Position numbers and translations under genes: made by a program. 64,000 bases of DNA, from contig CAJNDT010005879.1 of assembly GCA_905221615.1 (NCBI GenBank), positions 62,001-126,000 of the forward strand. The letters are read 5' to 3'. Shown piece after piece: positions 1 to 64,000 of the stretch. Numbering within the stretch: the first letter of the stretch is position 1; each line of letters opens with the position of its first letter. Below the pieces are notes generated by a model. It did not search any database. It worked only from the letters and a program-made list of their open reading frames with translations, and had not been told where the DNA came from. The DNA is from Symbiodinium sp. CCMP2592 (taxonomy: Eukaryota > Sar > Dinophyceae > Suessiales > Symbiodiniaceae).

Positions 1-296
1 AATGTGAAAAGAGGCTGCAACGAAGAGGGGGTAACAAACATTTCGCGTAGGAGTGTGTTGCCCTGTAATCCTGCAATTGAGCTGGTTGCCACATGTTTTG
101 TATAGCTTGGAACAAATGTTCCACTGTGGTGTTTAGGCTCAAGGGAAGCACCCGAGACAGTCCGTGCTCCCAAGGAAAAGTGACGAGCGAATATCTGTGT
201 TCGGTGAAAGGGTTTGGAATGTACCCGTAAAGCGTTTTATCAGCTCAAGGAGAGCCTGACCTTCCTTCGTGAGCGAGTCGCCTTGGCAAACCCCGT

Positions 297-950
297 GTGG
301 CGCATGCTGACTGTAGACCCGTGTACCACATGTACCCTGATGCCTCTTACGATGCATCAGGCGGCGGTTTAGACGACTTTAATGGCCTGTGCATAGGCTG
401 GTTCGGCGAGCCTGTTTCCCATGCTGTTCTTCAAGGCATCAATCCAGAAGGAAAGAACACCCTCATCTACGAGCTTGAAGTCTTGGCGGCTGTTCTTGGT
501 TGCGAGCTCTTGCTGTCCACTTTAAGGCCGTGCGACATTGTTCTTTTCACGGGCAGTGAAGCTGCCCTGTCGGCTTTGATATGCGGACGTTCCGATTGTG
601 CTTTTGTTCAGCATGCTCTAAACCGTCTTTTCGATCTGGAGGAGGATCGCAGCTTGAACGTTTGGTTTGAAAGAGTTTGCAGTGCGAACAACCCTGCAGA
701 CGCGCCTTCAACTGGCTCTTACCTGCTGCTTGATTTCCCAAGGCATCGCTCTTCTGTGAGCCGTGTGCTCTCCGAGTTCTGTGCCTCGTCGACTGGGGCC
801 CCGGCACTGGACTCTTCCGAGCTTCCCGCCGTGAAAAAGAAAGAGTGCTGCTTCCTCTTTTTGTTATTTGAATATATACTGGGTTTGATTAACATTTATA
901 TGCAAGCTTTCCTGCTTTATACTTTCGTTTTTACACACAACAAAACGTAA
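297..950 (+). pseudogene. RNase H-like fragment of a reverse-transcribing element
   Basis: The frame is open from about 273 to a TGA-free run ending at 950; the first in-frame codon used here is GTG, so the true start is unknown and no reverse transcriptase lies in frame upstream. The reading has the RNase H order expected at the end of DIRS/Ty3-type Pol: an Asp-rich first strand (DASYDASGGG), a helix with the conserved Glu (YELEVLAAVLG), a strand ending in TGSEAA, and a C-terminal NPAD. In active relatives the third acidic position is Asp where TGSEAA shows Gly, so the enzyme is probably dead. The last 50 residues are hydrophobic, AT-rich and lie in a repeated 3' segment, so they may be untranslated. 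The family resembles the DIRS-like element at 7.9-19 kb. Family assignment is inference from motifs. Confidence 0.55.
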
Positions 951-958
951 AGGATAAG
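801..958 (+). repeat. 3'-end direct repeat, copy 1
   Basis: This segment recurs at 1170-1327 in the same orientation with scattered substitutions. It covers the end of the RNase H frame, an AT-rich tract and a shared CACACAACAAAACGTA motif. It is probably the 3' terminal region of the retroelement, duplicated in tandem. Confidence 0.85.
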
Positions 959-1169
959 AAACACTTCGACCAGCGGTGGACGGGTCCTTTTCCTCAAATT
1001 TTGTGGGCAAGTTTCCCTTGTCATTTTATCTTTTCGATTTTATTTCGCATGTCATGGTTTTCCCATACATGTTCTCCTTTGGCATGTCTTTGAGAAAAGC
1101 TTTCTCCAGTCGCAATCTGTCCATCTATTTCGATGGTGGTTTCACACACTTTCTCTACCCTGCCGTTCC

Positions 1170-1327
1170 CCGGCATTGGACTCTTCCGAGCTTGCCACCG
1201 CGCAAAAGGAAGAGCGCTGCTTCTTGTTTTTATGATTTGCATATATACTGGGTTGGATTAACATTTATATGCAAGCTTTCTTGCTTTATACTTTTGTTTT
1301 TACACACAACAAAACGTAGAGGATAAG
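1170..1327 (+). repeat. 3'-end direct repeat, copy 2
   Basis: Second copy of the 801-958 segment, offset by about 369 bases. In this copy the reading frame is interrupted by a TGA at about 1230. Confidence 0.85.
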
Positions 1328-2304
1328 TCATTGACAGTTGCGCCCTACACTTCGTGGACTGTCATCGTGGGGCTGGGCAGATTTCTGCGCCGCTTGGGCG
1401 GAGTCCAACTCGAGTGCACATTGTGCCAAAAAACCATGCACGCCCTCATGAAGCGGCGCACCCTTTAGAAAGCATGGAGATGGAAAATTTATAGTTGAAT
1501 GTTGTACAGCGGTATAGATGCACCTGCAATTCCGAAATGCCAACAAAACAGCTGGTTTTTCGGGGACTGAAGATGTTGCTACCAAGATTGACAGCGGGAA
1601 TCCCCAACCTTGTAATCCGAGACGCGCTGCATTAGACTAGATACTTTGTTCCCAGTCAGCAGTTGAAAGGCAGCGAAAAACACATACGCTGTATTGCAGC
1701 TTTTCGGCACAGGCACGGAGGATGACCTAGTACAAAGCTCGTTCCTGGTCGCCATGACGTGCTTGACAAAGGCATCACAGACGCCTTTGCAACACTTTGC
1801 AACGTCTTTGGTTGAAGCGGAGGAGCTTGCAAAATTGTGGCTTGTTGCAATAGCCCTGTAATCTTAATGCAACAACGAACCCCATGATGACATAAGAATT
1901 TGCGCAAGTTAAAGATTACAAACTGCAACATGTTTTGATGCTCATGTGTAGACATTGATCCTACCGTGCATGTGTAATTACGGATCTTACAATTGCATGG
2001 TTTCACAATGCTGTGGACTTGCATGCTGAGGGATCCAACCATTCACCGGGTTGCCTGCTGCTGCAACCAACGCGCGTGATCCGACAGTTGTCATCAGTTT
2101 TGTTGCAATATCCTAGTCTTCAGAAGCTATCCAGTAGGAAACTGTGAGACTTCTGTTGTTGTTCTGTCATGTTTTGCCTGTAGGACACTGTCGTGGGTGG
2201 TTGTGGCAGCCCATCTCTTGTCCATCTGTTGGATGATTACCGATGCTCCATTTCTTCTTCACTGCTCCCGACAACATGATATCTTTTCAGTGTAAACAGA
2301 ATCA
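1328..2304. other. no gene recognised
   Basis: Both strands were read. Only short open frames without family motifs are present. The stretch separates retroelement debris from the TIR-like/ankyrin gene. Confidence 0.5.
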
Positions 2305-5300
2305 TTGAAACGTAATCATGGCATAGTGATCCGATTACCCCGGCGTGAAGTACACTATCCTGGAGTCCGGTCGTACAGAGTGCCCAGAGTTGTCAGGTTT
2401 CCTATGTACACAACTCCGCTGGAGGTGCTGCTGCAGATGTCTGAAGTCAAGCCACATGAAGAGTTGCTTCAAGAAGGATCGCTAAGCATATTTGATGATG
2501 CCAAGGGCAAAGCCATGTTTGTTTCCCACCAGTGGCTCACCAAGCTCCACCCGGATCCCGAGTTCAAGCAGTTCCCGGTTTTACAGCAGGCGATCAGAAA
2601 CATTCGCTCAGGCGCAACAAGGATTCGAGTGGAAGCAATCAGTGAGTTTACTTTCGGTTCCAAAGAGGCCACGTCGGTAACACAGTTGCTGGCAGAGTCC
2701 AACGATATCTTTGTGTGGTACGACTACTTCTCCTGTCCGCAGCTGGAACACAAACTGAAAGGTGAGGCCTGGCTGAAGGAGACAGCTGGTGGCGAGCTTC
2801 GAAGAGCTGTGGACAGCATCCCTGCTTATATCACGCATTGCCAGGCCCCGGGGCTTGACACATAAACCAAGTGGCTGCCTGCTTGCCCGTCTGCCTGCCT
2901 GGCTGCCTGCGTGCCTGCCTGCCGCTTTCGACAATGGGAGTGTTTCGCACCCTGAGGTCTTCTTGGCCTTGTGCCCCGTGGTCGCGAGTGCAGATGGTGT
3001 TTCGCTTGGACCAAGCACTTGGAACGAAAGAGGCCGCCACAGTTGAACCCATCTTTCGCAAATCGCTACTGCTGCCTCCATGCTGTTACAAGCGAAGCAG
3101 GGTTCGTTCGTTCCCACAATTTAACCGAACCTTGGCTCACCCGGAACCCTACAGTCTCAATCCATCTAGCCGAAGCAAAAGCCTGCAGACTTGAACCAGG
3201 CTGGTGTCGCGTTGAGCAGATGATGCGAGAGCTGTCTCCGGGCAGTGGCGCATGGGTCATCGCTACCAGGTTCCTTTAGATCCTGTGTTCCTGGTGCTTC
3301 TTGGGTTGGAGCTTAGGGTTTTTGGGTTTTAGGCCGTTGAAAGTCCTTTATCTCGAGAAGCCGTAAAGTGCTAGAACTTCTTCGTAGCACCAGCACCACT
3401 CTGAACCCAGGTCAAAAGCGCCATGCACCTGGAGGTCAAGTTCCTTGGTCGCTGCTCCCCCGGGGAGGGTGAGTTTACCGTGGAAGGACCCATGTTGAAC
3501 GCCGCAAAGTTTCGTCGGCGATGTAAGTGTTTATTACGGGATGGCTTGGCCTGGTGATTGACTACAGTACCTGATGAATTCGTGATGTAGGCTCTAGGCA
3601 CCAGTGTCAGCAAGAGGCGTACGGTGGTTGGTAGATTCCTAGTAGTCAGTAGTTCAGAGCCAGATCCTGCAACGTGCGGCGGAAAGGAGACCGTGCCCGG
3701 GTGGCCCCCATCCTCCGAGATGCTTTGAGGACGCTCGCGGGTTGTTTGCTTGGCAGAGAGGCTTGCGAGGGATCTGGCATTTCGGATTTGTTTCAGTGTG
3801 GGTGTGGATCTGCTGTCAGAGTGACAAAGGGGCGTTCAAAAGTTAGGACTGACCTTGATTGCCTTTGCTTCCCTGAGGAGCAAGCTTCTTGCTTGCCTGC
3901 GAAGTGGGCAGCTGTCGACCTACAGGCTCTTCCTCAACGACCCTTGGCGGCGCCAGGCCAGGATTGCGGGGATTTCGCTCAGGAAGTTGAGGATGACCTG
4001 GTTTTAGCAGGACGTCGGTTCGCGACGCCGGCCAGTTTCTGCAGAATATATCTCAAGCGTGACACTGATCCTGACGTCGAGAGTCTAAACCCTCACCATC
4101 CTCAAACCCTAAAATCTCTACAGGCCCAGGCCTAGAGCCTGCAAGCCCTGACTTTCCCAAAGCTCCTTAGGGCCCCTAAAAGGGGGCCCCTAAAGTTGCC
4201 CCAAAAAGCCCAGCCGAGGATCAGGCTTCCAGGTTCCGGGGACTTCCCGCGGAGCCGGTCGGCAGCCTGGTGAGCGACGAACGCGAAGGCGACGAAGTCC
4301 TGCAGGACCGGAGGGAAGTCACGCAGTTTCTTTGGGCACCCTTTATGACCACCGGATGACATGTCTGAAACCATAGCGAAGCTCTTGCGAAAGATGGGGT
4401 TTTTGCGAGACGTCACGGAACCGTTCATGGCAATCCAGGATGAGGATGAGTCGGAGCTTTTGGTGGAGTTTTTTCGCCAAAATGGATTCCGCCGAGCTCT
4501 GGAGAGAGATGCAATGGGTTGGTCTCCAATCTGCTATGCCGCGCTACAAGGTGCCCCAGACTGCAAATACTTACGAAGTGCATATCCTCGTTGCTTAGGG
4601 GGCAGTTGGCCGTTGTTGAGGGCTTAGATCCTGGAGACAAGGTGACCCGCGCTTGATTGCAGGGTTATTGGCCCAGCGTGCAAGTCCGAATGATGAAGTC
4701 AAAAAGGCCTGGGCAGCGGCAGGGTTGTCACCAAGATGCCCTGTACTCAGCATTTGCATCTCCAGCGGGGGGCACGACTCCATGAAGATCTTGCTCGAAG
4801 CCAGGGCCTGTGCAGATGTCAAGGGCATCCAGCAGCCGCCTATACTCATGGCATGTGCTCACAACGACACGAAGGCAATTCAGATGCTGTGCCACTTCGG
4901 TGGCAATCCCTTCTTGAAGCAGTCCTTCGGTTGGACGCCCATAAACATCTGTGCAGCCTTCTCAAAGATGGACTCCCTCGAAGAGATGATCCGCCAGCAA
5001 GGAGATGCCGTCGACCTCTCGAGCTCGTTGATCTACAAGGCCGCCATCATGGGAAGCTCACTTCCCTGCATCAGTCGACTCATCGACGCGAGAGCTGACT
5101 TGAATGAACAGTCTCTTGGATTGATTTAGACAAAAAAATGTCAGGGGTCCTTTGCAATCAGTCCTTGGGGGCGATCGTATTTTGAGCCGAAAGTGCTTCC
5201 CCAAAGGTATGAGCCTTCTGCCACAGATCCACTGGGCCTATTGATGAAGCTCAAAGGTTTGCAGTACCGGATCAGCAAGGTTCCCAGCATCTTCTCCACC

Positions 5301-5573
5301 GTTGGATACCACCATTATGGCTCCACGCCCCTGATGGTTGGAATAATGTGTGGCAACTTTGAGACCGCAGTTGCGCTCATCATGAAGAAAGCGCGCCTCG
5401 ACTTGAAGAATGTCCGCGACAAGACAGCCATCGACCTCGCACACGAGCTGCAAGCCCCCGATTACCTGGTCAGCGCTCTCCAGGAGCCTGGAAGTTTAGA
5501 AGCGAGACAGCCAGTCGGCAAGTCGATGCAGCCCAATGATTCACAGGAATCCATGCAAGTGCACCATCTCTAG
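2305..5573 (+). CDS. TIR-like (SHQW) domain protein with ankyrin repeats, multi-exon
   Basis: The N-terminal part has the dinoflagellate SHQW family order: KAMFVSHQWL, HPDPEF, WYDYFSCPQ, SIPAYITHC, FLALCP, RGWCRVE, SPGEGEFTVE and DRARVAPIL. These come from exons 2305-2844, 2957-3032, 3200 to about 3261, 3411-3486 and from 3687, and the frames join exactly: intron 2845-2956 is GC-AG, 3033-3199 GC-AG, 3487-3686 GA-AG. A probable small exon near 3911-3970 reads TYRLFLND. Ankyrin-type repeats follow from about 4361 (GWSPICYAALQG), through 4650-5115 (GWTPINICAAF), to 5205-5573 (YHHYGSTPLMVG, DKTAIDLA), ending with TAG. The SHQW fold resembles TIR domains by its FVSH, D/W and WC-x-E positions; ankyrin repeats mediate protein binding, so a cytoplasmic signalling or scaffold role is inferred. 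Start is the first ATG-like codon of the open frame; true 5' exons may lie upstream. Exact joins near 3262, 4570-4650 and 5115-5205 are unresolved. Confidence 0.8.
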
Positions 5574-5629
5574 TTGCCCGATGGATGCTGGAAGTGGTGC
5601 TTCGGCGGGCGAGCTTCGTCCTTTTCCGT

Positions 5630-5957
5630 GTGATTGTGCAGTGGACACATCTCGTGTTCTCGTCCCGTCTGGTTTTGCAGGCCTTCTCTAAGGGAACGCT
5701 TGTTGATATCCCGCGTGAGATCCACGGGTTACGCAGATTGATTCCCAACTGCATGGGACAAATCCCAGTGGCCTGGCACACAGGGTTGCCCATGGGTTTT
5801 TTGTGCATCGCGACTTGGTGATGGTCGGTTGACTTTACATATGTCGTCAGAGATCCTCGCTAGCGCAGGTCTTGCACTGAAGCGATCAAAAAATCCGTTG
5901 AGTGCAGACTTTGTCTAATTCCACCAAGAGGCCTCGTCGAAGCTTCACTTGCGTGTG
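5630..5957 (+). repeat. dispersed repeat, copy A
   Basis: This block matches 39028-39258 in the same orientation, sharing runs such as TTCTCGTCCCGTCTGGTTTT, GGACAAATCCCAGTGGCC and CACCAAGAGGCCTCGT. Copy A carries about 70 extra bases (5677-5746) that copy B lacks. It is probably a non-autonomous mobile element; no coding function seen. Confidence 0.75.
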
Positions 5958-6370
5958 CTGATTGCTGCAATGTTTGGCTTCTGTCCGAAACACTGCAAAG
6001 ATTCTGTTTGGCTTAGTTCACTCTCGCAGACAAGCCACAACACGTGGACGCCATGAGTTGCGTCCGGCAGCTCATCGACCTGTGGGAGGCGACAGTGTCA
6101 GAGGGCCGGTTGCACAAAAGAGCCGAGAGCACAAAGAAGCTCAATCGCAGGACTTCCCGAACATCCACAGGCAGGTGTGGACGTTGGCGCAGATTTCAAG
6201 TGCAGTGTAAAGTTGCACAAGGCAGCGGCACTTGAAGCACCCTGAAAGGTCGCACACTTTCACTTTCCGTGTGGAGGCAGGGAAGCCGCGACAGTTCTCT
6301 CGTGCAGTCAGGGGCAAAACATCTCTCATCACTCTTTTTTGTTGCTACTCGACCTATCTCGGATTTGGCA
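5958..6370. other. intergenic, no gene recognised
   Basis: A 63-codon plus-strand frame at 6044-6235 has no recognisable motif. The stretch ends at the target-site duplication of the LTR element. Confidence 0.4.
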
Positions 6371-6375
6371 GTATG
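6371..6375 (+). other. target-site duplication, left copy (GTATG)
   Basis: GTATG lies directly before the TG of the left LTR and recurs at 21923-21927 directly after the CA of the right LTR. A 5-bp duplication is the usual size for an integrase-mediated insertion. Confidence 0.85.
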
Positions 6376-6823
6376 TGCGAACGGACTGCGATACCCAGTC
6401 AATGCTGTGGTGTCACGATAAGAGCTATGAGCTGTGACTTGTAAAGTCAAGAGCGCGGGAACGTTTCACGTACCTCGACTCTAAGTGGATGCCTGGGGAA
6501 CGCTTCGCGTACCACAGTGCTACACTGTACATTCATATGCCGCCGATGCAACGTTGGCTCAAGAAACCGATGCTATAAGCTTAACTTAGCTTATTGTCTT
6601 CTCTGACTTTTCTGAGGAACAGAGCCATCCCGAGCACAGACGATTCATCGCCGATCACAAAGGTGAAAACAAGCGAGCTCTGAATTTGCTGCCAGGGACA
6701 AGGGTCTGAACGTGGACGTGAAGGTGATAGATTGTCGAGTCTGTTTAGGGCAGCCACACTCACATTCATTAGCTCGGTGGGGTGAGCGACAAGGAACATC
6801 ATCAAGATCAAAATCCCCACGCA
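6376..6823 (+). repeat. left long terminal repeat
   Basis: About 448 bases, TG...CA ends, matching 21472-21922 in direct orientation with few differences. A short insertion (AAGGAACATC region near 6790) separates the copies. Confidence 0.85.
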
Positions 6824-6884
6824 GGTTATCAGCCGTAGGCTCCGCCTACCAACAGCAAAGACTACTTGATCTACCACGACCACG

Positions 6885-7844
6885 ATGAACTCTGGGTCAA
6901 GTCAAGATACGACAATGACTTTCGGTGCCGAGATGGCAATGCCGGCAATCGGTGATTCAACCGCCGATGACACCGTGGTGCAGTCCGTTGACAGCTCCAC
7001 TGGGGATGACAAAGGGCAATCCTCAGCGCTTGCCATCACAAAGGCACTCCCCAAAGCGAAAGCAAAGGCTACTTCGAGAGCATTCACGCCTTCTCGTCCA
7101 ACATCCGCAGGATCAAGGACAGCAAAGGCAGTTGACCGACGCTCTGAATCATCCGGTTATCAGATGATGAGGACGCCGTCGAGGGTAAAGGACAGAGGAG
7201 TTAAGACAGTGGACAAAGTGTCGAAACCATCATCTTCGAGGAGTTCGGCTGCGAGATCAAGGACATCGACCGCAAGGGTGAGGGAAAGGTCCATGACATG
7301 GAAGAAAATGGTCGCGAACCATCCACAGGATCCCGACGATGAGGATATGACCTTGGAAACCATACCGGTTCGTGGTGATGCATCGTCGGCTGCAACCCCT
7401 GCTATTGCCGATGATCCAAGTTCACATCACGCGATGACCATGCAACAACAGCTCGAAGCTTCCAGCATCGCGCAACAGATGTATTATCGGAGTGAGGTGC
7501 AGAAGTATGAGAGCGTTGGTCAAGCTTTGGTGGAAAAGATCAAGGAGATGCAACAAGAAGATGAAGGATCTGGAATTCGCATTGAAGAGTTGGAACGGCA
7601 ACGTGACAATGCGTGTATGGCCATGCGGCACATCAGCAGCGTCAACCAAGAAATGACGCGAGACGATGAAGCCGCATTGTTTCGAATGGATGAACAGAAC
7701 TCTGCTCAACAACGCCAAGGACACACGGTCGCTGAGGAACTTGCTCAGCAGTTGCACATGGTTCGCAGCAAGGCAGCTACCAGTTACGTGCAGCTCGAAA
7801 CTGTCAAACAGGACCGTTTTGTGAGTGTACCTTGTACAGTGTAG
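6885..7844 (+). CDS. Gag-like protein of the LTR element
   Basis: The ATG at 6885 is the first in frame, 62 bases after the left LTR, as expected for a first retroelement gene. The 319-residue product has a low-complexity Ser/Lys/Arg-rich first half (basic runs such as KALPKAKAKA and SRSSAARSRTSTAR) and a helical Glu/Gln-rich second half (about residues 185-300) that should form a coiled coil. No zinc knuckle, protease or reverse transcriptase is seen. The stop lies 13 bases before the DIRS-like insertion, so the C-terminus may be original or altered by the insertion. Assignment as Gag rests on position and composition, not on sequence similarity. Confidence 0.5.
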   Translation: MNSGSSQDTTMTFGAEMAMPAIGDSTADDTVVQSVDSSTGDDKGQSSALAITKALPKAKAKATSRAFTPSRPTSAGSRTAKAVDRRSESSGYQMMRTPSRVKDRGVKTVDKVSKPSSSRSSAARSRTSTARVRERSMTWKKMVANHPQDPDDEDMTLETIPVRGDASSAATPAIADDPSSHHAMTMQQQLEASSIAQQMYYRSEVQKYESVGQALVEKIKEMQQEDEGSGIRIEELERQRDNACMAMRHISSVNQEMTRDDEAALFRMDEQNSAQQRQGHTVAEELAQQLHMVRSKAATSYVQLETVKQDRFVSVPCTV

Positions 7845-7857
7845 GGCCCTTGAGTCA

Positions 7858-8205
7858 CGCGGGTCGAACCGGAGGGAACCGGAGGGGCGAAAAGAGGGAT
7901 CCGATAGAATAGAATCTTTGCTAGGGTGGTTTGTCTAGGATGTGTCCTTGTATGTCGTTGCTCTTGTCTGGCGTGTGAGGACTCGTGTTGCAGGAGCGCT
8001 CGTCTTTGCAGTGTCCGGGAGTGGTGGCATGCAGATGTTGTCGTGTGTTGCGAGGCAGGCTAGGCCAGGGAGTCTCTGGGGAGTGCGGAGTGCCTGGATA
8101 GTGCGGCATGTTCATACTTGCAGCTGTGTGTCTGAAGCACAGTGATTGTGGTCGTACCGGTGTGTAGACCGGGAGCAGCACGGGAGCCGCCTTGATTTTC
8201 GATCT
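7858..8205 (+). repeat. left inverted terminal repeat of DIRS-like element
   Basis: Begins CGCGGGTCGAACCGGAGGGA and is the reverse complement of 18695-19037 with a handful of substitutions and one small indel (the left copy has an extra AATAG). Confidence 0.9.
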
Positions 8206-9980
8206 TGATCTGTGCTGTTCTGTGCTATTCTGCGCTATGGCGTCCTCCACTGAAAGTGAATCAGACGCAGAAATCGTGGATCTTTCGTTTCAAAGACTCA
8301 GATCTTTGGGTGCAGCTTCCGCGAAGGTTTCGTGCAGCATATGGTGCAGTTGGCGGGCATTTGCCAGATGATGCTTACCTAGCCTATATGTTGGAAGACG
8401 TGAACGAGTTAGCTGCAGAGATGACTTCATATGTTCCTCAGGATGACCGTCGCAGAGCAATCCAGATTTTCTCAACCTTGCAGTTGAGAGCTCTGCCCCG
8501 CGTGCAGCGACGGAACAAGCGTCGTGGTCTACTGGACCCTGCTTGGCAGAAGGTCTCACTAGCTAAAAAGCTCGCATCTTCTAATTCCAGTGAAGTCGCC
8601 GGTCTGCAAGACACCTTGTCTTGGCTTGTCAAGCATTCGGGGGCTCGTAAAGAGCGCAATGCTTGGCCGACGCAAGCAGCCCGGACGCTCGCGGACTCTA
8701 AGCTAGGGTTGTCCCGGGCAGCTACCGAAAAGGCCGAGCTACAGCGGTGGCGTGCGCAACTTGTGGAGCTCTTCGTTGAAGCAAACACGCCGCTGGTTCG
8801 GCAAGCGCAGCTGGCTTCAAGTCCGGAGTCGGCAATAGCTGCGTCACTTGGCAGCATGCGCGCATCAACCATACGCAAGCGGGTGCGTGAGTGGAGAAAG
8901 TTGCGCGTCTTTTCCTTGGGACTCAATGCTTGCCCATGGCCAAAACATGTTGGTGCGGTGTTGGACTACCTGCAAAATCGTGTTGCCGAGCCATGTGGCC
9001 GCAGTGTTCCTAATGCCATCCTCGAAGCTCTGTCTTTCATGGCAAGGAAGGGCGGCATTGCGGCAGGGCAGCGCTTGGCTGATTTGCCAATTCTGAAGAA
9101 TTTCGTAAATCAGGCGACGCATGATCTTGAGATCGGGGCACCCCCGACCAAGAAGGCACCTCTTCTCCCCCTGATGCTGGTGGGTGCACTCGAGCTATGG
9201 GTGAACGACTCCTCTGCGCCGTTGTTTGCCCTAGGGCTAGCGTTTTACAAACTTTTGAAGCTGTGGACGGCGTGCCGGACGAATGATCTCAGCGGCTTGA
9301 ATCCAGCGTCGTTGCGGCTCACGAAGTTTGGCGTGCTGGAGCGCACCAAGACTACTGGCCCTGGAAAGCGAGTCCGGCATCTTCCAATCTTCATCGCTGC
9401 CTCCGTCGGATTCATGAGTTCGACCTGGCTTGAGCAAGGGCTGAAACTGTGGCTCAGTGAGACCATGTCGTTCGAGTGCGATTTCTTTCTGCCGTTGCCT
9501 AACCCGGACTGGTCTGGAGCGCGGCATGTCATGGCCGATTATGCTGATGTAGTGGGTTTGAGTCAGCACTTGTTGCGGATGCTACGTCTTCCCGTGAGGA
9601 AAGGCAGTCAATGGATTCTCTCAGATCAGCCTCTTCTTCCGGCGCCAGAGGCACGGACATTCTGGAAGGAGCATTCAGAAAGAAGTTGGTTAACAAGTTT
9701 ACTCGCAGCATGTGGGGTCGGTGTCGACCAGCGAAACTATATTGGGCGCTGGCGTATAGCATCTTCTGCCGATGAGTACCTCCGTACTGCGCAGCAGGTC
9801 ATCATAGGTTTGCAGGAGCAGCTTATGGCCACTATCTGTGGCCGTGATCAATGGGACCTCCGCAATGCAGGCTTAGAAAAGCTTCAGCTGTACTTGTGTG
9901 ACCAGGGTCTTCCGGACGAAGCGGCCAGTCGTTGCGCTTGGACCCTCACTGGTTTACACGTGTCCCCGAACCCGTCGTAG
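8205..9980 (+). CDS. tyrosine recombinase of DIRS-like element
   Basis: The 591-codon frame starts right at the inner end of the left inverted repeat. Its C-terminal third carries the tyrosine recombinase tetrad: Arg in TACRTNDLSGL (codon at 9276), His-x-x-Arg in EHSERSW (9672 and 9681), and Tyr in SADEYLRT (9777), preceded by the usual G-R-W turn (YIGRW). The N-terminal half is helical and contains a basic stretch (RRNKRRG). It would cut and rejoin circular element DNA during integration. An ATG at 8236 opens a different frame (MASSTESESDAEIVDLS) that looks like the natural N-terminus, implying a frameshift near 8300-8330. A further conserved-looking segment continues in another frame after 9932. 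All catalytic residues are intact. Confidence 0.8.
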   Translation: MICAVLCYSALWRPPLKVNQTQKSWIFRFKDSDLWVQLPRRFRAAYGAVGGHLPDDAYLAYMLEDVNELAAEMTSYVPQDDRRRAIQIFSTLQLRALPRVQRRNKRRGLLDPAWQKVSLAKKLASSNSSEVAGLQDTLSWLVKHSGARKERNAWPTQAARTLADSKLGLSRAATEKAELQRWRAQLVELFVEANTPLVRQAQLASSPESAIAASLGSMRASTIRKRVREWRKLRVFSLGLNACPWPKHVGAVLDYLQNRVAEPCGRSVPNAILEALSFMARKGGIAAGQRLADLPILKNFVNQATHDLEIGAPPTKKAPLLPLMLVGALELWVNDSSAPLFALGLAFYKLLKLWTACRTNDLSGLNPASLRLTKFGVLERTKTTGPGKRVRHLPIFIAASVGFMSSTWLEQGLKLWLSETMSFECDFFLPLPNPDWSGARHVMADYADVVGLSQHLLRMLRLPVRKGSQWILSDQPLLPAPEARTFWKEHSERSWLTSLLAACGVGVDQRNYIGRWRIASSADEYLRTAQQVIIGLQEQLMATICGRDQWDLRNAGLEKLQLYLCDQGLPDEAASRCAWTLTGLHVSPNPS

Positions 9981-10366
9981 CAGTGCAGGTTGAGCTTGAA
10001 CCAGAGATTGTAGAGTCGGAGGCAGCGCCAGAGGAATTCGGCACTGAGCCTGCGCCGTACTTTGTTACAGTCGTGGGAAAGAAGAGACTTCGTCGCTTAC
10101 ATCGGCAAGGTGGCTGTGGAGTCAGCCTGATAGAAGTTCAGGAATCCGAGCCGGTTTGGCGCTTAAGGGCACGAGCTATGACAGCTATGATCTGGCGTGC
10201 CGGCATTGCTGGCGTTCCGGCGATTCTTCTGTGTCGGAGGCAGGAGAAGTGGATGACTCGGGCAGCTCCGGTGAGTCGGACGGTCTGGCAGAGGCAGCAG
10301 AGGATTGACGGAAGCTCCAACGAGCTTGAGTGTGCGGGCCCCATGGCTCGCGTGCTTAGGTCCTAG
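9932..10366 (+). CDS. C-terminal extension of the recombinase polyprotein, other frame
   Basis: This frame overlaps the recombinase end by 49 bases and carries KKRLRRLHRQGGC, a basic Cys/His segment that I would expect downstream of the recombinase in related dinoflagellate elements. It is read as a continuation reached by a frameshift (mutational or programmed). No start codon of its own is convincing. Confidence 0.4.
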   Translation: MRLDPHWFTRVPEPVVAVQVELEPEIVESEAAPEEFGTEPAPYFVTVVGKKRLRRLHRQGGCGVSLIEVQESEPVWRLRARAMTAMIWRAGIAGVPAILLCRRQEKWMTRAAPVSRTVWQRQQRIDGSSNELECAGPMARVLRS

Positions 10367-10735
10367 GTTACTCGTAGCTGTCGTGAATGCGCGCAGATGA
10401 ACTCCCTGTGCACATTCACGTTGCTTTTGTGCGAGGTAGTCGCATGTGGTGTGCTCAGTGTGTTCAGCTGAGTGGCGGACGTTTGTGCGAGTTTGTCGCA
10501 TGCAATTGTATGTGTGTGGGCGTCATCCCACATGACACCGGGCCAGGGCGGGGCCTGGTGTGAGAGCATGGATTTGCTCAGGGACAGACATTGATGAGGG
10601 GTATTTGCGCAGCGTTTCCTTGTCTTGAGTCGAGCTTTGTGTTCCAAGCTTGGAAGCTGCGTGCCGCTCGCCCTCTGCAGCCTGTGTCTTTGCGCGAGTA
10701 GCAATCATCCAGTTATCGCCTGTAGTTTTGCAGCC
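10367..10735. other. spacer inside DIRS-like element
   Basis: Between the recombinase region and the Gag-like gene. TG-rich (repeated TGTGTGCGAG-like words). The Gag-like frame is open back to 10625, but the first ATG is at 10736. Confidence 0.4.
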
Positions 10736-11962
10736 ATGCCTGCCGACATGTGCAATGCGGATTCTGAGCTGTGCTTTCACACGGAAGAAGCCGGTGTGTC
10801 GGCGAAAACCCAAAAGGTTTTCTACGATGCTGGTGTCTCCTCGCTGCGCATGTTCGGCGGCTTGGAAGAGACACGCGAGTCCATGCGAGAAGTGTTTAAG
10901 TCCGACTTCGGCTTGGACCCAAGCGGCAACATCGATCTGCGGAAGGAGATCGCACTGCTGCTGTCCGTATGGGAAAGTTCCCGCATGCAGCTTAAGTGCC
11001 AAGAGCAGAACCGTCAGGATTCCAAGCTCGGCGTACAACAGCGCCTCGTTCAGAACTCAGAATACGCGGCTATGCGGGCCGCTGTAGAGGCTGCGCAAGG
11101 TCGCTCCTTGAAAGACCGCGAGGTGCCCAGCAAATCCCTGATTGCGGCAAAGCTGGAGCAGATCGAGGATGGGGCACCTATCGTAGAGGATTTGCGAGAA
11201 GTGACATCTCTGGAAGATGCGCATGTGGAAGCATATGGGGCAGTCATTGATCCTGCCTCCCAGACATTGCGCATTCGCCCCGGGAAATCTATGACAACCC
11301 CGCCTGCCGGACCTGAAGACCTTCGTTTGCGGCATCGAAGGTTGGGCTTGGCTTGGGACTTCGTGAGATCTCGCCACTCTACTCGCACCTGGTTGCCCAA
11401 GTCATGCGTGGAAACATTCCGTTTGCCTTCTGATCACATGCTTGACGCCCATGTTGCAGGAATCAGAACTGCAGACGGCAGCGCAGCGCCATGGTCGCAG
11501 GTACTTGCGTATGAGCTCGAGCTACGGAAGGCTGCGTACCGCTTTGTTCGTGATGGGAAATGCTCATGCTTGAATTCTGCCATTGAGAAAGCCATTGATT
11601 CATCCGACTTGTTGAACCTGCATTTCGTCATCCCGATCACACTTGGCAAAAAGCAGAGTGGGTTTGGCGAGGAGGATCATGCTTTTCCTCCGCCTGCTCC
11701 CCATCCAATCGGCCGGAGCGGCAAAGGTGCAGGCAAAGCCAAGCAGATGCCTGCGTGGGAGCGCCAATGGGGCAAATCCTCGCGCACACCCGAAGGCAAG
11801 CTGATCTGCTTTAAGTACAACAAGCAGGGTGGCTGCCCGGCAGGCAAGAACTGCAAATTTGAGCATGTTTGCCAACGCTGTCATCATCGTCATCCGTTCT
11901 TCGAATGCCGATACAAGAATGCTACAAAGCAGACAAGCAAAGGTGATTCTCATGACGAGTGA
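10736..11962 (+). CDS. Gag-like protein with CCCH zinc finger (DIRS-like element)
   Basis: The 408-residue product starts at the first in-frame ATG. Near the C-terminus it has a C-x8-C-x5-C-x3-H zinc finger (Cys of ICFKYN to His of KFEH) followed by a second Cys/His cluster (VCQRCHHRHPFFEC), both likely nucleic-acid binding. The N-terminal 300 residues are mostly helical with no recognised domain. A Gly/Lys-rich linker (GRSGKGAGKAK) leads into the finger. Its place just before the RT frame, overlapping it by about 130 bases, and the terminal zinc finger fit a Gag nucleocapsid role. A CCCH finger, rather than a CCHC knuckle, is unusual for Gag. Confidence 0.65.
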   Translation: MPADMCNADSELCFHTEEAGVSAKTQKVFYDAGVSSLRMFGGLEETRESMREVFKSDFGLDPSGNIDLRKEIALLLSVWESSRMQLKCQEQNRQDSKLGVQQRLVQNSEYAAMRAAVEAAQGRSLKDREVPSKSLIAAKLEQIEDGAPIVEDLREVTSLEDAHVEAYGAVIDPASQTLRIRPGKSMTTPPAGPEDLRLRHRRLGLAWDFVRSRHSTRTWLPKSCVETFRLPSDHMLDAHVAGIRTADGSAAPWSQVLAYELELRKAAYRFVRDGKCSCLNSAIEKAIDSSDLLNLHFVIPITLGKKQSGFGEEDHAFPPPAPHPIGRSGKGAGKAKQMPAWERQWGKSSRTPEGKLICFKYNKQGGCPAGKNCKFEHVCQRCHHRHPFFECRYKNATKQTSKGDSHDE

Positions 11963-13650
11963 CTATCTGGCGACACGAGCCAGGCGTCGCCTTCGGTGGG
12001 GAGTACATCCCCGCGCCTGGCCGATCCGAACGAAGACGCTGGCCAATCTGAAGACCGCCGGCAAGCGCAGTGTTGACAGTGAAGAAGCACTTCCCGCCGA
12101 AGAATGGCAATGGGAGCGCACCGGTGAGAGTGCGTGGCTGCAGCAGCGAAACGATGATGTTCTAGAAGTCAGCTCTGATGAAGATGAAGACGGTCACGTA
12201 AAGCCTTTGCTGGGCGGTGGTAATTGGGGCCGCGGGCCTCCTCTAACAGCGAGTCTATTCGGACAAAAGCAACCTTCTAGGGATGGCTTTGGCTTATGCT
12301 CACCTGGGCGTTGGCTTCCTAGCAGGCGAAGATGTGCACGAGACACACCCTCCCTGGGGTTCGCCGAGAGCCGTGGCGAGGAACTGCTCAAGATCCTGAC
12401 CAGACACATGGACTTGAAGAGCCTGGCGTCAAAACTGGTGCAGGGTAAGATCACGGCGAATCCCTTCAGCTCGAGTCTCGTTGCAGAAGGACGGGATCTT
12501 CTCTTCACTGCCGTGGAGTACACTGGTGCCAAGCTTCCGGTCAGAGAAAAGTCAGAAGGTCAACCCTTCTACCTGGCAGCTATTGAGGAGCTTCTCCGTA
12601 TCTCGGGTGACCCCGACAGCAGGGTCTTCTTTTCTCCCAGTGGCATGCTCAGGAGGTTCACAAACAGTTTCAAGCAGAGGCAGCCGTTGGGGCCATGATC
12701 GAGGTCACACTGCAAGAGGCTCAGAAGAAGTTCGGAGATAGGCTGGCTGCTGCATCGCTAGGCGCGATTGAGAAAAAGGATGGGTCATATCGTGTGGTGC
12801 ATGACGGCACGCATGGCAGTGCGGTGAATTCGGCCACACATGTGCGAGATCAGCTACGGTCGCCGTGTGCCGGCGAATTGCGCGCACTGTTGCAAGAGCT
12901 GTCTGGGCAGTGCGTTGGATTGACTGGGGATGTGAAACGTGCGCATAGGCTGTCGAAGATTGCGCCCGAAAATTGGGGCTTACAAGCGTGCAAGACTGGA
13001 GTCGGTGGTCAAGACAAGCTATGGCTAAACAAGGTTGGAACATACGGGATAGCCAGTGCCGCGTAATTATCATTGGTCCCGACTCATGTTTGGTCTTAGG
13101 CGTGCAGCTTTCTACATGCTGGGGAAAACAGACATGTGCGCGTCGGTGAGAACGGCATGGAGAAGGTGTGCTTAGTTATCTATTTCTTTGTGCTAATGGG
13201 GCTGCCTTTCTCCTGGCATAAGTTCAGAGGAGGCGACGAGTTTGGGTGGGTCGGTTTTGAGCTAAACCTGAGAGAAAGCAAGCTGGGGCTTTCAGTGCTG
13301 CGTGCTCAGTGGCTGGTGCAGTGGCTTAGTCGGACCTCTTTGGTTGAATGCGTGAAGATTGCCGATGTCAGTGCAGTGTTGGGCCGCTTGTCTTTCGCGT
13401 TGTCTGCCTTGGGGCACCTCAGGCCCTTTTTCAAGGCCAGTGTATGCCTGGGTAGCTGTCCTGGACCATCGACGCAGCTACAAGGTGCCGCGTGCAATCT
13501 CGCTGATCTTCAAGTTCTTGGCAAGAGCGCTGGGTGGAGAAGGCAGAAGGATCAGCGCTGGTAGGCCGCTTGCCACAGAGAAGGAGCTCTTCCGGACGGA
13601 TGCAAAAGCTGAAGGAAACGAAGTCTGGATCGCGGGCTGGGCACCAATTC
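11829..13650 (+). pseudogene. reverse transcriptase/RNase H of DIRS-like element, broken
   Basis: Two frames make up the gene: 11829-12698 (N-terminal region, linker) and the frame of 12695-13066 and 13136-13564. RT motifs seen are RVVHDGTHG, LTGDVKRAHR (motif A Asp), GTYGIASAA, HWSRLM, GLPFSWHKFRGG and GWVGFEL, followed by the LGRLSFA and RPFFKA connection that leads to RNase H. A stop at 13064-13066 interrupts the RT, and no Y-x-D-D motif is found between the HWSRLM-type region and the VGENG segment, so catalysis is lost. RNase H starts in another frame (FRTDAKAEGNEVWIAGW, about 13590-13640) and stops abruptly where the minus-strand element begins. The rest of RNase H was not found downstream. 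Confidence 0.7.
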
Positions 13651-15346
13651 GTCTTCAAGTCTTTCATCGAAGATCTTTTCCACCAAGGCAAACGAATGGC
13701 TGTCCGTTGGGTCGGGGACGCAAAACCAAACTTCCTTGACAAAAGAGAAGGGGGTTGGTCTTCCAATGATGATCACTCCACTGTCTGTGATCCTTCCGCC
13801 TTCTCGGACAAGGTCGCCAGATGGGACATGAAGCACGGCGAGCGGCATGCGCTCGTCTCCACGTCCATGTACTCGAGTCTTCGTTGTGGCATTCCTTTTG
13901 TCGAACGGTGCAAAGATTCCAAAGTAGCTGTGGAGGCGTCCATGTTCCCATGAGAATGATGACGCTGGCCGGAATCCCCAAAAGGGCCTTCCGAACCAGG
14001 TATGATGCCACTCTGGACGATGGAATCCATGTTTCGACAAGCGGTCGCGTGAAATGCTCCTCCCAGACGGCCCAAAAGACTCATCCAAGGGGAAATCGCG
14101 AACTTCTGTTCGTCCAACTGAAGCAAGTTGTTCTCAGGGTTGGAGTGCACTGAATCACCACTCGTAGCTACAGCCCAGGGTTTGACCCAACCATCGCATT
14201 GTCCGAGATAGTGCTGTTGATTCCGAGTGTTTTCGTGCATCTGGTCTTGTGGATCTGATCTTGCACTGAGACGAGGCTGTTTGAATTGACAAGGCCAAGA
14301 GGACCAGAGCCGCCAGGTGGCTCCTTGACCCTTACTCCAAGGAATTGAAGTCTGATCTTTGCTTTATGCCTCTTGGTAGCAGCGATCATGTTCCCTTGGA
14401 AGAGCAACTGCAACCTTTGGTTGTACACTCGCTTCCTCTGATCGTGGTCATTTGGTACCACTGGCTCTGTAATAGTGCGGCTAGGGTGGGTCCACAACTG
14501 CTCCATCCTCACGAGGTCTTCGACAAGTACCCATCCGCCTTCATCACATTTGATGACATTCTGGAACGCGACATGACACCTGCCGTCCAGCCATTCTGAT
14601 CCTGCTTTCCTCGCAATTCGATGTCGAAGATCTGACTGAATACACGACCATGCCCAGCTGGCGCTCCTAATTGGCATGATCGTGAAGATTGCGCACGATG
14701 ACGTCCTGGACGATGTCCCAGCGTTTTTGTTGATGAAATTGGCCCCTTTCACTGGAATTAGGTCAAGGATGCCACATCGGATCGGATGTCCGCCTCCGAT
14801 GCATTCGTAGCCAGGGTTTGACCAACGTTCCAAGTCGACATCGTACTCGTAGATCGGCCGATCTCCTCGTTGAGGTAGGCGGCGGTCTTGATGATCGGAC
14901 ATTTCCTCTATCAAGTCAACGACTCTCTGGCTATTCTCGGGGCCCATGTCCTTCAACTCGACTCCGCATGCCAGATACAGGCCACGCCTGTTGTGAACAT
15001 CGTTGCAGAGGTTGTGCGAAGTGTGGTACCTGTTCAATATCATTTCACTTCGAACGGCTTCCCCTCCACGACGTGGTCGGGCTTTAGCCTCAGGCCTTCG
15101 CTCTGAGGACGTTGCGCTTGCATTCTCCGCTGCATCAACATCCATGCTGTCATTCTGAGAGGTAGATGCTGGTCTCGGATAGCGAAGAATGCTGTTCTTG
15201 ATGGCTTCAATCCCGCATGTAACAATCGCATGCGTGGCAGCATCATTGTTGCACGAGGCCAGTGTATGAGTGTCACTGCCGCAGGCTATGCAAAACATGA
15301 GCCTGTGGCGCTGGACCTCCGCTAAGCCGGTTTGAAGCACATTCAC
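13640..15346 (-). pseudogene. Tpt1/KptA-like RNA 2'-phosphotransferase with CCHC knuckle, frameshifted
   Basis: Read from 15346 downwards, the first 30 residues contain a C-x2-C-x4-H-x4-C zinc knuckle (CIACGSDTHTLASC). After an acidic/basic linker come the Tpt1 N-lobe features SDLRH (the Leu-Arg-His of Tpt1), GGWVLVEDLV, and a strand ending IAATKRHKAKIRLQF. The C-lobe continues in the frame of 14240-13773 with FHATACRNMDSIVQSGIIPG and RHHSH, and finishes in the frame of 14088-13552 with TDSGVIII, equivalent to the S-x-NGV loop of KptA. Tpt1 removes the splice-junction 2'-phosphate from RNA using NAD+. Two frame changes (about 14180-14240 and 13950) mean it is a pseudogene or has unrecognised introns. 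The knuckle and the location indicate a retroelement protein, not the cellular tRNA-splicing enzyme. Family call is by motif order only. Confidence 0.6.
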
Positions 15347-15349
15347 ATA

Positions 15350-16331
15350 TAGTCACACAACTGCGCGATGATCCCCTCGCGAATTCCCTGCACGCAGGGC
15401 ACCCCAGGAGTTCGACCTGGCGAGCCTCGTGTCGGGGATGAGCTACGAGCCGGAAGACTCGAGCGACCACGAGTTCTACGACTGGACTGGGACCTCCTGA
15501 AGACCGGTCAGAGGAAGCGGCCGGCGGGAGTGCGGGAGTGGCTCGGAAGGCAGGGGCAGCCTTGGGCCTGGAGCTGTCCACGCTCCGTGCAGAGCTTCCA
15601 AGGCCGTGAATACACGGCGCAAGATCGACTATGATCACCACCTGTTGCAGGTCACCCCGGAGTCCTGCCTCTTGTCGGACCACGACGCCTCCTCGCCTCC
15701 TCGGGGTACAAGCGCTCATCTCTGCCGTCATAATCAAACCAGGCTGTGAGCGCCAGAAACTCACCCTCAAAAGAGGGGGCTCAGGCTCCTTCAGCTCGTC
15801 TTTCACCCGGCCATCCCCCTTGTCCTTCTTGAGGGGGTGCGCCTTTGGCTCGGGTGCCCGGGTCTCCTTCTTCTCCTTCTTGTTGTCCCTTTCCTTCTTC
15901 TCCTTCTTCTCGTCCCGGTCCTTCTTGTTTTTCTTGCCCGCGCTCTCCTTCTTCTCGGGGCGCTCACGGGCTTCTTTAACCTTCTTGGCATCCGCTTTGT
16001 TCTTGGGGTGCCTTGGCCCCTTCTCCGTCTCCTTGGGCTCAGCCTTCACTGCCGTAGGTTCCGGAGTGGCCGTTGCAGCTGCTGAGGCCGTCGTGCCTGG
16101 TTGGCGCTGCCCGCAACACATATAAACCGCCGTGCCTGCTTGATAGGAGATTCGCTCGGCATCTGGGCACATTTCCCAGATGTTAACAACATTCGAAGTG
16201 CAAAGTATTTCTTTCCCAATGAAGGCTGCCGCTGATACCCTCTGATGGCATGTTGTCTTGACCCGAGCTGACAATCTGTTGCAGCAGTAGCAAAGTGGTA
16301 AGCCAGCGGTGTTCCGTCGCCAAGCTTTCAT
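15350..16331 (-). CDS. Lys/Glu-rich protein frame of the minus-strand element
   Basis: The minus-strand frame has a short Cys-containing start (YMCCGQRQ), an Ala/Pro-rich stretch and a long highly charged tract (KKEKKERDNKKEKKE-like) at about 16060-15800. The plus strand of the same tract would encode an artificial-looking Leu/Phe-rich protein, which supports the minus strand. No enzyme domain is visible. It probably forms the N-terminal part of the same polyprotein as the Tpt1-like gene, with which it overlaps by a few bases in a different frame. Confidence 0.4.
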
Positions 16332-16396
16332 TGCTTACTTGGCGCTTTCTTGTCGCTTTTCTTGTACCGGTGCAGTAGTAACTCCTTCGAAGAGTT

Positions 16397-17734
<1,338 letters not shown>

Positions 17735-17850
17735 AAATAATATACTATACTAATACTAATATTGATACTAATACCAATACTAATACTAGTACCAACACTA
17801 ATACTAATACTGATACTAATACTAATACTAATACTAATACGAATACTAAG
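17735..17850. repeat. (AATACT)n microsatellite
   Basis: Imperfect hexanucleotide array (AATACT/GATACT variants) of about 19 units. Confidence 0.95.
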
Positions 17851-18080
17851 ACGGGTAGTTAGGCCAGTGGGGCGGTGAGGGCGGTGAGAGTGGTGGGGCC
17901 GGTGACGTGGCGCAGGCATCCTTCCCCGCTTCGCGCTGGGGCGCCTTCTTCACCAGGCTCGCTGGGCCGATTGGCTTCAGCTCAGCACTCGTCTTCCGCG
18001 CAGTGCTCGCGCTCCGGGCCGATCGTGGCCGGGCGATCTCAGAGGCACCAATGCCGCTTCGGGCTGGTGCTTCAGAAAGG

Positions 18081-18222
18081 GGCACCTCAGCCACATGGCA
18101 AGGCACAGAGGATCGCGCACCTCAGCCAGAAGGCGAGGCATTGAAGATTGTGCACCTCAGCCGGAAGGCGAGGCACCGAACTTTGCGCACCTCAACCGGA
18201 ATCTGCGGCACTGAAGGGAGGT
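18081..18222 (+). repeat. 35-bp tandem repeat, about 4 units
   Basis: Units begin GCGCACCTCAGCC and contain GAAGGCGAGGCA. Copies diverge at roughly one position in five. Confidence 0.8.
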
Positions 18223-18385
18223 GCACTTACGGAAGGGCGAGGCGTGTAAGCACCGTCGGCCCTAAGGCGAGGCACTCCAGGTAGGGACCTGGAGGGAGTT
18301 GTCGAACCCGAGGCCCGAACTTCTCTCGCTCCGCTACCAGTATCAGAAAACAGGCGCAACACACTTTTTACACAGGCGGTTGCCA

Positions 18386-18631
18386 GGATCCTATCGAACC
18401 CTGACCCTGAACTCTGAACACAACAGGCACACCAGTCCCGTAGAAGCAACCCCCTGACGAGAAACAAAGCACGACCACAGCAAGCGACGCTCTCTCCTTT
18501 TGAAGGTGGTGGTAAGTACAGCCAGAATCTACACTGACCACATGGCTAAAACACTTGCTTAGCCAGCAAGGGACATCAGCTTAAGAACTGACAAACGACG
18601 CATCAGCCGCACGCTGACAGAAATGTATCCC
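18386..18631 (+). repeat. flanking direct repeat B, inner copy
   Basis: 246 bases beginning GGATCCTATCGAACCCTGAC and ending ATGTATCCC, nearly identical to 19038-19283. It lies just inside the right inverted repeat of the DIRS-like element. Confidence 0.9.
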
Positions 18632-18694
18632 CCATCAGCCTGACGCTGACAAACGACCCCTGCCCAGATTTTTGATCGGGGAAGGGCGGGCGGG

Positions 18695-19037
18695 AGATCG
18701 AAAACCAGGGCGGCTCCCGTGCTGCTCCCGGTCTACACACCGGTACCACCACAATCACTGTGCTTCAGACACACAACTGCAAGTATGAACACGCCGCACT
18801 ATCCAGGCACTCCGCACTCCCCAGAGACTCCCTGGCCTAGCCTGCCTCGCAACACACGACAACATCTGCATGCAACAACTCCCGGACACTGCAAAGACGA
18901 GCGCTCCTGCAACTCGAGTCCTCACACGCCAGACAAGAGCAACGACATACAAGGACACACCCTAGACAAACCACCCTAGCAAAGATTCTATCGGATCCCT
19001 CTTTTCGCCCCTCCGGTTCCCTCCGGTTCGACCCGCG
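18695..19037 (-). repeat. right inverted terminal repeat of DIRS-like element
   Basis: Reverse complement of 7858-8205. Ends GGTTCGACCCGCG, the mirror of the left start. Confidence 0.9.
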
Positions 19038-19283
19038 GGATCCTATCGAACCCTGACCCTGAACTCTGAACACAACAGGCACACCAGTCCCGTAGAAGCA
19101 ACCCCCTGACGAGAAACAAAGCACGACCACAGCAAGCGACGCTCTCTCCTTTTGAAGGTGGTGGTAAGTACAGCCAGAATCTACACTGACCACATGGCTA
19201 AAACACTTGCTTAGCCAGCATGGGACATCAGCTTAAGAGCTGACAAACGACGCATCAGCCGCATGCTGACAGAAATGTATCCC
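19038..19283 (+). repeat. flanking direct repeat B, outer copy
   Basis: Starts at the very base after the right inverted repeat and matches 18386-18631 over its full length. With the inner copy it brackets the right terminal repeat (B-A'-B), reminiscent of the B1-A2-B2 ends of split-direct-repeat elements. Confidence 0.9.
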
Positions 19284-19508
19284 GACTCTCAGAGCAAGCG
19301 CGCGGCGTCCCCTTTTTCATTGCCAGGGGTCAGTGACGCGCAAGGCAGCCTGCCTGGGTTGCTTGGACCTGATCACCGCTGACTTGTGCGCTCGCGAATT
19401 GCGTACCGCCTCGTAGAGGTCCATTCCCGCACACAAAAGATCTTGCATTACTAGCCCTGGGAAGGATCTCAAATCGAATCTCACCCGCCGTCTGCTGTCA
19501 AATCTGCT

Positions 19509-21213
19509 GTGTTGGAATTCACAGCTTCTCCATTGTTGCCGGAATTCGAGCGCTACAGAACTCCGGGAAGGATCATGGAATTGTTGTGCGAGATGCCGTC
19601 TGGTCCTCACAATTCGGCGAAGGAGCAGCTCTTGCGCTCACTTGCTGGGACCCTCGACATGCACCATGAGAACACCGAACGTCATCACTACATGCGTGAA
19701 GGCATTATGTTCCTCATCAAGCATTGGAGACCTGAAGATCTTCGACGAGATTCCGGCGGAAGAAAGATGAGGGTTTGTCCCGCTTGCTACCGCATCGTTC
19801 CCGCATGCTTCACCAGATGCACATCATGCTGGTCATTTTTCATATCCGGTGGTCACTACCAAGGACACCACAGAGGGAGCCTCCTTCGGAGATCCCTAGT
19901 GAGTCCATCGCCCAAACGATGGAAGCTGCAGCAGCAGCTGTTCCAGCCGCGACCGAGGAAGAGCAAGAAGCAATGGAGACAGAAACAGTTGCGGAACCAG
20001 AAGGGTTGCCAGAAGCCGATGAAGAAGAAGATGTTCATGTATCGGAAATCGAGCAGGAGCCGGACGCTGAGATGATTGACGATATCGATGAGGAAGAAGC
20101 CGATTTCGACGACGATGTACCTGCCAACGTGGCTGAGGAGCATCGACTGGTTTTCGTCCCTTGGCAATCGTTGAACATCGATCCCGAACTCCAGATGGCT
20201 CGCACGGCTATGCAGCCACCTTACTACCGCAACAAAGGAGCTGGTTGTTGCCTTGACGCGAACAGAGCTGCATTCTCCTACATGGCCTACGTCTTGTGCA
20301 GGACCATCTACAAGTCATGGCCTGGGTTATCAAGGTGGCTCACGGTTCCGATGTTTCAAATGCAAGAATCTTTCTCGAACAAGGGCAACGATATGATGTT
20401 CTTGGTGCATGGAAAGTCGAGTTGTCAGAGATCGATCCCGACAACGAGATCAGCAAAGACGGACGGATGAAGAGATTCTCCGTTATGCCAGGGAAAGGCA
20501 GGAAACTGAGGACCCCGATGGCATCTACACCCTCAAGCGCTTCCGGACGAACCAATTGGTTTCTTCTTTGATTCGATCATCAATTCAGATGGGATACGGC
20601 AGAGAAGTCTTCGGCCCTTCACTTACATGCGACGGGAGACTGACACGAAGATCTTGCAGTTCCGTTGCTTGAACGTACTCTGCGAAATTATCCCAAAGAT
20701 CACAGGACATACGCAGTTTTCTCTTTTCGACCTACTCCGACTGGGCCTGTGGGCTTCCTTTACGTCGACCCTATGGGCGTCCTCTTGATGCAAAGCACGA
20801 AGGACAACTCTTCACAGACGCTTTCGGTGCTCATCGACCACAACATCCAGTTGCCGTCGAAGTTCGTCGACAAGCTCACGTCGAGCAAGATCGAGAAGAA
20901 GAGAAATCCCAATGCTGCACGTCCTGCACTACATCACATTTCAGCATCCGAGTACCGTCCTCGTGGGCAAACGTCCATCATGTACACTTCGGTTACAGCT
21001 GAAGAAAGCGAGCGTGTTGCAGCTCCCAAGCCTACTCCAAAGGCCTCTGCCCGTCGAGAACAACGATGGAGAGGATGGAACACAAATTCCTACCATGACT
21101 CCAAAGGCAAAGGCATATGGAAAGGGAAGTCCAAGAATCCAGAGGACAACCTTCAGCCATGGGAACGTGATGATCCTGCTCGTACTCGCCAATGGGTCCG
21201 GGACGACACGTAA
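19509..21213 (+). pseudogene. degraded internal gene(s) of the LTR element
   Basis: Coding-like sequence runs through several frames: 19509-19850 (helical start and a Cys pair CPAC...CTSC that could bind zinc), 19910-20330 in the next frame (Glu/Asp-rich linker, then YNR-like aromatic segment with AFSYMAYVLCRTIYK), 20296-20480, 20460-20600, and 20665-21213 (YVDPMGVLLMQ, then a Lys/Gly-rich tail). Together they look like one protein of about 550 residues broken by at least three frameshifts. No polymerase, integrase or protease signature was found. It precedes the 3' polypurine run and LTR. Function unknown. Confidence 0.4.
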
Positions 21214-21451
21214 GCTGCAACCACGCTACGATCGTGACCTCGGCAATATGATCGTGATCTTGATCGCGAATGCTTTTCTTCGGTGACACCTGATGCTGTA
21301 TGCCTTTTCGGGGGATCGTTGCTGACGTAGATGAGTGTCACGCCATTTCTAATTGGGATGCAAGGCTCTTGTTCCAAACATCTCAAAGTTGCGGCGTAGT
21401 CTTTCCAATCGCGCCATCTTCTGGGCGAGTAGTGCCGGAGGCACAACTCAT

Positions 21452-21457
21452 GGGGGG
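21452..21457 (+). other. polypurine tract candidate
   Basis: Six Gs immediately upstream of a TGCGAACGG, the LTR start sequence. The first 14 bases of the LTR occur twice in tandem here (21458 and 21472), once in the left LTR. Confidence 0.5.
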
Positions 21458-21922
21458 TGCGAACGGACTGGTGCGAACGGACTGCGATACCCAGTCAATT
21501 CTGTGGTGTCACGATAAGAGCTATGAGCTGTGACTTGTAAAGTCAAGAGCGGGGGAACGTTTCACGTAACGCGACTCTAAGTGGATGCCTGGGGAACGCT
21601 TCGCATACCACAGTGCTACACTGTACATTCATATGCCGCCGATGCAACTTTCGCTCAAGAAACCGATGGCATAAGCTTAACTTACAGTAGCTTATTGTCT
21701 TCTCTGACTTTTCTGAGGAACAGAGCCATCCCGAGCACAGACGATTCATCGCCGATCACAAAGGTGAAAACAAGCGAGCTCTGAATCTGCCTGCCGGCGC
21801 GCCGGGGACAAGGGTTTGAACGTGGACGTGAAGGTGATAGATTATCGAGTCTGTTTAGGGCAGCCACACTCACATTCATTAGCTCGGTGGGGTGAGCGAC
21901 ATCAAGATCAAATCCCCACGCA
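21458..21922 (+). repeat. right long terminal repeat
   Basis: Matches the left LTR from 21472, after an extra 14-base copy of the LTR start. Ends CCACGCA and is followed by the GTATG duplication. Confidence 0.85.
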
Positions 21923-21927
21923 GTATG
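21923..21927 (+). other. target-site duplication, right copy (GTATG)
   Basis: Identical to 6371-6375, directly after the right LTR. Confidence 0.85.
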
Positions 21928-24900
21928 ATTATAATACCATTTGCTCAATCACGAAATCCAGCTCTTGGAGCTTGCGGGAGTTGTCGTCGGCCATTCACCT
22001 GGGTCTTAAGGAACTAGGTCACCCCATGTGGTCCATTTACAACAGTTAAACGCGGGTGGGGAAGGGGGGAGGGCCCCTGGCTCATGCAAATGATTCATTT
22101 AGCGCCACAAGAGCTTCGTGTCTCCCAGTGAACGCACACTTGTCCAGTGTTAGGCCCCCCAACTCCACGTCGCAGAACTGGTGTGCATTGATGGGCCTTG
22201 TAGTGTCTTCTCCACGGCCAAAAAGTCACGCAGTCAACTACCGTTCCCTGGTGTAGACCCTTACCAGTACGAGAAGTGATTTGGATACGTGCGGAGACAG
22301 TCGAGAGAGAGCGAGGTGGGGCCATGTATGCCAACTCACATGTCAGATTGCATGTGCGCTGGTTCAGGTCCCACCGCCTCGGGATGAGAAGCCCTTCGGC
22401 AGACGTATCTTTCGACCTGTGTGTATGTGTATGCCCGCGGGTGCGTTGTCCGAATCAAAAGTTCACAGGTCCGACCGGCAATCGCCAAAGACTCTGGAAA
22501 GGCCGTCGGCTGCTTTGCAAACGCTTGTCTGGGCTTTTTCTGGCTGTGCAGGAGTCAGACACATGAACTTGGCGGCACCACGTCCAACGGTCAGGAGTCT
22601 GCGACGTGGCAGACGTTCAGGAAGCCTATCTGAGAGTGAGTTGTTCAAATCAGCTGCAGAACTTGCCGGACATCCACGGCAAGGGGCCGACCTCCACGAC
22701 AGCCAGGGACTGTCTGGGATTTGCGAAAATGCGTGATTCGACGTATCCGAAGGCTGAAGCTTGAGGGCCTTTTTGCTGCAGGAGGAGTCGCCCGAGCCGG
22801 ATGAGCTTTCGACGGCCATCGCCCATCCCCTCTTCGAGGGCACTTCGCAGGAGCGGCTCGGCGCAGAGCGGGAAGAACCTTCGGCGGGGCGGGGCGGGTG
22901 CTGATCATGGAAATGTCTTGTGAAGCCGAGGTTCATGAAGCCCTTCGACGTCCAGACTGTCGGCCCACGGCTTGGCGAGCAATGGGCCGGATGTCCGGTG
23001 TGCGACACGAGTGCTGAAGAGCAAGCAGGTGAGTAGCTGTAGCCATGAGCCTCGCAGCACCGCTATGCTGGCGGCGGGAAGTCACCAAGTCGAGGTCAGT
23101 GTGAAGTCAAGACGGAATATGCTTGCGACATCTTGGAAAGCAGCCTTACGAGACCCAGGCCCGGAACGGCAGAAACTTTGCGAGTCTCCTACAAAATGCG
23201 CCCGCCGCGCTTCTCGCGTCGAAACTCTCTTGAGCCAGGTCTCGGGTCCTGCTGGTCCAGGGCCGTGCGCCGGAGATACTGCCTGGCATGCTCCTGACAC
23301 CAATCATGTCTTCGAGACACAGCTGCATGGACACAGAGCCGGCATTGCCTTTTCCTTTTGCCTGCTTGGCCGCTGGAAAGCGGCAGACAGCTGATATGTG
23401 AAATTGAAGACAGGAAGTCCGGTACAACAACATCCCACTGGGACCTGATGCAGAGGCTAGGGGCCAGAAGTAGGATCCTGCCAGTCTTGACGGGTTTGGG
23501 TCTCGCTGGCCTTGCTCCCTTCTCACTCAGCTGTTGCGGGACCGTCACTGACAGAATTGACAGCCCTCCGATTCAGGCCTACGTGCTTCCTTGCACGGCA
23601 GTTCAGGCAGATTTCTTGGATGACTGCCGAGCCAACAGAGCCCGCTGGATTCGAGCAAGTCGTGCTGAGCACAACGGCGGTCAGTTCGAACCCCAGCTCC
23701 AAAGGCTCCACAAACTCATGCCCGCAGTCTACGAAGATCAAGAATCGATCGAAGCATTGTGCTCATGTCTCGAGGTCCGTTGACGGTCCGCTTGTGTCCT
23801 CTGCCCAGAGTTGCATCAGTGATGTCATCGCGACCTTCATGCAGTGCTCTTGAACATAGGTCGATCTCTGGAAGTTCTCTTCACAAGGCTTGGAGAGCCG
23901 AGAGTCAGTACTTGACGATAAAACTTCCCAAGCCACCTGGGACCCAGGTACTCCGCTGACTTCGGGAAGATGAAAGACACGGCCTGCAAGGCCGCCACGG
24001 GCTTCTGCAGAGCCTGGCTCACAAGCCCAGGCCCCGTGCTTGTCTTCTCTTCTTACTTAGGGAGGATATCTGGTTTATCCTGCTCCATCCTGGAGGATAC
24101 TATGCCAAAGCCTATGTGAACCTCTTCGTGAACTTGACGGACGAGTTCAGATATGCCCTTCTCGCTCCTTCGAAAATCCAACTGATTAAGGTAGCCCGGC
24201 TCGGACGATAGGGCGGCTCTGCACAACATCCACGCATCAAAGTTGAATTTGGTGTAGGCTATGGTTGGCCTGCTGTACTGGATTGCTCAGTCAGGCAGAA
24301 GCCGAAATCTGCAAAGAGGGCGACGTGGGAGATTCATGCAGCTCGTTCTGCATGCAAGTGCGTCAGGTGTTCTTGGCGTAGTGTGCGTCAGTCTGCATGG
24401 ACTCTGTGAACCGCTTTGGAGTCAGGCTTCTTTGTCTTTGCCGGCGAGGCTGGCATTTACTGCAGGCATGCCACTTGGCTGTCGAGCCATCTAGCCTTAC
24501 CTTTCGTTCCTGGGCGGCCAATCCGCGGGCCCCATCGTTTGCGAACATCTTGAGTTCGAGCTGAGCAGTTTCCTTTTTCTGGCTGAGGCCTTTGCTGGCC
24601 GCTTGTCGCAACTCCCGGGAACCAAAGCCTGGACGCTTGGCTGCACACTTTGAGTGAAGGTGCGTGTGCCTTCGGCTGCTCCCGCGAGAGTTCAATTGTC
24701 AGGGAGTCGTGGCGGGGTGAGCTGGAAGTTGGTGGCAGCTGTTTGAATCGCGTCGCTTCGGTTACGGCCTACACAGATTGACGCTTCGATGCAAGCACCT
24801 GCAAGAGGGGTAGAGTTGGTAAAGATCCCGACTGCAGGGCAATATGCGATTTCTCCCGGGTGACAAGAAATCTGCGTCAAAATGCAGAGGTAGCGTAGTA

Positions 24901-25454
24901 AAGGATCGGCAAGTAGGCCTTCAGCTACCTGGCTGAGGTGGTATATGGGAACCTTCGGCCAAAGCCATTCGAGACTTGCGGCTGCTCTTCCCGTATGAGC
25001 AGCGCCCTCAGCTTGTTGCCAATCTGCGACTTTGGCATGCTCGAAGCTCCCAGGTGCAGCTTCTTCGTGTCTCGGGATGCACTAGCGAGGATCGGACAAT
25101 GCTTCATGTGTCATCATTGCACATCATCTTAAACCGGCTTGGCTAAGGACAAAGTTGCGATGAATCACCTGCAGTTGCTGTTTCTCCTCACGGATCGAGT
25201 CAGTAGCTCTTCTGCGTTTCGGAAAGGGATCCATGTCTGAAGCCCGCGACACCAGCTGAGGTGAAATCAACACTATCGAAAACTGCAGTGCCGAGTTTTG
25301 CAGAGTGATACGAAGCTTGGCCAGAATGCTGAGCACGCCATGTGTTCGTGCAAGCCCAGTATGGTTCCACTTTGTCGAAAGGTGGCCTCATGGTGCCGCT
25401 CGGCTTCTGTAGAAGAAGGACGCTTTTGGATGTCCCCACCCTGGCCACCAGCTG
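21928..25454. other. no gene resolved; possible 5' exons of the downstream gene
   Basis: Many short open frames on both strands, none with a recognisable domain. Because the cyclic-nucleotide-binding gene downstream clearly lacks its N-terminus, plus-strand exons of it may be hidden here, but I could not identify any. Confidence 0.4.
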
Positions 25455-27245
25455 AGGCAGAAGGTGCACTGCCGACGTGAGGTAGTCATGCAAGAGAGCA
25501 ACGCGGGGAACGAGATGTATGTGTGCCTTGCTGGTATGAAGAAAGTTCAGTCTACGCTTTCCGCGAATCGGAGAGCATCCTTCAAGGGGTGGCTGAAGAG
25601 GGGAAGGGAATATCCACAAGGCCGAGCCAGCAAACGAGCACGAGCTAGCACGCATGGAGCCGCAAAGGCTTGGATAAGGCTTCGGAAGAATTGCAGACTA
25701 ACATACAGAGATCCTCGGAGACAGTTGTGAGGGGTTGCACGTTGGCAGATGCACAGTCCTAGCTAGCTACTTTTTTCTGGGGGGCGCTGTTGCTACCCCG
25801 TTGTCTGCAACGGCAGGGCAAGCCGCACATCCCGAAAGCCCAAACCCAAAGCTGCGTGTAATATCGCACCGACTGTTTTTTGTGGGTTTAGGGGTTTGGG
25901 GTGTGAGTGCGGTTTGCATCCTTCCCCACTCTTCCAAGGCTCTGCGTCGGCAAGTGCAGCGTCTTTCGTGGCTACAACTCGGACAGCGCTGTTTGGCTTC
26001 TGTCCATAATGAAATCCTTGGACTTGACTTGAGCGATCAACGCACTCTCTTGTCTTGCGCCCTGATGCGGCTTTCGAGACTGCACAGGAGCTTTCGAGCC
26101 ACCTGCATCCTGGTAGTTGCTTTGGCGGGCTGGCCGTTCTAAACAGCACCAGATGCTTGGCGAGCAATGCAGCCGGGAGTCGGAAAGGGCCGGTCCTTCA
26201 CGCTTTGAAGTTTGCCAGCCAAGGACGTCGCACGGCAACCATCAAGGCCCAAGCAACGCCGAACCACTGTGCACCTTACCGGCAGTCTGTCGTGTTTCCG
26301 TTCGCCTTAACCTTTTCTTGTACCAACACGTCGCGAAGGCGGACTGCATCTGCGACCTCCGGGCTTTGACGCGGCCGGCGCTGCTCGAGGCGCTGGCACA
26401 GTACCCGGGAGACAAGGTGCCGCAGATGAAGCCCATAACTCATGAGTGATATGATGGTGCACGCGAGTGTCGGCCATTGGGGGATGTTTCATCGTTTCTC
26501 CGTGATTGCGACTGCATCGTGCAGTGAGCTCAGGACCGCGTGAGGGAGGTCATCGAAGCGCACAGCCAGAGCAGGCAAGCTACGGCATCGGCACTGCGGC
26601 GTGCGGGTGCCAGCGCCATGGATGCAAATGAAATTCTCTAGAGTCGAGACTAAGCAGGGAAGAGTCTCGGAACACAGTGTGCGTCTCCTGGACTCGCAAA
26701 GGTGATGGTAGTATCAGCTGCCAGTTTCTGCAGATCCTTCTGGACAACATGCACGAGCAGGCCTTTCTAGCGGAGCAGACGAGTTTGCAAGAGGGCAAGG
26801 AGCTCTTCCGTGTCGGCTTGGAACTCCCAGTACTGGTAGCAGTTGTGGATGCTCTTCGGCTTTCACGAGGTCCCAATCCGGCTCTGTGTGTCCAGGAGAG
26901 TTTTCTCACCGTCCTGCTTCATGGAATGGTCGAAGTGGAGGCCTTGCTCGAGGTTCCTCTCTATACAAGTGTTTTCAGACACATTTTGTCTCTTTGTTTT
27001 GGGAGGTCCGCGGCGTTCATATTGCCAACATTGTGGCGCCGGCTATCTTCGGCGAGCGTGGGATCGTGGAGCCCGGGACGCCCTCTGCAGCCACGGCGAG
27101 CCGCGGCATAAACGGAGGGGGGTGAGTGCAGGATAGTCTTGGTGCTCCTTTGTCGGGGAGGTGCGGAGCTGCGCGGAGTCGGAGTGTATGGTCCTGCCCG
27201 CCTCCAGCGCTGCGGTGCCCATCCTCCAGGCTCGGCTTCCGGAGG
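25455..27245 (+). CDS. protein with at least two cyclic-nucleotide-binding domains, partial multi-exon
   Basis: Short exons give two CNB folds. Domain 1: exon from 25455 (REVVMQESNAGNEMYV), exon 26088-26145 (PGSCFGGLAVLN), a 23-base exon 26224-26246 (RRTATIK), exon 26339 to about 26440 (CDLRALTRPALLEALAQYP). Domain 2: exon 26725-26799 (FLQILLDNMHEQAF, EQTSLQEGK), exon 26896-26952 (FLTVLLHGMVEVEALLE), exon from 27006 (IFGERGIVEPGTPSAATA), exon about 27165-27245 (AESECMVLPASS, ILQARLP). Frames join across introns 26146-26223 (GC-AG), 26247-26338 (GC-AG), 26800-26895 (GA-AG) and 26953-27005 (GT-AG). In the phosphate-binding cassette, domain 1 has FGG where Glu is usual but keeps the Arg; domain 2 keeps FGE but has Ser in place of the Arg. 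The whole protein could be a kinase, a regulatory subunit or a channel; neither end was found. Confidence 0.65.
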
Positions 27246-28373
27246 ACATCGCGCCATGCCGTAGTGCCCATACCGATCCCAAACATATTCTCTTGCAGGA
27301 CACAGGAGAATCTGCCACACAGGCCGTACCCAGTGCGAGCCACTTGGTGTGTTTCCGTTGTGATAACTACGAAGTGTCTGCCGGAGGAGGGAGTGCGAGC
27401 TGTTGGACAGGCATCGGCTACTGAAGCGGAGGCCGTTATGCTCTCCACGGTGAATTTTTTTCTGTGTGTGTGCAGCTTGCGCTCGGGTTTACTGCTTGTG
27501 CTTCGGCGTGAAACAGGAAGACACCCGGGCCGTGGGAGATTCCACGGTGAACCATGCTGAGGCTTGGTTTGCTGGACTTGAGGCATTTGCGTCCTCTCAC
27601 GACGTTGGTGGCATCTGAGAGGCCAACAAAGCAGAAGAGGACGTCAAGGTGCAGAGCTGGATCGATGTGTCGTTGTCTGTCACCACGAGAGTGCTTGTCT
27701 GCTGTATTCTGGCGTCAGGCAGCAAGTGCCGCGCTGGCACAACCTGCCGAGGCAGCTGAGTTGGTGTTAAGGAAGCTGGAGTTCCGAGCACCCGCCTATA
27801 CAACTGTTTTCTCTTGCAAGCGAGAGAGAGCAACCGATACAACACCCTGAACAAGGAGCATTCGTGAAGGGCAGCAGAGTGCGCTGAGTACCGTAAGCAG
27901 TGGTGTGTAGGTCTGCACAGAAGGGTCCGAGGCCTTAGAGGTATAGGGCCAGCTCCCGGAGCTGCTCCTTGAGGAACAGGCCTGCATGGAGCTCCAAGCC
28001 CTTTGAAGTTCCGCTGCTTTCAGGGCCCGGCTGATGCTTGATTGTCAGGAGTTTTGTTTATGTAGCAGCTGCCCTAAGTTGGAGGGGTTGATATGATGCC
28101 AGTGTGTCTGAATCAGTGATTGAGTAATGCGCACTCACGCGAGCAGGCTCAGGCTGTTGCCTCACGGCGTCCCACAAGAAATGCACTTGACAGTTATGTC
28201 TGCAATGCATGGCATTGGTACCTATAAGTTGCACAGCATTGGCCATGGCAGCGCAATCAGCGCAGCAGCAAGTAGTCAACATTCTACAGCCGGGACCTTA
28301 TCCGATTGTTGCCCGGGGACGTTCGCCGTATCTGGGGTTACTCGGGGCTGGGAGCTGACGCCAATGACTGCCA
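27246..28373. other. no gene resolved
   Basis: Probable introns and 3' part of the CNB-domain gene. Short frames only. Nothing identifiable on the minus strand. Confidence 0.4.
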
Positions 28374-28712
28374 ATGACCCTACTTAGGAGACTACAACGC
28401 GGCCGGAAATTGTTGTGGGCCGAACCTCAGAAAGCAGACGGCCTGATCAGGATGCAGTTCAGTGTGCCCTGGTCAACCGGAGAGCGCGCTTACTGTGGAG
28501 AATATTGTCGGACGACGAAGGAGGCCAAGGAAAGCGCGGCGAGAGCAATGCTAGACAACACGGAAACACCGATGCTACTGAACACATTGCCGCCGCCGAA
28601 CAGGCCAGTACAACAGTCCGACTTCGTGGAGCAGAAGCGGCAATTAGATGGAAGAACTAGTCTTGATGACGACGTCAGGTCCAAGCGGCAGAAGTGGCAG
28701 CAGTGGATGTAG
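28374..28712 (+). CDS. small frame with a dsRBD-like C-terminal signature
   Basis: Residues about 30-65 read as a strand (IRMQFSVPW), a turn with GEYCRTTKEAKESAARAML, then a charged tail (DDDVRSKRQKWQQW). The K-x-A-K-E-x-A-A-x-x-x-L helix is the hallmark of the second helix of double-stranded-RNA-binding domains, but the first helix and the conserved GPxH loop are not convincing. The frame may be the final exon of the gene upstream or an independent small gene. Moderate to low certainty. Confidence 0.3.
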   Translation: MTLLRRLQRGRKLLWAEPQKADGLIRMQFSVPWSTGERAYCGEYCRTTKEAKESAARAMLDNTETPMLLNTLPPPNRPVQQSDFVEQKRQLDGRTSLDDDVRSKRQKWQQWM

Positions 28713-29581
28713 ATTCTGGCATATTTGGCATGTAAACCGTGACACTGCCGGCTGACCTGTTCTTCTGAATTCATAGCGACTACATTGATGTGAACGGTTT
28801 CTTGAACGCCACAGACAGCATGTTGTGGTGTCGGCAGCTCGTGATTGCTTGAAGCGTGTGGCGAAGCACAGCCTCAAGACGGTATTTGTTCCAGCCTGCA
28901 GTGTTTGAAAGATGCTGCAAAAAGCGAAGAGGAAGCTGCAACTAGCCAGTCGAAAAATACTTGCTGCGCTTCAGTTCGTTTGCACCGACGCACCTATTGA
29001 AGACAGCATCGAACAACATTCCCACGTTTCCCGATCCGCTTGTGCTAAAGCGTTGCAGGTTTGTCGCATGGTGGCATGGAGGCAGTGAGCGACACGTTGG
29101 TGCTTGCGAAGCAAGTCCACCAACGTCTACGCTTACGCCATACTCGTAGCTGACTAGCCTAAACTTTCTGATTCCTCCGTCACTTTACAAGAACCGTGCA
29201 TGTTCTCCAGCTATGTGGAGTGAGTGGACTCAGCGAGTGCAGCGCATGCTGGCACAGCTAGCATCTTCATGTCAGGCACCGTCTCTCCACTTCGACTACG
29301 AGGCGCACGTGCCAAAGCAAGTTCCCGCACAATGCGAGTCAAGCGAATACAACGAATAAGTAGTTGGTCGGTGCTTGTGTGATGGGCTGAAGCATTTGCC
29401 TGAATGTCAGGCCCACTTACGTCTCAAAAGTTTCGAAAAACTCGTGTTGGCTGTCATGCGAGCGGCGTGTACCGGGGGAAAAACAGGTTGCAAAATGAAG
29501 TCTTAACCTTAAACTTTGCCGCTTCACATTGTTGTCCCGTCTCGCTATCTTAACGACAATAAACAAATATGCACGTAAATT
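28713..29581. other. no gene recognised
   Basis: Sequence becomes progressively more AT-rich toward 29500. No motif or repeat seen. Confidence 0.4.
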
Positions 29582-30030
29582 TTATTGGCCATCATCAACT
29601 TGAATGCGTTTTTCAACGCGAATGTGAAGCATATTGTTAGCATCTTTAGCGTTAGTGTTTATGTATAAAACAGAATATGGAGCATCATCTATCTTCTGTT
29701 GATACATATCGTATAAAGTTTTCTTATCAACTCATGCACTGTTTCCTTCTAGGAACCTATTAACTTCATTCATATTTTTCAACCTGAATATGAACAGGGC
29801 ACGAGCATATAGGCGAATTGCTGGTGCTATCACATTGTCTTCTTCAGTAGATAATATACATGAGATGGCATTATGACGCCGCATTGTGAATAAACCATGT
29901 AGACTGCTTGACTATCTTACAAATGTGAACAGATCTTTTTGTTTCTTCGTCTTGTGTTCATCAATAATTTTATGCGGTGTGTTTTTTGGCTCTTTAATGC
30001 TATAGGTGCTGTTGACGATAACCTGTGTCG
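29582..30030 (-). pseudogene. A32-like viral DNA-packaging ATPase, C-terminal remnant
   Basis: A single minus-strand frame of about 145 codons is interrupted only by TAG (29912-29914) and TGA (29732-29734) and ends at TAA (29582-29584). It shows the C-terminal order of A32-like packaging ATPases (FtsK/HerA superfamily): FTMRRHNAISCILSTE, APAIRLYARALFIFRL, KNMNEVNRFLE, DKKTLYDMYQQ, APYSVLYINTNAKD. The sensor position after ST is Glu instead of the usual Gln. Walker A and B motifs are absent, so the N-terminal half is missing. GC content is clearly lower than on either side, which suggests transfer from an AT-rich large DNA virus or a virus-like transposon. Dinoflagellates have known large DNA viruses, and A32-like sequences occur in their genomes. 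Identification is by motif order. Confidence 0.6.
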
Positions 30031-30349
30031 AGGCTGCCGCTCAGATCGATGGCACTTGTGCAATCGACCTCTGAGAAGCAGATCGGATTAAGTCTTGCAC
30101 CCCTTCATGCAACATCTGCTATGTCCCACATCACTTGGCCGCAGTGCCAGGACGCAGCACAGAGTGGGCGGGCCTCTTCGTTTGTCGCCCAGCCGTCGCT
30201 GGTCGGTCTTGTTTGCACATGGTCGTGCAGAATGTGCGGCATGCTTCGAGCGCTCAGAAGCAGAGTCACTTCAGGGAGGTTTTGGATATCTACTATCACA
30301 GCACTTTGGCATCGTCACCTGCGAGGACAGACTTGAATGTCTTGACCAG

Positions 30350-30529
30350 GTCTAGCTGCACGAGACCGCGCTGGGCAGACCTGTACGACGAAGCGCCAAT
30401 CTCGCAAGAGGCACGTCGCATTCGCCGAGCAATCCCAGAGTCAGAGTGAGAATGACAGCGAAGATGAGGGCGAGAGTCATGATGAAAGTGAGAGTGAGAG
30501 TGACGGTGAGAGTGAGAGCGAGGAATGAG
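30350..30529 (+). CDS. possible exon with acidic Ser/Glu tail
   Basis: One plus-strand frame reads a basic stretch (TKRQSRKRH) and then a Ser/Glu/Asp run (about 30 residues, ESESESDGESESEE) that stops at TGA 30527-30529. The underlying DNA is a GTGAGA-type repeat, so the tail may be only a microsatellite read in a favourable frame. No domain. Confidence 0.2.
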
Positions 30530-31635
30530 GGGTGTTCGATTCTACTAACAAGACAGATGCAGCAGTTTATCCCAAGCGACAGTCTGGAATGCGTAGCTGC
30601 TTCGTGCAGGTCATTGACCGATTCCTGCGCTGGCTCAATGGTCGCATCCTGAGAGTCATGCATTTGCCTTCTGCCCCCATACCTCATGTCTGTCAGAAAT
30701 CGGTTTGCTTACTTTCACGGTGGGCAGCCCGCTTAGCTTGAAAGTCCGTCTCGTGCGCCATGTCTCATGGTCTCAGCCGCAAGCTTTCGTTTGCTCCTCA
30801 CTTCGTTCCTTCCCTCCGGTGTAGCTCCTGCGGGCGATCTCGCACTTTCTATGGGTTTTTCGCAGAGGATCGCTTGCACCAAGACGGCCGCAGTGAAAGA
30901 CGTATACGTGCAGAGAAGCCCTTGAAAGACAGAGCCAGTTGCACACCTCAGGACAACCATGTCCTTGTTCGCAAGATCAAAACAGATAATTAGGGGCACA
31001 CAACACAGAACACTTGGAACAACAATTTTCAGTGTTTTCGAACAAGTCATAGGGTAGGCCATCAGACAACACCCGATCCATGTAGGCATTGCCTTCCAAC
31101 ATGAGTGGAAGCATGAAATGCAGCATCACTTTGCCAGACTTCGCGAGGCTGATCACAGGTGATACGGCCACAAACCGGCACCATGCCACATTTTGCTCAG
31201 GCGCACAAGACGGCTCAAACGTACAAGCGGCATTAAAAGCATGCATCTTTCGGCCGCGACTCTAGCAGACACAATTGTTTGCACTCAAACGAAATGGGCC
31301 TTGGCGCAATTAAGCCGGTTTTTCACAACCGGCACAGATTCCTGAGTTGTTTGTACCGCCTTCTGAGGAGCGGGGTGCTTTCATGCACAGCTCCCGTTTT
31401 GGGTTTCAGGCATCCGATTTAGCCTTCTGCGCACATGTGTTCAGTTTATTGGCGCTTGCTTGCTCCTTGTGCTACAAAAGTACACACCTTCGTTGGCCGC
31501 ACATGCGTACTCGTGAGTTGGCGCCCATGTTGAACCGTGACACGTGCACACATGCGCGCGCAATCTGCAGCTCTTCTAGAATGATTGTTCTACATAAGCT
31601 GTTGACAGTTGTGAATGCTCTCTCTCTACACATTG

Positions 31636-31683
31636 GTATCTACATATACATACATATACATATATATATATATATATACATAT
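31636..31683. repeat. TA/TACA simple repeat
   Basis: Alternating TACATA units passing into pure TA. Confidence 0.9.
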
Positions 31684-33507
31684 GCAGAGCCGTTTAGTTG
31701 TCTAGCTTAGCTATCGTTTCAACTCAGTCTGGTGCACGCGCAGGAGTGCCAAATATCCATACAGACCCCTTGAGGCCGTGCAGGTAAACAAAATGAGCAC
31801 CATAGGATGCCGAAACTCACTCGCGTTTTGCGTGAAGCATTTGCTAAGGCGCACGAATCCCAGGCCTTCTGAGTTTTGTTAACGTGCACGGTTCCAGGGT
31901 TATGAGCTTATGGCGGCAAAAAAGAATCCTGAAACATACCTGACTTGATCAAAGGTCATGAAACTTGAATAAACTCACCAGGTCCTTGGCTGTGAACTTG
32001 GGTCCCTCGTCCATGTGACGATAGTGAGCCCAGAGTCCAAACCCTAATCAGAAGCCCTCAGCCCTGCACCTCATCAATTTTTTTGTTTCCCCTCCGAGGC
32101 CCTGAAAGGCATTGCCGAAAAGATCCCCTGCCGGGCGCAGCAAACTCCCGAGCTGGGCCGCCTCGTCGTCGAGGAGCGAAAAAGCTCCCAAATGCACTTA
32201 CCTCAAGGGTGTTCTTCGGCGATGTGGCTTTTCGTAGGGCCAGTCTGTTGGACGTTTGAGCCCCGGAGCTTTAAGAAATTTCAAATTCTCGTCAAGTCTA
32301 TGTTGAACCCGCTGCCTGGATATCTGACGATCTGTGGAAGCACAGCTGTCGGAAGCGCAGGCTCATCCTCATCGCAAAGCCAACGTGGGCAGGCCTGCGG
32401 GAAGGAAGCTTTCCAGACCGCTTCAGCAGAGAGAGCAGCCATCACTTGCGTTTTCGGTACGAGGAGGGTGATTGGTCTTGGAACTTGCTCCCGTGTCTAC
32501 AACAGTACTGTTTGATGCCATGCACTAGTTCTCCTCTATTTGCGTTGGGTTCTTCTTCGTCATGATTGTCGTAGTTGTTGCAACCATGAATCAAGCGATT
32601 TTAGGCTTGCTCCCTGCCGCGGTTGCCGAGCGCGTGTCCAGCAAGAAACCACGGATGCTTGACCTTCCCTTGATGATTAGGACAATGGCGCTGGCAAGCA
32701 GCTGCTCAGTCTCCTGCAAGGAGGATGTCCTTCAAGAGATGTTCCCTCCGTTTGGCATAATTTGGCTTATTGAATTCCTCAAAATACTATCGCGTTTGCC
32801 GTGACACCCTTCAGAAGCGTTGATAGAAATCTGTGGGCATGCGTCACCTTGCCATGATCTGTTGGAGTCTAGCCAAGAGTGGTAAAAATGCCTGTAGGTC
32901 TTTCAGAAGGCGCCAAGCTACTCGCCTGTTAGGGGTAATTACCATGCAAGGTTTCGTTTCCAGAAGAGGTTGCAGTAGGCGGAAGCTCTCGTAGTCGGAG
33001 GGTTTTAGTGCTCTTGCTGCGAGGATCTGTCCAATTCCCACCAGCGGATGAGGCACATTTGCATCTTGCAGAGAGCCCTTGACCTCCAAGCACTTGTGTG
33101 CGGAAGCTGTACTTTCCAGCGCGCTGGGCATTCATGTCCCCTAACCTAGCATGCAACTACTGTGCGGCCCGGAATCGCAAAGCTCCACGACTGCATCGCA
33201 GCCACGAAAACTTCTGTTCGTAGAACGGGGGAGAACTGATGAAAGACTGACGTGGCACAGCCGTGTAATCTCGCCCAATCGATGTCACATGTTGATATGG
33301 ATGTTTGGAGCTCACAGTCTCAAAGGCCATTTCTTGGTTCATCTCAGTTGCAGCCATGTTGAAGGGCATGTTGCCAGCTGCTCAGTGAGGGAAACGTGCA
33401 GTGCGTTTGACACAGCACTTTACATGACACGGCTTCTACTTGCAGCATCGAAGAACCATGGTATTCAGCAAGTGTGTATAGGCATACATCCTTAATTTCG
33501 TGTTTCC

Positions 33508-33550
33508 GGACACACGGTATCGCGTAGAAGGACACACGGTATCGCGTAGA
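33508..33550 (+). repeat. 22-bp tandem duplication
   Basis: GGACACACGGTATCGCGTAG occurs twice in a row, identical. Confidence 0.95.
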
Positions 33551-36500
33551 TGCCGTGTTTTTGAAGGCGTGAAAAGGCCTCACTGTGAGTCTTGGATGCT
33601 GGCTGGCTTCGTTAGTGCGGAAAAAACATCACGCCGCCGGTGTGCGAGTCTTCCTCATCCATCTAATATATGCCTACACCACCGTCCGGTGGGAGTAGTA
33701 TCCTCTAGCAGCTCCTTGGAAAATGGAGAGCCTGGCACTCCTTCAACTTTCCCTGCCAGGTGAGGCAGCGCGGAGAGAAAGGAGGAATGAATCGCCAGCA
33801 GCGGCCGGAGGACAGTTCCGGAACAGCGTGGGGCACACCATATCAAACTATATTATGGGGCATTTTTAGATCTTACGTTAAGTCTCAGGAGATCTGCGCG
33901 CAAGGCCAGAGCGACGCGAGCTTTCCCGGGACGCAGCTCCTGCTGTGCTGCTTTGCACTCATGTCCTGTATGTATATATTCGTATATACACATATTTCAG
34001 AGTAGTATATGCATCTCATATCATATACATACTGTCGTGTCGCCAGTTTATTTTTTCACAAGATAGGTCGGGCCCGTCCCTCGGAAAGCCATTGTTAGCC
34101 TTCATTTTGGAACGTCTGAATCCCGCCAGTACTTTGAGGAAGCATTTTGGCTGTGCTCCTCAACCACGTCCGGAAATGTTGGCCGTGCTGACGAGTGCCA
34201 CCAGTAGCTGGGGGGAAGCATTGTGGTCGCGCACAAGAATCTCACCAGCAGAATGCACTTTGGTCTGGGTTTCCTGGTGGTCTCTTTGATTGTCTTCCGG
34301 TGGCCTCATGATTCCTCACTGAGTCAGTCTCTCACTCACTGCGCCTTCGGAGATGCGTCCAAGCTCCACGCCGAGCAAACACAGCTCGACTCTTCGAAGC
34401 ACAATTCGTGAACCACAGGCAGCCGTGGCACTACGATCGTGTTGCTTCTGGCGTGGAGGCTCTTGATAGTGTTCTTCCACCGGCAATAATTCAATAGTTA
34501 CTTACAGAGGCTCGACTACTTCTATTGATGCGACTGCTGCTGATACAGCTACAACGACGAAGCCGGCCGAGGTACCACTGTGTCCTTTCCACGGTTCTCC
34601 CGGCTGCCCTGTGCCAGGACCGCCAGGACAAACGAGATGGCCGAGCTGGTCGCAGACAGAACGATCGTAGTCGTCGCTTTGCTTAAGCAAAGTGTGACCC
34701 CAGCATTTCGGGGTTCTGTGACGCCGCAAACCATCCATATGCAAACCTTCGTGGCCTTCGTGGCTGTCAGATCCGAGGCAACATGCACGAGGGGAAGAAG
34801 GTGGGGCTTGCATCCGTGCCTAATGCTGCTTTCGTGCTAATTTTGTGAGCCCTGCAAAACAAGTGAACCGCAAGAGTTGTAGCATGTTGTAGCTGCCCAT
34901 CTGACGAAGTGGCTTTGCCTCTTGGGCCCCAACAGCTGTAGCAGCGCAAGGTAAGATGAATGGTGCCAGAGTACGAGCAGGGGAGTAGAACTGGTTTGTC
35001 GGGCCTGTAGCTTTTGATAAGAGCTTAAACCTTAAACCATATGATCAGTGTGCCCTCCAAACTTGTCCCTAGAGTGGGCTATGCGATATCCTGTCGTGCT
35101 AGCTGGGATGAGATGCCAATCCATACACTTCGGTTTAGGGATTTTTAGGGTTTCTGGGAAGTGCTTGAGCTGTTCAGTTGCCAAGAGTCCAAGAGTTATC
35201 CCACTCTGAGCACCCTGAACGAAGTACGTTCTGGTGTAAGCATGCTCTATACCCTGACACATGTATGAAATACTTGTACCTGCTTTTATGTGCATGTAGA
35301 GTCCACATGATATCAAGCATGTGTATGTGCAGCTTCAGTACATAACCATACCTATACCTAGACAGACGAATACCAGTTTAACCAAAAGTGAGTACAACTC
35401 CGCATCTAGTCATGGATATGTTCATGAATTCTTATATACTTGCGAAGCTAGCACATATACATAGAGTTAGATATGCCTGCGTGCATGCACACTCTGTCCA
35501 GCCACGTACACACTCTGCGTTTTTACGTGTGTCGCCAGCTTTGGGATCGTGCTGTCTTCCCCTCTGTAGCTTACCCGGCTTACCCACTTTGTGGCATTTC
35601 ACTTTGCTTTGCAGAGAGGGGATTAATCGTCGTACGTGTTTGTCAGACCGAGCCCTTTGAAGCCCCTTGTCCGGTCCGGTGAGGCCAACGCGTGGTGGCC
35701 AGATTCGGCTTGGGAGTCGTGGCAGGCCGCTCGGGGCTTCGGGTTTCGACCACTTCGAGGTTCTCGAAATGATGGCTTGGAGGCTGAAATCCAGTTTGCA
35801 ACTGCCGCCGGACCCAGTAGTTTTCGGTTTGATTGCTGTAGGCAGAGGCTTAGCGTCAAGGAAGTACGGAAGAGACCTCGAAGCTTGAAGCCACAAGACC
35901 GCACCACTCACTGCAAGAGCTGGTATGTCCGAATACCCTTGGCATGAACGAGCCTCACCCAAGCGACGTTCACCCCTTGAGGGTTGGGACGGCAACTGCT
36001 GGGCGTATCCCCAGGCCGGGCGTCTGTGCAGCAGTTTGAGCTTTCGTTGACTGTCAGCTTTGAAGGCGTTGGAGGGAGTCTCGGCAGGCGACAAACAAAC
36101 CCTGCGCAGTTCGCTTGGAAATCGTTCGTAAAGAGTGCATGCTGGTAGGTGTGTGCCGGTGGCCGTGAACGCTTCATGCAGGTGAAGTCCACAAAGTACA
36201 AAGTGAAGAGCTTCAAAGTTGATCTCACCCTGTTCTCGAGATTCCCGAGATAGAGCAAAACCCCATTTGATCCTTCAGCTCAGAACTCGCAGGGCGCAGC
36301 CGTTCTGTCTCTCGATGTAATGCTTCAAGCAAACGGCTTCAGCTTGTCTTTCAGGCTTCTGGGTTGAGGTGATGGAATATGGGTGACTCACACGTACGAG
36401 CCCTCGGATGGGGACATCTTCGGGTGATAGCGGTCGGCCTTGATTCCAGCCGGACCAACCTGCTACAGAACCTGGGAGTGCTAGGCTTTCCAGAAATACT

Positions 36501-36562
36501 AGGACGCACGGGGTGGCCGCAAGAGCACTCAAGAGAGGTCTCCAGGAACTTTCTGACAACCC

Positions 36563-38782
36563 CTAGCCGTCCCAGCTCGCAATGTTGTCCGCGATTCATG
36601 GTTCTATACGTGATGTGCCAGAGTAGTTCGTTAATACGGTGTGTATCAAGTAGCGATGACGCAAGCTGGCGCAAGGGTGGGTGAAAGGGGTATACAAGTC
36701 AGCAAAGGGAGGGACAAATACTTTCACCAGCCTCCCGGTGCGAAGCTAGTGTCTGGCTGCCAAGTGGGGGTACAAAGGAATGAAAAGGTTGAGAGCCGGA
36801 CGGTCAAGACCTTAACGACTCACCTTCGAGAGTGCTGACCCGATTCCCGACATGGCAAAGTGACGCGAGCGCTTTGAAGAGGCCGATGCCCACTCTGCTC
36901 AGCGAGGATCAGGACGGGACGCAGACTTCAGCAGTGAAGCTGACGAGTATCCTAGAGACCTGACAGATAGCTTGCGAGCTTCCTCGCAGGGCCCTGTTAA
37001 GCGCAAAGCTTTTGGCAGTCATTGTCATTGTGTGTTTCCAGTTGCAGAAGTTCGCAGAAAGTATCCAGGATTCCCCTCGCGGCCATGTCGAGCTATGTTT
37101 GACTCTGCCACATGACTAGAGTCTAGACTAGAGTTGGCTCCTCGATGCTGAGGGAGTGTCATCAGCGATTTGCTTCGAGCAAGGAGGCTGCAGAAGTCGC
37201 GGAAAGAAGGCCTCCCGGACCCTGCGGGGATCGTTTGTTTGTCGCGCATCTGGTTTCCTCACGCACCAGCTCTCTGTCTCTCTTGCTCGTGGCTTGTTTC
37301 TGCTAGCCGTCCCAGCTCGCAATGTTGTCCGCGATTCATGGTTCTATACGTGAAGTGCCAGAGTAGTTCGTTAATACGGTGTGTATCAAGTAGCGATGAC
37401 GCAAGCTGGCGCAAGGGTGGGTGAAAGGGGTATACAAGTCAGCAAAGCCAGGGACAAATACTTTCACCAGCCTCCCGGTGCGAAGCTAGTGTCTGGCTGC
37501 CAAGTGGGGGTACAAAGGAATGAAAAGGTTGAGAGCCGGACGGTCAACACCTTAACGACTCACCTTCGAGAGTGCTGACCCGATTCCCGACATGGCAAAG
37601 TGACGCGAGCGCTTTGAAGAGGCCGATGCCCACTCTGCTCAGCGAGGATCAGGACGGGACGCAGACTTCAGCAGTGAAGCTGACGAGTATCCTAGAGACC
37701 TGACAGATAGCTTGCGAGCTTCCTCGCAGGGCCCTGTTAAGCGCAAAGCTTTTGGCAGTCATTGTCATTGTGTGTTTCCAGTTGCAGAAGTTCGCAGAAA
37801 GTATCCAGGATTCCCCTCGCGGCCATGTCGAGCTATGTTTGACTCTGCCACATGACTAGAGTCTAGACTAGAGTTGGCTCCTCGATGCTGAGGGAGTGTC
37901 ATCAGCGATTTGCTTCGAGCAAGGAGGCTACAGAAGTCGCGGAAAGAAGGCCTCCCGGACCCTGCGGGGATCGTTTGTTTGTCGTGCATCTGGTTTCCTC
38001 ACGCACCAGCTCTCTGTCTCTCTTGCTCGTGGCTTGTTTCTGCTAGCCGTCCCAGCTCGCAATGTTGTCCGCGATTCATGGTTCTATACGTGAAGTGCCA
38101 GGGTAGTTCGTTAATACGGTGTGTATCAAGTAGCGATGACGCAAGCTGGCGCAAGGGTGGGTGAAAGGGGTATACAAGTCAGCAAAGGGAGGGACAAATA
38201 CTTTCACCAGCCTCCCGGTGCGAAGCTAGTGTCTGGCTGCCAAGTGGGGGTACAAAGGAATGAAAAGGTTGAGAGCCGGACGGTCAAGACCTTAACGACT
38301 CACCTTCGAGAGTGCTGACCCGATTCCCGACATGGCAAAGTGACGCGAGCGCTTTGAAGAGGCCGATGCCCACTCTGCTCAGCGAGGATCAGGACGGGAC
38401 GCAGACTTCAGCAGTGAAGCTGACGAGTATCCTAGAGACCTGACAGATAGCTTGCGAGCTTCCTCGCAGGGCCCTGTTAAGCGCAAAGCTTTTGGCAGTC
38501 ATTGTCATTGTGTGTTTCCAGTTGCAGAAGTTCGCAGAAAGTATCCAGGATTCCCCTCGCGGCCATGTCGAGCTATGTTTGACTCTGCCACATGACTAGA
38601 GTCTAGACTAGAGTTGGCTCCTCGATGCTGAGGGAGTGTCATCAGCGATTTGCTTCGAGCAAGGAGGCTACAGAAGTCGCGGAAAGAAGGCCTCCCGGAC
38701 CCTGCGGGGATCGTTTGTTTGTCGTGCATCTGGTTTCCTCACGCACCAGCTCTCTGTCTCTCTTGCTCGTGGCTTGTTTCTG
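36563..38782 (+). repeat. three tandem 740-bp units
   Basis: Units start CTAGCCGTCCCAGCTCGC at 36563, 37303 and 38043, an exact 740-base period. They differ at only a few positions (for example AAAGGGAGGG versus AAAGCCAGGG, and GTCGCGCATC versus GTCGTGCATC). Every open frame in the unit is under 90 codons and lacks motifs, and no 5S, tRNA or spliced-leader sequence was recognised. It could be a satellite or a recently amplified non-coding segment. Confidence 0.97.
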
Positions 38783-39027
38783 CTGCCTGTGCATTGAGAG
38801 TTCAAGATGCAGGTGCAAGGTGCAGAGCATGCATTCGGAGGCGTACGGAAGGTTTGTTTAAGCCTTTCAGGGATGTATCTCCACACGGAGGATCGCGATA
38901 AATACAGCATCCCCTCAAAGCCGAGCAACTCTTGCGCGCAATACCTTGCCGGTGTACGTTCTTTGGCATGAAGCCCAAAAGCCACAACCTCAAGCCATGT
39001 TGCGAGGCGTGGTGAGGTGATGACTAC
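38783..39027. other. spacer, nothing recognised
   Basis: Links the 740-bp array to dispersed repeat copy B. Confidence 0.4.
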
Positions 39028-39258
39028 CATTGCGCAATGGACATCTACTGTTCTCGTCCCGTCTGGTTTTAACTGCATCGGACAAATCCCAGTGGCCGGG
39101 CACACATTGTTTCCCATGGGTTCTTTGCGCGTCAGTCGGTCTCACATATTTCGTCAGACATCCTCGATAGAGCAGCTCCAAGCATTGAAGCGCGCAAAAA
39201 TCCGCTGAGTGCAGACTTCGTCGAATCCCACCAAGAGGCCTCGTGGAAGCTTGACTTT
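39028..39258 (+). repeat. dispersed repeat, copy B
   Basis: Same-orientation match to 5630-5957, lacking the roughly 70 bases found at 5677-5746 in copy A. Confidence 0.75.
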
Positions 39259-40971
39259 GTGAAGAGATTGTTTGGCTCTAGACTCTCGACCCGAGATAAT
39301 ACAGGGCACGGCTTCCAATGGTCGAGTGACAGCAGCATGTGTGATGTTGAAACTGAGGTGTCGTGACCAGATCCGACATGCACACGAATCTTAGTCTTGG
39401 AGTTGGCTGGTTCTGCACCACCACCAATCTGCATCATTTCCATAAGACCAACTAGACATGGCCCGCCTCCGAGCAATGGCTTTCTGCTGCGCCTCAGGCC
39501 GCCTTGTTCGTGCTGCACACGTCGGTTTGTAAAGACATGTGGGCCAGGAGGAGCCGGGAGAGGTTGCCTTTGTCGGCTCCTACGCGGAAGCTCATGAGAC
39601 TCGAGCGCTTTGTTCCGCTTATTCACGAGGCTTTGCAAAGACGGAGGGTGGCAGGAAAGCACAGCATTGATGCACAGAAAAGGGGTGCTTTCGCGGCGGC
39701 TTGAAACGCATTTGTACACTGAAAGCCGCAGGTGGATTCGGGTTGTCCTGCTAATCGTCGCGCGATTCAGCCACGTCGTGTGTGATGGTTTCGCTGCAGC
39801 TTTATCGGCTGATTGCTGCACTGCGTGGCTTCTGTCCGAAGCTTTGGCCATGGCTCAAGCTGACGCCATTGGTGCTGCTGTGGATGAAGTCTCCGAGTCG
39901 TCAGACAGGGAGGAACATGCGCAGGCAGCTCGGGAGGCGCAGCCCGGAGAAAAAACGTGAACATTAGAATCCTGCTTGTTGCCGTTGCAGGAGGCCCGGC
40001 GGCAGAACTACATGCAGTCCCTGACAAGATGGGTGTCTGGCATGAATGTGACCCGTCGAAGCACATGCTTGGGCTGCGCTTGAGGTTTCTGGTTGGCCTT
40101 GCCAGCGGCTGTTGTTGTGCTCGAAGTTTCTTCCGAAGTGGAGAGGTTGTGCGCCCCGAACTGGTTCGTGCCATCTTTGCCTACCAGGCCCTCTACTCCC
40201 TGGGCAGCAGCCTGAGCTTGCGATTCGGGACTGCGCCGTGTGCCGAGTCTCCGAGAGTCTCAAGTCCAAGGTGACGCGCTGCGCGGTGGCGAGGATGCAC
40301 GCAGACTTCGAAGACTGCACAGAAAGAGTCACGCCACCAAAGCCATCGATGAGTTCTGGTCACACTCCTGGCAGCTCAAGCCTTATCGCATCCAGATCCA
40401 ACAGCGCTGCTGAGATTTTTCTGTGGTTTCAGTGAGAATAGCAATCATGATTGTCTCCACTTGCAGGCAGCGTGAGCAATTGAGGCAAAATCCTATGCTT
40501 GCTGTTTCTGAAAAACGGCCTGGCTGCCAGCATCATCGGTGGCGCGGCCGCGCATGTCATGGAGATGGATATCCAGAATAGGCTCTTTGAATAGGCATTA
40601 GCCTCTTGAACATTCCAGCTGCATTGAATTTGTTGGAATATGACACATCGATCCGAACATCGGTCGAGATGCCTTCAATGAGCAAATACTTGAGAAAAAC
40701 ACTTGCTACAAGCAGCCTTTACTAAGTGTTACAACAGCACCACCGCAAGGTCAACTTCAAAACCCTGCAGCCCACCAAAGTCCAAGCAGGGAAGAGGAAC
40801 TGCGGGAGCCCAGTTTCAAGCAGGGCTTGGAACCAGGATTTCAGTTCGGGCTCTTTAGCTGAGATGGGCAGGATGATGCAGGATGGGTAGGGCTAGGTGT
40901 AGCGCAGAGAAAGGACTAGCGTGATGACTCAGTTTGGGCAGGGAAGAGCTAGGATCTGCAAAGTAGTGTAA
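39259..40971. other. no gene resolved
   Basis: Open frames on both strands overlap without domain support. Part may be 5' exons of the TIR-like membrane gene that follows (for example the hydrophobic stretch near 39740-39850), but this is unproven. Confidence 0.35.
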
Positions 40972-43483
40972 ATGCGCTCAGCCAAGCTTGCAGAACAAGG
41001 TACGCTGGCTGCTGTCCTGACTTTCGGTCTCACACGCAACGGTTATCTCTTGGAATATCGCCCAGTATGGGAGATCCCCTATTTCTGCATGGCAGCCGGA
41101 ACATTTTCCTCGGTGCTGACGCTCTTTCTGTGGCCGTCTCGTGTTGCTCGCTTGCAAACGGCTGGAATCTTTCTCTGGACTTTTTGGTTCGTCTTTCCTT
41201 CATCCTGTCTACCTGTGTCGAGATCCAAGAGCACAGCAGGCCATGCAGCGTGACTGCACGGAATAAGCTGCAGCTGAAGTCGATGCGCGTACGGGCGAAG
41301 AGCTGAGGAGCAACTCCATGAGTCTGCCTGTGTGAACAGCCAAGGTCAAAGTTTTTCTGGACATCTGCTGCATCGATCAGGTGTGCAGCCCTGAACATCC
41401 CGATGACAGCCTAGGCTCCTGAACCGCTTGCGAATCCGAATGCCCCTTCATAGGTGGATGAAAAGAACAAGGCGGAAGGCATTGTGAGTTTGGGCGGCAT
41501 CCTCAAGCAGTCTAAGACCTTGCTGGTCCTGTGGGATCATACCTACATTGAGACTGGGAGGAAATTTAAGCCGTTTGTTGTCTTGAGGCTGTGCATGTTC
41601 CCGTTGAGTTTTCTGAGCTTCGTCATGCTTGATCGGCATGGAAGTTGAGTTGGCCCAGCACCAACAAACTACGAACCCCGCGAACCCGGAGCGCCTCAAG
41701 CTTAGCGCGACACATGTCCGAAGGATCGTCTCTGGTGTGTTTTTGAAATTGCTGCCTTTCTGCATCGAAGTGGCAAGCCGCGTGCGGTGATACGGCCCAC
41801 GCTCTTGGGACCTGCCGCGGTGGTGGCGTGGGCAGCGATCCCAATTATCGGCGGTCTGTGGACTGTTTTCTTTCTTCGACTGGCCGAAGAAATCCCTCAA
41901 GTGGCATGAGCAGTACAACGTGTACATAATACAGTTTTGCTTCTATGTGGTCTTCTATCCAGGCACTGTGGCCATGCGAGCTTATCACCACAGCATTGAG
42001 ATCTTCCATCGGCAGCTGCAAACTTTTCGGCTGTCAAGCACCAAATGCCACTGCTGCACTGCCGGGCACGTCGCCCCGGACGGCACAGTCTTGCCGTGTG
42101 ATCGTGAGATAGTGGTTCCTTGAAGGCTTTCGTAACTTTGTTCTGCAGGTATAGTTAGACTGCAGATGCGCTGTCGGACTTATCTAACCAAACGGCAGGT
42201 TCAGTGTGTCACCAACTGGTTCGGAAGCGCGCAGCAGTTTGAAGACTTTGCCGCGCCTCTACTCGCTCCACCTTCGACAAACAGCTCGGGCAACACATGT
42301 TCCCGTACGGTGACTTGAATAAATAACTGTGCGACTTTTTTGACGGAGGCCAATAGAAGTCGCTTAACTTTGTGTGTGATCGTTTGTGAAGGAACCTGGT
42401 TAACTTAGCATGGCTTCGGAAGCCGGTGTTTTTTGGGGCACTGTCCCTCTGTCTCAAGGCTACTTCCTGGTGATCTTTTGTCCTGTTCTGTGGACCGGGC
42501 TTGACATGAGCATCGGTTCCTGCTGGCCGGACTGCCATCGCGAGCCGCGGCACGCGCCACAGAAATGGTCCTTTCACTGGCTCTGCTACTTCATGGGCCT
42601 CTGGTTGGGGGTCATGCCAACCACCGCCAAGGCGAACTCGCCCAGTTTAGGCCCATGTTAGGCCTTTGAGTGGCGGTTGCACGTTTAAGCGACGGTTGCG
42701 GGCTCATGCACTTCTGATGCTCGGGTTCATGATTTTGTCTTGTTTCAACAGAGACCATGAGGTTCAGCGCCCGTGCTTCCCCACAACCTGTTTTGCCAGC
42801 ATCCCGCCCAGGTGGGTCTTTACCTGGCGAGCTACTTTCGTAGGCCACGGCGATACTTGGTCTGCGATGTGCCTTTGGAGCAATTGGTCTCGCGGGCACC
42901 GAGCCAGCATGGTGACGATACTAGACAACCTGTTCAAGTGTTTTAAGCAAGCTTTTCGGAAGGTGCCCAGCCCAATGCGTGCTTTGTACTTGCATCTTGG
43001 GTAGCAAGCCTTTGGACCTTGGAGGTGCTTCTCAACCTGATGATCGTCACGCTAATGAACATGTGCTTTGGCATCGCGCTCCAGGTGCATGCACTGCAGT
43101 TGCGTAGATCTCCATGGGTAAAGAGTGAAGGTCAGTGAAGGTCCGCCAAGTGTCAGGTTTGAGCAAAGACTTCCCGTGCCGCGACAGCTGCAGGTGGGCG
43201 CCGTCTTCAATGACAATGAGCCGAAATGGTTAGAGGAGGTGACACTGGCGTCATTGAGCACTGTTCGCTCATGAAACGACATTCTCTTCAGTGTGTTGTT
43301 TGTGCGAGTGTGGTGTTACTACACCGAAGTGCATCAAGCGCTGCGCAGGTCATCAGCGACTCTTACATGCGTTCGGTGTTGCTGGGAGTGACCTTTCTTG
43401 TGCCGGCTTGTGTTTTGTTCCTTGTGCCGGAAATTTGTGCACGATGCCGATCTCACCCAAGTGGAGGTTCGGACAGCATCTGA
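40972..43483 (+). pseudogene. TIR-like multi-pass membrane protein, multi-exon, apparent frameshifts
   Basis: Motifs follow a dinoflagellate family in order. A membrane region (about 41000-41200: LTFGLTRNG, PYFCMAAGTFSS) comes first. Exon 41345-41380 reads VKVFLDICCIDQ and joins through a GT-AG intron to exon 41454 onward (KAEGIVSLGGILKQSKTLLVLW). The exon from 41724 gives RLWCVFEIAAF, the WC-x-x-E of TIR-type folds, and a membrane helix (AAIPIIGGLWTVFF). Next come 41900-42120 (YVVFYPG, KCHCCTAGHV, CDREIV), 42195-42310 (CVTNWFGSAQQFEDF), 42410-42600 (LWTGLD, two hydrophobic runs), 43010-43082 (LWTLEVLLNLMIVTL) and 43370-43440 (MRSVLLGVTFLVPACVLFLVP). The frame changes without a plausible intron near 41890 and again near 42260, so this copy may be inactive or contain assembly errors. 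A role in signalling at a membrane is inferred from the TIR-like domain. Confidence 0.6.
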
Positions 43484-44819
43484 CCTCTTTCAAGCACGTG
43501 GTTTCATGAGAAGGTCAGAAGGACACAGCCCGGTTACACCTAAGCCTGAAGAAACGATTCTCAACCAGCTGCTCTAGCCTTCCCGTGCAAACTTGTATCA
43601 GAGCCCGTCTGACTTCTTGCGACTTGGCGCTGCTCAGCAGAGTGAGTTCGTTTTCAAGCTGGCTAGAATGCTCGTGCGGTCCGCTCATCGTGCCGAATTT
43701 GCGGGATTCTGTTTTATCAACAACCTGTCTCCGGAAGGACTGGCGCTGTTGCGGAAAAAGCACACACTGCATGAGCAAAAGGCCAAACAAATCTTCAGGC
43801 TCATGTTCAGCTTGTGGGCTTTTTTCTCCTAGATTTCGGAAGTAGGACGTAACGCTTTGACGTGCGTTAAAGAGACCTCGGACAGGATTTAAGAAGGACA
43901 AGAGGACACGTAGGTACGGGCTTGGAAACCTGCACTCGTGAACTAGTTCCGGCATGCTTTTGGGTGGGAGAAACCTACCGCACGGCGCAGCAGAACAATT
44001 AGTAGCCGTCTTCCCTGACATCAACAGGTCACGCAGTACTGTACGAGGCTGGCAACCGTTTGCACAAAGGCTCTCTTGTTTACGCGATGTTGAAGCCGTG
44101 AGCCCGCAGAGTCGAATGCTGCACGGAAGTGTCAAGACGCAGGAAGCGCCGAGACGGGCTGCAGTCCAGTCCTTTCAACTTTCCTGTTCAAGTGCGAGAG
44201 GCAAACCAAACTGGGTTAAAGCATCGTGTATTGTCTTCTTCCTATGGGTTTGTGAAAGAAGTCTTCGACAGGTTTCCTTTGCTTGGAACCACAGGGGTGA
44301 CGAAGCAGTTGGACGCCTGCTAAAAGCATGCTGTACCGAGCTTTGCCTCTTAAACGTAGCTTTTTCTTGAGTGCAGCTAACGTTCTCTGGCGAGACATGT
44401 CTCCAAGTGTTTGCAGAACATGGTCGTGTCGACTTCACTGTTCTCGGATCCGTTGAAATTGCTGCTAAGCAACAACGGCCTCCACGATGACTTGCTGAGA
44501 GCGGTCGAGCGGTGGGCGGCGGATCATGTCAGTCATGAGCGTGAGCTTATTCGGGAAATATATTTGACTGCTTTTGCGACATAATCATTTATGTGATTTT
44601 CCGCTGCGGGAACCTCTTTCTCGGATATTCAACAGCTCTGCCATCATTATTTATGGTGGTGGTTTGAAAGGGGTGGTGGCGGGATGGGTTTGACTTGCAC
44701 GCACTGTTTTGTTCCAAAGTTAGAGCACTGGATCGTTTGCCTTGGCTGACAGGAAAGGGGGTGTCATCTCGATTTGTCGAAAACAGGACATTGCATGCTC
44801 TAGCTAGGAGCGGAAGAAT
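43484..44819. other. no firm gene
   Basis: A 79-codon plus-strand frame at 43593-43832 (SEFVFKLARMLVRSAHRAEF) looks coding but matches nothing known to me. The rest shows only short frames. Confidence 0.35.
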
Positions 44820-44887
44820 TTTGTGAGTAAGTTTGGCACGTTTGGTTTCTTTATTGACTCAATGCCATGTGGTGACAGAGAAATTTC

Positions 44888-46060
44888 ATGGTCATTCCGG
44901 TGCATGAACGTTTCTGTTTGCTGCAGCCTTGTTCATCCCGAAATATCCGCAGCAACATGGCTCCGGACATTTTCGGGGGCGAACCGCCGTTGCGGTTGGT
45001 CCGCCTTGGCATTTCTCCATCCGGCGAGGCGTTTGCAACACGGAAAATTGAAAAGGGCTTTGCCATTGCAAGCTGGAGTGCAGGAGGTACTGTAGTGGCC
45101 AATATTCTCAAACTTGTTTCGAAGGTTGGTTCGACTTTGCATGCGACATTGCCGAAGCCGGAGCTGTTCAAAGATTCAAGTGAACAGTTGACAGGGCGAC
45201 ATACACGGTCTTGAATGTGCTGTTCAAGAAGGTGCCGAGGCAGGACGGTTTTCGTCAACGCGTATACTGTTGGGCAACTCCAACCCCACTGTGCATGAGG
45301 TGGATTTCTCGAATGATTCGACCAGTCCCTTGATAGCCGCCGTGCAGGCTGGCAGATGTGTTGGACATGTGAAGGCTGCTCGTAGTTTGTCAGAGGTTGA
45401 GTCAGTTCCAGATGGGTCCATCCGGGTCCCATTTCTCGGGCCGGGTCCTACCGCATTTAGGTTTTACAAGCTTAAAGAAACGGCGATATGGGACCCATGC
45501 ACGGGTGGACTGTGGTTCGCATCCTTTTCCAAACGGAGCCACCAAGTTTCAATTGCACGATTTGCTGGTAGATCGCAAGATCCTCCACTATGGAAACCAC
45601 ATAGTATGGCTGCTGTTGTTTGCTATGTCTCCGTGGCTAGGCTGCGCATCATTGGTTCGAATGCAAGCAAGTTGCAACACGACTTTGGAGATGTGTCCAG
45701 AGCCGGCAACTCAGCATCGTGTGGAAGTGCGGTCCAGTCTACACATTCCATGAACCGATCTGCGTCAGAGCCCGAAGTCCACCACTCGCTTGATTTCTGG
45801 TTGGCATGTCCTGTGGATTTGCCACGAAGTGCAAACTGCTGCTTTTATGGGGGCACAATGTACTCTCGATGCTGAGCTACTTGGTGGTTGTGATAATTTG
45901 GCGGCAGTTCTTTTTGCCTGTTGCAGAAAACTATGTGCAATGGATGCTTCGGGGTAACAAGGTTTGTGTGCCAGTCGGGGGCGGTGATGATTTCTGCCAG
46001 AAATTCTCATCCGCGGGACATCGTTTTGGGAATTTCGTGGAGTCAGGATATCGTGTATAA
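44888..46060 (+). CDS. putative membrane protein exons, unassigned
   Basis: Plus-strand pieces in different frames look coding: 44940-45110 (RLVRLGISPSGEAFATRK), 45270-45420 and 45430-45690 (GNHIVWLLLFAMSPWLG, a likely membrane segment), and 45806-46060 (LSYLVVVIIWRQFFLPV, a second one). They could be exons of one gene or a second relative of the upstream membrane gene. Junctions were not resolved and no conserved domain was recognised. Confidence 0.3.
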
Positions 46061-46323
46061 GGCCGATCCAATGGAGAACTGGCAGCAGTCATACCGAGTC
46101 ATACTTTGCGGGATTTTTCATCCCTGCACACAAGCTCCTAGCCTGCGGTAAGGCATGGCTCTGTGATCGCTGCCCTGAGGCCGTGCAACAGCAAAGATCC
46201 TGATGACTGCACTGGGGACCAGTGTGTTACAGTGAAGTTCCTAGATGTGCCACAGTTTGGATACAGTAGCAAGCACAGCTAACATGCAAGACAGTGGATT
46301 GCCATTTCAAGGAAAGACTTCGG

Positions 46324-47878
46324 TAAGAATAGAGCTGAAAGGATTCTGCGATCTTCGCACATATGGATCCAGATTTCGTTGAATGGACGAGGCTCGCCGC
46401 AGAAGCTTGCTTGCCAAATTCCTGTTGTACTTGTCCATGTCAGAAGTACATATCGCTTGCGCTGTCGACGCTGACATGCACTCAGCAGCATGTCGGTCCC
46501 GTGATCGTACAGGCAAGGCTCGAATCCAAGGTCATCACCCAGTCTGTTTCGTTGCGGCGAAAGCAGTGCTTGACAGCTCGTGACCCTTCAGCATGTCCCG
46601 GCTTCTCTCTTTGATCACGGTCCTCACGGTGTGGATGTCACCAGACGTCGTCGGGGCATGTGACGCTGATGCGGTCATGACTGCAGCAACATGCATGCAA
46701 CAACTGTCACCGCCCACGGATGGGAATGTGGCAACCACTTGCCAATACGTGCAGGACTACATGGCTTGCTACCCAGGAGATTGCTGCACGTCAGCTGTTG
46801 AGACGGCGCTGGCCAGTTTTGCGCAAGCTCCTTTCAACTGCGCCGGAACGACATGTGGAGGTGGCAGCCCCGGTGACGGTGGCACGACAACAACAACCAC
46901 ATCAAGCACCCCATGGGTCGTCGGAGCCGGTCTGGTAAGCCAGGCTGCTGGCCCTTTCGGCTTATGTTCAGCGACCTTTCATGCCGGCGCTAATGTTGGC
47001 TGGACTGGAGCTGAGACCACGCAGGGGGGAATTCAGACCTGGGAGGAGTGCTGCAGCCTCTGCAACCCAGACGTCTGCTGCGGATTCGTCCTGATATCAG
47101 ACGGCGCATGCTTCCAAAAACTCGGACCCACTTGCGAAATGATTGGAGGTCCGCCGCAGACGGACTTGGCGCAGACCTCCAATGCGGAATCCATCAGTTT
47201 CTTCAGCTCGGCCACGATGCTGGTTGCACTACGGCTTGCCTCTTGAGTTGCACATATCGAAAGGTGAGCAAAGTAATCTCAGTTTTTCTGCAAAGGAATC
47301 CGGCGCATTGGCAAAGCCGATGTGGCCAACAGGCTTCCTGTGCGGGCTAGCGGCTAGACAGTATAAGAGTTTCATGAGGGCCTAAGGCCAAAGAGCTTGG
47401 GATTCCTCATCCTTTTATCAGCTAGCAGCTGGCATGTGAGTTTCATGACCCATCTGAAGAAGTGCGGGTTCAGAGCTTGTCTGATTGGGGGAAACAGCTG
47501 TGCCTGCTGTGTGACGTGCGGGCAGTCGCAGTGCTCCATCTCGTGCTGCATCCTCATGTCTTGGGATTCTAGGCCTAGTATGGCCCAGTGCCAGGCCCAG
47601 CGTCCTGGAGGATATCGCCAAGTGGATGCTAGTGGCTTATAGTTAGAGGGCTTGTTCTTTCGATGTTTTGTGGACGAAGTGCTTTCGGATCAGTTGATCA
47701 GTTCTTGCAACCTGGCATGTGCCACGTCTGATTTTGAGTCAAGGATGCCCTTCTCCGAAGAGACACTGACCCCTGCAAATCCGCAACGGGCAGTCGCAAG
47801 AACGCGCTGCGCAGCCCGTGCGCTTCGACGGCCCGCATCCTGTGTTAGATGCATTTTGTGCCTCTGATGCGGGAACCT
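46324..47878 (+). repeat. 1,555-bp tandem duplication, copy 1
   Basis: Starts AAGAATAGAGCTGAAAGGAT and is followed directly by copy 2. The unit includes a complete 217-codon gene with 5' and 3' flanks. Differences from copy 2 are few: an 8-base indel near 47695, one-base runs, and scattered substitutions outside the gene. Confidence 0.95.
46593..47246 (+). CDS. secreted Cys-rich protein, PAN-like segment, copy 1
   Basis: The 217-residue protein begins at the first ATG with a typical signal peptide (hydrophobic LLSLITVLTVW, likely cut after VVGA). A first Cys-rich module (about residues 23-90) has spaced cysteines including CC and CxxC-like pairs. A Gly/Thr-rich linker (GGTTTTTTSST) follows, then a second module with EECCSLCNPDVCCGF and GACFQKL, the layout of PAN/Apple-type domains. 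The C-terminus is hydrophobic (FFSSATMLVALRLAS), so a GPI anchor or membrane tether is possible. It is expected at the cell surface or outside the cell, binding carbohydrate or protein. The gene is intronless as read. The second copy encodes the same protein. Confidence 0.75.
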   Translation: MSRLLSLITVLTVWMSPDVVGACDADAVMTAATCMQQLSPPTDGNVATTCQYVQDYMACYPGDCCTSAVETALASFAQAPFNCAGTTCGGGSPGDGGTTTTTTSSTPWVVGAGLVSQAAGPFGLCSATFHAGANVGWTGAETTQGGIQTWEECCSLCNPDVCCGFVLISDGACFQKLGPTCEMIGGPPQTDLAQTSNAESISFFSSATMLVALRLAS

Positions 47879-49426
47879 TAAGAATAGAGCTGAAAGGATT
47901 CTGCGATCTTCGCACATATGGATCCAGATTTCGTTGAATGGACGAGGCTCGCCGCAGAAGCTTGCTTGCCAACTTCCTGTTGTACTTGTCCATGTCAGAA
48001 GTACATATCGCTTGCGCTGTCGAAGCTGACATGCACTCAGTAGCATGTCGGTCCCGTGATCGTACAGGCAAGGCTCGAATCCAAGGTCATCACCCAGTCT
48101 GTTTCGTTGCGGCGAAAGCAGTGCTTGACAGCTCGTGACCCTTCAGCATGTCCCGGCTTCTCTCTTTGATCACGGTCCTCACGGTGTGGATGTCACCAGA
48201 CGTCGTCGGGGCATGTGACGCTGATGCGGTCATGACTGCAGCAACATGCATGCAACAACTGTCACCGCCCACGGATGGGAATGTGGCAACCACTTGCCAA
48301 TACGTGCAGGACTACATGGCTTGCTACCCAGGAGATTGCTGCACGTCAGCTGTTGAGACGGCGCTGGCCAGTTTTGCGCAAGCTCCTTTCAACTGCGCCG
48401 GAACGACATGTGGAGGTGGCAGCCCCGGTGACGGTGGCACGACAACAACAACCACATCAAGCACCCCATGGGTCGTCGGAGCCGGTCTGGTAAGCCAGGC
48501 TGCTGGCCCTTTCGGCTTATGTTCAGCGACCTTTCATGCCGGCGCTAATGTTGGCTGGACTGGAGCTGAGACCACGCAGGGGGGAATTCAGACCTGGGAG
48601 GAGTGCTGCAGCCTCTGCAACCCAGACGTCTGCTGCGGATTCGTCCTGATATCAGACGGCGCATGCTTCCAAAAACTCGGACCCACTTGCGAAATGATTG
48701 GAGGTCCGCCGCAGACGGACTTGGCGCAGACCTCCAATGCGGAATCCATCAGTTTCTTCAGCTCGGCCACGATGCTGGTTGCACTACGGCTTGCCTCTTG
48801 AGTTGCACATATCGAAAGGTGAGCAAAGTAATCTCAGTTTTCTGCAAAGGAATCCGGCGCATTGGCAAAGCCGATGTGGCCAACAGGCTTCCTGTGCGGG
48901 CTAGCGGCTAGACAGTATAAGAGTTTCATGAGGGCCTAAGGCCAAAGGGCTTGGGATTCCTCATCCTTTTATCAGCTAGCAGCTAGCATGTGAGTTTCAT
49001 GACCCATCTGAAGAAGTGTGGGTTCAGAGCTTGTCTGATTGGGGGAAACAGCTGTGCCTGCTGTGTGACGTGCGGGCAGTCGCAGTGCTCCATCTCGTGC
49101 TGCATCCTCATGTCTTGGGATTCTAGGCCTAGTATGGCCCAGTGCCAGGCCCAGCGTCCTGGAGGATATCGCCAAGTGGATGCTAGTGGCTTATAATTAG
49201 AGGGCTTGTTCTTTCGATGTTTTGTGGACGAAGTGCTTTCGGATCAGTTCTTGCAACCTGGCATGTGCCACGTCTGATTTTGAGTCAAGGATGCCCTTCT
49301 CCGAAGAGACACTGACCCCTGCAAATCCGCAACGGGCAGTCGCAAGAACGCGCTGCGCAGCCCGTGCGCTTCGACGGCCCGCATCCTGTGTTAGATGCAT
49401 TTGTGCCTCTGATGTGGGAACCTATC
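47879..49426 (+). repeat. 1.55-kb tandem duplication, copy 2
   Basis: Repeats copy 1 nearly base for base and ends at GTGGGAACC, where copy 1 runs into copy 2. Confidence 0.95.
48148..48801 (+). CDS. secreted Cys-rich protein, PAN-like segment, copy 2
   Basis: Encodes a protein identical in all 217 residues to that of 46593-47246, exactly 1,555 bases downstream. Signal peptide, two Cys-rich modules, Thr-rich linker and hydrophobic C-terminus are all kept. Flanking bases differ slightly more than the coding part, which suggests a recent duplication or gene conversion, with both copies probably functional. Confidence 0.75.
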   Translation: MSRLLSLITVLTVWMSPDVVGACDADAVMTAATCMQQLSPPTDGNVATTCQYVQDYMACYPGDCCTSAVETALASFAQAPFNCAGTTCGGGSPGDGGTTTTTTSSTPWVVGAGLVSQAAGPFGLCSATFHAGANVGWTGAETTQGGIQTWEECCSLCNPDVCCGFVLISDGACFQKLGPTCEMIGGPPQTDLAQTSNAESISFFSSATMLVALRLAS

Positions 49427-50584
49427 CGCCAAATGGGTTTGAAGGCAGGGTCCTGCCTGGCAGGCAAACTTGGGGTAGTTGGGAGGATTCCGCTGAAAAG
49501 AGCACAGCGACACAGCGAGCCGCAGCAAAGGTTCAGGATTGGCTGGCCAGCAATCGTGCCGAGCAGGGGAAGCCTCGGGAGATGATGAAAAGATTGGGGG
49601 GCCCTTAAGCTGCGTGGCCCAGCCTGTGACAGTGTCTCGCACATTGGAAGCAGCAGCTATTGGAATGGGAGCTGCTGTGCCATCGTCTTCGTCTGAGCCT
49701 GTCGTGCGTCGCCTCGAAATCGTGAGTGGTCCAAGAGAAGCGGCAGTCCGCCACCAGCCATCGTGGCAATGCTGCGTGTACCTGATGCCAGTCCGCTGCC
49801 TGCAAGCTGCGACGAGGGAGCCCAAATTGCTTCGTGCTTTTTCGCAATGATTCGTGTTTCAGCAATCCTTTGCCAACGAAGTGGGGCTATGCCATGACTT
49901 GCAACGCATCGTGCTTTGACTGCGAGATGGTTTCGTGCACTCACAGCTATTTTCACTCAATGTGTGTCACAACTTCAAATGAAACGATGACACGTTTTTG
50001 GCAAGTACAAGCTTGCTTTGTGCTTTACTAGGCTCAGTAGGAATGAAGGTCGAAGTCTGTAGTGAAAACAAGCCCAAATTCGTTGACACGCTTGTCCGAT
50101 CCCTTTCTGATGGATTCTGTTTTTGTCGTTCTTGCAGTGGCCAGCCAACTCAACAATTTCAGTTGCGCATTCGCAGCTTTGGTGGCCCAACATGTGCCTG
50201 CCCAACGGATCAGCAAGGCGCGAAGTTTGTGTGCATTGACATGGTCTTTCGGTCAACAGGTCGATGTACTTGGTTTTGAAACCAGAGTCGCAGTTCGCAG
50301 CTGATCGACCCGACCGTGCTTGCACAGTGCACAAGTGCCTGAAGTTTCGATTTGCTTTGCAGAGTCAGAGGCCTTTCCATCATGGGCTGGGGCGGCGTGA
50401 TGTGCTCGAACACTGCCGAGGCAGTCTGGAGCCCTTTCTCCTTGTCTGTGTCTTTTCATTAGGTTTTGTTCTTCATTGGATCTCACTGCGAGTGCCTTGA
50501 CATGAATTCGTGGCGTGATTGGGCAGCCGTTTAGGCTCAGGAAACTCGGAAGAAGCGTTAGATCCGCGCGGAGCGATTTGATCG
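49427..50584. other. intergenic, no gene resolved
   Basis: Short frames only, for example 50062-50304 (+) with a hydrophobic start. No domain seen. Confidence 0.4.
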
Positions 50585-53500
50585 ATGACGCAGAAATACA
50601 CCGAAATGAAACTGATGGAAAATGCGGAGGCCGGTGAGGTGAACGCCGCCAGTGACTCCAGCAAGGACCAGTGCTGGTGGATTTAGGTTGTTTATTCCGA
50701 CAGTGATTCCCTTTCGATTTCCGCAGTGATCTTCGGGTTCACGACAAACATCTCCAGTGTTAACTCAAGCTTCCCTCAGCCCGGTCTTGTCAGGAATCTT
50801 CGGAGCCCAGCTGGTGCGAGACTTATTGGTCCAAGATGAGAGGTGCGGGTGAGAGCCCACCTCCAAAACTGCCTCCGTCGCCCCTTGACTTGAAGCATGT
50901 TGAGTTGGGGCCATCCATGGGTCGGCCATTGGGGAAGCTTTCCCAGTTTCAGGATAACCTTCTGCAAAGCCTCTCCTATTTTGAGGAAGACGCGCGGAAG
51001 AGAAAGAGCTTCGCTGTACCGTGCATCCGTACATCCTTTGTTTTGCGTAGATGTTCCTTATGAAAAGCCTCATGGCAGAACCCATGCAAAGACAGCCGGA
51101 TTTTCGTTGGATTTCGCCAGCTCAATCAGGTTCTTGGCCTGGAGCTTCCTGGGTGCTTTCGTCGGCATGAGTGCCATCGGCCTGATCCATGCGCACCTCA
51201 TGCTTCCCAAGACCCACATGCCCTTGTTGGTGGGATCCTTTGGCGCGATGTCAGTGATTCTCTTCAGCGGATTCAAGACTCCCGTTGCGCAGCCTTTCAA
51301 CGTCATCGTCGGCCCCTCTGCCAAGAGAGAGTCTTCCGCCAGTAACGGACTGGGAGCCATAGCCCCTTAACCCCCCTCCCACAACTGGATGCGTGTTTGA
51401 GTGTATAGTGTATGCTTCAGCCCCCAGATTCAAAGGCAACACCATTGGCGGCTTGGTGGGTGTGGTGGTGCACGATGTGTTGACCGCCCTGGGTTTGGGC
51501 AGCTATGTGTGGTTGGCCTCCGCCTTGGCGGTTTCCCTGACCATCGTGGCGCAAGAGGTCACACGAACCGTGCATCCACCAGGCGGGACGATGCCTGCTC
51601 CAGTGATGAACATGGATAGTTGGACATCTGGATAGTTGGAGATGTCTATCCAACCAATTTTGCGGGTTGTGCTGCCTCCAGGTTAGCTGAAGATCCTTAG
51701 CGAGAGGCCCAACAGTCTCGTAGCCTGATCACTTTCTCAATGTAATTCCCATTTTTGGTGGTACTCTCGTGTTCGAGCAGGGCCAGATTTGTACAACGGA
51801 GGGACTGAAACCATTAAACCCCTAAGCCTAAACCCTAAACCCTAACGTCTACTTCGAATCAACGGGAAACACAGGCCCCCAAACCCCCCAACTCTTCCGA
51901 AGCCAGGACTGGAATCTCACACTCGTAACAGCAGTGAGAAAAGAAGCGACAAAGCCTTGGTGTGTTTCCATGGGAGCACGTCTAGCAGACTAGCAGCCGA
52001 GGCGGAGCGACCGCTTTGATCTATGTCACAACCCCACTGGTGCAGCATTTGGGTGCCTTGGAATCAAAGCACAGCCGTGCCGTGGTCAGGTTGCAGGTGG
52101 GAATTTGACGGCTTGGAAATCGTTTGATGGGAAGTGTGGTCAGGCATTTCTCAGGCTCGGCTCGAGAAAAGTTGACCAAAGTGATCTATTTCGTGGGGTC
52201 CATGAGGTCCATTGCCATCCTGTGTTTGAGCAATAGCTGGTGACCGGCCTTCTTAGGCTACAAGTATGTCTTTTGCCCATCATTCCTGGGAGCCGTGATC
52301 ATGGTGGCCGTTGCCTGCATCACCAACAACTTGTCGGGGGCCCGGACCTATCCGCAGTACTGGTTCCCATCGGAGGCGGCAGAGGAATCCACACCTTCCA
52401 ACTATTTCATGAAGTTCCTGGGCGCAAACGCCAAGCCTCTGCCTGCAGCCTCTCCACCCTTGGCACAGACTTGGTGTAGCTTCCTGGGCGCTTTCGTGGG
52501 CATTGGTAGCTTGGCTCATGTTTGAGATTTCAGGGGCTTGAAAAATCAAATCCGGAGCGTGCAAGCTTCAAAATGTCAGTGTTAACAGTGATTGGCATCA
52601 TATGTTGTAGTATGCTTTACACATACAAAATGCTGTCAGTTGTCACTCGTGCTCATCGCTGGTACGTTTTGGGTCTCGAATCTGGAGTATGCTGAGTTAG
52701 ATGGCCAGGTACCTTGGGGCTGCTGCATACCTACTTCGTTGGCCCCGACCTCCACGAAGTTCTGCTGGTGGGAGCCTTTGGCGCGATGTGCCTTGGATAG
52801 TAGCCGCCCAGTAGGACATGAAGCCTCGAAATTTGGCTGGGTACCCGAATGGTTTGAGCCGTACGCATCACGGTACTGGAGTCATGACATCTGCATCCTA
52901 CAGAGGAGTACCAGGTTGACTTGCCAGGTCTGTGATCATCTTCAGCGCATGGAAAGTGCCCTTTGCTCAGCCGAAGAATGCCATCATCGGGAACTGCATC
53001 GGCGGCTTGACCGGCGTTTGCGTGCCTTGGCTGCGGGTGGGGCATGCTTGCATGCGGTCACACACATGGAAAGCAAACATGGCTCCAGCCATAATCGGGA
53101 TTTTGCGCAGCAATGCTCATGTAGTGTCTTCAGTTGCCCGACCTACTCCCAGGTCTACGACCTCATGGGCTCAGCAGGCCTGAGCGAATACATCTGGCTG
53201 GGCGCGGCTCTTTCTGTTGCCCTGACTATCACTCTGCAGGAGCGGAGTTGGGTCAAGATCCCGTCAATTTTCCCGCCGACAGCGTGGGAAGATAGGATCC
53301 TTTCAAAGGGTGTGGGTCCCACGAAGATAGAAGAGCTCTCAGATGTTCAGTATGCTAGAGTTTAACTCCCGTACTTATTTTCAAGACAGCTTGCGCTGTA
53401 CAATCAGTGTTTTGTATAATCGTACATATATACTAATTTTAACGCTACGCCGCCCGCCTCGGCTCTCCAGTAGCAGGGCGAGGGTCTTGTAAACGGTCTG

Positions 53501-53636
53501 GTCAGAGAACGAAAAGAAGACAAGGCACCCGTGAAATGCTGGATTCAGAGCTTGGTGGGAAAGCCAAAGCGGGGACGAGGAAAAGGAGATGGGGGCGGGC
53601 AGAAGAAGTCGGAGGGCGGTGCGAGGGGAGAGGCCA

Positions 53637-53667
<31 letters not shown>

Positions 53668-54245
53668 GTGAGAGGGGCAAAATGAGGGGAAGCCGGACAA
53701 GGGCGTGGCAAACGAACGCAAAAACAGGGTGTCACCAATCATTCGCGCTGCAGGGAGGAGGATTAGGTGGAGGGAACCTGAGGCTAAGTATATAGATTTA
53801 CGATTACATATGTGGCCTGCATTCCGATCATTCCTGTGTCCAGGAGCTGACCAACACTGTGCATCCTCCCGGTGGTGCAACAGCGCTGCTTTTCGTGATC
53901 GTTCCAGTGCTTCACAAGTTCAAATTTGCTTATGCCTCTTGGTGCAAAAAACGGTAAGCCTAAACCATAGTTCTCATGTGCGTATGCTACTTGATTGATG
54001 CCACCACGACTTGGTGGTGTTGATGCTTCATGGGGTTTTGAGTTGAAGACTGCCAGTGGCTAGTTGGGCAAAGGGCTTCCAAATCGCAGGCTCTACTGTT
54101 GCACATGTGTGCTTCACCGGGCCTGAGCTTCACCTAGGTGGTGACACCTTCATTGCTGGGAACTGTGATCCTGGTGCTAGTGGGATGCATCACCAACAAC
54201 CTGGTGAGCCAACGTCATTATCCACAATTTTGGTTCCCTTTCTGA
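50585..54245 (+). CDS. two-domain HPP family membrane protein, multi-exon
   Basis: The ATG at 50585 opens a hydrophilic N-terminus (KYTEMKLMENAEAGEV). HPP domain 1: about 51110-51310 (LAWSFLGAFVGMSAIG, LLVGSFGAMSVILF, PVAQPFNVIVG), 51433-51620 (NTIGGLVGVVVHDVL, SLTIVAQEVTRTVHPPGG) and 52262-52370 (FLGAVIMVAVACITNN, YPQYWFP). Domain 2 starts in the same exon (NYFMKFLGANAKPLP, CSFLGAFVGIG) and continues at 52725-52795 (VLLVGAFGAMC), 52930-53030 (FAQPKNAIIGNCIGGLTG), 53150-53239 (LGAALSVALTITLQ), 53844-53955 (ELTNTVHPPGGATALLF) and about 54130-54245 (LLGTVILVLVGCITNN, YPQFWFPF, stop TGA). Intron 53240-53843 is GA-AG. The His-Pro-Pro motif is intact in both domains. Plant and cyanobacterial HPP proteins have been linked to nitrite transport, so a plastid or other membrane transporter is a reasonable inference. 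Several inner junctions are approximate. Confidence 0.8.
51811..51846 (-). repeat. interstitial telomere-like CCCTAAA motif
   Basis: CCTAAACCCTAAACCCTAAC with preceding degenerate units, inside an intron of the HPP gene. TTTAGGG is the telomere unit reported for dinoflagellates. Confidence 0.8.
53637..53666 (+). repeat. uninterrupted run of 30 G
   Basis: A pure G homopolymer within the 604-base GA-AG intron of the HPP gene, in a purine-rich context. Confidence 0.95.
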
Positions 54246-56024
54246 GTGTCAACCTTCTCTTAGACAGGGTTCGTGAAACCGGCCTGCGATCATTTCGCGA
54301 TCGAGAACCGGAGCAGGTTTTTCCCTTCAACCAAAGTGGTTAACTCATAGCTTCAGATGCTGCTGTAAGCATGGAGTGCTGCTGCAGCATTGATGCTAAG
54401 CCCACTAGGCGCTCTAAAGGAGAGCCCCGGGTCACTAGACTGGCGGCTGCGGAGACTGCCCAGTTGCGATCTGCTGGTTGTTACAAAAAGCTTGTCGTTA
54501 GCTCAGACGTTTGCATTCTGACACTGCGTGCTTCGGAGTGGCAAGCCTTCATTGATGAAGCCTTTCTTGCGGAAGCACGGCCCCACCCCACCCTGCGGCA
54601 GGTGCATGCGGCATAGCCCTGGCAACGTCGCTGAGGCAGCGGAGCCCCTCAAAGTCCTCAAAGTGCAGGAGAGGTACTTGAGAAAACACAGGCAGGGTGC
54701 CCTCATTGCAAAGCGGGGAAGCGTTAATGCCTCCGCTCCTTTGCCACTCCATGCGTGCGCTTGACCTGGCAGGATTTTGCAGAAAGTAAGAAATGACGCT
54801 GGTCGAAAAGCATGTACCGTGCTCAGACGAAGGACAATCCGATAAACGAACATGCATTTTAGAATCTGGGTGCCGGTGGCGAAGGTCGTTGCCAGTGGCG
54901 AGTTTCGCAGTTACGTTTTCAGCCTCCCACTAGCCTAGCGAGAAGGAGCGCCCCCCTGCCGAAAACCAGTGAAACTTCAAACATTCTCCTTTCACTCCCG
55001 GTGGTGAGGTGTTGGATGCCAATGGTGAATTTGTGTTAGTCCCCCGCCGATTTCTTCGCCAGCCTATTCGCTCCTAAACACGGTCAATGCTCAATGCTCA
55101 TGGTAGCTGATTCTGTTCAGCATCAGATGCGTATCCTTCAGCAAATGCGTGGCACGACTCTGCATCTTGGTTTCTCAATCGGTCAGCCTTTCATTCGAAT
55201 ACGAAGCATGGAGCAGTAGTCACAACGATTCTGCCCCGCCTCCGCTGACTCATTCAATGAAGGCAAACCCTACACCCCAATCCACGTCATCCTCCGCACT
55301 GGCACAAGATGTCGCAAGAATGTGCACGCCTGTGTGTGTGCGCGCCGCAGAGGTAAAGCCTGGATCTGTGCATGCGTCCCCTGGCTGTTTGTGTCAGAAT
55401 GCCTAGCAGTAGGTCATGGTGTGAAGTTCAAGCATCTCAGCATTCCTAGTGGTGTGTGGTTTGTCGTCAGTGGCAGAATTTGCAATGCAGACCTGGGAAA
55501 GCGAGCTGTGCCCCGACAACCAGCCCGCAAGCCCCCACAACCTTCGCCCAACACCGTACCAAGCATCAGCGTCCATCAACCTGCGCCCCTAAAGCCGCCC
55601 ACAAGCCCCGTCCCTCAGCCCTTCCACTGCCCACTAGCTGATTTATTCACGCTGTTTGTTGCAAGCGTGGCCTCAACAAGCAAAGGGTTTGTACTGATCG
55701 GCATTTCAAGTGCAAAGACTCGGTCTACCGGAATGCAGTCGAATAACGCCCAAAAGGTACTGAAGTCACCATGACCATGCGCTACCTCCGCCCACCCACT
55801 TGTTACACAAACAGACTGTTCTCTCTTTCACAACGGTGTGTGCGCATGTCCGTGCGTGCGCCGCAAAAGTAAGCGTCGGACCTGAGCATGCGTCCCTTGA
55901 CTGTATGTGTCAGGTCAGGGCGCACAACATGTATTGCAAGCGTCATCAGCTCTCTCACTGTCTGCTTGTTGCGTCGGAAACAAAACAAAACTTTCAGCAA
56001 TCACCAACACGATCACCCAGTCGC

Positions 56025-56065
<41 letters not shown>

Positions 56066-57300
56066 ATGGTTACCGAAAGCATAGATTCCTCCTATTCCTT
56101 TCATCGCATATACCCAGCCTTCAGCAAGAACGGGGGAATTATGCTCGCTCCTCACCCCCGAAACTTGCATAACCAAACATGCGGGTGGGCTTGAAGCCCG
56201 GGGGTCTTGACCGACCCCTATGCCCGGGAGAGAGAGACAGAGAGAGAGAGAGAGAGCTTGAGCGCGCGGTGTAGGGGGTAACACCCCTACACCATAGCCC
56301 TGGCGAAAGAAAGAAAGAGAGAGAGAGAGAGAGGGAGCATGGTGAAACAGTCATGGAGGGGCCCGCGAGCTGCAACTAGCCGCTGGCATTGAGATCTCCG
56401 AACAACTGACGTGTCCGTTGTCGAATGCCTTGGGCTTTTCTTTGGAAGATGCCCCTCCAGGCCAATTTGTGTCCTACACTTGCTCCGAAGCAATTCAAAA
56501 CTATTCACCTTGTTTACGAAGATTCAGGCCATCAGCTTCCGGCCGACAGCTTTCATTCTCAGCCTCGCCATGCAATTCGTCAATCACAGGAAAATCCTCA
56601 GAGTTGCCCAAACCCAACAGAACAGGGAGCGGTTTCTCAAAGAACGGGAACCAACTCCAAAGCTCAACAGGCTTGCCACGGCAGCTTCTATTCAACAATA
56701 AGTCCAAGGTGCACAACCCTTGCCGACAAAGTTCGTTGAAACCCTTGCAAAGATTAACAGTTCCTCCAAGGCCGTCGAGTTTCGGAAGAGGCTGCGCGGT
56801 GGTGATTGATCTCTGCCAACAGGCACAAGATGGTGCGGAAGTTAAGGGGGTGAAGATCCAAGGTGTAAGGTCGTTTAGGCCGTTTCGGCATCTTAAGTTC
56901 TGGGTTTTGGAGCCATGTGATACCAGTCAGGTTTAGCATACACCGGTGTGCTGCGGTTTGCAAGAGCGCAACCTAGTGGCTTCCCGGAGACTCACAGTCA
57001 AAACTTCAGAGCGCCTGAGACGGTTTCGCACATGCCCTGCAGCACTCAAAACCCATAGCTTCCGTGTTCCTTGGCTACCTAATCAGCATTGAGACGTACA
57101 CTACGGAGCACTGTGAAGCTCAAGGACACCGACGATCTCCTGGCGCGGTGGAGGCCCTGACGAGGGCAGTGAAGTGGGGCGTCAAAGTTTCCTCTCCGCT
57201 TCGCGTGTAATTCGCTTGTTCAGAGCAAGGTCGTTACTACGACCTGGGTTTGATTGACTCTACAGAGCACGATGCATCGCCGTTTGTCGCCAGCTTGCAG
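54246..57300. other. no firm gene; purine-rich simple repeats
   Basis: Frames at 54371-54616 (+, Cys-rich start) and 56418-56936 (+, Ser/Pro-rich) are open but without motifs. Two related segments with CGCGCCGCA and GAGCATGCGTCCC words (about 55325-55420 and 55840-55925) look like old duplicates. Several GA arrays occur. Confidence 0.4.
56025..56063. repeat. (GA)n array
   Basis: Nearly pure GA dinucleotide. Further arrays lie at 56229-56256 and 56305-56334. Confidence 0.95.
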
Positions 57301-59406
57301 TCGTGTGCGGGTTGAGGTTTACAGCGCTTGGCCAAGCATTGCAACGACCTCGACTCATTCCGACATGGCCTCTCGGTATGTCTTCCTGGGGCGACGACTG
57401 GGACACGCCCTACCGTCTGCCGTGTAAGCTTCTGACGCAAGTGTATCCATATCATCACAGTTGCAGGTCAGAGAAGGATCGACGACCCGCCCACGTTTTT
57501 CCGATCCGACTGCGAGTGCCCATCGTCGGGCGGCTGCCCGAGGCACTGGCGCAGTGCGTTGTCCGTCGACGGCGTGCGCCCTCTCCTGTGCCGCCCGTTG
57601 GCGAACAGCTGCAATCATACTCTTGGGACTTCGTCTTTGCTCGCATCATGGCGATCGCCGAGACGAAAGGTAACGAGGTACTGAACGAGCTCGGTGTTGT
57701 TTTGTTGCTTTTTTGCTCGCACTTCCTGGCCGACAGGCAGCACGCAGGTTAGCCGCGACCGGCGCCAGCCACACGCAGGGGGAGCGGGTTGTGCACGACA
57801 GATACCTATACCACATGTTTCGACGATCGCCATCGGCCCGCAGACGTCACGCTGCCGACCAGTGCTTGCAGGAGCTAAGTCCACTGGTGCGGTCGGGTTG
57901 CGCTCCGAACTGCAGCTGCGGCAGCGGCGCGGGATGCGAAGAAGCTCGTTGGTCCGGCCGAGCCGCGTAGCGTGTCCGTATCACGGGGGATTGTGCGACC
58001 CTCGATTCCGCATCATGTTGACCGTTGCTTGCTTTGGCAGTCCATGGCAGTTACCGCCAAACCTTGGGTCAGGTGCAAGTCAGGGTGGAGACCACCTTTG
58101 ATTCGGTCTCTCACAGAGCGTTGTTTGCTTTGCCCGTAGCCAGCGTCGTGCGCAGACCCAGACCAGGTGCAAACAAGGGACCGGAGGCATTACTTTCACC
58201 TGCGAGCAGCTAACTATTTCATACGAATATTGCAGCCTTTCATCTCCTAGGACATGAGCAGCACTTGTGACCGCTTGCAGTTATGAATCCTTTGTTATTT
58301 GGTCTGCACGTCGTGATGTGCTCGTCTCTCGAACATTCTCTGTGTATCCACGCCAAACATCCCGGACACTGTGCTTTACAGCTTTAACTATGTTTGTAAT
58401 GTTTTTTTGGATGCTCGCCCTGCCTTGGTGCAGCCTTTCCACGCCGACGCGGCGCAGCCGCGAGCCAATTGCTTGCAATGCCACATGATATGTGTTTGTG
58501 CTTGTGACAGCACTGATTTTGTACTGACATGATGAGTTGTTCTTGTGTGTATGTTGTCACGGATTCCATTAGTGTCCTCCTTCCGTATGACAGAATTATA
58601 TCATTCACACATGTTACATACATGTTATTACCTCCATGAAAAGATCCGCATGTGCTATATGTGCGTGCAGTCTTTGTAGTTACGCAGCACGCATATAAGT
58701 TTGGCTCTGGTCATGTCTGCACCCATTGTTTATGTGTAAACATGTCTCTTCCTTGTTTTTTTCCGGTGCTTCCGCATCTGCACATGTGTGCAGTGCTGCC
58801 GATATTCCCAAAGATCTGTAAGCAGGCATATTACGAATATTACGATGTACACATAAAGATATGTAGACATGGAGCCCCCAGAACCAGCCCTGGGTGGCGG
58901 CTCCTCGAACGGGAGCAGGGGTTCGCAGGGCTCGCAAACGGATCTCGCATGCCCGCGCAGCCCCTGGGGTCCTCCCCAGCTGCCGCGTTTGTGTTATGCT
59001 GCGAGCCAACTACCTCAGCAGCACACCACGCAGGCAATCCATGTAAGCGAATCGGATCGGCGCACGCGCCGCTGGAGGACGCACTGCACCTCATCCAGAA
59101 AACTGCCGGCAAAAAATAATACTACTGCAGATGCTTTACTGTGGTTTCCAAGGTTCCAAAGTGCATTTTCAATGCATGGCAAGTGCATTCAAAAGCTGCT
59201 TCAGCTTTGCCAGTGTTCCTCGCACGATTCCCGAAAGAGTCGAGGTCTTCAAGCCCACGACCAACTCCAAATGCATTTCCCGAAGAATCCTCAACGCGAT
59301 TGGCCCGGGATTTCAACAAATCTGGGGTTCATGCCGTTCCTAAACCCAAAATTTGTGTTGAAAAGCTGAAGGGTTCGGTTTAGGCTCAGGTAGTGACGTC
59401 TTCATT
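57301..59406. other. possible 5' part of the LINE, unresolved
   Basis: GC-rich patches at 57450-57960 resemble retroelement coding composition, but neither an endonuclease domain nor another motif was recognised. 58000-58850 is ordinary AT-richer spacer. Confidence 0.3.
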
Positions 59407-61711
59407 TTGCAGCGCTGGCGACATCGTTGCATACGCCCAGCCCGTGACGGAGTTGGCTTGCGCTTGCGGAGGGCTGAGGCATCGCAACTTGCCTCTCTCG
59501 ACACTTTTGTTCAGATTTGTTCAGTGTCATCCAGACTTGAATTTTTGACCTTGCATCCATGGCTGTGCGCCCGAGTCTTGCCATCACTGGAAGCTATGCC
59601 GCATCCTTCCTGTAGTGCCCGCACGGCGTCGCGAGCCTCACGTGGGCAGTGTTCAACAGAAGCCGAATGGCCGCATATACGGGCGGTGGTTGTGGGTGAC
59701 GTCTTCAGGCGCCTGGTAACCCGCGCGCTGGCGCAACACTTTTACCGCCGCTTTCCAGAAGCTTGCCTCCCGTACCAGTTTGGGTTGAGCACGAGGGCGG
59801 GCACGGAAGGCCTCTACAAACTCCTCCACGCGGCCCACGGCCTTGGACGCCCGTGTGACGGTGCTGTCCGTCGACGCATTCGGTGCCTACGACCACATCT
59901 CTCGCCAAGCAATGCTAGAAGGTCTCCGGTCCCGCCCGGCCCTCACCCCGTTCTTGCCTTTTGCCCGTCAGTTCTACGGCAGTGCCAGCGTCTGCAGCTA
60001 TCGAGACGGGCAACGAACATGACGTGTCGCAAGGCGACGGATGCGAGCAAGGGCATCCGTTACTGCCGGCGCTCTTTTCCCTGGCGCAGCACGCCGCTTT
60101 GAGCGAGGCAGCGGAGGGACTCCAGGAGGGCGAGGCTATTTTCGCGTTACACGTATGTCGTGTCAGCACCCGAACGCACGGGTGTGCTGCACGGCGCCCT
60201 GGAGGACGCGCTCTGGCGCCATGCGCGCATACGCCTCAACCAAGGCGAAACACGTCCCACGTGCCACCTACTTGCTCCGGATGCTCCCGCCTGGCGCGAC
60301 GGAGGCTTCTGCGCGCGAGCATGACGCCGCCGTGTGCGCATGGTTTGGGGCCCTGCTGTCGCAGGATTCCCTCACCCACAACCACTGCTTCAACCATCGC
60401 AGCGCCTCGTGCAGCCAGCGTGCAGCTCCCTTTGCGTTATGGTGGCCTCGGACTCCGCTCGGCAGCGGAGGCCGCCCCCGCCGCCTACGGGGCTTCCTGG
60501 GCGGACTGTTTGCCGACCATTCGAGCGCGAGCGCCGCTGGCAGCCGACACCGCGCTGCCCCTCGCAGCAGCACGTTTACGCGGCCGCTTGCCTCCGCGAA
60601 CAGGGCTAGGATGCTCCCGCTTGGGATTCGCTGCTGCAGGCACGGCCCTGGCACGACGAACGTGAGTTTGGGGACTTTCTGCGAGGCTGGCCGCATCGTG
60701 CTGGCCTCGCCGGTGACCACCGCGCGCTGGATTTGGCTCTTTCTCACACCGATGCTGCATCTCGAGCGCTGCTGCTGTCACAGGCGCCGGGCCACACGCG
60801 AGGCGTGCCTTCACAGTCTTCCCCACCTCAGCTGAGTCGACGGTGCCATCGCCACTCTTCCGTTTCTTGCTGCTGCGACGGCTTCGCCTGCCGGTGCCAG
60901 TTGCACCGCGCACGTGCGCCTGCCGCGGTCGCCTTGACCCCCTCGGCGATCACAGGGCTACATGTGCAACTTCAAGTGTGCTCGCATCCCCGACCCCCTT
61001 CCTCTCGAGCGGGCAGTGGCACGGGTCGCACGCAACGTTCTCCCGGCCGACATGGACATCGATGTCCCGGTCTCCGATGACCGCCGCATCGAAGTTGTCG
61101 CGAACGGCCTGTCCGTTTTTTTTGTGGCATGGCGCACAGCAAGCTGCCATCGTCGACCCTGGTATGCGGACGGGTGATGCCCAGCCGGGGGCTGACATGC
61201 ACCCTGGATAGGGCTGCGTGGCGCAACGGCATCGACGCGCTGCGTGATGTAAGCTAGGTCTCCTGCCTGCGAGTCGGAGTCGCAGATCGTGCTGGCACTG
61301 AGTAGAATTGTGCCAAAGCGCAAACGAACGAGCAGGTTTTTGCCAATCACCCCTTTCGAAATCAACCGTGGAGAGCCTACGAGATGCAACCCCGACCGAT
61401 GGCAAGAACACGATCAATCAAGGATGTTTGCGGGGCAAGCGGAGGGAGCGGGAGTTCGCCGAGCTCGTGCTGCAAGCCGTTCGCAAAGCCGACAACGGCA
61501 AGATCGACTTGAGCGGTATGCGCTAGGAGATTGGCTCAACTTGCTAGAGTCCTTGGGCGACCATGGCCCCTCAACGTGCTGCTGGCGCACGGAGCGTCTG
61601 CTCTTGCCCAAGCGCGGATGCACTGGTGGCGTTGTGATGGCAGTGGTACATGATGCTTTTGCGAATCAAAATAAGCTAGAAGCTTCTTCAAGCAATGCGC
61701 GATTTGAGTGA
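59407..61711 (+). mobile_element. LINE-type (non-LTR) retrotransposon, decayed
   Basis: Plus-strand GC-rich coding sequence with RT and LINE C-terminal features runs through several frames to about 61711. No long terminal repeats were seen. The 5' end is not defined and may reach 57300; the end is placed after the last coding-like frame. Confidence 0.7.
59560..61711 (+). pseudogene. LINE reverse transcriptase and C-terminal region, frameshifted
   Basis: RT motifs in order are VVVGDVFRRLVTRALAQ, LPYQFGLSTRAGTEGL (about 59680-59830), VTVLSVDAFGAYDHIS with the motif A Asp (about 59855-59905), QGDGCEQGHPLLPALFSL (about 60030-60085), then YVVSAPERTG (about 60153) in another frame. The catalytic Asp pair that should precede TYVV is absent, apparently through a small deletion at about 60145-60152. 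Further down are LRYGGLGLRSAAEAAPAAYGASWAD (split over 60425-60515), RRLRLPVP with R-x-CAC (about 60870-60930), DMDIDVPVSDDRRIEVVANGL (61050-61110) and an Arg/Glu-rich segment (61440-61480), all typical of the LINE C-terminus in dinoflagellates. At least four frame changes make it inactive. Confidence 0.7.
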
Positions 61712-62006
61712 CATCGTAGTTCGAAGGACGTTAAACCCTCGTAGCAGCAGCAGCCGGAGCAGGAGCACTTGCTGTGGCAATTCCATTTGATTGTTGCGAT
61801 TTGTATTTGTATTCACAACAAGATGCATCACGCAACTAGGGCTCCTGAATCCTCTTCCTTCTTGGCATAAAAATAGGGCTAGCCTGGCGCTAGGGATCTA
61901 GATAGCACGTGGTTCGTGATATGTTTAATCGCTAGCTTAGAGCATATGATAGGTTCTTACACCTGTTAGTTCTCTGTACTCCTTCCTCTATGGACCCCCA
62001 CCCCCT
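61712..62006. other. spacer, nothing recognised
   Basis: Between LINE remnant and an octamer repeat. Confidence 0.4.
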
Positions 62007-62062
62007 CCCACTCTCCCACTCTCCCACTCTCCCACTCTCCCACTCTCCCACTCTCCCACTCC
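62007..62062 (+). repeat. (CCCACTCT)n, 7 units
   Basis: Octanucleotide tandem repeat in a C-rich tract. Confidence 0.95.
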
Positions 62063-62562
62063 TGCTGTTGCTGCGCTGCTACTGCCGCCGGCTGTTCTCG
62101 GCAGCCCAGAGTCGAAGCGGTCAGTGCCTATGTGGTCCTACGGAGCCAGGTCGCTATCGAGGCCCCTGGCGGCCGCCAACCGGCGGAAGCTGCCAGCGCA
62201 CGTCCGCGAGGACCTCGTGCAGCTCGGGCGCCTCTCCGGCAACGTCGCGCTCCCCTGCCAGCGGGAGTTCCAACAAGGATGCGGCGACAGAGCGCTGTGC
62301 AGCGACAGCGAGCGCTGCTCGCGTGCTGCACGTCCGAGCCACGCTGCCTGGTGAGCAACCAGACCCAGGGGGCAGCCTCTGCGCCAAACCTGCCTGATGC
62401 TAAGCCCGAAGAGGCCGTGGAGGATTGCACCCTCGTGTGCAGTGCAGATCGTTGCGCGCGCATCCGAATCCCTGCATGACCCTCCAAGCTGCCGTTTTGG
62501 CCGCCGCAAGCAGAGATAGTCATTTTTGACGGCCGCAGCACAATCGGTTTTATTTCAGATCT

Positions 62563-63336
62563 TTAGGGGCGAAGCGGTCGCAGCCGCAGCCGCGGCTGCG
62601 GCTCTGGCGGACCGCGCCCGCGCACCTCCGCCATACGCACCGCTGCCTGTAATGCCTGGCCGAATGCCCGCCAAGTAGCTGAAGACCAAGTCCGCTGCTG
62701 GACGCGAGTGTGCGCCAAGCGCAAGGCCTTGCAGCCGGGGCATGTCTGCATCTCCGCGGCGATGGGCTGGCCGCAATCTCCGCCAGAGGCCATGGCATGG
62801 ATGAAGGCTGGCAGTAGATAAGCTGTGCGAGCAGTGAAAGGCGGCGGGGCAAGCGTGCCCAAGCAAGCAAAGCAGACTTCAAACCAGTACGTGACAAGAA
62901 AATAAGTCACTGATGGCCCCGCGCTTGCGTTGTCTCGCGAGTGGCGCAGGGCGCAGCCAGCAAGAGGTCGCCGAGCAAAGTATTCAGCAACCCTGCCGGC
63001 GGCAGATCCGCAGCGGTGTCGACGGGCATCCTCGCAGCAGGGGGCGCGGGCAACAGCCACGTGCGACGTGACTCGGTCGATGGCCTTGCTTGCCAGTGCC
63101 CCCAAGAACAGGCCGAATAGAAGCCAGCCCCAGGCCATGCAAGGGGCGGGAACCCTTAGGTCGGCGCTCCACCGCCGCAGGTCCAAAGGGCGTACGCCGT
63201 ACTTTGGCGGCAACTCGGCGGGAGCAACGAGGCAAACGAGGAGGCCACCGACCAGCCATGCCAGCAAGCCCGACCTGCACCCTTCATACGAGCATGATTT
63301 TGGAGCTCTCAGCCCGACCTGCTGCGTCGGCGTCAC
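62563..63336 (-). CDS. unassigned 257-codon frame
   Basis: The longest minus-strand frame in a GC-rich block. It has an N-terminal hydrophobic run (WLVGGLLVCLVAP), a second (GWLLFGLFLGALAS), a CPGCKALRLAH Cys pair and an Arg/Pro-rich end. The opposite strand is also open (63090-63698, with an RS-rich and Gly/Lys-rich segment), so long frames here may simply reflect high GC. It could be retroelement-derived. No function is proposed. Confidence 0.25.
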   Translation of the reverse strand: MTPTQQVGLRAPKSCSYEGCRSGLLAWLVGGLLVCLVAPAELPPKYGVRPLDLRRWSADLRVPAPCMAWGWLLFGLFLGALASKAIDRVTSHVAVARAPCCEDARRHRCGSAAGRVAEYFARRPLAGCALRHSRDNASAGPSVTYFLVTYWFEVCFACLGTLAPPPFTARTAYLLPAFIHAMASGGDCGQPIAAEMQTCPGCKALRLAHTRVQQRTWSSATWRAFGQALQAAVRMAEVRGRGPPEPQPRLRLRPLRP

Positions 63337-63339
63337 CTC

Positions 63340-63560
63340 CCACTGCCGCTGGCGTCGTGCAAATGGTCCGCGGCCCGCCGGCTCGCAGCCCGACGCCCGA
63401 GCGCGAGGAAGCTGCAGAGCGTCGCAGCCGCAGTCGCAGCCCGATCAGCCCGCCTCGTGGCAAGTCGGGAGGCAAGTCCGGCGGAGGCAGGTCTGGCGGT
63501 GGCAAGAAGAACGGCGGGAAGAGCCATGGCAAACGGTTTCCACCGGGCCGGCAAGGACAT
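63340..63560 (+). CDS. possible RS/GK-rich exon
   Basis: The plus-strand frame reads PTPEREEAAERRSRSRSP and then Gly/Lys/Ser repeats (GGKSGGGRSGGGKKNGG). Such tails occur in RNA-binding and Gag-like proteins. It conflicts with the minus-strand frame at 62563-63336 only at its edge. Evidence is composition alone. Confidence 0.25.
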
Positions 63561-64000
63561 ACTTGGAAAGTCGGTGTTGGTTATATTCAAATGTCCCACA
63601 TGGCCTGGATAGTATGCCAACTTATATGTCGACCAAGTGACCGGATATCTTGTCTATGTACCCGGTTAAGTGATGTGCATGTGATGCAAGCTGTATAGGG
63701 AGGTTAGCAACCAGAAAGGGTCCAAGTATATGTTGCGGCCAACCAATTGGCCATATATGGTTCGGTTATCTATGTAGTTGAGTCACTTATGTATAAGTGA
63801 CCAAGCCAGCTTAGGCAACTTAACAGTATGTTAGCTAAACCAGATATAAATGAAAGCTAAGTCAGTTGCCGGATGGGTTTTTGCGATGGTGAGGCTAAGT
63901 CCACTTAGCTCACTTAGGGATCGGGCTGGTCATAGCAAATTCATGGTTTTGGGCGAGTACGAGTGGATCGCTTTTATTGTTATTTTCTATTTCAGGGCTT
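63561..64000. other. AT-richer end of window, nothing recognised
   Basis: Contains several short inverted words such as TATATGG and CACTTAT, but no gene or defined repeat. Confidence 0.4.

What the first reader, a model, noticed from the sequence alone, without database searches (positions are those of the whole stretch)
29582..30030. AT-rich relic of an A32-like viral packaging ATPase
One minus-strand frame with only two stops carries the C-terminal motif series of A32-like (FtsK/HerA) packaging ATPases in a patch clearly lower in GC than its surroundings. This points to an endogenised large DNA virus or virus-like transposon in a dinoflagellate. The sensor Gln is replaced by Glu and the Walker half is missing.
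Basis: partly seen in the sequence, partly recalled or inferred. Interest (0 to 1): 0.85.

Follow-up and report, generated by a model that had tools for sequence, protein, structure and literature searches.

The report
Dead scrap of dinoflagellate Polinton-like virus
A half-kilobase, decayed piece of the DNA-packaging gene of a small integrating virus sits in the DNA of a dinoflagellate whose genome also holds many better-preserved copies of that virus, a kind already described.

Summary
Minus-strand 29509-30006 is homologous to packaging-ATPase genes at 39 other scored places of the same 1.1-Gb dinoflagellate genome (118 candidates; nearest 82% identical). The two stop-free pieces match a profile of those ATPases at E 3.6e-23 and 3.5e-17; 900 shuffled pieces reach 0.63 at best. 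The patch is the AT-richest 498 bp of the window.

The source is not a large DNA virus. Fuller copies lie in AT-rich elements (two measured: 20.0 and 22.3 kb) with a Pox_A32-type ATPase, a type B polymerase, an rve-like integrase, an S74 fibre protein and a candidate capsid gene; two of four examined have terminal inverted repeats with 5-bp target duplications. They fit Polinton-like viruses, already reported from dinoflagellates.

The scrap is dead: Walker A half missing, a 39-nt deletion over Walker B, a frameshift, two stops, and differences spread over all codon positions. It includes DNA past the stop codon, so element DNA is its likely source. It is an ordinary new member of a known kind, of use as a likely real fossil where published work suspects assembly errors.

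The parts
29509..30006 (-). whole relic: 3' part of a Polinton-like packaging-ATPase gene plus 73 bp beyond its stop codon
   Evidence: blastn against own-genome copies, longest alignment 29509-30006 to L008/L022; GC 0.355
29735..29911 (-). 59-aa stop-free piece with the motifs that follow Walker B; Glu at about 29843-29845 where aligned intact copies have Gln
   Evidence: profile E 3.6e-23, 80% identity to L008; alignments
29585..29731 (-). 49-aa stop-free piece, C-terminal end of the ATPase
   Evidence: profile E 3.5e-17, 81% identity to L003 over 47 residues
29912..29914 (-). in-frame stop codon
29732..29734 (-). in-frame stop codon
29926..29927 (-). junction of a 39-nt deletion over the Walker B stretch
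   Evidence: alignment of relic with other copies
29991..29992 (-). site of a 1-nt frameshift relative to other copies
   Evidence: reading passes from the frame to that
29582..29584 (-). terminal stop codon of the gene
29509..29581 (-). element DNA beyond the gene, shared with the C39 copy
   Evidence: 45 of 73 aligned bases identical to L008
30008..30700 (.). flank upstream of the relic's gene: only a repeat-like stretch (about 30437-30539) matched elsewhere in the genome; that search skips common words, so rarity is not proved
   Evidence: tandem repeat

Best explanation
The stretch is a non-functional fossil of the packaging-ATPase gene of a Polinton-like virus (PLV) that integrated into this dinoflagellate genome. 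Shown: homology to many copies in the same genome, some in elements with TIRs and target duplications; loss of Walker A and Walker B, a frameshift and two stops; substitutions spread over codon positions as in a pseudogene; DNA continuing past the stop codon. Inferred: the intact protein pumps viral DNA into a capsid in the manner of A32/FtsK-HerA ATPases; the relic came from element DNA, and either the rest was lost by deletion at this site or only a fragment was ever inserted. The relic itself has no ATPase activity.
For: 39 other scored DNA places of 118 candidates, nearest 82%; profile E 3.6e-23 and 3.5e-17 against 0.63 for the best shuffle. 148 scored ATPase protein matches of 675 candidates; 62 of the 148 have a match of the candidate capsid gene within 10 kb. 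Intact copy: Pox_A32 7.3e-13, PHROG 'terminase large subunit' 1e-15. Elements: DNA_pol_B_2 7.6e-10 in one ORF, rve 6.3e-7 to 1.1e-5 in three own-genome ORFs (under Pfam's cut-off), 6.7e-8 in the metagenomic relative (over it), Peptidase_S74 to 8.6e-13. TIRs 347 bp identical (C39) and 246 bp 91% (C5058), with 5-bp duplications CATAA and GAAAG. At sites where L008 and L002 agree the relic differs at 25/127, 14/133, 24/111 of codon positions 1, 2, 3; intact L003 at 6/141, 2/146, 31/122. Longest terminal branch of 27 sequences, 0.377. IMG/VR contig L062 holds a similar gene set: ATPase 51%, polymerase pieces mostly 48-62%, integrase 34-45%, capsid candidate 29-30%.
Against: Neither relic piece alone hits Pfam. 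The tree position of the relic has support 59 only. Second codon positions changed about half as often as first and third, so part of its divergence may predate decay. TIRs were found in 2 of 4 regions examined. Only one of the four long polymerase-region ORFs scanned (L014:3936-6566) hits DNA_pol_B_2; L010:3041-5293, L010:5297-6808 and L062's 1299-aa ORF do not. The capsid candidate has no convincing Pfam or PDB match and its predicted model was useless (pLDDT 36), so its fold is not shown. 86 of the 148 ATPase matches have no scored capsid match within 10 kb (both lists are capped). The left-flank search did not complete.
Confidence: 0.95

Rival explanations
1. Remnant of an endogenised large DNA virus (NCLDV/poxvirus-type A32 gene).
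For: The intact copies hit Pfam Pox_A32 at 7.3e-13, a name taken from poxviruses.
Against: Copies sit in elements of about 20-22 kb with type B polymerase, rve-like integrase and TIRs; the nearest relative found outside the genome is a 17.4-kb contig of similar gene set. No tree with NCLDV references was made.
Confidence: 0.03
2. Broken by assembly error: a whole element lies here and was collapsed or mis-sequenced. Bellas et al. 2023 (PMC10120064, passages read) argue that many stop codons in such copies are artefacts.
For: That paper's corrected and re-sequenced examples from other protists.
Against: The relic differs from its nearest copies by 18% in the aligned core to 25% over all aligned columns, over all codon positions, which polishing errors would hardly give; one flank had no other full match in the genome (a search that skips common words).
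Confidence: 0.02
3. Retrocopy of a viral transcript, 5'-truncated, inserted by a host retroelement.
For: 5' truncation with the gene's 3' end kept is what retrocopies show.
Against: It continues 73 bp past the stop in alignment with the C39 copy (45 of 73 bases identical), shows no run of 8 or more A at its 3' edge, and no direct repeat of 9 nt or more lies right at both edges; the nearest is a 10-nt pair with one mismatch, 29495-29504 and 30087-30096, 81 bp outside one edge. A transcript running on past the stop is not excluded.
Confidence: 0.05
4. Retained for a host purpose, for example as a small-RNA source against active PLVs.
For: Better-preserved relatives are present in the same genome, so targets exist.
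Against: No RNA data; substitutions show no clear constraint apart from a lower rate at second positions.
Confidence: 0.03

Closest known systems
Dinoflagellate 'Dino group' EVEs (Bellas et al. 2023, PMC10120064, passages read) and the dinoflagellate polintons of S. kawagutii and P. glacialis named in PMC12721341
   Same: Dinoflagellate genome; insertions of roughly 15-30 kb with low GC, capsid gene, polymerase B, rve integrase, TIRs; high copy number
   Different: This is a 0.5-kb remnant of one gene; membership of the parents in their MCP cluster could not be tested, as no reference sequences were at hand. Target duplications here are 5 bp in two elements; 6 bp is typical for rve integrases (PMC12220804, passages read)
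OmPLV of Oxyrrhis marina (PMC12721341; abstract, Results and Discussion read)
   Same: Endogenous PLV in a dinoflagellate, A32-type ATPase, low GC, fragmented copies
   Different: OmPLV has a tyrosine recombinase, no target duplication and a helicase-polymerase fusion; the elements here have an rve-like integrase and 5-bp duplications, and no such fusion was seen among the ORFs scanned
IMGVR_UViG_3300028392_002905 (L062)
   Same: Similar gene set; ATPase 51% identical, polymerase pieces mostly 48-62%
   Different: Metagenomic contig; polymerase region in one 1299-aa frame; a GIY-YIG gene
Poxvirus A32 and STIV B204 packaging ATPases
   Same: Pox_A32 profile match of intact copies; weak match to B204 (E 0.03-0.09)
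   Different: Other virus groups; weak, family-level similarity only

Membership tests
Polinton-like virus (parent elements) | A32/FtsK-HerA-type packaging ATPase | tested here: met
   L003 Pox_A32 7.3e-13; L062 5.8e-11
Polinton-like virus (parent elements) | type B (protein-primed) DNA polymerase | tested here: met
   L014:3936-6566 DNA_pol_B_2 7.6e-10; three further long ORFs of the same region or its relative did not hit. Protein priming not tested
Polinton-like virus (parent elements) | rve-type integrase (or tyrosine recombinase) | tested here: met
   three own-genome ORFs rve 6.3e-7, 7.4e-7, 1.1e-5, all under Pfam's cut-off; relative L062 6.7e-8, over it
Polinton-like virus (parent elements) | double-jelly-roll major capsid protein | tested here: inconclusive
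   conserved 535-541-aa ORF, 95 match rows (82 of 538 candidates scored), homologous to an L062 ORF with a weak Capsid_N hit, E 0.028; no convincing Pfam or PDB hit of its own; L062 model pLDDT 36
Polinton-like virus (parent elements) | terminal inverted repeats | tested here: met
   2 of 4 regions: C39 347 bp 100%, C5058 246 bp 91%; none found for the elements at C4334 and C3027
Polinton-like virus (parent elements) | 5-6 bp target-site duplication | tested here: met
   CATAA and GAAAG, exactly 5 bp, in the 2 elements with TIRs
Dino-group MCP clade | MCP clusters with published Dino-group MCPs | not testable with these tools
   no reference sequences of that group were found in the collections searched
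NCLDV (large DNA virus) | large genome with NCLDV-specific genes | tested here: not met
   elements about 20-22 kb; no such gene among the 27 sequences scanned, which include both relic pieces and are not all ORFs of the elements
Functional packaging ATPase (the relic itself) | Walker A and Walker B | tested here: not met
   homology starts downstream of Walker A; 39-nt deletion over Walker B

The most novel reading that the evidence does not exclude
The locus is one of a large hidden class of sub-kilobase PLV scraps in dinoflagellate DNA that are real and old, and that the host keeps as sources of RNA for silencing the related elements still present in the same genome.
Probability: 0.03. Interest if true: 0.75.

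Novelty: new member of a known kind. Interest (0 to 1): 0.3.

Why it matters
Integrated Polinton-like viruses in dinoflagellates are known, and published work warns that broken copies may be assembly errors (PMC10120064, passages read). This scrap, 18-25% diverged from its nearest copies with changes in all codon positions, is good evidence that some are genuine fossils. The same genome also holds at least one copy whose 347-bp TIRs are identical, hence young, so insertions of different age can be compared within one genome.

Tried and rejected
Rejected: large DNA virus as source (element size and gene set); assembly error (divergence pattern); retrocopy (DNA past the stop aligns with element DNA). 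Direct Pfam search of the relic's pieces gave nothing; the same pieces match a profile built from genome relatives. Close-relative search of IMG/VR with one ATPase found nothing; alignment A1 found 2 loci of 88 candidate stretches; the capsid alignment A2 found 0 of 50; searches with L062's own capsid candidate and polymerase found only L062's contig again. The phage collection had no match. NCBIfam: 5 of 7 proteins without a hit; the integrase matched an IS481 transposase model at 4.9e-8, far below its cut-off, and one other ORF had a chance-level match (0.079). Structure prediction of the L062 capsid candidate from one sequence was unusable, so no fold search was made. Ten ORFs of the window outside the relic had no Pfam match at E 0.01. 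The relic's left flank in the genome: asked six times, never answered.

Full report
Observation. Two stop-free pieces, 29735-29911 and 29585-29731, match a profile of 11 ATPases from the same genome with E 3.6e-23 and 3.5e-17. Of 900 shuffled pieces the best reached 0.63, and of 1083 stop-to-stop pieces of the window (40 aa or more) the best unrelated one 5.7. A third piece, 29915-30001, scores weakly (0.039, same call). GC is 0.355 against 0.54 for the window, and of 1271 stepped 498-bp windows the lowest begins at 29501.

Host. The genome holding the window has 1.098 Gb in 5383 contigs.

Relatives in the genome. DNA of the relic finds 40 scored places of 118 candidates, itself and 39 others, the nearest at 82% identity. 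The ATPase protein of one copy finds 148 scored places of 675 candidates; 23 of the 148 rows list an in-frame stop (counted by reading). Sixty-two of the 148 have a match of the candidate capsid gene within 10 kb and 86 have none; both lists are capped, so these are lower bounds. The relic's contig is in neither list, so scraps as decayed as this one are under-counted.

What the parent is. Four regions were fetched. Each holds an AT-rich stretch (mostly 0.25-0.42 GC, with some richer inserts) inside host DNA near 0.45-0.6. ORFs found in one or more of them are the ATPase (Pox_A32 7.3e-13; PHROG 'terminase large subunit' 1e-15), a type B polymerase (PF03175, 7.6e-10 in one ORF; two other polymerase-region ORFs gave no such hit), an rve-like integrase (6.3e-7 to 1.1e-5 in three ORFs, under Pfam's cut-off), a fibre-like protein with Peptidase_S74 (8.6e-13 and 8.3e-12) and a conserved 535-541-aa ORF that I take for the capsid protein. 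Two of the four have terminal inverted repeats: C39, 347 bp, identical, span 67891-90232; C5058, 246 bp, 91%, span 312253-332259. Both repeats begin AGTTAG and are bordered by exactly 5-bp direct repeats, CATAA and GAAAG. No TIR was found for the elements at C4334 or C3027. S74 proteins and 5-6 bp duplications are usual in Polinton-like viruses (PMC12220804, passages read).

A relative outside the genome. With alignment A1, IMG/VR gave two loci. L062, from a 17.4-kb contig, has a similar gene set: ATPase 51%, polymerase pieces mostly 48-62% (one N-terminal piece 36%), integrase 34-45%, capsid candidate 29-30% over its length. Its integrase passes Pfam's rve cut-off (6.7e-8), its capsid candidate has a weak Capsid_N match (0.028), and its polymerase ORF has no DNA_pol_B_2 match. 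L063 matched only with its ATPase, at about 28%.

State of the relic. Homology starts after the Walker A half. A 39-nt gap covers the Walker B stretch, a 1-nt gap shifts the frame near 29991, two codons are stops, and Glu stands where aligned intact copies have Gln (the role of that Gln is recalled, not tested). At sites where L008 and L002 agree, the relic differs at 25/127, 14/133 and 24/111 of first, second and third positions; intact L003 differs at 6/141, 2/146 and 31/122. Three other reference pairs give the relic 19/117 to 25/121, 14/134 to 15/134 and 11/88 to 24/93. Seven further copies set against L002/L008, and L002 set against L008/L043, all have their highest rate at third positions; the decaying copies L040, L042 and L045, set against L008/L033, still lean to third positions but less (7/142, 12/139, 17/142) (all). 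So selection on the relic has been weak or absent for most of its separate history; the lower rate at second positions may be a trace of time before decay. In a tree of 27 sequences its terminal branch, 0.377, is the longest, and its position has support 59. Changes from A/T to G/C outnumber the reverse 43 to 16 (first comparison), towards the host's composition; L003, L046 and L045 lean the same way, L002 and L004 do not.

How it got there. The match continues 73 bp past the stop codon, 45 of 73 bases identical to the C39 copy; a short piece of a neighbouring ORF of that copy also aligns there (13 aa, E 0.004). So the source was most likely element DNA. The upstream flank (30008-30700) had no other match in the genome apart from a repeat-like stretch, by a search that skips very common words. 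The downstream flank could not be checked: six requests did not complete. No TIR-end 6-mer (AGTTAG or CTAACT) occurs in window 28001-31500. Whether a whole element was later deleted down to 0.5 kb, or a fragment was inserted, cannot be told.

What is known. Bellas et al. 2023 (PMC10120064, passages read) report capsid genes of such elements in dinoflagellates, 2,535 in Polarella glacialis, with most dinoflagellate ones in a 'Dino group', and caution that many stop codons in such copies are assembly artefacts. Haro et al. 2025 (PMC12721341, abstract, Results and Discussion read) describe another PLV in Oxyrrhis and refer to dinoflagellate polintons. The Karenia paper (PMC13037468, passages read) reports three partial PLV genomes in lysate metagenomes. 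Literature searches were made; in their listings I saw no report on this locus, but they were not aimed at it and the library holds only part of the literature.

Verdict.

Noticed in passing
window 46584-47243 and 48139-48798 (+): Two 220-aa ORFs, identical over all 660 bases, 1555 bp apart; the near-identical stretch runs about 46367-47244. No Pfam match for the first at E 0.01. Looks like a recent tandem gene duplication.
   Followed up: partly
L021:7817-10000 and L003:2668-3333: Phage-type tail-fibre homology (Peptidase_S74; PHROGs tail-fibre families to 7.7e-16 for L003) in the parent elements, as reported for other Polinton-like viruses.
   Followed up: partly
L062: Metagenomic contig of 17.4 kb with a gene set like the dinoflagellate elements and a single 1299-aa polymerase-region frame that Pfam's DNA_pol_B_2 does not recognise at E 0.5.
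   Followed up: partly
L010:3041-5293, L014:3936-6566, L062:2235-6131: An Endonuclease_7-like stretch (1.8e-5, 0.0011, 0.0012) lies within the polymerase-region ORFs; only the first passes Pfam's cut-off.
   Followed up: no
G000 C5058:316152-318841: The two halves of the capsid candidate lie at 316152-316937 (+) and 318044-318841 (-), in opposite orientation, which suggests an internal inversion in this copy.
   Followed up: no
window 801-1398: A second AT-rich dip (498-bp windows from 801, 851 and 901 at GC 0.398-0.436) without similarity to the fetched elements.
   Followed up: partly
window 58875-58942: A 68-bp stretch matches host DNA at L009:566-633 at 78%; probably a dispersed host repeat.
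   Followed up: no
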